From an uncultured Solirubrobacteraceae bacterium (GTDB lineage: Bacteria; Actinomycetota; Thermoleophilia; Solirubrobacterales; Solirubrobacteraceae): a DNA stretch of 41,005 nucleotides. Of the stretch, positions 1-41,005 are shown piece by piece; within the stretch, counting starts at the first letter, position 1, and every line of letters starts with the position of its first letter. Under the pieces are notes generated by a model. The model was not told the origin of the DNA. It saw only the letters and a program-made list of their open reading frames with translations, and did not search any database. Both the position numbers and the translations under genes were made by a program. The stretch lies in the NCBI GenBank assembly GCA_902806205.1, contig CADCVR010000106.1, forward strand, positions 1-41,005, read 5' to 3'.

Positions 1-2
1 CG

Positions 3-1733
3 CTCCTGACGGCGGCCGTGGCGACCTGGGCGGCGGCGCGGCTCGCGCTGCCGCGACCTCCCGTGCCCGGCGTCACGGAGGAACTCGCGGGCTGGTGGTC
101 CTCCGCCCGCCCGGCGGCGCGGGTCGCGGCGGGGGCGGCGGCGGTCGTGCCGCTCGGGTGGGCGGCCTGGCAGCTGCGTTACCCGTACGTCGGCACGGAC
201 GGGCTGACCTACCACCTGCCCCTGGCCTCCATGTGGGCCAGAGCCGGGCAGGCGGCCGGGCTCACCCCGGTCCTGGACGGCCTGCCCGTGGAGAACTACC
301 CCGTCACCAACGAGGTGACCGTGAGCTGGATGCTCGGCTTGAGCGGCTCGTGGGTCGCCGCCTCCGTGTGGTCGCCGGCGCTGGCGGTGCTGCTCGTGGC
401 CGCAGGTCGCCTGGGACTGCAGCGGCTCCGGGTGCCGGGGCGAACGGCATGGCTCGCGCTCGCTGCGCTCGCGACGCTGCCCGTCGTCGCCACCCAGCTC
501 GGCACCCCGAACACCGACGTCCCCATGCTGACGTGGCTCGTGGTGGCGGCCGCGCTCGCCGCCGCGTCGCGCCGGAACCCGCTCCTGCTCGCCTTCGCGC
601 TCGTCGCGGCGGGCCTGAGCTTCGGCACGAAGACCACCGGCACGGTCGCCCTCGCGGTGGTGCTCGGGAGCGCGGCCTGGGCGTCGCGCGGCGCACTGCG
701 GGCGCTCGGGCGGCCGCTCGGGGCCGCGGCGCTCGTGGCCGTGGGCGTCGGCGGGGTCTGGGCGTTGCGCAACACGGTGCTGCACGGCTCGCCGCTGTGG
801 CCGCTCGTGGCCACCGCGTTCGGCGATCCGGTGCCGCCCACCCTCGCCCCCTTCCAGGCGTCGTTCATCTCCCATCCGCGCGAGATGCTCGACGGGCGCG
901 TCGCCGAGTACGCGAAGGTTCTCGGAGGCGGCGCCGTCCTGCTCGCGGCGGGCCTGGTCGCGCCGGTGCTCGGGCGCTCGCGGGCGAGCGGGGCCGCGGG
1001 CGCCCTGGTGGCGATCACCGCGCTGGCCTGGAGCGTCGCGCCCTACACCGGCATCTCGAGCGACACGGCGCTGGCGGTGGGCGCGGTGCGCTACGGGCTG
1101 CCCTGCCTGGCGGTGTGCTGCGTCGCGCTCGCCCTGGCGGCACGTGACGGTGGGCCACGGGCCCGGACCGCGGTCGACGCGACGCTCGGCCTGGCCGCTC
1201 TCGTCTCGCTCGCCAGCACCGCGCGGTTCGGCTTCCCGCTCGTGCCGGGCGCGGGAACCGTGGTGACGTTGATCGCGCTCGGCGCGGTGGTGGGCCTCGC
1301 CGGGAGCCACCTCGCCGCGCGGGTCCGCCCGCGGGCGTTCCTGCGGGTCGGGGCGCTGACGGTCGCGGGTGTGCTGGCCACCGCGGGACTGACCCTGGGC
1401 GCCCGGAACTACCTCGCACGCCACGTCACCGTCCAGATCGGCGACGAGGGGCTGCTCGCGGCCGCCCTCGCTCGTCCGGAGTACGCCCGCGACCGCTTCC
1501 CGATCGCGATGGCGCCCGCCACCAACGCGCTGCTGTCCGGCGACCGGCTCGCGCACCGGGTCACCCTCATCCCGGACGGGACGAGCTGCGCCGAGGTCCG
1601 CCGGCAGCGCCGCGAGGGGTGGGTCGTGCTGCAGCGCCTGCCACCCACCGCGCAGTACCGCCGGCTGGCCGCCTGCCTGCGCGGGGACCCTCCGGTGTTC
1701 TCCGACTCCGGCTATGAGCTTCATGCCGGCTGA
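3..1733 (+). CDS. Polytopic membrane protein, GT-C glycosyltransferase-like (5' end outside window)
   Basis: The reading frame is open to the left edge, so the start is probably outside the window; the first in-window start is GTG at 18. About 570 residues carry around ten hydrophobic helices. The motif TDGLTYHLP, roughly 55-65 residues in, follows the first helix and resembles the acidic periplasmic-loop motif (D-x-x-x-YHLP) of ArnT/PMT-like GT-C glycosyltransferases that use polyprenyl-phosphate sugars. The C-terminal ~100 residues form a soluble extracytoplasmic domain. The stop overlaps the next gene by 20 bases, and the neighbours are sugar-transfer and methyltransfer genes, which supports a glycan-assembly role. 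The GT-C assignment rests on topology and one motif; a non-enzymatic membrane protein is possible. Confidence 0.75.
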   Translation, partial: LLTAAVATWAAARLALPRPPVPGVTEELAGWWSSARPAARVAAGAAAVVPLGWAAWQLRYPYVGTDGLTYHLPLASMWARAGQAAGLTPVLDGLPVENYPVTNEVTVSWMLGLSGSWVAASVWSPALAVLLVAAGRLGLQRLRVPGRTAWLALAALATLPVVATQLGTPNTDVPMLTWLVVAAALAAASRRNPLLLAFALVAAGLSFGTKTTGTVALAVVLGSAAWASRGALRALGRPLGAAALVAVGVGGVWALRNTVLHGSPLWPLVATAFGDPVPPTLAPFQASFISHPREMLDGRVAEYAKVLGGGAVLLAAGLVAPVLGRSRASGAAGALVAITALAWSVAPYTGISSDTALAVGAVRYGLPCLAVCCVALALAARDGGPRARTAVDATLGLAALVSLASTARFGFPLVPGAGTVVTLIALGAVVGLAGSHLAARVRPRAFLRVGALTVAGVLATAGLTLGARNYLARHVTVQIGDEGLLAAALARPEYARDRFPIAMAPATNALLSGDRLAHRVTLIPDGTSCAEVRRQRREGWVVLQRLPPTAQYRRLAACLRGDPPVFSDSGYELHAG

Positions 1734-2628
1734 GTGCGCCTGGTGCGGCGCCGCGCTGCCGGGCGCCGCCGAATCCGGCCAGGCCTGGCACGTCGTGCGC
1801 TGCGCGGCGTGCTCGGCCGGGACGACGCAGCCCTGGCCCACCCCGGCGGAGCTCGAGGCGGCCTACCCGGACGCCTACCGGCCCGCGGCGGGCCGCTTCG
1901 GGAGTCACGGCGACCGGCTGCTTTCCTGGTCGCGCGGCCTCCTGGCCCGCCGCGTCGATGCGCTGGCACCGCCCGGCCCCGTGCTCGACGTGGGCGCGGG
2001 CGACGGGTCGCTGCTGCGTGCGCTGCGCGCCCGCGGGCGCGACGGGCTCGGTCTCGAGCGCCACGCCGCCGTGCACGCCGGCGTCCCGATGCGCGACGCG
2101 GGGGTCGCCGACCTGCCCGGAGGCTGGGCGGCGATCGTCTTCTGGCACGCGCTCGAGCACCTGCCGGCACCCGCCGCCGAGCTGGCCGCCGCGGCCGAGC
2201 GGCTGGCGCCGGGCGGCGTGCTGGTCATCGCCGTGCCGAACCCGGGCAGCCTGCAGGCTCGCATGTCCGGCGCGGACTGGCTGGCGCTCGACCTCCCGCG
2301 CCACCTCGTCCACGTTCCCCGCGAAGTGCTGCTCGGCCGGCTCGCCGAGCTCGGCCTGTCGGTGGAGCGGGTGAGCGGCTGGCGTGGCGGGCAGGTCGGC
2401 TTCGGCATGCTGCACGGGCTCGTCCGGCGCCTCCCGGGCCGCCCTGACCTCTACGATGCCGTCCGTCGCCCGGGGGCGAGGCTGCGGGCGCAGGGGCAGA
2501 CCGAACGCCGCCGGGCGCTGGCCGCCGGAGCGCTTCTGGCTCCGCTCGCGGGGGTCGCCGCCGCCGCCGAGATCGCCCTGCGCCGAGCGGGGACAACCTA
2601 CGTCGAGGCCCGCCGTGTCCACCCCTGA
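1714..2628 (+). CDS. Class I SAM-dependent methyltransferase with N-terminal zinc ribbon
   Basis: The protein of 304 residues starts with a four-cysteine zinc-ribbon-like knuckle (CxxC at 8-11, CxxC at 30-33). A Rossmann methyltransferase core follows, with SAM motif I VLDVGAGDG near residue 89, the acidic FWHALEHLP segment, and the APGGVLVIAVPN post-core strand. Zinc-ribbon methyltransferases of this layout are common in surface-polysaccharide clusters, where they modify nucleotide sugars or glycan ends; the substrate cannot be read here. ATG 1714 overlaps the preceding gene by 20 bases; ATG 1723 in the same frame is an alternative. The last 14 bases overlap the next gene if its GTG is used. 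Confidence 0.88.
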   Translation: MSFMPAECAWCGAALPGAAESGQAWHVVRCAACSAGTTQPWPTPAELEAAYPDAYRPAAGRFGSHGDRLLSWSRGLLARRVDALAPPGPVLDVGAGDGSLLRALRARGRDGLGLERHAAVHAGVPMRDAGVADLPGGWAAIVFWHALEHLPAPAAELAAAAERLAPGGVLVIAVPNPGSLQARMSGADWLALDLPRHLVHVPREVLLGRLAELGLSVERVSGWRGGQVGFGMLHGLVRRLPGRPDLYDAVRRPGARLRAQGQTERRRALAAGALLAPLAGVAAAAEIALRRAGTTYVEARRVHP

Positions 2629-3400
2629 ACCCGTCATGTCACCCGAGCTCTCGCTCAAGGAGGGCAAGAAGGTGGTCGTCGTCATGCCGGCGCGCAACGC
2701 GGCACGGACGCTCGAGAACACCGTCTCGGGCATCGACCGCGCCTGGGTCGACGAGATCATCCTGGTCGACGACTTCTCCACGGACGAGACCGTCCGCCTG
2801 GCGCGCACCCTGCCGGAGCTGCACGTCCTGTGGCATCCGCACAACGTGGGCTACGGCGGCAATCAGAAGACGTGCTACCTCCAAGCGCTCCAGCAGGACG
2901 CCGACGTCGTCGTGATGCTCCACCCCGACGGCCAGTACGAGCCCTCGCTGATCTCGCAGCTCGTCGCGCCGATCCTGCGCGGGGAGCACGACCTCGTCCT
3001 CGGGTCGCGCTTCGCGGACCCCGGCGGGGCGCGCGCGGGGGGCATGCCCTGGTGGAAGTGGCTGGCCAACCGCGGGCTCACCCGGATCGAGAACCGGGTG
3101 CTCGGCACGGAGCTGTCGGAGATGCACACGGGCTATCGCGCCTACTCGCGCGAGCTGCTCATGGGGATCCCGTTCCTGCGCAACGCCCTCGACTTCTCCT
3201 TCGACTCGGAGGTGCTCATGCAGGCCGTTCACCTGGGCTACCGGATCGGGGAGGTCCCGACGCGGACGATCTACTTCGACGACGCGTCGTCGATCGGGTT
3301 GCGCGCCTCGACGGTCTACGGGATCAAGACCCTGGGTGCCGCCGGGCGCCTCGTGCTCCACCGCAACGGCGTGCTGCGCAGCCGGAAGTTCTCGCCGTGA
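2615..3400 (+). CDS. Family 2 glycosyltransferase (dolichol-phosphate mannosyltransferase-like)
   Basis: A GT-A fold: VVVVMPARNAARTL near the N-terminus, ILVDDFSTDET, then MLHPDGQYEP where the HPDGQ motif takes the place of the usual DxD/DADGQ metal site, followed by LGSRF. This is the pattern of polyprenyl-phosphate hexose synthases and related GT2 enzymes that move a sugar from a nucleotide donor to a lipid carrier on the cytoplasmic side. There are no C-terminal helices, so it is the soluble type (about 261 residues). GTG 2615 is chosen because GAGG lies six bases upstream and it overlaps the previous stop; ATG 2636 is an alternative. The product could feed the GT-C-like protein two genes upstream. 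Confidence 0.88.
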   Translation: MSTPEPVMSPELSLKEGKKVVVVMPARNAARTLENTVSGIDRAWVDEIILVDDFSTDETVRLARTLPELHVLWHPHNVGYGGNQKTCYLQALQQDADVVVMLHPDGQYEPSLISQLVAPILRGEHDLVLGSRFADPGGARAGGMPWWKWLANRGLTRIENRVLGTELSEMHTGYRAYSRELLMGIPFLRNALDFSFDSEVLMQAVHLGYRIGEVPTRTIYFDDASSIGLRASTVYGIKTLGAAGRLVLHRNGVLRSRKFSP

Positions 3401-4155
3401 TGGTCAGCGGCGAACGGGTCACGACCGCCGCCGGCGGCTTCAACCCGACGTTCCAGCGCCACGTCGCCGCCTACCGGCTGTGCGCTCCCCTGCTGCCCGG
3501 CCCGCCCGGGCGCGTGCTCGACCTGGGCTGCGGGGCGGGTCACTCCTTCGCCGAGCTGGCGCCGCGCGAGAGCGTCGGGGTCGACCTCGACGCGGACGCC
3601 CTGCACGGCCAGCCGCGCGAGACCGTGGCCGCCGACATGCGCGCGCTGCCGTTCGTGGACGGCAGCTTCGGGAGCGTGCTGGCGGTGCAGTCGATCGAGC
3701 ACGTCGGCAACCCGGAGCGGGTCGTCGCCGAGGCGCGGCGGGTGCTCGAGCCGGGCGGAACGGCGGTCTGGGTGACCCCGAACCGGCTGACCTTCGGACG
3801 ACCCGACGAGATCATCGACCCCTACCACTGGGTGGAGTACGACGCCGCGCAGCTCTCGGCGCTCCTGTCGCAGGCCTTCACCGCGGTGGAACTTCTCGGG
3901 ATCGCCGGGTCGCCGCGCTACGCCGAGTTCGACCGCCGGGAGAAGGCCCGCATGGAGCGCGTGCTGCGGCTCGACCCGCTGGGCCTGCGCCGCCGCCTGC
4001 CGCGCCGGGTGATGCAGCGCGCCTACGACATCGCGCTGACCGTGACGCGCCGCCGGACGACCGCCGCGGGCGCGGGGATCACCCCCGAGGACTTCAGCCT
4101 GGTGCGCGACGACCTCGACGGGGTGCTGGACCTCGTGGCGGTGTGCCAGGCGTGA
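3400..4155 (+). CDS. Class I SAM-dependent methyltransferase (Methyltransf_11-like)
   Basis: The 251-residue protein has motif I VLDLGCGAG at 39-47, the acidic VGVDLDADAL strand end, DMRALPFVDGSF and the post-motif VLEPGGTAVWVTPN, the standard SAM-methyltransferase order. Start ATG 3400 uses the last base of the preceding stop (TGATG), so translation is probably coupled. The C-terminal ~80 residues are basic and Leu/Arg-rich with no clear domain. As the second methyltransferase of this cluster it likely acts on the same lipid-linked or surface glycan, but the substrate is unknown. Confidence 0.87.
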   Translation: MVSGERVTTAAGGFNPTFQRHVAAYRLCAPLLPGPPGRVLDLGCGAGHSFAELAPRESVGVDLDADALHGQPRETVAADMRALPFVDGSFGSVLAVQSIEHVGNPERVVAEARRVLEPGGTAVWVTPNRLTFGRPDEIIDPYHWVEYDAAQLSALLSQAFTAVELLGIAGSPRYAEFDRREKARMERVLRLDPLGLRRRLPRRVMQRAYDIALTVTRRRTTAAGAGITPEDFSLVRDDLDGVLDLVAVCQA

Positions 4156-4592
4156 AGCGCCGGCCGATCGACGGCGCCTGGCCGGCCCTGCCGCTGCTCA
4201 CGCTCGCGATCGCGGCGATCGTGGCGGTGCTGGGCATCGTGGCCGCACCTCAGCCGACCGACGCAGACCGGATCGCCGACACGGTGGAGGACTTCGCGCA
4301 GGCCGTGCAGGAGCGCCGCGGCACGGACGCCTGCGCGCTGCTGACCCCCGCCGCCCGCCAGGCCACGGCCGCCCGCACGGGGACGCTGAGCTGCGCGGAG
4401 TTCGTCCGCTCGTTCGGCTTCGGCTTCGACGCGGGCACGTTGCGCGTGGCACGGGTCGTCGAGGTGGACATCGCCGGCGACCGGGCGACGATCCCCCGCG
4501 ATCGGCTCCTCGTTCCCGGCGGCAAGCCGTTCGGCCGCGCCCTCGCGCTCGAGCGCATCGACGGCGCCTGGCGCATCGCGGCGGCCGGGTAG
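4152..4592 (+). CDS. Small membrane-anchored protein, NTF2/DUF4878-like
   Basis: GTG 4152 overlaps the upstream stop by four bases (GTGA). The 146-residue product has a short basic N-terminus, one hydrophobic helix at about 12-33, and a soluble domain of about 110 residues. This domain begins with a helix (DTVEDFAQAVQERRG), has a CALLTP segment, and ends in strands closing with ALERIDGAWRIAAAG. That pattern resembles NTF2-like lumazine-binding domains of secreted actinobacterial proteins. Two cysteines (in DACALL and SCAEF) could form a disulfide. It closes the operon, and the next gene is convergent five bases away. No specific function can be assigned. Confidence 0.7.
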   Translation: MKRRPIDGAWPALPLLTLAIAAIVAVLGIVAAPQPTDADRIADTVEDFAQAVQERRGTDACALLTPAARQATAARTGTLSCAEFVRSFGFGFDAGTLRVARVVEVDIAGDRATIPRDRLLVPGGKPFGRALALERIDGAWRIAAAG

Positions 4593-4596
4593 CGCG

Positions 4597-5223
4597 TCAG
4601 ATCGCCGGCGGCGGCTCGCCGCGGGCGAAGCGCTCGAGCGCGAGGGCCAGCGCCGGCAGGTAGCTCGCGGGAACGAGCTCCTGGCGCGCGATCTGCGTCG
4701 CGGTGACCGCCCGTCCGTCCCACTCGCGTCCGGGCCAGGGACCGGGGATCGCGCCGCAGGCGAGCTCGGCGAAGTGCTCCACGACAATCCAGGCCAGGCC
4801 GGCGACCTCGGCACGGTCGAAGCCCGTCCACGCCTCGAGCGGCCGGGAGTCGCGCGTGAGGAACACATGCTGGAACTCGCGGTTGGTCGTCGCCGGGGTC
4901 GGATGATCGACCACGGGACGCATCCCGAGGTCCTCGAGCGTGGCGAGCGCGAACGTCACGCCGAGCTCCTCCTCCGCCTCACGGACGCCGTCGCCGACCG
5001 ACTCGCCCGCGGTCAGGTGGCCGGCCGCGGTGGCGTCGAGCATCCCTCCGAAGGCCTCCTTGTCGCGGGCGCGGCGCTGGAGCAGCACGCCGTCGCCCGA
5101 GACCACCCACAGGTGGAAGCAGCGGTGCCAGAGACCGTCGCGGTGCACGACGTCGCGGCGCTCGACGCCGACCCACCCGCCGCGCTCGTCGTAGACGTCG
5201 AGGAGCTCCCCCGGATCAGTCAC
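4597..5223 (-). CDS. Nudix hydrolase, isopentenyl-diphosphate isomerase/YfcD-like
   Basis: About 208 residues. The Nudix box is present as a GHLTAGES...REAEEELG pattern, preceded by LHRxFHLWV-like and LLQRRARDKE strands typical of the IDI/YfcD type of Nudix proteins that act on diphosphate compounds. GTG at 5223 is chosen because it overlaps by four bases (GTGA) the stop of the small frame at 5220-5441, which in turn overlaps the CoA-transferase gene, so the three are probably translated as a coupled unit. Upstream of this start the frame becomes Arg/Pro-rich and does not look like protein. The substrate is unknown. Confidence 0.85.
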   Translation of the reverse strand: MTDPGELLDVYDERGGWVGVERRDVVHRDGLWHRCFHLWVVSGDGVLLQRRARDKEAFGGMLDATAAGHLTAGESVGDGVREAEEELGVTFALATLEDLGMRPVVDHPTPATTNREFQHVFLTRDSRPLEAWTGFDRAEVAGLAWIVVEHFAELACGAIPGPWPGREWDGRAVTATQIARQELVPASYLPALALALERFARGEPPPAI

Positions 5224-5441
5224 GGCGGCGGCGGCGGCGCCCGGCGCCGCCCGGCTCGACCTCTCCCCGCCAGCCGGTCGCGGAGCGTCTCGACGACGGT
5301 GAAGCCGAGGCGCCCGTCGTGGCCTCCCGCGCGGAAGCCGGAGCGAAGCGGCCCCTCGCGTTGGTGCTCGATCGTGTCTGCCGAGACGCCGGAGGCCCCG
5401 GACGGCTCGGCCAGCCCGAGCAGGCCGCCCGCCGGGCTCAC
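5220..5441 (-). CDS. Unrecognised 73-residue protein coupled to both neighbours
   Basis: GTG at 5441 overlaps the CoA-transferase stop by four bases (GTGA), and its own TGA at 5222-5220 overlaps the Nudix GTG start in the same way. About nine in ten of its codons end in G or C, as in the neighbouring real genes. The middle is ordinary-looking protein (SADTIEHQREGPLR, then GFTVVETLRDRLAG), and the tail is Arg-rich ending in five prolines. No family is recognised. A longer frame running upstream through the CoA-transferase gene is antisense-frame noise; the coupled GTG is the sensible start. It may be a small accessory protein of the CoA-transferase/Nudix unit. Confidence 0.6.
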   Translation of the reverse strand: MSPAGGLLGLAEPSGASGVSADTIEHQREGPLRSGFRAGGHDGRLGFTVVETLRDRLAGRGRAGRRRAPPPPP

Positions 5442-6673
5442 GACGCGGAGAAGGCGCCCCGACCGCCCGCGTCGGGCAGCCCGGCCGCGGCGCCCGCGGC
5501 ATGCAGCGCCGCGATCTCCTCCACGCCCAGCCCCGCCGCCGCGAGCTCGGCGTCGGTGTGCTGGCCCAGGCCGGGAGCCGGGCGCCGGTTGGGCTCGGGG
5601 GGCGTGCGGGAGAGCTTCACGGGCGGGCCGAGCACCCGGACGGGCTCGTGCGCGCCCGGCTGGTCGAGCTCGACGACCATGCGGCGCTCCCGGACGAGCT
5701 CTGAGCCGAGCGCCTCCTCGAGCTCGAGCACGGGCTCCAGGCAGCAGTCGTGCTCGCCGGCGAACTGCGCCCACTGGGCCCGGGTGCGCTCCTTGAAGAC
5801 CTCCTCGAGCTGGGCGTGCGCCGCCGAGCCCGGCGCCTCGAACTGCTGCTCGACGAGGTCCTCGCGACCGACGCCCCGACAGAACGCCGCGAAGAACTTC
5901 GGCTCCAGCGCGCCCAGGGTCACGTACCCGTCGGCGCACGCGTAGGGCCGGTAGCAGACGAATCGCCCGCCGAGCTCCATCGCGCCCCGCCGCAGCTTCT
6001 CACCCTGCAGTGCACGCGCGGCGTCCATCGCCAGCCAGCTCAGCGCGCCGTCGGCCATGGAGACGTCGACGAACTGGCCCTCACCGGAGCGGTCGCGCTC
6101 GCGCAGCGCCGCCAGGATCCCGAAGGCCGCCATCAGCGCGCCGCCGCCCACGTCGGCGACCTGCCCGCCGGCGAGCACGGGGGCCCCGTCGGCGTCTCCC
6201 GAGAGGCCCAGCAGCCCGACGCGCGCGAGGTAGTTCATGTCGTGACCCGACCGCGCGGTCAGCGGGCCCTGGGCGCCGTAGCCCGAGATCGAGCAGAGGA
6301 CGATGCCCCGGTTGCGCTCGCGGAGCGCGTCGTAGCCGACGCCGAGGCGGTCCATCACCCCGGGGCGGAAGGACTCGAGCACGACGTCGGCGCCGTCGAC
6401 GAGCGTCAGGAACGCCTCCCGGCCCGCCGGCTCCTTGAGGTTCAGCCGCACCGACGCCTTGTTGCGGTTCAGCGCGAGGAAGCGCACGGCCTTGGCGGAG
6501 TCCTCGACGCCGTCCACCGCGGGACGTGACCAGCGCAGGTAGTCGCCGGGGCCGGTGTCCTCGACCTTGACGACGTCCGCGCCGTAGTCGGCCAGCAGCA
6601 GCGAGCAGAAGGGGCCGGGAAGCAGGCGCGAGAGGTCGAGGACGCGGATGCCCTCGAGCGGGAGCGCGCTCAT
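5438..6673 (-). CDS. CaiB/BaiF family CoA-transferase (alpha-methylacyl-CoA racemase-like)
   Basis: A 411-residue class III CoA-transferase/racemase. The N-terminus LEGIRVLDLSRLLPGP, then DYGADVVKVED, RNKASVRLNLK, DVVLESFRPGVMDRLG and SGHDMNYLA (with the family's catalytic Asp) are all diagnostic. LLGLSG and GGGALMAAFGI resemble the Amacr/racemase branch rather than formyl-CoA transferase. The enzyme moves CoA between acids, or epimerises 2-methylacyl-CoA, in the cytoplasm. ATG 6673 (MSALPLEGIR) matches the family N-terminus; the longer upstream frame is not protein-like. A 17-bp perfect palindrome lies 69 bases upstream. Confidence 0.92.
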   Translation of the reverse strand: MSALPLEGIRVLDLSRLLPGPFCSLLLADYGADVVKVEDTGPGDYLRWSRPAVDGVEDSAKAVRFLALNRNKASVRLNLKEPAGREAFLTLVDGADVVLESFRPGVMDRLGVGYDALRERNRGIVLCSISGYGAQGPLTARSGHDMNYLARVGLLGLSGDADGAPVLAGGQVADVGGGALMAAFGILAALRERDRSGEGQFVDVSMADGALSWLAMDAARALQGEKLRRGAMELGGRFVCYRPYACADGYVTLGALEPKFFAAFCRGVGREDLVEQQFEAPGSAAHAQLEEVFKERTRAQWAQFAGEHDCCLEPVLELEEALGSELVRERRMVVELDQPGAHEPVRVLGPPVKLSRTPPEPNRRPAPGLGQHTDAELAAAGLGVEEIAALHAAGAAAGLPDAGGRGAFSAS

Positions 6674-6741
6674 CGGCCGGCCAAGGTCCCGAGGTGCTGC
6701 CCACGGCCGAGGGACACGAGACATCTCATGCAGACACCATC

Positions 6742-6758
6742 GCACGAGATCCTCGTGC
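6742..6758. promoter_or_regulatory. 17-bp perfect palindrome upstream of CoA-transferase
   Basis: GCACGAG, ATC, CTCGTGC: seven-base perfect arms with a three-base centre, 69 bases before the CoA-transferase start and in the gap after the GNAT gene. The size and symmetry fit a dimeric repressor site (for example TetR type). There is no T-run, so a terminator is less likely. Role inferred. Confidence 0.4.
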
Positions 6759-6856
6759 TTCCCACGCGTGACGCGGCCCGGCGGAGGCACGGGGGCAGCG
6801 TGCGTCCGCCGGCGCACACCACACTCGTCCGTGGCGCGCCCGCGGCGTCGCGACCG

Positions 6857-7381
6857 TCAGTCGAGCCGGCGGGCGAGCTCGACGACCGGGCCGTGCCCGG
6901 ACCGCCGGCGGAAGCCCAGGCCGCGGAAGAGGCGAAGCGCGGGGTGGTTGTCGGCCTGCACCTGGGCGACGGCGCAGTGGACGCCCTCGCAGCGAGCCCG
7001 GGCGAGCACGCCCTCGATGAGCTCGGCGCCCAGGCCGCGGCCGTGGACGTCGTCACGCACGACGATCGCGATCTCGGCTTCGCCGGGATGGGCAGGATCC
7101 TCCACGCTGCGGACGACGCCGACCAGATCGGAGAGCTGCGGGGCCGACGCGCGCCCGGCAGTCGGCTCGCCGGCCCCGTCGGGCTCCGGCGGCAGGACCT
7201 CGGCGACGAGCGCGATGTGATGGTGTCCGTCGACCTCGGTGAGGTAGCGCAGATCGCTTCGGGTCAACTCGCCCTTGGCCGCGTGGTAGCGACGGTAACG
7301 GGTGTCGTCCGACAGCCGCCGATGAAAGCGCTCCAGCGCGGGCTTGTCGTTCGAGCGAATGGGACGGAGGCGCAATGCCAC
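6857..7381 (-). CDS. GNAT family N-acetyltransferase
   Basis: The 174-residue protein starts LRLRPIRSNDKPAL and contains a degenerate strand-4 region (EIAIVVRDDVHGRGLG) with the acetyl-CoA pyrophosphate loop VHGRGLGAEL, then VQADNHPALRLFRGLGF, the classic end of a GNAT fold. This layout resembles acetyltransferase modules found alone or fused to acyl-CoA synthetases. GTG 7381 is chosen because residues before it are Arg/Pro-rich noise and a TACCCT box lies six bases upstream, fitting leaderless transcription. The acceptor is unknown. Confidence 0.85.
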   Translation of the reverse strand: MALRLRPIRSNDKPALERFHRRLSDDTRYRRYHAAKGELTRSDLRYLTEVDGHHHIALVAEVLPPEPDGAGEPTAGRASAPQLSDLVGVVRSVEDPAHPGEAEIAIVVRDDVHGRGLGAELIEGVLARARCEGVHCAVAQVQADNHPALRLFRGLGFRRRSGHGPVVELARRLD

Positions 7382-7387
7382 ATCTCC

Positions 7388-7393
7388 AGGGTA
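7388..7393 (-). promoter_or_regulatory. -10-like box TACCCT for GNAT gene (leaderless spacing)
   Basis: TACCCT ends six bases before GTG 7381 on the minus strand, so transcription would start at or next to the start codon. Confidence 0.45.
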
Positions 7394-7481
7394 GGTCGTA
7401 GGGCGCCGTCGGGGCGTGAGGACGCGCACATCCGGCGGGGGCCGCAGCGGGCGGCCGGGGCGCGGGCAGCGACGCCCGCCG

Positions 7482-8435
7482 TCAGCGCCGCTTGCCGTAG
7501 ATGCGCGCGCAGCGCCTCTGCGCGGCGCGGCGGGCGCGCTTGGAGCGGACGCGGTCGGCCTTGGCGTAGCACGCCCCACGCCGGCGGGCGGCGCTGCGCC
7601 GGGCCCGTGCCTTGCGCGGCGCCGCGGCGGGCGTGGCGACGGCGGCGAGGGGAGCAGCCGCCGGGGCGGGGAGGCGAGCGGTCACCCAGTCGCGCAGCGG
7701 CGTGTCCGCCACCCGTGCGTAGACCCCGAACTGCGTCGGGACGCCGCAGCCGAATCCGAAGGAGACGACGCCGACGAGCGCCGTTGCACCGCCGGGCCCG
7801 TCGACCATGAGCGGGCCGCCGGAGTCGCCTTGGCAGGAGTCCCTGAAGCCGGTCACCTCGCCTGCGCACAGCTCGGACCCTGCGTCGAAGTCGCCCCCGT
7901 TGGAGGCCGCGCAGCTCGCGTCGGACTGGCGCGTGGTGGTGACCTCCTGCAGCCGGTCGGTGGCGCTGACGCCGAGGACGTCGAAGGTCAGCCGCGCGCC
8001 CCAGCCCGTGACGGTCACGGGCCGGCCGGGTGCCCAGCGACCCATCTCCGCGGCGGGCAGCAGCTCGATCGGCTCCTGCTTCGACGGCGCGGCCAGGCGC
8101 AGCAGCGCGACGTCGTTGCTGGCCGCCTGGGGCTTGCCGTAGCTCTCGTGGACGGTGACGGCGGCCACCTCGAGCCGCTCGGTGGGCGCCGACAAGCTCA
8201 CGCTTCCCAGCCCGACGCGGTACTTGGCGGTGGGCGCGTCGGCGACGCAGTGCGCCGCGGTCAGCACGAAGTCCGGCGCGACGAGCGAGCCGCCGCAGAT
8301 GAATCCCCCGTCGCGCTCGACGGAGGTCATGTGCGGGTACGCTCGCTGGGTGTCCTTGCCTCCCACCACGGCGCTCGCGGGCGCCGCTGCCCCCAGGCAG
8401 GCGGAAACCGCCAGAAGTACGACGATCCGAGGCAT
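7482..8435 (-). CDS. Secreted trypsin-like serine protease (S1) with Arg-rich C-terminal tail
   Basis: A Sec signal peptide (MPRIVVLLAVSACLGAAAPASA) precedes VVGGKD, the usual activation-site N-terminus. The triad is complete: His62 in TAAHC, Asp108 in NDVALL, Ser205 in GDSGGP. Asp199, six residues before Ser205, matches the trypsin S1-pocket Asp and predicts cleavage after Arg/Lys. The catalytic domain ends near residue 255. An Ala/Pro linker and a tail very rich in Arg/Lys with two cysteines follow, perhaps a surface- or polyanion-binding extension. The start ATG 8435 lies only six bases from the divergent ATG 8442. The enzyme probably acts extracellularly; substrates are unknown. Confidence 0.93.
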   Translation of the reverse strand: MPRIVVLLAVSACLGAAAPASAVVGGKDTQRAYPHMTSVERDGGFICGGSLVAPDFVLTAAHCVADAPTAKYRVGLGSVSLSAPTERLEVAAVTVHESYGKPQAASNDVALLRLAAPSKQEPIELLPAAEMGRWAPGRPVTVTGWGARLTFDVLGVSATDRLQEVTTTRQSDASCAASNGGDFDAGSELCAGEVTGFRDSCQGDSGGPLMVDGPGGATALVGVVSFGFGCGVPTQFGVYARVADTPLRDWVTARLPAPAAAPLAAVATPAAAPRKARARRSAARRRGACYAKADRVRSKRARRAAQRRCARIYGKRR

Positions 8436-8441
8436 GAGGAC

Positions 8442-8837
8442 ATGGTGACCGAGCCGCCGCCGGAAACCAATTCCGAACCCAAGCTCGTCACCAAGGTGCG
8501 TGAGCGCCGCAGGGGCTTCAAGGAGCACGGACGCCTCTACCGCGGCGCGTTCGTGGTCGCCGGCTTCATCCTGGTACTGGGGGGAGCGGCGATGCTCGTC
8601 CTGCCCGGCCCGGCGTTCGTGGTCATCCCGATCGGCCTGGCGATCCTGTCGCTCGAGTTCGCCTGGGCGGAGAACCTGCTGGACCGCTCGCTCGTGAAGG
8701 CCGACGAGGCCAAGCGCCGGGCGCAGGAGACCACCCCGCGCCAGCGGATCCTGTCGGCCCTGGCGATCGCGTGCGGCATCGGCGCCTTCGTGGTGCTGGC
8801 GATCCTCTACGACATCCCGCTGATCCCGTTCGCCTGA
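8442..8837 (+). CDS. PGPGW/TIGR02611-like small transmembrane protein
   Basis: The 131-residue protein has a hydrophilic N-terminus, two adjacent helices (FVVAGFILVLGGAAMLVLP and VIPIGLAILSL) with LPGPAFVVIPIGLA between them, an amphipathic segment (LDRSLVKADEAKRRA) and a third C-terminal helix. The PGP motif flanked by two helices is the signature of a conserved but uncharacterised actinobacterial membrane family. ATG 8442 lies back to back with the protease start. GTG 8493 is a shorter alternative that would leave room for a promoter. Confidence 0.8.
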   Translation: MVTEPPPETNSEPKLVTKVRERRRGFKEHGRLYRGAFVVAGFILVLGGAAMLVLPGPAFVVIPIGLAILSLEFAWAENLLDRSLVKADEAKRRAQETTPRQRILSALAIACGIGAFVVLAILYDIPLIPFA

Positions 8838-8862
8838 GGCCGGCCGAGGGCTCGGTCCGGCC
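8838..8862 (+). terminator. Strong hairpin after PGPGW gene
   Basis: Immediately after the stop, GGCCGG/CCGGCC arms enclose CGAG/CTCG arms with one short internal loop, giving a roughly ten-pair GC stem. There is no clear T-run, which is usual for high-GC actinobacterial terminators. Confidence 0.5.
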
Positions 8863-8874
8863 GGCGAAGCAGGT

Positions 8875-8917
8875 CTCAGAGGCTCAGAGCCCCTCCGAGG
8901 GCGGGTAGACTCCGCCC
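8875..8917 (+). promoter_or_regulatory. Promoter region of secreted EEP-family gene: tandem 7-mers and -10 inside a palindrome
   Basis: CTCAGAG occurs twice (8875-8881 and 8883-8889) with an eight-base period. The -10-like TAGACT (8906-8911) lies nine bases before ATG 8921 and is framed by inverted arms GGGCGG (8899-8904) and CCGCCC (8912-8917). A regulator bound to this palindrome would cover the -10. Confidence 0.45.
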
Positions 8918-8920
8918 GCC

Positions 8921-9661
8921 ATGCTTCGACGCCTGCTGCGGACGACCGCCGCCACCACCGCCTGTGTTCTCGGCGGGGCCGCCACCGCGTCGGCAGCGCC
9001 CTACAGCCTGTTGCAGGTCAACCTCTGCGGCAGCGGCCTGGCCGCGTGCTTCGGCATGGGGTCCGCGAACAAGGCCGGCAAGGCCGCGGAGCTGATCCGG
9101 GCCCGGCGTCCCTCGGTGGTCACGCTCAACGAGATGTGCCTCAACGACCTGGCCACGATCCGCAACGCCACGGGCGGCTACCGCGGCGCGTTCTCCCAGT
9201 CGGGCAGCCAGCGCTGCCGGAACGGGCAGCCCTACGGCAACGGCGTGGTGTTCGCCCCGGGTGTCCGCATCGCTGCGATCCGGCGCATCGCCTACGCCGC
9301 CCAGCAGGGCGGGGCGGAGCAGCGGACGCTGATGTGCGTCGACGCCGGCGGCGTCCGGGTCTGCGTCACCCACCTGGACTCCAGGGGCAAGCAGGGTGAG
9401 CAGGCCCAGCAGATGGAGAACGTCCTCGCGGGCTACGCCCGTGCGGGGGTCCGGACGCTGCTCGGGGGCGACTGGAACCTCAAGTTCGGCGGCAGCCCGA
9501 ACGCGCAGGACTTCGTCCCGGGCGGGATGTTCCGCAAGGGCGACGGCGACGTGCAGCACGTGATGGCCACCCAGCGGCACTTCGGCTTCGTCTCCACGCG
9601 CACGATGCGCTTGAACTGGACCGATCACCCGGGCTTTCAGGTGTATCTCGACAAGCGCTAG
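8921..9661 (+). CDS. Secreted endonuclease/exonuclease/phosphatase-fold protein
   Basis: A signal peptide of about 27 residues ends ATASA-AP. The mature part shows the metal-phosphoesterase motifs in order: LLQVNLCG (Asn), TLNEMC (Glu), THLDSRG, GGDWN (the GDxN motif) and WTDHPGF (terminal Asp-His). This fits a secreted DNase- or phosphodiesterase-like enzyme of the EEP (DNase I/exonuclease III) superfamily. Six or more cysteines in the mature part suggest disulfides. It is 246 residues long and complete. The substrate (nucleic acid, phospholipid or phosphoester) cannot be read. Confidence 0.87.
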   Translation: MLRRLLRTTAATTACVLGGAATASAAPYSLLQVNLCGSGLAACFGMGSANKAGKAAELIRARRPSVVTLNEMCLNDLATIRNATGGYRGAFSQSGSQRCRNGQPYGNGVVFAPGVRIAAIRRIAYAAQQGGAEQRTLMCVDAGGVRVCVTHLDSRGKQGEQAQQMENVLAGYARAGVRTLLGGDWNLKFGGSPNAQDFVPGGMFRKGDGDVQHVMATQRHFGFVSTRTMRLNWTDHPGFQVYLDKR

Positions 9662-9832
9662 ATGATTGATTGCACGAGGTGGTCCCGTCGATCGGCGGTT
9701 CGGGTGGATGGCTGACGCCGCACGATTTCCGCAGCCGATCCTGTACGGCCGGGCAAGCGATGGGGTGGTGTCAGGTGCCAGCCGAAACGTCGAGCGGGCG
9801 CCACCGGATCCGTGGAATCCTCTGGGGGCGGC

Positions 9833-10579
9833 TCACTCGAGCAGCGGCGAGATCGCCGCGTGGATCTGCTCCACGTGCGCGGGATGGGCGCTCGTGACCT
9901 CGGCCCCGACGAGCTCCCCGCCGTCCGACACGACGGCGAGCACCTGCGCGAGGCGCTCGAAGCTCCAGCCGCCCGGCGCGGCGAAGGTCGCGGGGAGCAC
10001 GGACGGATCGAGCACGTCGAGGTCGAGGTGGACGAAGACCGGCCGGCCCGCGAGCGCCTCGGGGCCGTCGGGGCGCCCGACGCCGTTGGTGTCGAGGAGC
10101 ACGCGCTCTCCCCCGTCGACGTCGCGAACTCCGAGCATCGCCACCCGCGCCGGGTCCAGGCCCGCGCCGAAGCCGCTGTCCCACAGCCCGCAGGCCGCCG
10201 CGAGCGGCATGCCACCGAGGAAGCCGCTCGGCGAGGTCTCGGGCGTGTTGAAGTCCGGGTGGGCGTCGATCCAGCAGACCCATGCGTCGGGCCGGTGGCG
10301 CACGACGACCGGCAGCGTGGACAGCGCGACGGAGCAGTCCCCTGCGAGCAGCAGGGGCCGCCGCCCGGAGTCCAGCGCGTCGTCGACCTGCCCGCCGGCT
10401 TCGAGCAGGCAGCCGCGCGAGTCGCGTAGATCGACGTCCCACGAGCCGACCCGGGGCGTCGCGGGCGCGCCGATCTGCCGCGCACCCGTCAGCGCGGAGA
10501 GCCCGACCGCGCCGAGCGAGCCCTCGGCGCTGCGGTCCGAGGTGCGGCACAGCAGCGCCGTGGCGGCGACGTCGGTCAT
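9833..10579 (-). CDS. Arginase/agmatinase-family ureohydrolase, Cys variant of the first metal motif
   Basis: The 248-residue protein has three recognisable metal-binding motifs: AGDCSV at 79-84 in place of the usual GGDHS, WIDAHPDFNTP with Asp105, His107 and Asp109, and HLDLDVLDP with Asp187 and Asp189. Five of six manganese ligands are therefore present, and the first His is Cys82. TPETSPSGFLGGMPLA is typical of the family. A GDCSV variant is, as far as I recall, a recurring subgroup of unknown substrate. ATG 10579 overlaps the stop of the upstream hydratase gene by four bases (ATGA), so the two are co-translated. Arginase or agmatinase activity proper is doubtful. Confidence 0.85.
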   Translation of the reverse strand: MTDVAATALLCRTSDRSAEGSLGAVGLSALTGARQIGAPATPRVGSWDVDLRDSRGCLLEAGGQVDDALDSGRRPLLLAGDCSVALSTLPVVVRHRPDAWVCWIDAHPDFNTPETSPSGFLGGMPLAAACGLWDSGFGAGLDPARVAMLGVRDVDGGERVLLDTNGVGRPDGPEALAGRPVFVHLDLDVLDPSVLPATFAAPGGWSFERLAQVLAVVSDGGELVGAEVTSAHPAHVEQIHAAISPLLE

Positions 10580-11370
10580 CGGCCCGTCCAGACGGGCTTG
10601 CGCTTGGCGAGGAACGCCTCGACGCCCTCCTGGGCGTCTTGCGTGGAGAGCGCGAGGGTCAGCTGGGAGCGCAGGAAGTCCCACGCCTCCTCCAGCGCCA
10701 TGTCCTGCTGGCGCCAGATGGCGTCCTTGCCGAGCGCCATCAGGACGGGCGACTTCGCGGCCAGGCGGCCCGCCCACTCCGCGACCGCGGCGTCGAGGCC
10801 CGCCGCGGGCACGACGCGGTTGACCAGCCCGATCCGCTCGGCCTCCGCGGCGCCGATGCGGTCGCCGAGCAGCAGCAACTCGGTCGTCTTCTTGCGCCCC
10901 ACGTTGCGGTAGATCAGCGCCATGATCATGAAGGGGAACAGCCCGACGTTGATCTCCGGGGTGCCGAAGGTCGCGGTGTCGCTCGCGACGATGAGGTCAC
11001 AGGCGAGCGCGAGGCCGAGTGCTCCCGCGAGACAGTGTCCGCCCGCCGCGCAGATCGTCGGCTTGCCGAGCGTGCCGATCGTGCGGAACAGCTCGGGGAA
11101 GCGCGCGTTGCCGGCGTGCTGGTGGACGAGGGGCACGTCGGCCCCCAGGCCGGCGAGGTTGCCGCCGGAGGAGAACGTCGTGGCGTGCGTCGAGGCCACG
11201 ACGCAGACGCGCACCGCGTCGTCCTCTCGGGCGCGGACGAACGCCGCGATCAGCGCGTCGAGCATCTCGTCAGACAGCGCGTTGCGCGTGTCGGGCTGGT
11301 TCATCGCCACGGTGGCGATCGCGCCGCAGACGGCGTAGGTGACGGGGGCTGCGCTCACCGCGCGGACCAT
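10576..11370 (-). CDS. Enoyl-CoA hydratase/isomerase (crotonase) family protein
   Basis: A crotonase fold of about 264 residues: NQPDTRNALSDEM, the first oxyanion-hole region FSSGGNL, the second GGHCLAGALGLALACD, then FGTPEINVGLFPF. The Glu in TPEIN matches the Glu164 position of rat enoyl-CoA hydratase, but the Glu144 position (usually CELA) is Leu. Hydration chemistry is thus uncertain and an isomerase or other crotonase activity is possible. ATG 11370 is chosen; ATG 11415 would add 15 residues and a very rare TTA codon. It overlaps the arginase-family gene and diverges from the SDR gene. Confidence 0.87.
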   Translation of the reverse strand: MVRAVSAAPVTYAVCGAIATVAMNQPDTRNALSDEMLDALIAAFVRAREDDAVRVCVVASTHATTFSSGGNLAGLGADVPLVHQHAGNARFPELFRTIGTLGKPTICAAGGHCLAGALGLALACDLIVASDTATFGTPEINVGLFPFMIMALIYRNVGRKKTTELLLLGDRIGAAEAERIGLVNRVVPAAGLDAAVAEWAGRLAAKSPVLMALGKDAIWRQQDMALEEAWDFLRSQLTLALSTQDAQEGVEAFLAKRKPVWTGR

Positions 11371-11383
11371 ACCGCGGGCTGTC

Positions 11384-11430
11384 TTGAGCAATAAATCGGC
11401 AGTACCACTATTCATTTTTGGTCAATAGAG
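11384..11430. promoter_or_regulatory. AT-rich divergent control region with inverted repeat
   Basis: This AT-rich patch stands out from the surrounding GC. It contains CTATT and AATAG as inverted five-base arms (11408-11412 and 11424-11428) between the divergent hydratase and SDR genes. A shared operator or upstream element is plausible but unproven. Confidence 0.3.
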
Positions 11431-11477
11431 GCACGTACGTCGAGGAGCTTGCGGCCCCCGGACGCGGTCGGCGTCAC

Positions 11478-11518
11478 TAGCCTGCGCGCCTCCCTCAATC
11501 GCCAAGACCTCGAAGGAG
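11478..11518 (+). promoter_or_regulatory. -10-like TAGCCT and Shine-Dalgarno of the SDR gene
   Basis: TAGCCT at 11478-11483 would start transcription near 11490. AAGGAG at 11513-11518 is a good ribosome-binding site eight bases before ATG 11526. Unlike several neighbours, this gene is leadered. Confidence 0.4.
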
Positions 11519-11525
11519 CACACGC

Positions 11526-12353
11526 ATGGGAGTTCTCGACGACAAGGTCGCGATCGTCACGGGCTCGGCCCGCGGCATCGGCCGCGCGACCGCCGAGCTG
11601 CTCTGCGAGCACGGCGCGAAGGTGCTCGTCAACGATCTGGACGCCGACGCCGCCCGGCAGACCGCCTCGGAGATCGCGGGCGAGACCGCCGTCCACGCCG
11701 GCGATCTCACGCAGGAGAAGGCGGCCGACGAGCTCGTCCGGGCGACCATCGACGCCTTCGGCAGGATCGACATCATCGTGAACAACGCGGGCTACACGCT
11801 GGACGCGCCCGTCCACAAGATGAGCGACGACTGGTTTCAGCGGATGCTCGACATCCACACGATCGCCCCTTTCCGCGTCCTGCGCGCCGCGGCGCCGCAT
11901 CTGCGCGAGCCGGCCAAGCAGGAGAAGGCGCAGGGGATCGAGGTGTTCCGCAAGGTCGTGAACATCTCGTCGATCTCCGGCACGATGGGCAACGCCGGCC
12001 AGGCGAACTACTCCGCGGGCAAGAGCGCGGTCGTCGGGCTGACCAAGACGCTGGCCAAGGAGTGGGGTCAGTTCAAGATCAATGTCAACGCGGTTGCCTT
12101 CGGCTGGATCGAGACGCGCCTCACGGCCGCCAAGGTCGAGGGGAACACGATGGAGATCGCCGGCGAGACGGTGCAGCTCGGCATTCCGGAGCCCATGCGC
12201 GCGATGGCCCCGATGCTGATCCCGCTCGGGCGCCCCGGCACCGCGGAGGAGGCGGCCGGCGGGGTGTTCTACCTCTGCTCGCCGTGGTCGAACTTCGTCT
12301 CGGGCCAGGTGCTGAACGTCACGGGCGGCCAGTTGACGGGGATGACCTCCTGA
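11526..12353 (+). CDS. SDR-family oxidoreductase (3-oxoacyl-ACP/CoA reductase-like)
   Basis: A classical short-chain dehydrogenase of 275 residues: VTGSARGIG cofactor loop at 11-19, NNAG, the catalytic NISSISG serine, YSAGK (Tyr-x3-Lys), and a typical C-terminus with GRPGTAEEAAGGVFYL and NVTGGQ. It resembles FabG-type or hydroxyacyl-CoA dehydrogenases. A ~10-residue insertion rich in Glu/Lys (PAKQEKAQGIEVF) lies before the catalytic strand. Divergent pairing with a crotonase gene suggests a role in acyl-CoA metabolism; the substrate is not determined. Confidence 0.92.
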   Translation: MGVLDDKVAIVTGSARGIGRATAELLCEHGAKVLVNDLDADAARQTASEIAGETAVHAGDLTQEKAADELVRATIDAFGRIDIIVNNAGYTLDAPVHKMSDDWFQRMLDIHTIAPFRVLRAAAPHLREPAKQEKAQGIEVFRKVVNISSISGTMGNAGQANYSAGKSAVVGLTKTLAKEWGQFKINVNAVAFGWIETRLTAAKVEGNTMEIAGETVQLGIPEPMRAMAPMLIPLGRPGTAEEAAGGVFYLCSPWSNFVSGQVLNVTGGQLTGMTS

Positions 12354-12381
12354 ACGGCGCACGCGTGCTGGCCGCCTCGCC

Positions 12382-12398
12382 TTTCGCTGCATGCGAAA
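12382..12398. terminator. Inverted repeat after SDR gene
   Basis: TTTCGC and GCGAAA flank TGCAT, giving a six-pair hairpin 29 bases after the SDR stop, with a few A residues following. It is a possible terminator or operator for the next gene; weak either way. Confidence 0.3.
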
Positions 12399-12469
12399 AC
12401 GCTTGGCGTGGCCGCGACTGATCGGAACGCCGGCGCAACCCCCGGGTGACGGGACCGTTTGCACCCCTG

Positions 12470-14080
12470 ATGTCGCGTTCGCTCTGCTGGGTTGTGCTGC
12501 TTGCCGCCGTTGCGCCCGCGGCGGAGGCGTCGGCGGCCCGGATCGACCTCTTAGAGGTCGGGTGCAACTCCACCTACAAATGTTCGGGCACGGAGGGCCT
12601 GTTGCAGATCGACGACCCTGATGGCGCCGACGACGTGCTGGAACTGCGCGGGCAGGGCGCCGAGCTTGTGCTCCGCGGAACGCCTGCTCCCACGCCCGGC
12701 GTCAACTGCCGCGCAGCAGCCGTGGGCGAGGTGCGCTGCGTCTTGCCTCGAGGTGTTGTGATCACTCAGCGGATCGTCTCGCTGGGTGGCGGGAATGACC
12801 GACTGACCCTGGACGGGATCGGTGGCGCAGACGTCGACGGCGGCTCGGGCGACGATCAACTCGTCGTCGACGGTGACATTTACGTGAGTTGGGCGGGTGG
12901 TCCAGGAGCCGACAGCGCATCAGGGAGCAACGAGATCGTATCCAGATATGCCAAGCGGATCGCGTCTGTGTCCGTGAGCTACGACGGCCTCGCGAATGAC
13001 GGTGAGGCGGCCGAGGGCGACAACGTGGGTCGCGTGGGGAGCGCCCTCGGCGGCGAGGGCGACGACGTCTTGGTCGCCGACCACGACGGCTCGCAGTTGC
13101 GGGGCCTGGAGGGCGCAGACCAGCTGACCGGTGGGCCAGGCACAGACCGCTTGGAGGCTGGCGCCGGAGACGACGTCGTCAGGGCGCTCGGCGGCGCAGA
13201 CTTTCTCGACGGTGACACCGGATCGGATCTTCTCGACGCCGGTGAAGGAAACGACACCCTGCGCGCCAAAGCCGCGATCGGCGAGCGCGACGTCTTGCAG
13301 GGCGGCCCCGGCATCGACAAGGGAGGCATCGGGGCGTCCGTACTGCCGTTCGTTGTCGACCTTGACGCCGAGCCAGTCGACAGCTTCGGCCCGATGAACT
13401 CCTATGAGGGGCTCGAGCGCGTGGACCTTGGCGTCGGCGCAGGGCGCGCGCGACTGCTCGGAAGCGCGGCGCCGGAGACGCTCACGCTCTACGGCGGCCC
13501 GGGATCACTGCTGTCTGGCGGTGCCGGCGACGATCGCCTGGCGACCGGCGGCCGGCAGCCTGGCGTCATCATCGACGGTGGACCGGGCCGCGATCAGGTG
13601 CTCGTCGACGACGCGCGCAACATCCTGCGCCTCCGCGACGGCGAGGCCGATCGGGCGCGGTGCGACGAGCAGGGCCTGACGACGGCGCCGCAGCTCGACT
13701 CGCGCGACGTGCTCGAGGGGTGCGGCGCCCCCATGGTCGTCGACATCCGGCGCCTACGCCTCCGAGGTCGTGAACTCGTCGTGCCCGTCGCGTGCCCGCG
13801 GGTGACGGGACGTCCGTGCGTCGGGACCGTCCGGGTCGCCGACCCTCCGTACGAGGGGTCACGCGCGGTCTACCGTACCCGCCCGGTCGGTGTGAGGATC
13901 GCCGCCGGCAGCATGCGGCGGATCCTTGTGCGATTCGGGCCGCGGACCGCACGTTCGCTCGCGGCGCTGGCTGGCCGCCAAGGGGGCTCGGCGACCCTAG
14001 GAGCAATCACGGTACGACGCCTGGAACGCCAGCGGACTGCCGTCAAGTCGATCGATGAGTTCAGGGTGACGGTGCCCTGA
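12470..14080 (+). CDS. Secreted RTX-like calcium-binding repeat protein 1
   Basis: ATG 12470 starts a clear signal peptide (MSRSLCWVVLLAAVAPAAEASA); the GTG at 12446 would add eight residues before it. The 536-residue product has Cys-bounded N-terminal strands, then irregular GGxGxDxL haemolysin-type nonapeptide repeats at about 110-390 (GGSGDDQL, GGPGTDRL, GAGDDVVR, GGAGDDRL). A YDGLANDGEAAEGDNV module like those in the gene at 29196 is embedded in them. The last ~130 residues form a strand-rich domain (RLRLRGRELVVPVACP onward) found at the end of other secreted proteins here. Calcium-dependent folding outside the cell is expected; function unknown. Codon 28 is TTA, rare in such GC-rich genomes. 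Confidence 0.82.
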   Translation: MSRSLCWVVLLAAVAPAAEASAARIDLLEVGCNSTYKCSGTEGLLQIDDPDGADDVLELRGQGAELVLRGTPAPTPGVNCRAAAVGEVRCVLPRGVVITQRIVSLGGGNDRLTLDGIGGADVDGGSGDDQLVVDGDIYVSWAGGPGADSASGSNEIVSRYAKRIASVSVSYDGLANDGEAAEGDNVGRVGSALGGEGDDVLVADHDGSQLRGLEGADQLTGGPGTDRLEAGAGDDVVRALGGADFLDGDTGSDLLDAGEGNDTLRAKAAIGERDVLQGGPGIDKGGIGASVLPFVVDLDAEPVDSFGPMNSYEGLERVDLGVGAGRARLLGSAAPETLTLYGGPGSLLSGGAGDDRLATGGRQPGVIIDGGPGRDQVLVDDARNILRLRDGEADRARCDEQGLTTAPQLDSRDVLEGCGAPMVVDIRRLRLRGRELVVPVACPRVTGRPCVGTVRVADPPYEGSRAVYRTRPVGVRIAAGSMRRILVRFGPRTARSLAALAGRQGGSATLGAITVRRLERQRTAVKSIDEFRVTVP

Positions 14081-14191
14081 TGACGTGAGTACGCAGTGCC
14101 CGCCGACGCCGACCCCGACGCCGACGGCCTGGCGGGGGCTCGTCCGCCGGACCGCGCTGGGATCGACTGGGTGCTCGGACCCAACCGCGCG

Positions 14192-14596
14192 TCACGCCAC
14201 GCTTCCGCCGGGTTCCGCCCATTGGCCGCGCTGGTTCGTGGCATCCGCGATCAAGTTGAAGTCGCTGCCGTAAAGCAGAACCGTGAGGTCGAGTTGCTCG
14301 GCGGCAGCGGCAATGAGCAGGCCGGGGATCTTGCGCCCGCGCTGGCTGCGCTCAGCGGGCAGACGCTGCACCTGAAGGGCGCGACGGACGTTATCTGGTC
14401 ACGGCCTCGGAGCCGTCGAGCGCGTTGAGGAGGTCGTCCCATTCTGAGGCGTCGCGTGCGGAGTAGCCGACTTCGAGGTCACTGACCGTGGGGCGGCCGA
14501 GGGAGCCGGCAGGGCAAGGGGCTCGACGACTTCCCGATCCGTGGGCTGGCCGAGTCGCTCGACGACGCTCGTGTCGATCAGGTACGTCAGCGCCAC
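14192..14596 (-). pseudogene. vapC: Decayed VapC toxin (PIN domain)
   Basis: GTG 14596 opens MALTYLIDTSVVERLG, the PIN-domain start with its first Asp. The frame then shifts near 14505-14515, continues as GRPTVSDLEVGYSARDASEW in the -1-shifted frame, and shifts back near 14395-14402, where both frames also hit a stop. The C-terminal part RRALQVQRLPAERSQRGRK is again in the original frame and ends at 14192. Total length is 405 bases, the normal size of the family. In addition the usual acidic residue in RKIPDLL is Gly (RKIPGLL), and the HYDADFDLIA-type motif has become LYGSDFNLIA. The RNase would be inactive even without the frameshifts. Confidence 0.85.
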
Positions 14597-14780
14597 GCGT
14601 CGGCCCGGTCGTCAAACCGAGCGGCGCTCAGCGGGTCGAGCATCGCCCTGACGCGCGCCTCGCGACCGGCCGTGGCCTGCCTGAGCGCTTCGTTGACGGT
14701 GTCGTTGATCGTGCGCGTCCCGAGCTCCGCCCGGGTCCGGTTCAGGGCTGTCTCGTCCAATCGATGAGGTGCTTGGACAT
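14587..14780 (-). pseudogene. vapB: Decayed VapB antitoxin
   Basis: ATG 14780 gives MSKHLID, then a stop five codons later. Removing one missing base near 14759 restores DETALNRTRAELGTRTIND and onward to RADAWR, a full VapB of the type paired with this VapC (expected LIDLDETAL; one base of a Leu codon is lost). The restored stop lies inside the first codons of vapC, the usual overlap of such operons. The likely promoter TATACGAT (14803-14810, minus strand) is still visible upstream. A single-base deletion therefore inactivates the antitoxin. Confidence 0.82.
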
Positions 14781-14857
14781 CCGCTCACATCCGTGTCGTG
14801 GCATCGTATAGCTGGTGAACCTGGTCTTGGCTGGCGCGTTCGCGGCGGGGCGAGGGC

Positions 14858-14909
14858 GGGGGCTTGGGCCCTGGGGGCCACAGATGGCGTCCCTGAAGCC
14901 CAAGCCCCC
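14858..14909. repeat. Long perfect hairpin upstream of RTX protein 2
   Basis: GGGGGCTTGGGC (14858-14869) and GCCCAAGCCCCC (14898-14909) are perfect 12-base inverted arms around a 28-base loop. This is the strongest hairpin in the non-coding stretch 14781-15035, which otherwise holds only the vapB promoter and the RTX ribosome-binding site. It may be a terminator, a leader structure or the remnant of a small element. Confidence 0.5.
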
Positions 14910-15035
14910 ATGGATGACGGTTGTCGGATCGTTCGGCCTCGACGCCTGCGCCCGGATCCCGGGGGCCGAGCGGCGCGCACGTCTTCTCGCCCGCGGACCG
15001 CAACCCCGGCGAGCGTGCTCGCGTTAGGGGACGCG

Positions 15036-17384
15036 ATGCTCCGATCGACGCGACTCGCCCTGCCGTTGCTCACCGCGGCGGTGGCCGCCGCCGTGCCGGC
15101 GAGCGCCACGGCGCGCTCGATCGTCGTCGCGAACGGGGACAGCGCCGCGCAGCTCGTCGACGTCAGCTCGGGCCGGCTGGAGGCCCGGCTGGACGTCGGC
15201 GGCCAGAGCCGCGGGGCCGCCGTGGCCCCCGACGGCTCGCGCGGCTACGTCAGCGGAGCCGACCGTGTGGTGGCCATCGACCTCGCCTCCAACCAGGTCG
15301 TCGCGCAGGTCCTGACGCAGAAGCGGCTCCTGGCCCTCGCGATCTCCCCCGACGGGACGAAGCTCTACGCGACGCGCCGGGGAGCGGTCGACGTCATCGA
15401 CGCCGCGACGATGACCACCGTCCGTGCGATCCAGCTCGGGAGATCCAGGCCCGAGGCGATCGCGATCTCCGCCGACGGCGGCCGCGCCGTCGTGCTCCTC
15501 GACTCAAAGCGCGTCGGGGTCCTCGACCTGACCGCCGGCCGGCTCGTGCGCCGCGTCGCGCTCGCCGGCGCGACGGGCGTCACCTTCCCGCCCTCGGGCT
15601 CGCTGGCCCGGGTCGTGACCCTCGGCGACCCGACACCGGCAAAGCGCAAGCAGCGCCGGAAGGCTCGCCAGGACACCGGGGCACGGCTCGTGACCCTCGA
15701 CGCGCAGACTGCGCGCGCCGGCCTCGAGCTGAAGCTCGGCGCGGGCGTCGGCGGCGGTGCCGCGATCACCCGGAACGGGCGCTTCGCCGTCGTGGGCGCC
15801 CGGGGCGGCGGCACGGTGACGAGCATCGTCGACCTGAAGGCGGGCAGGCAGGTCGCGCGCGTCAGGACGGGCGCCGGTCCCGGATTCCCCGCGATCTCCC
15901 CCGACGGGCTGAGGATCTACATCGCCGACCGCAGCGAAGGCGCCCTCAGCGTCCTCTCGCAGCTCTCCTTCAAGCGCCTCAAGCGCCTGCCACTCGGACG
16001 GGGCGCCAGGCCGTTCGCCCTGGCGGTGCAGCCCGGCCTCGCCGTGCGCATCGGCACCGAGGGCCCCGACGTGATCACCGGGACGCGCCTCGACGACCGC
16101 CTCGTCGGCCTCGGCGGCGACGACCGCCTGAGCGGGGGGCGCGGCAACGACGCCCTCGACGGCGGCACGGGCAACGACATCCTGTCGGGCGGCCCGGCCG
16201 ACGACGTCGTCACGGGCGGCGACGGCCAGGACCGCGCGGTCGGCTCGGCGGGCAACGACACGCTTGGCGGCGGGCCCGGAAACGACGCCCTCGACGGCGG
16301 CACGGGCAACGACGAGCTCGACGGCGGAACCGAGAACGACTTCCTCGACGGCGGGGATGGCGACGACACGCTGCTCGGCGGCGAGGGGGACGACAAGATC
16401 GTCGAGGCGGGCTTCGGCAACGACCGGCTCATCGACGGCGGCCCGGGCAACGACTTCCTCGACGGCGGTCGCGGAACCGACCGCATCGTCGGCGGCGACG
16501 GCGACGACCAGATCCTCCTCGGCGCCGGTTCGGAGACCGCGGACGGCGGTGCCGGCAACGACGGCATCGACGGCGGCACGGGCTCCGACCAGCTTCTCGG
16601 CCGCACGGGCGACGACGTGCTCGCGGGCGACGCGGGCAAGGACACGCTCTTCGGCTCGGAGGGCGACGACACGCTCGACGGCGGGTCGGGCGACGACCGC
16701 CTCTCGGGCTCCGACGGCAACGACGAGATCACCGCCGGGCCCGGCGTCGACTCCGTCACCGGTGGCAAGGGCAACGACGTCATCCGCGCGGCCGACGGCG
16801 AGGCCGACGTCATCGACTGCTCCTCGGGCCGCGACACGGCCTACGTCGAGGCCGACGCGCCGCAGCGCGACGCGCTGCGTTCCTGCGAGACGGTCATCCC
16901 GGTTCCCGCCGAGCCGGCCAGCGACAAGCCGCCGCCCGCGACCGTCATCCGCGGCACGGCGGGCGCCGACGTCCTCAACGGCACCCCCGCGGCCGACACG
17001 ATGCTGGCCTCCGACGGCGACGACGAGCTCTTCGGCAACGACGGGGACGACTACGTCGACGGGGAGAACGGCAACGATCTGCTGCGCGGCGGCCTCGGCA
17101 ACGACCGCCTGCACGGGCGCGGGGACGACGACCGCATCCTCGGCAACGAAGGCGACGACTACATCACGGGCGACCGCGGGCGCGACACGATCTTCGGCGA
17201 GAGCGGCAACGACACCATCTTCGGCAACCTGGACGACGACGCGATCGACGGCGGCGAGGGCGACGACCGGATCAACGTCGTCACGGGCGGCCGCGACGTC
17301 GTGAGCTGCGGACCGGGCAACGACGTCGTCTTCGCGGACGTGGAGGACACGCTGAACCCGGACTGCGAGGACGTCCGGCGCTGA
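15036..17384 (+). CDS. Secreted beta-propeller plus RTX-like repeat protein 2
   Basis: A 782-residue protein with three parts after a signal peptide (ending ASATARS). Residues ~27-335 are YncE/SMP-30-like propeller blades with recurring AISPDG and VDLASNQV-type strands. Residues ~338-605 hold many GGxGNDxLDGG nonapeptides (RTX fold, calcium-binding). A Cys-containing linker (CSSGRDTAYVEAD, LRSCETV) follows, then a second RTX block at ~637-770 ending in CGPGND...CEDV. ATG 15036 is preceded by AGGGGA. The repeats are periodic at 27 bases, and one 33-base copy is exactly duplicated. It is probably extracellular and folds on calcium; ligand unknown. Confidence 0.88.
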   Translation: MLRSTRLALPLLTAAVAAAVPASATARSIVVANGDSAAQLVDVSSGRLEARLDVGGQSRGAAVAPDGSRGYVSGADRVVAIDLASNQVVAQVLTQKRLLALAISPDGTKLYATRRGAVDVIDAATMTTVRAIQLGRSRPEAIAISADGGRAVVLLDSKRVGVLDLTAGRLVRRVALAGATGVTFPPSGSLARVVTLGDPTPAKRKQRRKARQDTGARLVTLDAQTARAGLELKLGAGVGGGAAITRNGRFAVVGARGGGTVTSIVDLKAGRQVARVRTGAGPGFPAISPDGLRIYIADRSEGALSVLSQLSFKRLKRLPLGRGARPFALAVQPGLAVRIGTEGPDVITGTRLDDRLVGLGGDDRLSGGRGNDALDGGTGNDILSGGPADDVVTGGDGQDRAVGSAGNDTLGGGPGNDALDGGTGNDELDGGTENDFLDGGDGDDTLLGGEGDDKIVEAGFGNDRLIDGGPGNDFLDGGRGTDRIVGGDGDDQILLGAGSETADGGAGNDGIDGGTGSDQLLGRTGDDVLAGDAGKDTLFGSEGDDTLDGGSGDDRLSGSDGNDEITAGPGVDSVTGGKGNDVIRAADGEADVIDCSSGRDTAYVEADAPQRDALRSCETVIPVPAEPASDKPPPATVIRGTAGADVLNGTPAADTMLASDGDDELFGNDGDDYVDGENGNDLLRGGLGNDRLHGRGDDDRILGNEGDDYITGDRGRDTIFGESGNDTIFGNLDDDAIDGGEGDDRINVVTGGRDVVSCGPGNDVVFADVEDTLNPDCEDVRR

Positions 17385-17441
17385 TCGGGCGCGGCGTTCT
17401 GCCCAACCGGACTGCTCGTCGGCGCACAAACGCGCCAAGCG

Positions 17442-17981
17442 CTAGGCCAGTTCGCCTTGCGGTCCGGTCGTCGTGCTCGGCGCCAGCAGGCGGTAGAGCA
17501 CGTGGTCCATGCCCGCGTGCTCGACCTGAGCGCCCTCGCGGGCGAAGCCGAGCTTCTCCATGACGCGGCGGGAGGTCATGTTCGCCGGCAGCGTGAAGGA
17601 CACGATCTCGTGCAGGTCGAGACGGCCGAACGCGAACGCCACGGCTGCGGCTCCGAGCTCTGAGGCGAGGCCCTCGCCCCAGCGGTCCGCGTCGACCGCC
17701 CAGCCCACCTCGACCTCGGCGCGACCGCCGACGACGACGTGGTGCAGCCCGCCGCGGGCGACGACCGCGCCCGTCGCCCGGTCGCGCCACAGCCAGTAGC
17801 CGAAGCCGTGGGCGACCCAGTGCGCGGCCTGTCGCGCGACCATCCCGGCCAGCGCGTCCGGCGACGGGACGCCGCCCAGCGTCCGCGCCACGCGCGGGTC
17901 GGTGAGCAGGCCGGCCAGCAGCGGCCCGGCGTCGGAGGTGATCGGCGTGCCCTCCAGGCGCGCCGTGACGAGCACGGTCAC
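17442..17981 (-). CDS. GNAT acetyltransferase, RimJ/RimL-like
   Basis: GTG 17981 overlaps the upstream PQQ-enzyme stop by four bases (GTGA). The 179-residue protein has TARLEGTPIT at the start, VEVGWAVDADRWGEGLASE (the acetyl-CoA loop in RimJ form, with WGEGLA in place of QGKGLA), then FTLPANMTSRRVMEKLGF, diagnostic of RimJ/RimL-type N-acetyltransferases. It likely acetylates a protein N-terminus or a small amine in the cytoplasm. It is the last gene of the glpK-acyltransferase-PQQ unit, and its end converges on RTX protein 2. Confidence 0.87.
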   Translation of the reverse strand: MTVLVTARLEGTPITSDAGPLLAGLLTDPRVARTLGGVPSPDALAGMVARQAAHWVAHGFGYWLWRDRATGAVVARGGLHHVVVGGRAEVEVGWAVDADRWGEGLASELGAAAVAFAFGRLDLHEIVSFTLPANMTSRRVMEKLGFAREGAQVEHAGMDHVLYRLLAPSTTTGPQGELA

Positions 17982-19681
17982 CGGCGCACGCGGATCCGCA
18001 CGACGCGCGTACGGCCGCTCAGGCCGGAGGCCGTGACGCGCAGGACGACGCGCGCGGTCACCGTGCGGCCGCGACGCAGCGCCCGAGCGACCGTGCGCCT
18101 GGTGCGCGCCGAGGGGCGCAGGGCGACGCGCACGCGTGCCCTGCCGTCGAGGCGCTCGCGGCGTTGCCCGATCACCAGGCGCGGTGGCGACCCCGCCTGC
18201 TGACGGCCGAGCAGGAAGAGGCCGCCGGCCCGGACGTCGCAGAGGACGTCGCAGCTCAGAGTCAGTTGCAGGCGGCCGGCGGCGATCACACGTTGTGCCG
18301 CGGTGCCGCGGACGGTGAGGACCGGGGCGCGGCGGCCTACGGCCACCGCCGGCGTCGTGGGCGCCGGGGCCCGGGGCGGCACCGCGGGCGGGGGCAGGGC
18401 CGCGCCGGAGGGTGCCTGAGGTGCCGCGCGCTGCTCGACGCACTCCCCGCCTCCGGAGACCAGGCGCTGGACGGTCCCGTCCAGCGTCGCGATGTGCAGA
18501 CGACCACAGGCGTCTTGGCCGAAGGAGATCAGCGAGTTGCCGCGGAACGCCGGGAGCGGCAGCTCACGATCCTCGGTGTTGCCGCTGGCGGACACCCGCG
18601 CCGCGCGCAGCCGGGAGGCGCAGTAGTCGCCGTAGACGTACTGGCCGGCGAGCTCGGGCACCTGCGGATCGCGGACGACGTAGCCGCCGGTCACCGAGCA
18701 GCCCGACGTGTTGCCGAAGGCGCCCGCACGGTGGCCGTACTCCAGCACCGGGAACACGAAGCCGGTGCGGTCCCCGCTGCCCCGGGTGCCCTCCCACAGC
18801 TTCCAGCCGAAATTCGCGCCCGGCGGATCGCCGGCGGCGATGAAGTCGACCTCCTCGCGTTCGCTCTGCCCGACGTCGCCGATGAGCATGTCGCCGGTGA
18901 CCGCGTCGAAGGAGAAGCGCCACGGGTTGCGCAGGCCGTAGGCGAAGATCTCCGGGGCCTTCGTCACCGGACCGAACGCGTTCCCGGACGGGGTCACGTA
19001 GCCCGTGTCAGGCGAGACGTCGAGGCGCAGCAGCTTCCCGAGCAGCGGATGGTGGTCGATGCCGTTGATCCGCGCGGGGCTCGCCGAGTCCAGGTTCTGA
19101 CCGTTGCCCGCGGGGTCGTTGCCCCCTCCGCCGTCGCCCGTTCCAGCGTAGAGGTAGCCGTCCGGGCCGAACTGGAGCTGACCGCCGTTGTGGTTGCTCG
19201 CCGCGCCGTGCGGGACGCTGACCAACACCTCGGGGGCAGCGTCCGCGCTCTCGGGGCCCGCGGCGACGAAGCGGGCGATCACGATGTCCCCGGCGCTGGG
19301 CACGAGCGGAGGCTTGGAGGTGAAGTAGGCGTAGAAGCGCCGACTGGTCGCGAAGTCGGGAGCGAAGGCGATCGACAGCAGGCCGCGCTCGCCCTCCAGG
19401 CCCGAGACGAGGCCCGTGAGGTCGGCGAACGTCCGGGTCGCGCCGTCGCGCAGCACCTTGACCGTCCCGCGACGCTCGACGACGTAGAGGCGACTGCGAT
19501 CGCCGGGAGCAGCCGCGACGTAGGTGGGCTGCTCGAACGAGCCGACGGAGACGAGCGAGAGGGGGGCGGCGCCGGCCACCGGGGGAGCGGCGAGGGCGGC
19601 CGCCACCCCTGCGAGGAACGCGCGCCGACCGGCGAGCAGGCGACGGAGCCCGGCCGCGCGATGTCGCCCTGGGTGTGACAT
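17978..19681 (-). CDS. Tat-exported PQQ-type sugar dehydrogenase with C-terminal strand-rich domain
   Basis: The start has a twin-arginine signal (GRRAFLAGVAAALAAPPVAGA). Residues ~40-410 are a soluble glucose-dehydrogenase/YliI-like six-bladed propeller: ERGLLSIAFAPDF, SNHNGGQLQFGPDGYLYAGTG (with the His that serves as general base in soluble glucose dehydrogenase), YGLRNPWRFSFD and NFGWKLWEG. After a Pro-rich linker, a ~100-residue strand domain with a Cys pair (LSCDVLCDV) ends very rich in Arg. These enzymes oxidise aldose sugars outside the membrane using PQQ. No PQQ biosynthesis genes are in view. It starts 11 bases after the acyltransferase stop. Confidence 0.9.
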   Translation of the reverse strand: MSHPGRHRAAGLRRLLAGRRAFLAGVAAALAAPPVAGAAPLSLVSVGSFEQPTYVAAAPGDRSRLYVVERRGTVKVLRDGATRTFADLTGLVSGLEGERGLLSIAFAPDFATSRRFYAYFTSKPPLVPSAGDIVIARFVAAGPESADAAPEVLVSVPHGAASNHNGGQLQFGPDGYLYAGTGDGGGGNDPAGNGQNLDSASPARINGIDHHPLLGKLLRLDVSPDTGYVTPSGNAFGPVTKAPEIFAYGLRNPWRFSFDAVTGDMLIGDVGQSEREEVDFIAAGDPPGANFGWKLWEGTRGSGDRTGFVFPVLEYGHRAGAFGNTSGCSVTGGYVVRDPQVPELAGQYVYGDYCASRLRAARVSASGNTEDRELPLPAFRGNSLISFGQDACGRLHIATLDGTVQRLVSGGGECVEQRAAPQAPSGAALPPPAVPPRAPAPTTPAVAVGRRAPVLTVRGTAAQRVIAAGRLQLTLSCDVLCDVRAGGLFLLGRQQAGSPPRLVIGQRRERLDGRARVRVALRPSARTRRTVARALRRGRTVTARVVLRVTASGLSGRTRVVRIRVRR

Positions 19682-19692
19682 GGCCGGCAGGG

Positions 19693-20481
19693 CTACGCCG
19701 TGGCGGCGTCGGAGCCGCGCCGGGCGGCGCGCCGCTCGGCGCGCACCCGCCGGGCGACCCCCGCGCGGCCGAGCTGGTCGAGCCCCGCGTAGAGCGCCTT
19801 GATCTCCGTGAAGATCTCCTCGGCGACGACCTGCTGCTGGTTGCGCGTCGGCGATTCGGTCAGCTCGTAGCGGAAGGGCTCGCCGTACTGGACGGTGACC
19901 TTGGGAAACTGGAGGCGCTTCCAGTTGCGGATCTTCGAGGAGCCGTGGATGGCCACGGGCACGACGGTGGCGCCCGACTCGAGCGCGAGGCGCCCGATGC
20001 CCGGCTTGGCCTGCGCGGCGAGCTGGCCCGTCCGCGAGCGCCCGCCCTCGCAGTACATGCACACGACGCCGCCGTTGCGCAGAACGATGTTCGCCGTGGC
20101 GAACGCCTTCTCGTCGCGGAAGCCGCGGCGCACGGGGAAGACGCCCCCGTGCGTGTAGACGTGCCGCAGCGGGCCGCTGAAGAGCTGCGACTTTGCCATG
20201 AAGCGCACCTTGCGGCGCGTGAACGTGCCCGCGAAGAAGTGATCCATGAACGAGAAGTGGTTCGGCGCGAGGATCACCGGCCCGCTCAGCGGCACGTTGT
20301 CGGAGGAGATGCAGCGTGCGCGGAAGAAGACGAAGGCGTAGATCGCGGTCATCACCCGGACCACCTCGTAGACCCAGTTGGGCTGCTTGGTCTGGGAGCG
20401 CTCGTAGTACTGGTCGAAGTAGGCCTCGGGGCGCGGGTCCTTGTAGACCTGTTCCTTCATCGGGACGAGCTCGTCGGTCAT
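19693..20481 (-). CDS. 1-acyl-sn-glycerol-3-phosphate acyltransferase family (PlsC-like)
   Basis: The 262-residue protein carries the family signatures: NHFSFMDHF (HX4D catalytic motif), GVFPVRRG, then YCEGGRSRTG (EGxRS-type phosphate-binding motif) and VVPVAIHG. A single hydrophobic segment near residues 40-55 would place it at the inner membrane face. AGGAG lies five bases before ATG 20481. It follows glpK by 36 bases on the same strand. Glycerol 3-phosphate from GlpK is upstream of its expected substrate, so a joint role in phospholipid synthesis is plausible. The first acylation (PlsB/PlsY type) is not encoded nearby. Confidence 0.92.
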   Translation of the reverse strand: MTDELVPMKEQVYKDPRPEAYFDQYYERSQTKQPNWVYEVVRVMTAIYAFVFFRARCISSDNVPLSGPVILAPNHFSFMDHFFAGTFTRRKVRFMAKSQLFSGPLRHVYTHGGVFPVRRGFRDEKAFATANIVLRNGGVVCMYCEGGRSRTGQLAAQAKPGIGRLALESGATVVPVAIHGSSKIRNWKRLQFPKVTVQYGEPFRYELTESPTRNQQQVVAEEIFTEIKALYAGLDQLGRAGVARRVRAERRAARRGSDAATA

Positions 20482-20517
20482 CGGTGCTCCTGCGCGGCCA
20501 TCACGTTGCGCGCGATC

Positions 20518-22011
20518 CTACCCGCCCCACCGATCTCCACGCGCGCGCGCCAGCGCGGCGTGCCAGCCGGCCAGCAGGGAGAGCCGCTCGTCCTCGCCCA
20601 TGCGCGGCTCGAGCGCGACACGGGCGCGGTGGCCGCGTCCGACGGCGTCCTCGGCGAACGCGCCCGCACCGACTCCGGCGAGCAGTGCGGCGCCGAGCGC
20701 CGTGGTCTCGGCGATCTCGGCGACGACGACCGGTACGCCGAGCACGTCGGCCTGGAACTGCATGAGCCAGCCGTTGGCCGTGGCGCCCCCGTCGGCCTTC
20801 AGCTCGGTCAGCGGCGTGCCGCTCTCCGCCTCCATCGCCCGAACCGCGTCGACGGTCTGATAGGCGATCGCCTCCAGGGTCGCGCGGGCGAGGTGCGCGC
20901 GGCCGCTTCCCCGGGTCAGCCCGGTGATCGTCCCGCGCGCGTGGGGATCCCAGTGGGGGGACCCGAGACCGGTGAGCGCGGGCACGAAGTAGACACCGTC
21001 GTTGGCCTCGAGCGAGGCGGCGAGCGCCTCGGTCTCCCCCGCCTCGCCGATGATCCCCAGGCCGTCGCGCAGCCACTGGACCGCGGCCCCCGTGACGAAG
21101 ATCGCCGCCTCCAGCGCGTAGACCGTCCGTGGAGCGGGCGCAGCCGTGGTCCAGGCGACCGTCATGAGCAGTCCGGACGGCGCCTTCGGCCGCGCGCCTC
21201 CGGCGTTCTGCAACACGAAGGAGCCGGTGCCGTAGGTGTTCTTGCCCTGGCCCGGATCGAGGCAGGCCTGCCCGTAGAGCGCGGCCGACTGATCGCCCGC
21301 GATGCCCGTGACCGGCACCGAGTGGCCGTGCAGCGCGTCGGGCAGCGTCGTGGCGAACGTACCGACGGACGGACGCACCTCGGGCAGCGATCGCTCCGGG
21401 ACATCGCCGAGCAACGCGAGCAGCTCGGGGTCCCAGGTGCCCTCGGCGATGTCGTACAGCAGGGTGCGCGATGCGTTGGACGGGTCGGTGACGTGCTCCC
21501 CGGTGAGCTTGAAGGCGAGCCAGCTGTCGACGGTGCCGAACACCGCCCGGCCGTCACGCGCGCGCTCGCGCAGGCCAGGGACCTCCTCGAGCAGCCACTC
21601 GATCTTGGTCCCGGAGAAGTAGGGGTCGAGAACGAGGCCCGTGCGGGCGCGGATGAGCGCCTCGTGGCCCTGGGCGCGCAGCTCGTCGCAGCGTGCCGCC
21701 CCCCGCCGATCCTGCCAGACGATCGCCCGGTGAAGCGGCTCGCCCGTGCGCGGATCCCAGACGCAGACCGTCTCGCGCTGGTTGGTGATCCCGACGGCAC
21801 GAAGCCCGCCCCGCGCGCAGCCCGCGTCCTCGAGCGCCTCGCCGGCCACGGCCTGCGTCACGGCCCAGATCTCCGCGGGGTCGTGCTCGACCCATCCCGG
21901 CCGGGGGAAATGCTGGCCGAACTCACGGTAGGCGCGGCCGACGAGCTGCATCTCGGCGTCGAAGACGAGACAGGTCGTCCCCGTGGTGCCCTGGTCGATC
22001 GCGAGGATCAT
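20518..22011 (-). CDS. glpK: Glycerol kinase
   Basis: The full 497-residue FGGY kinase: ILAIDQGTTGTT at the N-terminus, GWVEHDP, GITNQRET, IVWQDRR, GIAGDQSAALYGQ, NTYGTGSFVL, GAAVQWLRDGL, ALTGLGSPHWDP and LKADGGATANGWLMQFQAD. These are all specific for glycerol kinase rather than xylulokinase. It phosphorylates glycerol with ATP to sn-glycerol 3-phosphate. ATG 22011 directly starts the conserved N-terminus, with a TAGGCT box ten bases upstream. No glpF or glpD is next to it; the following gene is a PlsC-like acyltransferase. Confidence 0.97.
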   Translation of the reverse strand: MILAIDQGTTGTTCLVFDAEMQLVGRAYREFGQHFPRPGWVEHDPAEIWAVTQAVAGEALEDAGCARGGLRAVGITNQRETVCVWDPRTGEPLHRAIVWQDRRGAARCDELRAQGHEALIRARTGLVLDPYFSGTKIEWLLEEVPGLRERARDGRAVFGTVDSWLAFKLTGEHVTDPSNASRTLLYDIAEGTWDPELLALLGDVPERSLPEVRPSVGTFATTLPDALHGHSVPVTGIAGDQSAALYGQACLDPGQGKNTYGTGSFVLQNAGGARPKAPSGLLMTVAWTTAAPAPRTVYALEAAIFVTGAAVQWLRDGLGIIGEAGETEALAASLEANDGVYFVPALTGLGSPHWDPHARGTITGLTRGSGRAHLARATLEAIAYQTVDAVRAMEAESGTPLTELKADGGATANGWLMQFQADVLGVPVVVAEIAETTALGAALLAGVGAGAFAEDAVGRGHRARVALEPRMGEDERLSLLAGWHAALARARGDRWGG

Positions 22012-22021
22012 CGGGGCGGCG

Positions 22022-22027
22022 AGCCTA
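22022..22027 (-). promoter_or_regulatory. -10-like box TAGGCT for glpK
   Basis: TAGGCT on the minus strand ends ten bases before ATG 22011 and leaves at most a few leader bases. Confidence 0.45.
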
Positions 22028-22459
22028 TCTCCCCGGTGCGGGGCCGGCCGGGGCCAGACCCGGTTCGAAGCTCTCTGCGAGTCCTCGAACCCGGGCCCTC
22101 GGCCCCAGCCCTCCTCACCGATGCGGCGGCGTCACGCGCGGGAGATACACGCCCACCGAAGTGGAACACCGCCTTCTCTGCTCCCGCCGGCGGGGTCAGG
22201 GCCGGGGTGCAGAAGTCTGCTCTGAGCAGGCAACGGCCGCCGTTCGTCACGGAGGGGGCGGGCGGCGATCCGCTTGGGCGCCTCCTCAGAGCATGTGGGC
22301 AAGGTACGCCGGGTGCTTCCCGGACACCATGGACAGCCGGTCGAACAATCGCCGGGGGTCCTTCGCCCCGCGGTCGAGTGAGCGTCGATCCACGGGCCGT
22401 CGGAGCGCTCACATAGCATCGCGGCTCGACACAAACCCCCAGCGCGAGGAAGGCACCAA
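22028..22459. other. Long intergenic region between glpK and the biotin carrier gene
   Basis: I see no convincing gene on either strand in these ~430 bases. It holds the divergent promoters: the glpK -10 at its left edge and TAGCAT (22414-22419) for the carrier gene. A near-palindrome CTGCTC-T-GAGCAG lies at 22217-22229, which could be a regulator site. The open frames crossing it are Pro/Arg/Gly-rich and not protein-like. Confidence 0.5.
22414..22453 (+). promoter_or_regulatory. -10-like TAGCAT and Shine-Dalgarno of the carrier gene
   Basis: TAGCAT (22414-22419) and the ribosome-binding site GAGGAAGG (22446-22453) precede GTG 22460, with a leader of about 30-35 bases. Confidence 0.4.
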
Positions 22460-22672
22460 GTGGCGGACGTCAAGGCCCACATCACAGGCACGGTCTGGAA
22501 GGTCGAGTGCAAGGTCGGCGACAAGATCGCCGAAGGCGACACGGTCGTCACCCTGGAGTCGATGAAGATGGAGATGCCCGTGGAGGCCGAGGACGAGGGC
22601 AAGGTGAAGGAGATCCGCTGCCAGGAGGGCAAGCCCGTCCGCGAGGGCGACACGCTCGTCGTGCTCGAGTGA
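22460..22672 (+). CDS. Single-domain biotin/lipoyl attachment protein (BCCP-like)
   Basis: The 70-residue protein is one biotinyl domain: GTVWKVECKVGDKIAEGD, the attachment loop ESMKMEMPV with Lys36 as the biotinylation site, and EGKPVREGDTLVVLE. The MKM motif favours biotin over lipoate. Such stand-alone carriers serve acyl-CoA carboxylases in actinobacteria, but no carboxylase subunit is encoded here. The biotin biosynthesis genes begin 1.7 kb downstream on the same strand. GTG 22460 has a good GAGGAAGG site. A short gap separates it from the HTH gene. Confidence 0.92.
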   Translation: MADVKAHITGTVWKVECKVGDKIAEGDTVVTLESMKMEMPVEAEDEGKVKEIRCQEGKPVREGDTLVVLE

Positions 22673-22734
22673 CTGGAGCTGCTCCTCCGATGCCCAGGGC
22701 AAGCCGCTGATAGGCGGCGAGACCCGCCATCTCG

Positions 22735-22740
22735 TATCGT
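22735..22740 (+). promoter_or_regulatory. -10-like box TATCGT for HTH gene (leaderless spacing)
   Basis: TATCGT ends six bases before ATG 22747, and no Shine-Dalgarno sequence is visible in between. Confidence 0.45.
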
Positions 22741-22746
22741 GGCAAC

Positions 22747-23430
22747 ATGGACGGCGGTGGGGTGATACGAGCGGCACGGGAGCGGCACGGTGTCTCACAG
22801 CGGCGTCTCGCGGTGCGGGCGGGAACCAGCCAGGGCTACATCTCGCAGGTGGAGCGCGGCGAGGTCTCCGCGAGCGTCGAAGCGGTGTCGCGACTGCTGG
22901 CCTGTCTCGGCGAGTCGGGATGGATCGAGACCGCCCCGCTTCCGCCGGCCGCCGCCTCGGCGGAGCCGGACGCCGAGAACCTGCGGCCCGGGCCCATGCT
23001 CGCGGCGCTCGTGGGCCGGGACGTGGCGCTCGTACTGGTCGGCACCCTGGCCGCGCGCACACACGGCGTGCGGCTCCCCGCGGCGGCGGTGGAGGTGACG
23101 CTCGACCCCGGTCCTCGCAACCAGGAGCGCCTGACCCGGGCGCTCGGCGATCTGCAGGGGCGCATGGCGGGCGTGAGGCCCGCGGCTGACGGATCACGCG
23201 CGCTCGCCGACGGGGCGACGTTCAGCTTCACCACGAGCCAGGGTTCGCTGGTGCTGGCGCCCAACGGCATCCGTCATCTGGTATTGGCGCGGCGTGCGGA
23301 GATCAGGAAGGTGGGCGGGGTCGCGGTTCCCTGCGCGGGACGCGACGACCTCATCGGCCGCAGCCGGCATGGGGGCGTCTCGGAGGATCCGGCCCTGCTC
23401 GGCGCGCTGACGGTCGCCACGGGGGAGTAG
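22747..23430 (+). CDS. XRE-type HTH protein fused to a degenerate nucleotidyltransferase-like domain
   Basis: Residues ~5-58 are a Cro/cI helix-turn-helix (ERHGVSQRRLAVRAGTSQGY, then ISQVERGE). After a Pro/Ala linker, residues ~80-215 follow the plan of minimal nucleotidyltransferase-fold proteins: ALVLVGTLAARTHGVR, a strand at VEVTLDPGPRNQERL where the catalytic GS..DxD-type acids would lie, FSFTTSQGSLVLAP, and RKVGGVAVPCAGRDDLIGR. The expected paired Asp residues are not there (VEVTLD), so the domain is probably non-catalytic. It is likely a DNA-binding regulator with a ligand- or partner-binding domain; an antitoxin-like role is possible, but no toxin is adjacent. Confidence 0.75.
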   Translation: MDGGGVIRAARERHGVSQRRLAVRAGTSQGYISQVERGEVSASVEAVSRLLACLGESGWIETAPLPPAAASAEPDAENLRPGPMLAALVGRDVALVLVGTLAARTHGVRLPAAAVEVTLDPGPRNQERLTRALGDLQGRMAGVRPAADGSRALADGATFSFTTSQGSLVLAPNGIRHLVLARRAEIRKVGGVAVPCAGRDDLIGRSRHGGVSEDPALLGALTVATGE

Positions 23431-23502
23431 GCGACCCAGCCGGACCGGCGTGGAGCCCCTTCAGCGTTCAAGACTCCGGCCCGCCTTCCCGAAGCGAACG
23501 CG

Positions 23503-23508
23503 TAGCCT
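23503..23508 (+). promoter_or_regulatory. -10-like box TAGCCT for exonuclease III gene
   Basis: TAGCCT ends nine bases before GTG 23518; there is no Shine-Dalgarno sequence between them, fitting leaderless transcription. Confidence 0.45.
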
Positions 23509-23517
23509 GCCCGGGAC

Positions 23518-24312
23518 GTGCGCCTGGTCACCTGGAACGTCAACTCGCTGAAGGTGCGCGGACCGCGGGTGCTCGATCTCCTCGCCCGGCACGCGCCCGA
23601 CGTCGTGTGCCTCCAGGAGACCAAGACCGAGGCCGGCGCCTTCCCCGCCGAGGAGCTCGCGCGCTCCGGCTACACCGCCGCACACCACTCGGGTGGGGGC
23701 CGGGCGGGCGTCGCGATCCTCGCCCGCGAAGGGCTCGCGATCTCGGACGTCCAGCGCGGGCTGCCCGGCGAGGCGCGCGCCGACCAGGCACGCTGGATCG
23801 AGGCGACGGTCGGCGGGTTGCGCGTCGCGAGCGTGTATGTGGTCAACGGGCAGGCCGTCGGCTCGGAGCCGTGGGCCGAGAAGCTGCAGTTCCTTCACGC
23901 GATGGGCGAGCGGCTCGCCGCGCTTCGCGCGCAGGAGCTCGTCGTCATGGGGGACTTCAACATCGCGCCGCACGACGCCGACGTCTACGACCCCGCGGCC
24001 TTCGCGGGCTCCACGCACGTGACGCCGGAGGAGCGCGAAGCGCTCGAGGAGATCTGTGCCGCGGGGGGCCTGGTGGACGCGTACCGCACGCTGTACCCGG
24101 TCGGCGGCGAGGATCCCAACCGCACGCACCACACCTGGTGGGACTACCGCCAGGGCCACTTCCACCGCGGCCTCGGGCTGCGCATCGACCTCGCGCTGGT
24201 CGGTGAGCGTCTCGTGAACCGCCTCTTGCGGGCGGGCATCGAGCGCGACTACCGCAAGGGCACGAAGCCCTCCGACCACGCACCGCTCGTCGTCGAGCTC
24301 AGCCAGGGCTAG
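23518..24312 (+). CDS. xthA: Exodeoxyribonuclease III / AP endonuclease
   Basis: The 264-residue EEP-family nuclease starts directly with MRLVTWNVNSLKVR. LQETKTE (metal-binding Glu), GGGRAGVAIL, YVVNGQ, MGDFNIAPHDADVYDP, TWWDYRQGHFHRGLGLRID and KPSDHAPLVVEL are the standard exonuclease III motifs, with Asp/Asn of GDFN and the C-terminal SDH present. It processes abasic sites and 3' ends in base-excision repair. GTG 23518 begins exactly at the conserved N-terminus. Confidence 0.95.
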   Translation: MRLVTWNVNSLKVRGPRVLDLLARHAPDVVCLQETKTEAGAFPAEELARSGYTAAHHSGGGRAGVAILAREGLAISDVQRGLPGEARADQARWIEATVGGLRVASVYVVNGQAVGSEPWAEKLQFLHAMGERLAALRAQELVVMGDFNIAPHDADVYDPAAFAGSTHVTPEEREALEEICAAGGLVDAYRTLYPVGGEDPNRTHHTWWDYRQGHFHRGLGLRIDLALVGERLVNRLLRAGIERDYRKGTKPSDHAPLVVELSQG

Positions 24313-24401
24313 GTGGCCACGCCTCACGGACGTCGGCGACCGAGGCTGCGCAGCATCACGCGTGGCTGATCCCCCGCGACGCACCCGTCCGTCCGGCTGC
24401 C

Positions 24402-24407
24402 TAGGCT
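24402..24407 (+). promoter_or_regulatory. -10-like box TAGGCT for bioB (leaderless spacing)
   Basis: TAGGCT ends eight bases before ATG 24416. No ribosome-binding site is visible. Confidence 0.45.
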
Positions 24408-24415
24408 TCACGCCG

Positions 24416-25612
24416 ATGCCGCCGCTCATCACCCGTGAAGAAGCTCGCCGGCTCGGCGAGATCGAGGACCACGACGAGATCGAGTCGCTCGTCGAGCGCG
24501 CGTGGCGGGCCCGCCAGGAGCAGTTCGGCGATGCGACGGACCTCTGCTCGCTGGTCAACGCGAAGTCGGGCGGATGCGCGCAGGACTGCGGCTTCTGCGC
24601 GCAGTCGCGCTTCGCCGAGGCCGAGACGCCGCTGCACGCGATGATGGAGCCCGAGCAGATCCTCGAACACGCCAAGGCGGCCGAGGCGGCGGGCGCGCAC
24701 CGCTTCTGCATGGTCACCCAGGGCCAGGGGCTCTCCAAACGCGACTTCGAGAAGATCCTCGAAGGAGCCCGCCTGGTCGCTGAGCAGACCAACCTCAAGC
24801 GCTGCGCCTCGGTCGGTCACATGTCGGTCCCACGCGCGAAGGCGCTCAAGGACGCCGGCATCCAGCGCGTCCACCACAACGTCGAGACCGCCGAGAGCTA
24901 CTACCCCGAGGTCTCCTCGACCGTCCGCTACGAGGGCCGGCTGCGCACGATCAAGGCCGTCGAGGAGGCCGGGCTGGAGACCTGCGTCGGCGGCATACTG
25001 AACCTCGGGGAATCGCGTGAGCAGCGCGTCGAGATGGCCTTCGAGCTAGCAGCGATCAACCCGACGTCGGTCCCGATCAACCTGCTCAACCCGCGCCCGG
25101 GCACGAAGTTCGGCGACCGCGACGCGATGGACCCGTGGGAAGCCGTGAAGTGGATCGCGATCTTCCGCCTGATCCTGCCCGAGGCGCTCTTCCGCCTCTG
25201 CGGCGGCCGGGTGGAGAACATCGCCGAACTGCAGGCGCTGGCGGTCAAGGCGGGACTCAACGGCGTGATGATGGGCAACTTCCTCACGACGCTCGGCGCC
25301 ACCCCCGACGAGGACCGCAAGCTGTTCACCGACCTCGGCTTGAACATCGCCCGCCAGGCCGACAACGGCGCCAACCCGCGGCCGGACAACCGATCGGGCT
25401 GGCTCGATGGGAAGACGCCCACCGCCGTCGAGGAGTTCCTCGACACGAAGGAGGACGCGGTCGCGGCAGGCATCGAAGTCACGCTGTGGGATCCGGCCGA
25501 GCAGTTGCGCTTCGCGAAGAAGGGCGCCATCCCTCCCCGCCCCGACGGCGCGCCGAACCGCTGGCCGGACGGGCAGGAGCTCGCCGCCCCCGGCCTGCCG
25601 CACGGCGTCTGA
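24416..25612 (+). CDS. bioB: Biotin synthase with C-terminal extension
   Basis: A radical-SAM enzyme inserting sulfur into dethiobiotin. The CxxxCxxC iron-sulfur motif is Cys54, Cys58 and Cys61 (GGCAQDCGFCAQS). HHNVETAESYYP, GGILNLGE, PINLLNPRPGT and LCGGRVEN (with the Arg that binds the auxiliary cluster) are all typical of BioB. ATG 24416 opens MPPLITREEA; the longer upstream frame is rejected. At 398 residues it exceeds the usual 320-350 because of a ~70-residue extension (WLDGKTPTAVEEFLDTKED onward) of unknown role. It is followed 12 bases later by bioF. Confidence 0.95.
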   Translation: MPPLITREEARRLGEIEDHDEIESLVERAWRARQEQFGDATDLCSLVNAKSGGCAQDCGFCAQSRFAEAETPLHAMMEPEQILEHAKAAEAAGAHRFCMVTQGQGLSKRDFEKILEGARLVAEQTNLKRCASVGHMSVPRAKALKDAGIQRVHHNVETAESYYPEVSSTVRYEGRLRTIKAVEEAGLETCVGGILNLGESREQRVEMAFELAAINPTSVPINLLNPRPGTKFGDRDAMDPWEAVKWIAIFRLILPEALFRLCGGRVENIAELQALAVKAGLNGVMMGNFLTTLGATPDEDRKLFTDLGLNIARQADNGANPRPDNRSGWLDGKTPTAVEEFLDTKEDAVAAGIEVTLWDPAEQLRFAKKGAIPPRPDGAPNRWPDGQELAAPGLPHGV

Positions 25613-25624
25613 AAGGAGCGCGGC

Positions 25625-26839
25625 GTGTCGGCCGAGATCGAGCAGCGACTGGCCGAGCTGGAGGCCGCCGGGCTGCGGCGGCGCACGCGGCTCGTCGGCG
25701 GTCCGCAGGGACCGCGCGTGGTGCTCGACGGCCGGCCCGTCCTGCTGCTCTGCTCGAACAACTACCTCGGACTGGCCGGTCACCCCCGGGTGCGCGAGGC
25801 GGCGGCCGACGCCGCGATGCGCTGGGGCGCGGGCACCGGCGGCTCACGGCTGGTCAGCGGAAACATGACGATCCACCAGCGCCTCGAAGAGCGCCTCGCC
25901 GCGTTCAAGGGCTCGGAGCGGGCGCTGCTGTTCGGCTCGGGCTACCTCGCGAATCTCGGAGTGATCGGCGCACTCGGCGAGGCCGGGACGCTCGTCTGCT
26001 CCGACGAGCTCAACCACGCCTCGATCGTCGACGGCTGCCGGCTGGCCCGCGGGCGCACCGCGGTCTACGCCCACGGCGACGTCGAGCACCTGCGCCGGCT
26101 GCTCGACCAGGCCCCAGAGCCCCACGCCGTGGTGGTCACCGACTCCGTCTTCTCGATGGACGGAGACGTCGCACCGCTCGAGGAGCTGGCGGCACTGACG
26201 CGCTCCCGCGGGGCCCGGCTCGTCGTCGACGAGGCGCACGCGACGGGCTGCGTCGGGCCCGGCGGCCGGGGCGCGGTGGCCGAGGCGGGGCTCGACGGCG
26301 AGGAGCACGTCGTCGTGGTCGGCACGCTCGGAAAGGCGCTCGGCGCCTACGGCGCCTTCGCCGCCTGCTCGGCAGCGGTGCGCGAGCTGCTCGTCAACAC
26401 CGCCCGCCCGTTCATCTTCTCCACCGCGCCGCCGCCGTCCGCACTCGCTGGAGCCCAGGCGGCGCTCGAGCTGCTCGAGGAGCAGCCCGAGCGCGTCGAC
26501 CGGCTGCGGGACAACGCGCGGACGCTACGCGACGAGCTCGCGCGCGAGGGCTTCGACGTCGAGGGTTCCACGACGCAGATCGTGCCGCTCGTGATCGGCG
26601 AGGCGGCCCAGGCGATGGCCATCTGCGAGGCGGCGCTGGAGCGCGGCGTCTTCGCGCAGGCGATCCGGCCACCGACGGTCCCCGCCGGAACATCCCGGCT
26701 ACGGCTGACGGTGATGGCCTCGCACACCGCAGAGGACCTGCGCGAGGCGGCGCGAACGCTCGGGCGCGCCGCGCAGGAGGCGGGCCTACGCCCGGGCGAA
26801 GGGATACCGGTCGTGGCAGCCGCCCCCTCCTACTACTGA
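25625..26839 (+). CDS. bioF: 8-amino-7-oxononanoate synthase
   Basis: A PLP-dependent alpha-oxoamine synthase of 404 residues: [57 protein letters not shown] (202-208) and the PLP lysine Lys237 in GTLGKALG. It condenses L-alanine with a pimeloyl thioester, the first committed step of biotin ring assembly. GTG 25625 has AAAGGAG at 25613-25619. The stop is followed within about 15 bases by the end of the IS110-family element, which separates it from bioD. Confidence 0.95.
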
Positions 26840-27146
26840 TATGGGCGGCGGTTTGTCAAGTGGGCGTAGGTGATCGTGTCCGCGGGGCGGGCTGGTGGAG
26901 CGGTTGGTCGGTGCGGCGGGGCGCCGGGCTCGGTGTCGGCGTTGCCAGTCTGATGATGCGGGGATTGGTGACCCCAGGGCCCGGGTTTCGTGCTGCCGGC
27001 GAGCGCTGTCTAGGAACGAGCGTGGCGCGTTCTCCCCTTCGCTGAGCGGGAGTCGGCGCTGCTCATAGAAGAGTCGCGCGTGCCGGCCGCCTGTGGCCCC
27101 GGCGCCCCGGCCCACCGACCGGGACTTCGTTGTCAGCCGTGGCGGG
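26840..27146 (-). other. 3' non-coding end of the IS110 element; candidate bridge-RNA region
   Basis: No credible gene is present in these 307 bases. On the minus strand there are short stems (CTCCC/GGGAG around 27032-27052, GGGG/CCCC around 26960-26976) and the outward TTGACA at 26859-26854. IS1111-type members of the family keep their bridge RNA in a long 3' non-coding end; the length here fits, but I could not trace a complete guide fold. Confidence 0.35.
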
Positions 27147-28232
27147 TCAGTCGGCGGTCACCGCGGCCCACAGGAAGCAGGACAGCTCGCGCGCGCAGGC
27201 GACCACCGCGACGTTGGCGGGCTTGCCGCGGGCGCGCATCCGCTGGTGGACGCGGTAGAGGCGCTGCTGGGCACGGTTGGAGATGGCCAGGACGTGGGCG
27301 GGCTGGTCTTCTTGGCGGTTGCGAAGCGTCGCGCCGACTCGTGGCTCGCGGCTGTAGTGCCAGGCCGATTCGACGAGCAGGCGCCTGGCAAAGATGGAGC
27401 CGGTCTTGGTGATCTGGCCTTGCCGGGAGGACTCTCCGGACTGCGAAAGCGACGGCGTCAGGCCCAGCCAGGCGGCCAGCTGCGGCGCGCGCTCGAAGCG
27501 CTTCCAGTCGGCGCCGAGCTCGAGATGCAACGCCAACGCGGTCAGCGTGTCGATGCCGCGGAACGCGCGCAGCCGGGCGACCTGCGGCCACCAGCGCTCA
27601 TCGAGCGCGAGCTCGCTCAGGCGCAGCGCGATCGCTGCCTTGCGCGCGGTCAGCCCGTCGACCTGGGCGACAAGATCGGCGAAGGCCATCTCGGTCGCCG
27701 GCTCTGAGAACTGCTGACGTGACAGCCAGGTGCGGTGTACGCGGTTCCATGTGGTGGCGCCGTCGTAGACGCGCCCGTGGCGCAGCAGTAGCTTTGAGAC
27801 GCGATGGCGGGCGTTCATCAGATCGCGCCGGCAGGCGTCGTGGCCGCGCATCAGATCACGGGCGGCCTCGACCTCCGGGGGCGGGACGACGACCGCCGTC
27901 AACCCGCCCGCCAGCAACAACCGCGCGAGCAGCTCGGCGTACTTCTTGTCGGTCTTGACGCGATCAGATGGTCCGCGTGGCGTCTTGCCCGGCGCGATCA
28001 CCTGCACCGCCAGGCCCTCCGCCGCGGCGGCGCGGTAGAGCCCGTAGCCGGTCGGACCCGCCTCGTAACAGGCGCGGACCGGGGCCTCGAGCTTGGCCAG
28101 CCACGCGACCGGCTCATCGACCCCGGGCCCGAACCGCGCGCGCGTCAGCTCACCGGTCAGCGTGCTGATCGCCGCCGCGTGCGTCGAACGAGCATGGACA
28201 TCAAGACCCACCCACGTCATTGTCTGGCTCAT
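27147..28232 (-). CDS. IS110-family transposase (DEDD RuvC-like), fourth acidic residue replaced by Tyr
   Basis: The 361-residue protein has the N-terminal RuvC-like domain (WVGLDVHARSTHAA with Asp11, CYEAGPTGYGL with Glu57, RVKTDKKYAELLARL with Asp95), a helical middle, and the C-terminal Tnp20 domain (LRAFRGIDTLTALAL, LAAWLGLTPSLSQSG, ITKTGSIFARRLLVESAWHY) with the expected Ser (Ser265) before Gly. The family motif is normally KTDRRDA; here it is KTDKKYA, so the fourth DEDD residue is Tyr98 (TAC instead of GAC). That may disable this copy. AGGAGG lies seven bases before ATG 28232 inside a possible RNA structure. Confidence 0.92.
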   Translation of the reverse strand: MSQTMTWVGLDVHARSTHAAAISTLTGELTRARFGPGVDEPVAWLAKLEAPVRACYEAGPTGYGLYRAAAAEGLAVQVIAPGKTPRGPSDRVKTDKKYAELLARLLLAGGLTAVVVPPPEVEAARDLMRGHDACRRDLMNARHRVSKLLLRHGRVYDGATTWNRVHRTWLSRQQFSEPATEMAFADLVAQVDGLTARKAAIALRLSELALDERWWPQVARLRAFRGIDTLTALALHLELGADWKRFERAPQLAAWLGLTPSLSQSGESSRQGQITKTGSIFARRLLVESAWHYSREPRVGATLRNRQEDQPAHVLAISNRAQQRLYRVHQRMRARGKPANVAVVACARELSCFLWAAVTAD

Positions 28233-28310
28233 GGCCGGACCTCCTCATTCTTCTGGAGTCAGCCGGAGCCGTTCTCCGGCCAGACAAGCCCCCGCGAGGA
28301 GCGTCCGGCC
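28220..28310 (-). promoter_or_regulatory. Interleaved inverted repeats over the transposase start
   Basis: Reading the minus strand, GGCCGGAC (28310-28303) pairs with GTCCGGCC (28240-28233), which includes the last base of the Shine-Dalgarno sequence. TTGTCTGGC (28287-28279) pairs with GCCAGACAA (28228-28220), just inside the coding region. The two stems interleave, so together they would form a pseudoknot enclosing AGGAGG and the ATG. A third hairpin GCCGGAG/CTCCGGC (28280-28262) lies between. This may repress transposase translation or be part of a guide RNA fold. Confidence 0.5.
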
Positions 28311-28352
28311 ACCAGCCCCGGCAGTCAACCCGAAGCCCGAGCGACCGCTACA

Positions 28353-28358
28353 TAGGGT
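28353..28358 (+). promoter_or_regulatory. -10-like box TAGGGT for bioD (leaderless spacing)
   Basis: TAGGGT ends eight bases before GTG 28367, giving bioD its own promoter despite the insertion upstream. Confidence 0.45.
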
Positions 28359-28366
28359 CTAGTCTC

Positions 28367-29059
28367 GTGCGCGGCGTCTTGGTCACCGCGACCGACACGG
28401 GAGTCGGCAAGACGGTGCTGGGCGCCGCGATCTGTGCGGTCCTTCGTGCCCGCGGGGAGCACGTCGCCGCCTACAAACCGGTCGTCACCGGGGTCGCCGA
28501 GCCCGAGCCGGGCATCCCCCCCGACCACGTGCTGCTCGCTGCGTGCACGGGCCAGCGTCCCGAGGAGGTCAGCCCGCACACGTTCGGCCCGGCCGTCTCA
28601 CCCCATCTCGCGGCCGCCGGCGCGCCGCTGGAGCCCGCGAGGCTGGAGGCCGCGGCGCGCGCCGCGGCTCCCGGGGACGGCGTGCTCGTCGCCGAGGGAG
28701 TCGGCGGGCTGCTCGTCCCGTTCGACGAGCGGGGCTACGACGTGCGCGCGCTCGCCCGCGCGCTCGGGCTGCCGGTCGTGATCGCCGCGCGTCCCGGCCT
28801 GGGCACGATCAATCACGCGCTGCTGACGATCGAGGCGGCGTGTTCGGCGGGCCTCGACGTGCGGGGAGTGGTGCTCACACCGTGGCCCGCCGTACCCTCC
28901 GCGATGGAGCGCTCGAATGCGGTGACGATCGCGTCGCTCGGCGACGTCACGGTCAGCCACCTCCCGCGCGCGGCGGCGCTGACGCCCGCCGCACTGGCGC
29001 GGGCGGGAGCAGAGCTGCCCGTCGACCGCTGGATCGGTGCGGCGACAGCACCGGACTGA
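28367..29059 (+). CDS. bioD: Dethiobiotin synthetase
   Basis: The 230-residue P-loop protein begins RGVLVTATDTGVGKT, with the ATP-binding loop at 8-16. It continues with YKPVVTGV (substrate Lys), PHTFGPAVSPHLAA, LVAEGVGGLLVPF and VVIAARPGLGTINHALLTIE, the diagnostic BioD series. It closes the ureido ring of biotin from 7,8-diaminopelargonate, CO2 and ATP. GTG 28367 is chosen; the upstream frame runs into the IS element and is not protein-like. bioF lies 1.5 kb upstream across the insertion. Confidence 0.95.
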   Translation: MRGVLVTATDTGVGKTVLGAAICAVLRARGEHVAAYKPVVTGVAEPEPGIPPDHVLLAACTGQRPEEVSPHTFGPAVSPHLAAAGAPLEPARLEAAARAAAPGDGVLVAEGVGGLLVPFDERGYDVRALARALGLPVVIAARPGLGTINHALLTIEAACSAGLDVRGVVLTPWPAVPSAMERSNAVTIASLGDVTVSHLPRAAALTPAALARAGAELPVDRWIGAATAPD

Positions 29060-29195
29060 CCTCCACGACCAGCCGACGACGCGAGCGGCCATCCGGGTGG
29101 GGGCCGTCACTTCAATGGCAGCTTTCCACTACGGTCGCACCTTCGGTTCGAGGCTCTGCAGGTGACGCGCAGGACACACCATCCAAGGGAGACCC

Positions 29196-31127
29196 ATGGT
29201 CCCGCAGTTCCACCGCGCAGGGCGAGCGCGCAGCTTTGCCCTCGCCGTCATCGTGACAACCGGCATGGCTGCCTGGGTTGCACCGACTGCATCCGCCGCC
29301 GCGGTCAACTCGAACGGGTTCCTGGCGGCCGGCGGTGAGACGAACAACCTCACGGTGACCCAGGGCTTGTCCGGTTCCACCACGACGGTGACCTACAGCG
29401 ACGCCGGCAACCAGATCGACGCAAGTGGCGTGTTGTGTGTCCAGAACGGAACCGGCCCGGGGAACTCGGTCACCTGCTCGGTCCCGAGCGGGTTCGGCTC
29501 CATCGTCATCACCCTGCTGGACAACGACGACCAGACGACGTTCGTGAACCTGACGGACATCGTCGTCAACCAGAGAGGCGGGACCGGCGACGACGTGCTC
29601 CGGGGAACGCAACTGTCCGTCACCGCATCCGGGGGCGAAGGCAACGACGTCCTGTTCGCGGCGACGCGGTCCGACTCGACCCTCGCCCAGGACAGTCTGT
29701 CCGGCGGCCCCGGCGATGACGTCTTGAACAGTTCGACATCGAGGGAAGGGTCCGCCCTCATGGACGGAGGCACCGGCGCAGACCGGATGCTGGGCGGCCC
29801 GGGCGAGGACTTCGTCGTCTACTTCGATCGAGCCCGGGATCTGACGATCACCCTCGACGACCAGGCCAACGACGGCGAGACGGGCGAAGGCGACAACCTC
29901 CTGGGCTCGATCGACCTGATCTTCGGGGGCCTTGCCAACGACTCGATCACCGGCCGGGAAGGCAACGAGACCCTCATCGGCGACGAGGGCAACGACTTGC
30001 TCGACGGCGGCGCCGGTGAGGACACGCTCGACGGGGGTGGCGGAGCCGACGTCTACCGCGGCGGGGACGGGATCGACTCCGCCGACGTGATCGGGACGAC
30101 GCAGGGAAGATCCTTCGCGCTCGATCTGAGCGTGACCCTCGACGACATCGCCAACGACGGCGCGGCCGGCGAGGGTGACAACGTCGGCTCCGACGTCGAA
30201 GACGTCGCCACGGATGCCGCGAACGACACGCTCGTCGGCACCGCGGGGTTCAACGTCCTGAACGGAAGGGGCGGCAACGACACCGTCGACGGGGGCGCGG
30301 GGAACGACGTGCTCCGGGGAGGGCCCGGAAACGACACCATTCTCGCCCGTGACGGCTTCGCCGACCGCGTGGACTGCGGCTTGGACACCGACACGGCGAT
30401 CGTCGACACCCTCGACGTGCTCGGAGGAAACTGCGAGAGGGTGGACCGCGCCGACGTGGGCAACGCCAACAACGCCGGCAACCCCGGTAACCCCGGCCCC
30501 GTCACCGCGACCGACGACGCCCCGCCGAAGGTGACGCTCACCGCTCCGGCACCGGACGCCACCATCGCCGCCAACACGCCGACGACGCTCTCGGCGACGG
30601 CGAGCGACGACCTCCAGGTCAGGCAGGTCCTGTTCATGGTCGGCGAACGGGTCGTCTGCACCGCGACCGCCGCCCCCTACACGTGCCGTTATCAGCCGCG
30701 CGGTGAAGACGTGGGCCGCAACACGCTCCTGGCCGTCGCCGTGGACGGCAAGGGCCAGACCAGCTTCGCGACGCGCTCGGTGACGGTCCCGCGGTTCACC
30801 GCGACGAAGCTGTCGGCCGCGACGACGCCTCGAACCGACGCGAGCGCGCCCTACCGCTTCACCACCACCGGGAAGCTCACGCTCCCGGCGTCGGTCACGT
30901 CGTCGCTGGGCTGCAGGGGCGTCGTCGCGGTCCAGATCAAGGCAGGGAGCAAGACGATCTCCACCCGCAGGATCAACCTGAGCAAGGGTTGCACCTACCG
31001 CTCCCAGGTCACGTTCCGGCTGCCGCGGCGCCTGAACCCGCGGTCGCTGCGCATCCAGGCGACGTTCGCCGGCAACACGGTGGTCGCCCGCAAACAGTCA
31101 CCGCGGACCTCGGTGCGGCTGCGCTAG
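29196..31127 (+). CDS. Secreted RTX-like protein 3 with Ig-like domain
   Basis: A 643-residue product with a signal peptide of about 34 residues (ending PTASAAA), an N-terminal strand region, and RTX-type repeats at ~125-405 (GGTGDDVL, GGPGDDVL, REGNETLIGDEGNDLLDGG, GRGGNDTVDGG). Two modules of the form D.xANDGxxGEGDNV are interspersed. An Asn/Gly/Pro linker is followed by an Ig-like domain at ~445-530 (PPKVTLTAPAPDATI, VDGKGQTSFATRSV) and a basic C-terminal domain with two cysteines. AAGGGAG lies nine bases before ATG 29196. Its stop overlaps the convergent reductase stop by four bases. Probably an extracellular adhesin-like or matrix protein. Confidence 0.87.
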   Translation: MVPQFHRAGRARSFALAVIVTTGMAAWVAPTASAAAVNSNGFLAAGGETNNLTVTQGLSGSTTTVTYSDAGNQIDASGVLCVQNGTGPGNSVTCSVPSGFGSIVITLLDNDDQTTFVNLTDIVVNQRGGTGDDVLRGTQLSVTASGGEGNDVLFAATRSDSTLAQDSLSGGPGDDVLNSSTSREGSALMDGGTGADRMLGGPGEDFVVYFDRARDLTITLDDQANDGETGEGDNLLGSIDLIFGGLANDSITGREGNETLIGDEGNDLLDGGAGEDTLDGGGGADVYRGGDGIDSADVIGTTQGRSFALDLSVTLDDIANDGAAGEGDNVGSDVEDVATDAANDTLVGTAGFNVLNGRGGNDTVDGGAGNDVLRGGPGNDTILARDGFADRVDCGLDTDTAIVDTLDVLGGNCERVDRADVGNANNAGNPGNPGPVTATDDAPPKVTLTAPAPDATIAANTPTTLSATASDDLQVRQVLFMVGERVVCTATAAPYTCRYQPRGEDVGRNTLLAVAVDGKGQTSFATRSVTVPRFTATKLSAATTPRTDASAPYRFTTTGKLTLPASVTSSLGCRGVVAVQIKAGSKTISTRRINLSKGCTYRSQVTFRLPRRLNPRSLRIQATFAGNTVVARKQSPRTSVRLR

Positions 31128-32053
31128 CGGCCGTGGGGTGCGTCGAGGTCGAGGAGCGGGCCGGCGGGCACGATGCCCGTGGGGTTGATCGAGCCGTGGG
31201 TCATGTAGTAGTGGCGCTTGATGTGGTCGAAGTCGACGGTCTGAGCGACGCCGGGATGCTGGTAGAGGTCGCGCAGGTAGCCGCTGAGGTGCTCGAAGTC
31301 GGCGATCCGCCTGAGGTTGCACTTGAAGTGGCCGACGTAGACGGCGTCGAAGCGCACCAGCGTGGTGAACAGGCGCCAGTCGGCGAGCGTGGGCGCGTCG
31401 CCGACGAGGTAGCGCCGGGTGGCGAGGCGCTCGTCGAGGCGGCCCAGCGCCGCGAACAGCGGATGAACCGCGGCCTCGTAGGCCTCCTGGGTGGCGGCGA
31501 AGCCGGACTTGTAGACGCCGTTGTTGATCTCGTCGTACACCCAGGCGTTCAGCTCGTCGATCTCGGGGCGCAGCGCGGCCGGGTAGAGATCGAGACGTGG
31601 GTGGTCGGCGAAGGCGTCCCACTCCTCGTTGAGCATGACGATGATCTCCGCGGACTCGTTGCTGACGACCCGGCCGGTCTTCGTGTCCCACAGCGTCGGC
31701 ACCGTCACGCGGCCCTCGAAGGAGGGATCCGTCGCGTGGTAGGCCTCCGACAGGTAGCTCCAGCCGTTGCTCAGCGGGTCGGGGAAGTCGGGGCCGAAGC
31801 GCCAGCCGCGCTCGTCGCGCAGCGGATCGACGACGCTCAGCGAGATGGCGTCCTCGAGGCCCTTGAGCTTGCGCACGATGACCGTGCGGTGCGCCCACGG
31901 GCAGGCCAGCGACACGTAGAGGTGGTAGCGGCCGGCCTCGGCGGGAAAGCCGCTCGCGCCGTCGGCGGTGACGCGGCCGCGGAACGCTGACTGCTGGCGG
32001 ACGAAGGCCCCCTTCGCGTCGGACTCCCTGGGAAACGGTGCGGCGATGCTCAT
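31124..32053 (-). CDS. Glutathionyl-hydroquinone reductase-like (Xi-class GST) protein
   Basis: The 309-residue protein has the Xi-class thioredoxin-fold core with the catalytic cysteine Cys51 in LACPWAHR, VPTLWDTKTG, VVSNESAEII, then the helical C-terminal domain (WVYDEINNGVYKSGFA, YLVGDAPTLADWRLFTTL, HIKRHYYMTHGSINPTGIVP). These enzymes reduce thiol-hydroquinone conjugates. In actinobacteria the thiol partner may be mycothiol rather than glutathione, which the sequence does not settle. A palindrome and a TATAGT box lie upstream of ATG 32053. Confidence 0.92.
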   Translation of the reverse strand: MSIAAPFPRESDAKGAFVRQQSAFRGRVTADGASGFPAEAGRYHLYVSLACPWAHRTVIVRKLKGLEDAISLSVVDPLRDERGWRFGPDFPDPLSNGWSYLSEAYHATDPSFEGRVTVPTLWDTKTGRVVSNESAEIIVMLNEEWDAFADHPRLDLYPAALRPEIDELNAWVYDEINNGVYKSGFAATQEAYEAAVHPLFAALGRLDERLATRRYLVGDAPTLADWRLFTTLVRFDAVYVGHFKCNLRRIADFEHLSGYLRDLYQHPGVAQTVDFDHIKRHYYMTHGSINPTGIVPAGPLLDLDAPHGR

Positions 32054-32083
32054 GGCGGGCCCTTGTCTGTCGCGGACAATGTC

Positions 32084-32102
32084 GTTGCGTAAGCAACTAT
32101 AC
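32084..32102 (-). promoter_or_regulatory. Palindromic operator candidate and TATAGT -10 of the reductase gene
   Basis: GTTGC-GTAA-GCAAC (32084-32097) is a 14-base inverted repeat immediately downstream of a TATAGT -10 box (32102-32097, minus strand) and 30 bases before the start codon. A repressor here would cover the transcription start. A MarR- or HxlR-type redox regulator is a guess. Confidence 0.5.
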
Positions 32103-32159
32103 CGCACAGCGCGGGCCACCGGCCGCCGTCGATGCCACCAGGGCTGACAGGGTGCAGGC

Positions 32160-33305
32160 ATGGCACTGACCCTCGGCGTCCTCGGTCGCTCGCGTAAGCC
32201 CCACGAGCACCGCCTCCCGCTCCACCCCCGCCAGCTCGACCGCATCGCGCCCGAGCTGCGCGGTGACATGACGTTCGAGGCCGGCTACGGCGAGCGGTTC
32301 GGCGTCGGCGACGGCGCGCTGGCCACCGCGGGGTTCGGCGTCGCCCGCCGGGAAGAGGTCATCGCGGGCGCCGACGTGGTCGTGCTTCCGAAGCCCTTGG
32401 AGGCCGACCTCGAGCAGCTACGCGCCCGTCAGGTTCTCTGGGGCTGGCCGCACTGCGTGCAGGACCCCGGGCTCACCCAGGTGGCGATCGACCGCCGCCT
32501 GACGCTCGTCGCCTGGGAGGCGATGAACCACTGGAGCGACGACGGGCACTTCGAGCTGCACGTCTTCCACCAGAACAACGAGCTGGCGGGCTTCTGCTCG
32601 GTCGGCCACGCGCTCCAGCTCGCCGGCCGCACGGGGCACTACGGGCGGGCGCTGCGGGCGGCGGTCATCTCGTTCGGCGCGACCGGGCGCGGGGCGGTGC
32701 GCGCGCTCGGCGCGGCCGGCGTCCAGGACGTCACCGTGCTCACCCAGCGCGACGTCGCCGCCGTCGCCGCACCGTTCACGTCGATGCGGCTCGTCAGCTT
32801 CGAGCGCGACGAGACCGATCCGGCCCAGGCGCGCACGGTCACCCGCGACGGCGCCAGCCGGCCGCTCATCGAGGAGCTCGCCGAGCACGACATCATCGTC
32901 AACTGCGTCCTGCAGGACCCGGAGGAGCCGCTCACGTTGGCCACCACCGACGACCTCGAGCGCCTCGCCCCCGGCACGATCGTGGTCGACGTCTCGATCG
33001 ATCCCGGCATGGGCTTCGGCTGGGCGCGCGCGACGAGCTTCGCCGTGCCGATGATCACCGTCGGCGACCGCGTGCACTACTACGCCGTCGACCACAGTCC
33101 GTCGCTGCTGTGGGACTCGGCCTCGTGGGTGATCGGCGAGGCGCTGCTCGGACACCTCGAGACCGTTGCGGGCGGCCCGGAAAGCTGGGAGGCCGACCCC
33201 ACGATCCACCGCGCGATCGAGATCGAGGACGGGGTGGTGCGCAACCCGCGCATCCTCTCCTTCCAGAACCGCGAAGCGGCGTTTCCGCACGCCCGGCGGG
33301 GGTAG
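32160..33305 (+). CDS. Alanine dehydrogenase/PNT-family protein, N5-(carboxyethyl)ornithine synthase-like
   Basis: The 381-residue protein has the AlaDH/PNT N-terminal domain (EHRLPLHPRQLDRI, FEAGYGERFGVGD, ADVVVLPKPLEAD, LWGWPHCVQD), then an NAD(P)-binding core (RAAVISFGATGRGAVRALGA) and the closing DVSIDPGMGFGWA and HYYAVDHSPSLLWDSAS segments. The WPHCVQ and HYYAVDH motifs resemble N5-(carboxyethyl)ornithine synthase-like members rather than true alanine dehydrogenase. The reaction is probably a reductive condensation or its reverse on an amino acid. It diverges from the reductase gene and converges on bioA, with ten bases between the stops. Confidence 0.82.
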   Translation: MALTLGVLGRSRKPHEHRLPLHPRQLDRIAPELRGDMTFEAGYGERFGVGDGALATAGFGVARREEVIAGADVVVLPKPLEADLEQLRARQVLWGWPHCVQDPGLTQVAIDRRLTLVAWEAMNHWSDDGHFELHVFHQNNELAGFCSVGHALQLAGRTGHYGRALRAAVISFGATGRGAVRALGAAGVQDVTVLTQRDVAAVAAPFTSMRLVSFERDETDPAQARTVTRDGASRPLIEELAEHDIIVNCVLQDPEEPLTLATTDDLERLAPGTIVVDVSIDPGMGFGWARATSFAVPMITVGDRVHYYAVDHSPSLLWDSASWVIGEALLGHLETVAGGPESWEADPTIHRAIEIEDGVVRNPRILSFQNREAAFPHARRG

Positions 33306-33315
33306 GAGCACCGAG

Positions 33316-34638
33316 CTACGCAGCTGCCGACGCGCGCGCCGCCGCCACGACCGCCCGAGCGATCGCGGCGACCTCCCCCGGAGCGGAGACGAACGGCGGC
33401 ATGGTGTAGACGAGGTCGCGGAAGGGGCGCAGCCACACGCCCTCGGCGAGAGCCGCCGCAGTCGCCGCGGGCACGTCGACGGGGCCGTCGAGCTGCACGA
33501 CGCCGATCGCGCCGAGCACCCGGACGTCGGCCACGCCGTCGACCGCCCGCGCCGGCTCGAGCCCCTCGCGCAGGCCGCGCTCCACCTGCGCGACCCGCCC
33601 CTCCCAGCTCCCGTCGAGCAGCAGGTCGGTGCTCGCGAGCGCGGCGGCGCAGGCCAGCGGGTTGGCCATGAACGTCGGCCCGTGCATCAGCGCGCCGCCC
33701 TCGCCGGCCGTGATCGCCTGCGCGACCGCCGGGGTGCAGAGGGCGGCGGCGAGCGTCATGGTGCCGCCCGTCAGCGCCTTGCCGACGCACATGATGTCCG
33801 GGGTCACCCCGGCGTGGTCGGCGGCGAAGAGCGCTCCGGTGCGCCCGAAGCCCGTCGCGATCTCGTCGAGCACGAGCAGCACCCCGTGGCGGTCGCAGAG
33901 CTCGCGCAGCACGGGCAGATAGGCCGGCGACCAGAACCACATCCCGCCCGCGCCCTGGACGACCGGCTCGACGACGACCGCGGCGAGCTCCGTCGCATGG
34001 CGCTCGAGCAGCCGCTCGAGCTCCGCGACCCAGGCGGGATCGACCGCGGCGGCGAAGCCGGGCGGCGGGCGCGTGGCGAACAGGTGCCGGGGAAGAACGT
34101 CGGCGTAGAGGTGGTGCATGCCGCCGACGGGGTCGCACAGGGCCATCGCCCCGAACGTGTCGCCGTGGTAGCCACCGCGGAGCGCGAGCAGGCGGGTCGG
34201 CGGGGACGATGTTCCCGTCCGCCCGGCCTGCAGCGCCATCTTGATCGCGACCTCCACGCTCACCGAGCCCGAATCCGCGAAGAACACGTGCTCGAGCCCG
34301 TCGGGCGCCAGCGCCACGAGCCGCTCGGCCAGCCGCACCGCGGGCTCGTGGGTCAGCCCGCCGAACATCACGTGCGGCATGCGCTCGAGCTGCGCGGCGA
34401 CCGCCGCCTGGATGTGCGGGTGCCGGTGCCCGTGGCAGGCGCACCACCACGAGCTCATCGCGTCGATGACCCGGCGGCCGTCGGCAAGCGTCAGGTGGAC
34501 ACCCTCGGCGCGCTCGACCGCGAGGGCCGGCGTCGCGGCGGGCATCGCGCCGTAGGGGTGCCAGACGTGGCGCCGGTCGAGCGCCTGCAGCTCCGCCGAA
34601 CCCGTGACCGGCCTAGGAGCCTGTCGATGAATCGCCAC
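33316..34638 (-). CDS. bioA: Adenosylmethionine-8-amino-7-oxononanoate aminotransferase
   Basis: A class III PLP aminotransferase: [25 protein letters not shown] (the WWC/xGH motif specific to BioA), [64 protein letters not shown] and CVGKALTGG with the PLP lysine. It makes 7,8-diaminopelargonate. The start is uncertain because a palindromic element ends three codons before the conserved region; GTG 34638 and ATG 34716 both lie inside that element. The native start and ribosome-binding site appear to have been displaced. Alternative: initiation at a non-standard codon near 34605. Confidence 0.92.
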
Positions 34639-34781
34639 GTGGGCGCAGCGGGCCGCATCGCCCGTGCCAGGCGACGACCGATGACGTGATCGATCCTGGT
34701 TGGATCGATGAGTCATCCGGTGGCGGCTGGTGCGCGCGAGGTGGTTCGGTGCGGATGCGTGGATTCTTCAACAGGCTCCTA
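34614..34781. mobile_element. Palindromic MITE-like element (164 bp) flanked by TA
   Basis: Terminal inverted repeats GGAGCCTGTCGATGAATC (left, from 34616) and GGAGCCTGTTGAAGAATC (right, read inward from 34779) differ at two of 18 positions. Both are flanked by TA (34614-34615, 34780-34781), consistent with a TA target duplication. The whole element folds on itself: inner arms ATCGATCC (34689-34696) and GGATCGAT (34702-34709) surround a TGGTT loop, and the region between shows imperfect pairing with many transitions. It encodes no transposase, so it would need one in trans. It sits between bioA and the rubredoxin gene. Confidence 0.75.
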
Positions 34782-34961
34782 CTCCTCGTAGGCGACGAAG
34801 TCCTTCTTGCGCGCGCCGCACACGGGGCAGAACCACCCGTCCGGGATGTCCTCCCACGCCGTTCCGGGCGGGATGCCGCCGTCGGGATCGCCGTCCGCCG
34901 GGTCGTAGATGAAGCCGCACGCCTCGCAGATCCACCGCTGCACTGTCGCCTGATCGCTCAC
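34779..34961 (-). CDS. Rubredoxin
   Basis: The 60-residue protein has both rubredoxin knuckles: CEACG (Cys12, Cys15) and CPVCG (Cys45, Cys48), with [18 protein letters not shown] and FEDIPDGW-type residues between. It is a one-electron iron carrier, often partnering alkane or other non-haem monooxygenases; no partner is encoded nearby. GTG 34961 has a TACGCT box seven bases upstream. The stop codon TAG (34781-34779) is made of the TA target dinucleotide and the first G of the palindromic element, so the insertion ended this reading frame at or near its natural length. Confidence 0.95.
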
Positions 34962-34968
34962 CCGGTGC

Positions 34969-34989
34969 AGCGTACCCGCCGGATAGGGT
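34969..34989. promoter_or_regulatory. Back-to-back -10 boxes of the rubredoxin and Nudix genes
   Basis: Minus-strand TACGCT (34974-34969) lies seven bases before rubredoxin GTG 34961. Plus-strand TAGGGT (34984-34989) lies six bases before Nudix ATG 34996. The boxes are nine bases apart, so each -35 region falls in or near the other gene. Confidence 0.5.
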
Positions 34990-34995
34990 TTCGTG

Positions 34996-35664
34996 ATGGC
35001 CGACGAGCGAGCCGCACGCCGTGCGATGCCCGGTGAGCTGCGCCGGCGCGGCGGAACGAGCGCGGAGAACGGCAAGGACGTCGTCCCCCGCCAGGCGGCC
35101 AGCGTCATCCTGGTGCGCGGCGGGTCTGAAGCGCTCGAGGTGCTGCTGGTCCAGCGCACGCACGCCGCGCGCTTCATGGCCGGCGTGTGGGTGTTCCCGG
35201 GCGGTGCGGTCGACGCGCACGAGGGTGAGGGCGACGAGGCGCACCGGCGCGCGGCCGTGCGCGAGCTCGAGGAGGAGGCGGCTGTCGGCGGCGTCCGGCC
35301 GGGCGAGCTCGTGAAGTTCTCGCGCTGGATCACCCCGCGGGAAGTGAGCGTCCGCTTCGACACCCACTTCTTCCTGGCCCCCGCTCCCGACGGGATCGAG
35401 CCTGCCGTCGACGGTGACGAGTGCATCGACCTCGGGTGGTTCGGCCCGGCGGACGCGCTGGCGGCCTGCGAGCGCGGCGAGCTGGCGCTCGTCTTCCCGA
35501 CGATCAAGCACCTGCAGCAGTTCGGCGCCTTCTCCTCCGCGGACGCGTTGCTGGAACACGCGCGGGGACGGAAGGTCCTCCCCGTGCTGCCGCAGGTAGT
35601 GGTCGAGGGGGAAGTCGCCCGCATCGTGCTGCCGGGCGAGCCGGGCTATCGGGAAGCGGTGTGA
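34996..35664 (+). CDS. Nudix hydrolase, NUDT19/NUDT8-like
   Basis: The 222-residue protein begins its fold at [12 protein letters not shown]. The Nudix region reads [17 protein letters not shown], with an acidic insertion, then [14 protein letters not shown]. That keeps the REUxEE core but spreads the box, as in NUDT19/NUDT8-like (often CoA-diphosphatase-related) members. [18 protein letters not shown] and [13 protein letters not shown] follow in the family order. ATG 34996 is preferred over the adjacent GTG 34993 because a TAGGGT box lies six bases upstream. The substrate is probably a CoA or nucleotide diphosphate; uncertain. Confidence 0.85.
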
Positions 35665-35697
35665 CGGTGTCGAGGGTGAAAGTCGCGGTGACCGGGT

Positions 35698-35711
35698 CGG
35701 GGATGACCCCG
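35698..35711. terminator. Short hairpin between convergent genes
   Basis: CGGGG-ATGA-CCCCG forms a five-pair hairpin in the 80-base gap between two convergent stops, a possible two-way terminator. There is no T-run. Confidence 0.35.
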
Positions 35712-35745
35712 TCGACCGATCACCTCTCCTCGTGCCCGCCGTCGT

Positions 35746-36432
35746 TCAGGCGGGCGCGGGCGCGGGCGTGCGGAACGCGTCCATCTCCGGCGCACCGAGG
35801 CGCTTGAGGCGCGCGCGGATGTAGACGTAGCCGCCGAGGGCGAGGAAGGCGGTCAGCGGGTAGCCGAAGGCGACGCTCACCCCGAGCAGCGCGCCCTCGC
35901 GTCCCGCGAGGATCAATAACAGGTACACCACCGCCTTGATCGCGGCGCTCAGCGCCCAGACCATAGTCCACTCGGAGAGTGCGGGGCGCACGCGGGGGTG
36001 CTGCCACCACTTCTTGGGCGTCTGCATCACGGTCTCCATCAGGAACCCGATCGCCGGCTTCTTGAACGCCACGGAGACCGCCAGGCCGAGGAAGATCAGC
36101 GTGTTGGTCAGGACCTTCGGCCAGAAGAACCCCTCGGTGTCGCCCGTCTTGAGCGCGATCGCCACCGCGATGCCCGTGCCGAACACGCCGCCGAACGCGT
36201 AGGTGACGTCCTGCTTCTTGGCCAGACGGTAGGCCATGATGAGCACCGCCAGGGCCAGCGCGGCGATCGCGGCCGGCTTCAGCCCGGCGGCGAGGTTGAC
36301 GCCCACGAAGACGGCCGGGGAGAGCGCCGAGTCGACCAGCAGGTCGGTGCGCTTCAAGAACGCGCGCGGATCGACCTGGGGCGGCGGGGCGTCCGGCGCG
36401 GGCGGCGTGACTTCCTCGACGGGCGCGCTCAC
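35746..36432 (-). CDS. DUF3159-like six-helix membrane protein
   Basis: A 228-residue protein with a Pro/Glu-rich cytoplasmic N-terminus and about six hydrophobic helices, including VFVGVNLAAGLKPAAIAALALAV and GVFGTGIAVAIAL, with TPKKWWQHPRVRPALSEWT between helices 4 and 5. The pattern matches the actinobacterial DUF3159 family of unknown function. GTG 36432 has TAGCCT seven bases upstream, better supported than the in-frame ATG at 36462. Genes around it are unrelated. Confidence 0.78.
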   Translation of the reverse strand: MSAPVEEVTPPAPDAPPPQVDPRAFLKRTDLLVDSALSPAVFVGVNLAAGLKPAAIAALALAVLIMAYRLAKKQDVTYAFGGVFGTGIAVAIALKTGDTEGFFWPKVLTNTLIFLGLAVSVAFKKPAIGFLMETVMQTPKKWWQHPRVRPALSEWTMVWALSAAIKAVVYLLLILAGREGALLGVSVAFGYPLTAFLALGGYVYIRARLKRLGAPEMDAFRTPAPAPA

Positions 36433-36439
36433 CCCATCG

Positions 36440-36445
36440 AGGCTA
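36440..36445 (-). promoter_or_regulatory. -10-like box TAGCCT for the DUF3159-like gene
   Basis: TAGCCT ends seven bases before GTG 36432; leaderless spacing without a Shine-Dalgarno sequence. Confidence 0.45.
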
Positions 36446-36504
36446 GCGAGCGCCGGGCGCACCCGTGCCGGGCGACGGCCGAAGCGCCGCGGCCGATCCT
36501 GACG

Positions 36505-37680
36505 TCAGGGTCGCAGCACGACCTTGGTGCAGTTGTCCTGCTTGTGCTTGAACAGCTCATAGCCCTCGGGCGCGTCCTCGAGCGGCAGGTGGTGGGAGAC
36601 GACGAAGCTCGGGTCGATCTCGCCGCTCTCGATCCGTGCGAGCAGCGGCCGCAGGTAGCGGTGGACGTGGCACTGCCCGGTCTTGATGGTGATGCCCCTG
36701 TTCATCAGCGAGCCGATCGGGAACTTGTCCATGAACCCGCCGTAGACGCCCATGATCGAGACCGTCCCGCCGTTGCGGCAGCTCAGGATCGCCTCGCGGA
36801 CCGCGTGGGGGCGCTCGGTCTCGAGCCGTGTGGCCTGCTTGACCCGGTCGTACCCGTGCACGATCGGGTGCGCGTGGTGACCCTCCATGCCCACGCACTC
36901 GATGCACGCGTCCGGGCCCCGGCCGCCCGTCAGCTCCTTGAGCACGACGGGAACCTCGACCTGCGTGTAATCGATGACATCGGTGGCCCCCGCCTCCCGC
37001 GCCTTGTCCAGGCGGTAGTCGAAGCGGTCGATCGCGATGACGCGCTCGGCCCCCAGCATGATCGCGCTGGCGATCGCGAAGAGCCCGACGGGGCCCGCAC
37101 CCCAGACGGCCACGACGTCGCCGGGCTGGATGTCGCACAGCTCGGCGCCCATGTACCCCGTGGGAAAGATGTCCGACAGGAAGAGGACCTGGTCGTCGGT
37201 GAGGTCCTCGTTCTCGATCTTGATCGGACCGACGTCGGCGAACGGCACCCGGGCGAACTCGGCCTGACCGCCCGCGTAGCCGCCGGTCATCGACGAGTAG
37301 CCGAAGATCCCCGCGGGCGCATGGCCCCACATCTTCTCGGCCATCCCGGCGTGCGGGTTGGAGTTCTCGCAGCCCGCGAAGAGCCCTCGGGCGCACATGC
37401 CGCAGCTGCCGCACGCGATCGGGAACGGCACGACGACGCGATCGCCCACCCCGAGGCCGCCCACGCTCTTGCCGACTTCCACGACCTCGCCCATGAACTC
37501 GTGCCCCAGGATGTCGCCCTTGGTCATCGAGGGGACGTAGCCGTCGTAGAGGTGCAGGTCCGATCCGCAGATCGCCGTCGAGGTGATCCGCACGATGGCG
37601 TCACGGTCCGTGAGGAGCCTGGGGTCGGGAACCTCCTCGACTTGGACGGTGTTGCGTCCGCTCCAACAGGTGGCACGCAT
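36505..37680 (-). CDS. Zinc-dependent alcohol dehydrogenase (formaldehyde dehydrogenase-like MDR)
   Basis: A 391-residue medium-chain dehydrogenase. The catalytic zinc site is TAICGSDLH with GHEFMGEVVEVG. The structural zinc lobe has four cysteines (CGSCGMCARGLFAGC), and the NAD-binding turn is VWGAGPVGLFA. The segment DIFPTGYMGAELC and the long insertion HHAHPIVHGYDRVKQ resemble glutathione-independent formaldehyde dehydrogenases and related enzymes. It oxidises an alcohol or aldehyde hydrate with NAD. Its ATG (37680) shares one base with the stop of the SRPBCC-like gene (TGATG), so the two are coupled. Confidence 0.92.
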   Translation of the reverse strand: MRATCWSGRNTVQVEEVPDPRLLTDRDAIVRITSTAICGSDLHLYDGYVPSMTKGDILGHEFMGEVVEVGKSVGGLGVGDRVVVPFPIACGSCGMCARGLFAGCENSNPHAGMAEKMWGHAPAGIFGYSSMTGGYAGGQAEFARVPFADVGPIKIENEDLTDDQVLFLSDIFPTGYMGAELCDIQPGDVVAVWGAGPVGLFAIASAIMLGAERVIAIDRFDYRLDKAREAGATDVIDYTQVEVPVVLKELTGGRGPDACIECVGMEGHHAHPIVHGYDRVKQATRLETERPHAVREAILSCRNGGTVSIMGVYGGFMDKFPIGSLMNRGITIKTGQCHVHRYLRPLLARIESGEIDPSFVVSHHLPLEDAPEGYELFKHKQDNCTKVVLRP

Positions 37681-38540
37681 CAGGATTCCTCGGTCACCGG
37701 CTGGGCCGGCTGTCGCTTGTGCATGATCTGACGGGTGGAGGACGGCCCCTCCGGGCTCGTGTCGGACCGCGCGATGACGCCCGTCTCCACGAGCGACTTG
37801 AAGCGCCGCAGCTCGTCGTGGATGACCTGATCGGGCGCCTTGCCGACGAGCTTGGCCGCCGCGGCGCCGACGACCCCACCGCGCGGCGCGGGCTCGTGGT
37901 CGAGGTGCACCTCGGTCCCGCGGTCGCCCGGCGCCCGCAGGATCCGCAGCTCGCCGGAGGCCTCGAGCGCCGCCGGGTCGAAGGCGCTCCAGGCGAAATC
38001 CCGAAGCGCGTCGCGCACCTCCTGCTCGGGCCGGCGGATCGTCACGGCCGTCCGGACCCGCAACGGCCCGCCGCCCGCGTCGTGATCGGCGCCGACGCCC
38101 TGGCTGCCGCTGCCGTCCTCGACGGTCGCGCCGTCGGCGCGCGTGAGTTGGACGGCGGTCAAGGTGTCGAGGACCAGGAGGCCGCCGACGACGCCCATGG
38201 CTCCGAGCAGCCGCGTGCGGTCCTCGCGCTTGTGCCGGTAGGCGGCCGCCAGCAGCGTCATGTCCATCGTGTCGCCCGCAACCCGCGACCAGATGCCGAT
38301 CCGGCGCTGGCGCATCGCGATGACGTTGAGGGTGGCCAGATGCTCGCGAAGGCCGACACCGAGCGTCCAGGCGACGGCCTTCGAATCGTCGGCCACCCCG
38401 ATCGCGCGCAGGAAGCGCCGGGGCGCCAGGGTCATCGGAGCGCCGAGCGCCGAGCTGCCCCAGCCCAGGGCGTCCGCGAGGCGGACCGGGCCGACGGCGG
38501 GGGCGGCCTGCTCGGCGCCCGCTTGCTCAGAGCTCGTCAT
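37680..38540 (-). CDS. SRPBCC (START-like) domain protein with membrane-linked N-terminus
   Basis: The 286-residue protein has an N-terminal half found in actinobacterial cyclase/dehydrase-like proteins (LGWGSSALGAPMTLAPRRFLRAIGV, then GIWSRVAGDTMDMTLLAAAY and helix AMGVVGGLLVLDTLTAVQL). Its C-terminal half is SRPBCC-like (RTAVTIRRPEQEVRDALRDF, GTEVHLDHEPAP, LRRFKSLVETGVI). It likely binds a hydrophobic ligand; no enzyme activity can be read. ATG 38540 (MTSSEQAG) is chosen over 38594. It is co-translated with the alcohol dehydrogenase. In related genomes such pairs are, as I recall, common, but the job is unknown. Confidence 0.75.
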   Translation of the reverse strand: MTSSEQAGAEQAAPAVGPVRLADALGWGSSALGAPMTLAPRRFLRAIGVADDSKAVAWTLGVGLREHLATLNVIAMRQRRIGIWSRVAGDTMDMTLLAAAYRHKREDRTRLLGAMGVVGGLLVLDTLTAVQLTRADGATVEDGSGSQGVGADHDAGGGPLRVRTAVTIRRPEQEVRDALRDFAWSAFDPAALEASGELRILRAPGDRGTEVHLDHEPAPRGGVVGAAAAKLVGKAPDQVIHDELRRFKSLVETGVIARSDTSPEGPSSTRQIMHKRQPAQPVTEES

Positions 38541-38597
38541 GACTTTGGGCTGCCCGGAGACCCGGCGGCAAAACCCGCCAGTCGGCGCACCCACCGG

Positions 38598-39392
38598 TCA
38601 GCGGGTCTGCTCCCCGGTGGGCTCGCCGCGGACCTGCAGCGCGCGGGAGAGCGTCACGAACCCCAGCCCCCCGACGAGGTTGCCCACCACGGCGACCGGG
38701 AAGTTCTGGGCCAGATCGGTCCACGTGGCCTTCTGCGGCGTGCCCGCGAAGATCCCGAACGCCATCTCGCCCACGGAGACGACCGCGTGGTTGAGGCTCG
38801 GGGCCGCCAGCAGGAACCCGATGAGCATCGCGATGAGCACGCGCGCGGAATCGCGTTCGGCGGCGTGGGTCAGCCACGTGAACAGCGTCATCGTCGTTCC
38901 GGCGAGCACGGCGCTGATGAAGGCGCTGACGAGGTCGCGCTCGGCGAACGTGTCCGCCATCGAGCCCGCCGCGTCGAGTGTGTCGGGAGGAACGAGCCCC
39001 GCACGGGTGAGCATCGCCGCGACCGCGAGCAGGCCGACGAGGTTCGCGGCCATCGTGATGCCCCACAGCCGCAGCAGATCGGGAATGCCCGAGCGGCCGC
39101 GCAGGACGCCGGCCACCGGGACGAGGAAGTTCTCCGTGAAGAGCTCGGACCGGCCGACGACGAGCAGCACCAACCCGATACCGAAGAAGAGCGACCCGCC
39201 GACGTGGGCGATCTGCTCAGGGAGGGACACCGCCAGCGCGCCGGAGACGACGCTCAGCGCCATGACGCCGAGCATCACGTCGACGCCACCCACCAGCCCC
39301 GTCGCCGCCATGCCGGTCGCCCCGCGGCTCAGGCGCCTGCGGCCCTCCTCTGCGCTCTGGTCCCAGATCTCGTCGGGATCGCGTCCGCTCAT
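38598..39392 (-). CDS. Formate/nitrite transporter (FNT) family channel
   Basis: The 264-residue membrane protein has six helices with FNT marks: GVDVMLGVMALSVVSG, GRSELFTENFLVPV (the conserved ELFTEN turn), RLWGITMAANLVG, and SLNHAVVSVGEMAFGIF, which contains the central-pore His found in FocA/NirC. It moves small monovalent anions such as formate, nitrite or hydrosulfide. The N-terminus (DPDEIWDQSAEEGRRRL) is hydrophilic. TGGAG lies seven bases before ATG 39392. It is 57 bases upstream of the SRPBCC-like gene on the same strand. Confidence 0.92.
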   Translation of the reverse strand: MSGRDPDEIWDQSAEEGRRRLSRGATGMAATGLVGGVDVMLGVMALSVVSGALAVSLPEQIAHVGGSLFFGIGLVLLVVGRSELFTENFLVPVAGVLRGRSGIPDLLRLWGITMAANLVGLLAVAAMLTRAGLVPPDTLDAAGSMADTFAERDLVSAFISAVLAGTTMTLFTWLTHAAERDSARVLIAMLIGFLLAAPSLNHAVVSVGEMAFGIFAGTPQKATWTDLAQNFPVAVVGNLVGGLGFVTLSRALQVRGEPTGEQTR

Positions 39393-39425
39393 CTACGTGC
39401 TCCATTCCAGAGTTCCATATAGCCG

Positions 39426-39449
39426 GATCCGCGACGGAACGTACGGATC
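39426..39449. promoter_or_regulatory. Inverted repeat upstream of FNT gene
   Basis: GATCCG and CGGATC, separated by 12 bases, lie 34-57 bases before ATG 39392. It could be an operator; weak evidence. Confidence 0.3.
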
Positions 39450-39501
39450 TGAGCACTGAGCCGGGCTCCCCCGCAGGACCGTCGGGAACCCGCGCGACAG
39501 G

Positions 39502-39912
39502 TCAGGCGTCCAGGCTGCGCTCGTCGACCGGCACGCCGAAGCGGCGCTGCGCCTCGTTGACCACGTCGTCTTCGCGGTAGCGCTGTTGATCGTCAGGACG
39601 GGTGAAGATGAGGATGTGGTCCGCGGGGAACGTCGCCATGGCGTCCTGCAGCGCGAGCAGGGGCTCGCTCTCGCCCACCTCGCCGCGTACGCGGCCCGCG
39701 CCGTCGGCGAGTGCGACCACCGTCTTCTGCGCCGCCGACTCCGCGTCGGCGATCGCCTCGTCGGGGTCCGAGACCCAGAAGGCCAGCGCGCTCTGGTTGA
39801 GCGCGGGGGACACGACCAGCACGTCAGCGCCGTCGAGCTCGGCTCCCGGGCCGAGCGCAGAACGGACGGCGGCAGCGTCGACGGGGTCAGCGGAGAGGAC
39901 GAGCAGGCGCAT
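39502..39912 (-). CDS. Small alpha/beta protein, universal-stress-like
   Basis: A 136-residue soluble protein alternating strands and helices: MRLLVLSADPVDAAAV, ADVLVVSPALNQSALAFWVSDPDEAI, then ESEPLLALQDAMATFPADHILIFTRPDDQQRYREDDVV. It lacks the ATP-binding GxxGxxxxGS of classic universal stress proteins. Similar short proteins in related actinobacteria have no proven function. GGGGCAACC precedes ATG 39912. It lies 110 bases upstream of the FNT gene on the same strand, perhaps in one stress/anion unit. Confidence 0.7.
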   Translation of the reverse strand: MRLLVLSADPVDAAAVRSALGPGAELDGADVLVVSPALNQSALAFWVSDPDEAIADAESAAQKTVVALADGAGRVRGEVGESEPLLALQDAMATFPADHILIFTRPDDQQRYREDDVVNEAQRRFGVPVDERSLDA

Positions 39913-40047
39913 GGTTGCCCCTTGCCCGGCGCCGTCCCGGGGGAATCCGCGCGCGCTCGGTGATTTCTCGCGCCGGCCCGCCCCAAGCGCGTGTCGGCTG
40001 CATGACCCCGGCGTTCGTGGGAGCCGAGTTCCGGGGACTCTCCGAGC

Positions 40048-40212
40048 ATGACGACCTCATCGATCACAGCTGCGACGGTCCTTGGCCTCGATTTGGACCA
40101 CTTCCTCTATATCTGCCTCGCCGTGGCCGCGGTGTTGGCCATCGCAGTCGTGGGGGTGAAGTTCACCAAGTCGTCGGCTCGCGGACCCGACGCAGGAACG
40201 AGGGGCGATTAG
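40048..40212 (+). CDS. Small single-pass membrane protein (54 residues)
   Basis: ATG 40048 to TAG 40212 encodes a short N-terminus (TTSSITAATVLGLDLDHF), one strong hydrophobic helix (LYICLAVAAVLAIAVVGV) and a basic hydrophilic tail (KFTKSSARGPDAG). The shape is typical of a genuine small membrane protein, N-out with a positive cytoplasmic tail. GGGGA lies ten bases upstream of the start. A hairpin follows five bases after the stop. No family is recognised. Confidence 0.5.
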   Translation: MTTSSITAATVLGLDLDHFLYICLAVAAVLAIAVVGVKFTKSSARGPDAGTRGD

Positions 40213-40217
40213 TGTCC

Positions 40218-40232
40218 CCCGCAGTGTGCGGG
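40218..40232 (+). terminator. Hairpin after the 54-residue membrane-protein gene
   Basis: CCCGCA-GTG-TGCGGG gives six GC-rich pairs starting six bases past the stop codon. It supports the small gene as a transcribed unit, although there is no T-run. Confidence 0.4.
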
Positions 40233-40316
40233 AAGGCAAGGCGTCTATAGGCAGGCCGGTTGCCCCTTCACGTCGCAGGATTCGAAATGGGTCGCCCGGA
40301 TGCTGCCACGGAAACG

Positions 40317-41005
40317 TCAGCCGCCCGGCGCGACGGCACGTTCCCCGCGGCGCACCTGCAGCCCGTAGACCACGGGCGCCGAGAGCACGATCAGCGCGAG
40401 CGCCGGCAACGCCGCGGCGGAGTAGGAGCTCGTGCCCGTCGCACTCCAGACCTCCGTCGCGAGCGTGTCGTACCCGATCGGCCGCAGCAGCAGCGTCGCC
40501 GGCAGCTCCTTCATCGTCGACAGGAACACGAGCGTGGCGCCGGCCAGCAGCCCGGGTGCCACGAGCGGGAAGGTGACGTCGCGAAACGTCCGGCCGGGCC
40601 CCGCGCCGAGCCCGCGCGCAGCCCGCTGGAGCTCGGGGTCCACGCGGCCGAGCGCGTCGCGCGCGCCCGAGAGGGCCTGCGGCAGGAAGCGCACGACGTA
40701 GGCGAACACGAGCAGCGGGAGCGTCTGGTAGAGCGGCGTGACCGTCCGCGTGGCGAAGAACACGAGCGCGAGCGCGACGACGATCCCCGGGAGCGCGTTG
40801 GACGCGAACGTCGCGCGCTCCAGGCCCCGGGCGAGCCGCCCCGGACGGCGGACGACGAGCGCCGCCACGGGCAGCGCGGCGACGGTCGCGACCGCCGCCG
40901 CGGCGCCCGAGGCCAGCAGGGAGTTCCCCGCCCAGCCGAGCAGCTCGAGCGCCGCGGGCCGGTCGGTGGCCGACCGCAGCGCCCAGCCGACGAGCGTGAT
41001 CACCG
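40317..41005 (-). CDS. ABC transporter permease, iron(III)/thiamine (FbpB/ThiP) type, truncated by window edge
   Basis: The frame runs to the right edge, so the N-terminal part is missing; about 229 residues of the C-terminal permease half are visible. It has about six helices, with the EAA-loop region VDPELQRAARGLGAGPGRTFRDV carrying the conserved Gly that contacts the ATPase, and FLSTMKELPATLLLRP, typical of Fe(III)/thiamine-type permeases. Two-domain permeases of this type run 500 or more residues, so over half may lie outside. The first in-window start (41003) falls in the middle of the fold and is probably not real. Confidence 0.85.
   Translation of the reverse strand, partial: VITLVGWALRSATDRPAALELLGWAGNSLLASGAAAAVATVAALPVAALVVRRPGRLARGLERATFASNALPGIVVALALVFFATRTVTPLYQTLPLLVFAYVVRFLPQALSGARDALGRVDPELQRAARGLGAGPGRTFRDVTFPLVAPGLLAGATLVFLSTMKELPATLLLRPIGYDTLATEVWSATGTSSYSAAALPALALIVLSAPVVYGLQVRRGERAVAPGG

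What the first reader, a model, noticed from the sequence alone, without database searches (positions are those of the whole stretch)
26840..27146. Long 3' non-coding end with outward TTGACA: possible bridge-RNA locus of the IS110 element
Seen: 300 gene-free bases after the transposase, with a perfect TTGACA pointing outward within about 20 bases of the bioF stop. Known: IS110/IS1111 elements make a guide RNA from a non-coding end and build a -35/-10 promoter across the circle junction. Inference: the -35 half lies here and the guide RNA lies either in this end (IS1111 style) or in the 5' end at 28233-28345.
Basis: partly seen in the sequence, partly recalled or inferred. Interest (0 to 1): 0.6.

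Follow-up and report, generated by a model that had tools for sequence, protein, structure and literature searches.

The report
Guide-RNA end of a jumping gene
The 300 gene-free bases are the far end of a bacterial jumping gene and encode a folded guide RNA whose short guide matches the place where each copy has landed, an established kind of mechanism found here in a little-studied branch; this particular copy probably can no longer jump.

Summary
The stretch is the 3' non-coding end of an IS110-family element (window 26836-28360, minus strand; 1,523 bp counting one core), inserted in the bioF stop codon. Alignment of related copies puts 26840-27146 inside the element. TTGACA (26854-26859) lies 24 nt from the end in 20 of 21 distinct copies. 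Window 26905-27120 encodes a structured RNA: 15 of 46 consensus pairs show compensatory change, and a covariance model built without the window copy finds it at E=6e-22. Its right-target guide covaries with the flank of each copy (31 sites, 19 guides; positions 2 and 3 match 31/31; 0 of 10,000 guide shuffles reach the observed score). An unbiased scan of the whole element picks that spot alone (z 10.7). The 5' end carries an RBS-sequestering leader instead. The junction promoter is half supported: no canonical -10 at a usable spacing. Subterminal repeats are only 4-7 bp, so it is not a classical IS1111; its transposase groups with ISSso6/ISEc45. The window copy has Tyr for the fourth catalytic Asp and is probably inactive. 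No RNA was observed; function is inferred.

The parts
26836..28360 (-). Whole IS110-family element, LE at 28360, RE at 26836; core CT (AG on the minus strand) at both ends (26836-26837 and 28359-28360); 1,523 bp counting one core
   Evidence: Alignment of 17-18 copies at different sites: all LE start YTAGACC.., all RE end CATATCAG
27147..28232 (-). Transposase/recombinase, 361 aa, IS110 family (RuvC-like DEDD + Tnp domain); fourth catalytic Asp replaced by Tyr98 (codon 27939-27941)
   Evidence: Pfam PF01548 + PF02371, NCBIfam NF033542 RNA-guided transposase, alignment
26905..27120 (-). Predicted bridge/seekRNA with long outer stem (GGTCGGTG..GGGGCGCC with GGCGCCCC..CACCGACC), target-binding hairpin and donor-binding hairpin
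   Evidence: fold z -4.1; 46 consensus pairs, 15 with changes on both sides; controls; covariance model without the window copy, E 6e-22 for 26944-27089
27067..27073 (-). Right target guide (RNA 5'-CUCUU-CU-3'), complement of core AG plus right flank; in this copy positions 2 and 3 match, 1 and 4 do not
   Evidence: Covariation with own flanks across 31 sites; sole peak of an element-wide scan
27010..27014 (-). Left target guide (RNA CCUAG), matches left flank Y-T plus core AG
   Evidence: Top position of the element-wide left-flank scan, z 5.0; Y position identical 21/24, the other 3 G-U compatible; L033 and the G002 family have TTAG in the RNA
26948..26958 (-). Probable left donor guide (CAUCAUCAGAC), resembling RE terminus CATATCAG joined to LE
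   Evidence: Invariant TCAGA in 16 copies; exact ATATCAG in the 49% family, ISSso6 and the Gordonia element
26970..26978 (-). Tentative right donor guide (CCUGGGGUC), 8 of 9 pairs with LE GACCCTATG including one wobble; also forms the GGGG/CCCC hairpin
   Evidence: Sequence inspection; no covariation shown; weak
26854..26859 (-). TTGACA, outward, 24 nt from the RE end: -35-like box or recombinase site
   Evidence: Conserved position; no canonical -10 at 16-18 bp
28233..28358 (-). 5' leader of the transposase: hairpin that pairs the Shine-Dalgarno and start-codon region
   Evidence: fold z -3.7; conserved stem in 10 copies
25625..26839 (+). bioF; its TAG stop (ancestral TAC-TAG) was the target and is now TGA, GA supplied by the element end
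   Evidence: Sequence; relatives have bioF directly followed by bioD without an insertion
28367..29059 (+). bioD, intact, separated from bioF by the element
   Evidence: Pfam AAA_26; relatives

Best explanation
The region is the 3' non-coding end of an IS110-family insertion sequence and encodes a bridge/seekRNA of about 216 nt (window 26905-27120, minus strand). Transcripts running through the transposase gene would supply the RNA. It folds into a long outer stem that holds a target-binding and a donor-binding hairpin. In the target loop the right guide (NNNNCU) pairs with core AG plus 3-4 bases of the right target, and the left guide (NYUAG) pairs with the other strand of the left target and core, so a short Y-TAG-NNN(N) site is chosen. 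The donor loop reads the joined ends of the circular element. Shown by comparison: element limits, conserved fold, right-guide/target covariation, left-guide covariation at 1-2 positions. Inferred: transcription, binding to the transposase, donor pairing, recombination. The window copy probably cannot act by itself because its fourth catalytic Asp is Tyr.
For: Element limits shared by copies at different sites. Guide-flank covariation: 31 sites, 19 guides, positions 1-4 match 24, 31, 31 and 15 of 31; score 62.3 of 76 against a shuffled mean of 24.5 and maximum of 40.8 in 10,000 shuffles; in the first set only the exact register works. Element-wide scan finds this spot alone, z 10.7, runner-up about 3.5. 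Left guide is the top spot of its own scan, z 5.0. Compensatory base changes and controls. Window RNA folds better than all 200 shuffles. Covariance model without the window copy hits it at E 6e-22, and relatives down to a Gordonia plasmid (2e-5) and ISSso6 (0.0055), with no other hit in the window.
Against: No RNA data. The window copy matches its own right flank at only two of the first four positions and has lost a catalytic Asp, so this copy is not itself evidence of function. The right donor guide shows no covariation. The donor guides and the core are too conserved to test by covariation.
Confidence: 0.94

Rival explanations
1. The guide RNA lies in the 5' end (IS110 style, 28233-28358) and the 3' end is only an untranslated tail.
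For: Most IS110-group elements encode the bridge RNA in the LE (PMC11208160); the 5' leader is also conserved and folded.
Against: No LE position covaries with the right flank beyond background; the one strong peak is in the 3' end. The conserved LE part is nearly invariant among copies with different targets. Its structure pairs the RBS and start region.
Confidence: 0.02
2. The 3' RNA is a regulatory small RNA for transposase expression (like Ssr9 of ISPpu9) rather than a guide.
For: ISPpu9 has a downstream sRNA and an RBS-sequestering 5'-UTR (PMC8450116); this element has a similar leader.
Against: A regulator would not covary with the chromosomal flank of each copy. A dual role is not excluded.
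Confidence: 0.04
3. For the TTGACA only: it is a recombinase or end-recognition site, not a -35 box of a junction promoter.
For: Fixed at 24 nt from the terminus, yet the reconstructed junction has at best GACCCT/GACCAT at spacing 17 and TATG-type hexamers at spacing 22.
Against: Junction promoters have been shown in other members (PMC11187229); TTGACA is the exact sigma70 -35 consensus; Solirubrobacterales -10 preferences were not modelled.
Confidence: 0.45

Closest known systems
ISSso6 / ISEc45 (named IS110-family elements in Shigella and E. coli)
   Same: Closest named transposases found (41% and 39% identity); same clade in the tree; ISSso6 3' region is hit by the covariance model over its full length (E 0.0055) and has the GCGG..CCGCGAATATCAG donor-loop motif.
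   Different: ISEc45 gives no model hit; no guide-target test was made for either here.
IS1111-group elements (ISEc11, ISKpn4, ISPa11; seekRNA, PMC11187229)
   Same: Longer non-coding region and guide RNA downstream of tnp; top-strand complement before bottom-strand match; GLxPxxxxSG motif with GxITKxG in the C-terminal domain.
   Different: Subterminal inverted repeats only 4-7 bp instead of 11-13; end extensions differ; no model hit in IS5708 or ISShdy1, used as IS1111-like references.
IS621 and ISCro4 (IS110 group; bridge RNA, PMC11208160)
   Same: Same domain architecture (PDB matches to ISCro4 and IS621); short ATA/TAT-type subterminal repeats flanking the donor; two guide loops by inference.
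   Different: Bridge RNA in the RE instead of the LE; guide order reversed; shorter target footprint (about YTAG + 3-4 nt against an 11-bp target in IS621).
ISEc21 (IS110 type with upstream NCR)
   Same: Family and length class of transposase (358 aa).
   Different: NCR upstream; 21% identity to the window transposase; no model hit.

Membership tests
IS110 family (ISfinder sense, including IS1111) | Transposase with RuvC-like DEDD domain and Tnp domain (PF01548 + PF02371) | tested here: met
   the window copy itself has Tyr for the 4th Asp, relatives keep Asp
IS110 family (ISfinder sense, including IS1111) | Insertion at a specific site without target duplication beyond a shared core | tested here: met
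   All copies sit at Y-T-AG; joined flanks share one AG core; bioF-bioD is abutted without an insertion in relatives
Bridge/seekRNA system | Non-coding end encodes a structured RNA with guides that match the target | tested here: met
Bridge/seekRNA system | RNA also pairs with the donor (RE-LE junction) | tested here: inconclusive
   Left donor guide resembles or equals the RE terminus; right donor guide partial, no covariation
Bridge/seekRNA system | RNA is expressed and bound by the transposase | not testable with these tools
   Needs RNA sequencing or co-purification
IS1111 group | Longer non-coding region downstream of tnp, holding the guide RNA | tested here: met
   About 310 nt downstream, about 126 nt upstream; guide in the 3' end
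IS1111 group | Subterminal inverted repeats of 11-13 bp with 7/3 or 6/3 bp extensions | tested here: not met
   Exact repeats of 4-7 bp in 14 copies (4 in the window) with 8 bp between them in the circle
IS1111 group | Guide complementary to the top strand precedes the guide matching the top strand | tested here: met
   Right target guide at 27067-27073 is transcribed before the left target guide at 27010-27014
IS110 group proper (IS621-like) | Bridge RNA in the LE upstream of tnp | tested here: not met
IS110/IS1111 elements | Sigma70-like promoter formed across the circle junction | tested here: inconclusive
   -35 conserved, no canonical -10 at 16-18 bp

The most novel reading that the evidence does not exclude
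This ISSso6-like branch is a third arrangement between the IS110 and IS1111 groups: IS110-type short subterminal repeats, IS1111-type 3' location and guide order, its own RNA architecture closed by a long outer stem, and an unusually short programmable target (Y-TAG + 3-4 nt) that often falls on stop codons simply because CTAG is rare inside genes. Its guides have been naturally reprogrammed many times within one bacterial order.
Probability: 0.5. Interest if true: 0.55.

Novelty: new variant of a known kind. Interest (0 to 1): 0.45.

Why it matters
It places the guide RNA of an uncharacterised branch of RNA-guided IS elements by guide-target covariation in natural copies, and gives a testable reading of its target code. 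A published account notes that some IS110-type elements have the long non-coding region downstream of tnp (PMC11187229); the one IS110-type element it tests, ISEc21, has it upstream. A compact recombinase with a short, naturally varied target guide bears on how the IS110 and IS1111 arrangements are related and on how little guide is enough.

Tried and rejected
Rfam has no matching family in the window, so published bridge-RNA models could not be run; a model was built here instead. A genome contigs protein search found nothing. A 14-base pattern scan of genome contigs returned mostly chance matches, only a few true members. Stop-codon preference: 16 of 24 sites end a frame of 100 codons or more, but so do 7 of 10 background CTAGs in the window, so no preference beyond CTAG itself is shown (the joined window there was off by two bases, which does not affect the count). 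In one search the element strings began 12 nt early: printed window positions must be raised by 12 (peak at 27071), and the left-flank scan there is invalid and was redone. Left target positions beyond -1 show no covariation. Right donor guide covariation was looked for by eye only and not found. The tree has one mis-extracted row (L009) on a long branch and no rooted reference set; only the window/ISSso6/ISEc45 grouping is used. The ISEc11 record was not held.

Full report
WHAT IS THERE. The window lies in a 3.38-Mb draft genome. Relatives of this element are also found in Paraconexibacter antarcticus and Svornostia abyssi, both Solirubrobacterales, so the host is very likely a member of that order. 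The transposase 27147-28232 (minus, 361 aa) has the DEDD and Tnp domains of the IS110 family. Related copies occur in the same genome (76% and 92% identity, some broken) and in 29 of 146 genomes of the family at E below 1e-60.

LIMITS. Alignment of copies at unrelated sites shows that homology starts at YTAGACC(C/A)TATG at the left end and stops at CATATCAG at the right end. In the window this is 28362 to 26836. The dinucleotide AG (CT on the plus strand) is present at both ends and is the inferred core; with one core the element is 1,523 bp. The finding's stretch is therefore inside the element. The joined flanks read TAC-TAG-TCTC-GTG: the element is inserted in the bioF stop codon, with bioD starting a few bases on. 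The insertion changed the stop from TAG to TGA and left both proteins intact. Three relatives have bioF followed directly by bioD without an insertion.

THE RNA. Window 26905-27120 (minus) folds better than all 200 shuffles (z -4.1, on a stretch shifted by one base). Aligned with 15 relatives, RNAalifold gives 46 pairs, 15 with changes on both sides that keep the pair. A hand-drawn structure of 44 pairs keeps 91.9% of cells paired, has more double changes than shuffles (30 cells against 10.8), and collapses when the partner is slid by one to three columns. The outer stem (GGTCGGTG with CACCGACC, GGGGCGCC with GGCGCCCC) carries most of the covariation. Inside are two hairpins. A covariance model made from 12 copies, the window's left out, finds the window's 3' end at E 6e-22 and nothing else in the window. 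It also finds the 49%-identical family, a Gordonia plasmid element (2e-5) and ISSso6 (0.0055), always over its full length. It does not find ISEc21, IS5708, ISShdy1 or ISEc45.

THE TARGET GUIDE. Just 5' of an invariant CTATG(A/G)GCA lies a five-base variable stretch. Read as a complement, it predicts the bases to the right of the core. In 31 distinct sites with 19 guides, positions 1 to 4 match in 24, 31, 31 and 15 cases, against 25-37% in mismatched pairings. No one of 10,000 shuffles of guides among elements comes near the observed score. In the first set of 21 sites only the exact register works. A scan of every position of the aligned elements, in both senses, finds this one spot at z 10.7, next best about 3.5 (positions to be raised by 12). 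The left guide is the YTAG in the 3' strand of the same loop: it is the top position of the left-flank scan (z 5.0). Elements with TTAG in the RNA sit at TTAG, or at CTAG which a G-U pair would allow. So the target is about N-Y-T-AG-N-N-N-(N). The complement of the top strand comes first, as reported for IS1111 seekRNAs (PMC11187229).

THE DONOR GUIDE. The second hairpin carries CAUCAUCAGAC, or exactly CAUAUCAG in the more distant groups, equal or close to the RE terminus. The opposite strand CCUGGGGUC could pair with LE GACCCTATG at eight of nine positions, one of them a wobble. These ends are nearly invariant, so covariation cannot test the reading, and the right donor guide is tentative.

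THE PROMOTER. TTGACA starts 24 nt from the RE end in 20 of 21 copies chosen without regard to it. Across the reconstructed junction the hexamer at spacing 17 is GACCCT or GACCAT; TATG-type hexamers lie at spacing 22. A junction promoter is plausible by family precedent, but not shown; a recombinase or end-recognition role fits the fixed distance equally well.

THE 5' END. The leader 28233-28358 folds strongly (z -3.7). It pairs GGCCGGAC-CUCCUC with GAGGAGG-UCCGGCC, that is, the Shine-Dalgarno and the bases before the start codon. The stem persists in ten copies, and the G002 family has GGCCGGTC with GACCGGCC. This resembles the RBS-sequestering 5'-UTR reported for ISPpu9 (PMC8450116). It is not a guide: it is nearly constant among copies with different targets.

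THIS COPY. The motif K-T-D-x-x-D-A reads KTDKKYA here: the fourth catalytic Asp is Tyr98. A 92% identical, truncated sister copy in the same genome has Val there; the other homologues aligned have Asp. In IS621 mutation of the equivalent D105 abolishes recombination (PMC11208158). With the imperfect match of its guide to its own flank, this copy is probably inactive by itself.

FAMILY. It has IS1111 features (3' RNA, guide order, GLxPxxxxSG and GxITKxG motifs) but not the defining 11-13 bp subterminal repeats: the repeats are 4-7 bp, with some covariation between the two ends at positions 5-7 (shuffle fraction 0.006). The nearest named elements are ISSso6 and ISEc45. Siddiquee et al. note that some IS110-type elements have a downstream non-coding region and that further families may be embedded. 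I file it as an IS110-family bridge-RNA element of an uncharacterised branch, and claim membership neither in IS1111 nor in the IS621-like group.

WHAT IS SHOWN AND WHAT IS NOT. Shown from sequence comparison: limits, fold, target-guide covariation, conserved TTGACA, lost catalytic residue. Inferred: transcription, RNA binding, donor pairing, transposition.

Noticed in passing
window 27939-27941 (codon 98 of 27147-28232, minus): The fourth catalytic Asp of the DEDD motif is Tyr in this copy and Val in a truncated sister copy of the same genome (L003); the other aligned homologues keep Asp.
   Followed up: yes
window 28233-28358, minus: Conserved transposase leader that pairs the ribosome-binding site and start-codon region, like the ISPpu9 5'-UTR; it looks like translational control.
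   Followed up: partly
window 26830-26839 and 28359-28369: The element sits exactly in the bioF stop codon (TAG to TGA), between bioF and bioD, leaving both proteins intact but splitting the operon by 1.5 kb.
   Followed up: yes
window, whole: CTAG is about tenfold rarer than expected from base composition (10 against about 97), and most remaining CTAGs end long open frames.
   Followed up: partly
L079 positions about 1501-1620: A shortened copy: right target guide followed after only 109 nt by TTGACA and CATATCAG, without the left guide; its guide predicts AGAAGCC and the flank reads AGAAGCC. Possibly an internally deleted derivative.
   Followed up: no
L210 2166-2289 (ISSso6) and L212 2121-2261 (Gordonia plasmid p174): The same RNA architecture is detectable in the 3' ends of a named Shigella element and an actinobacterial plasmid element.
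   Followed up: partly
L127 (Svornostia abyssi CP088295.1) 1968-5066: Two copies in opposite orientation about 3 kb apart in one stretch; this cultured strain has several intact copies and would be a good test organism.
   Followed up: no
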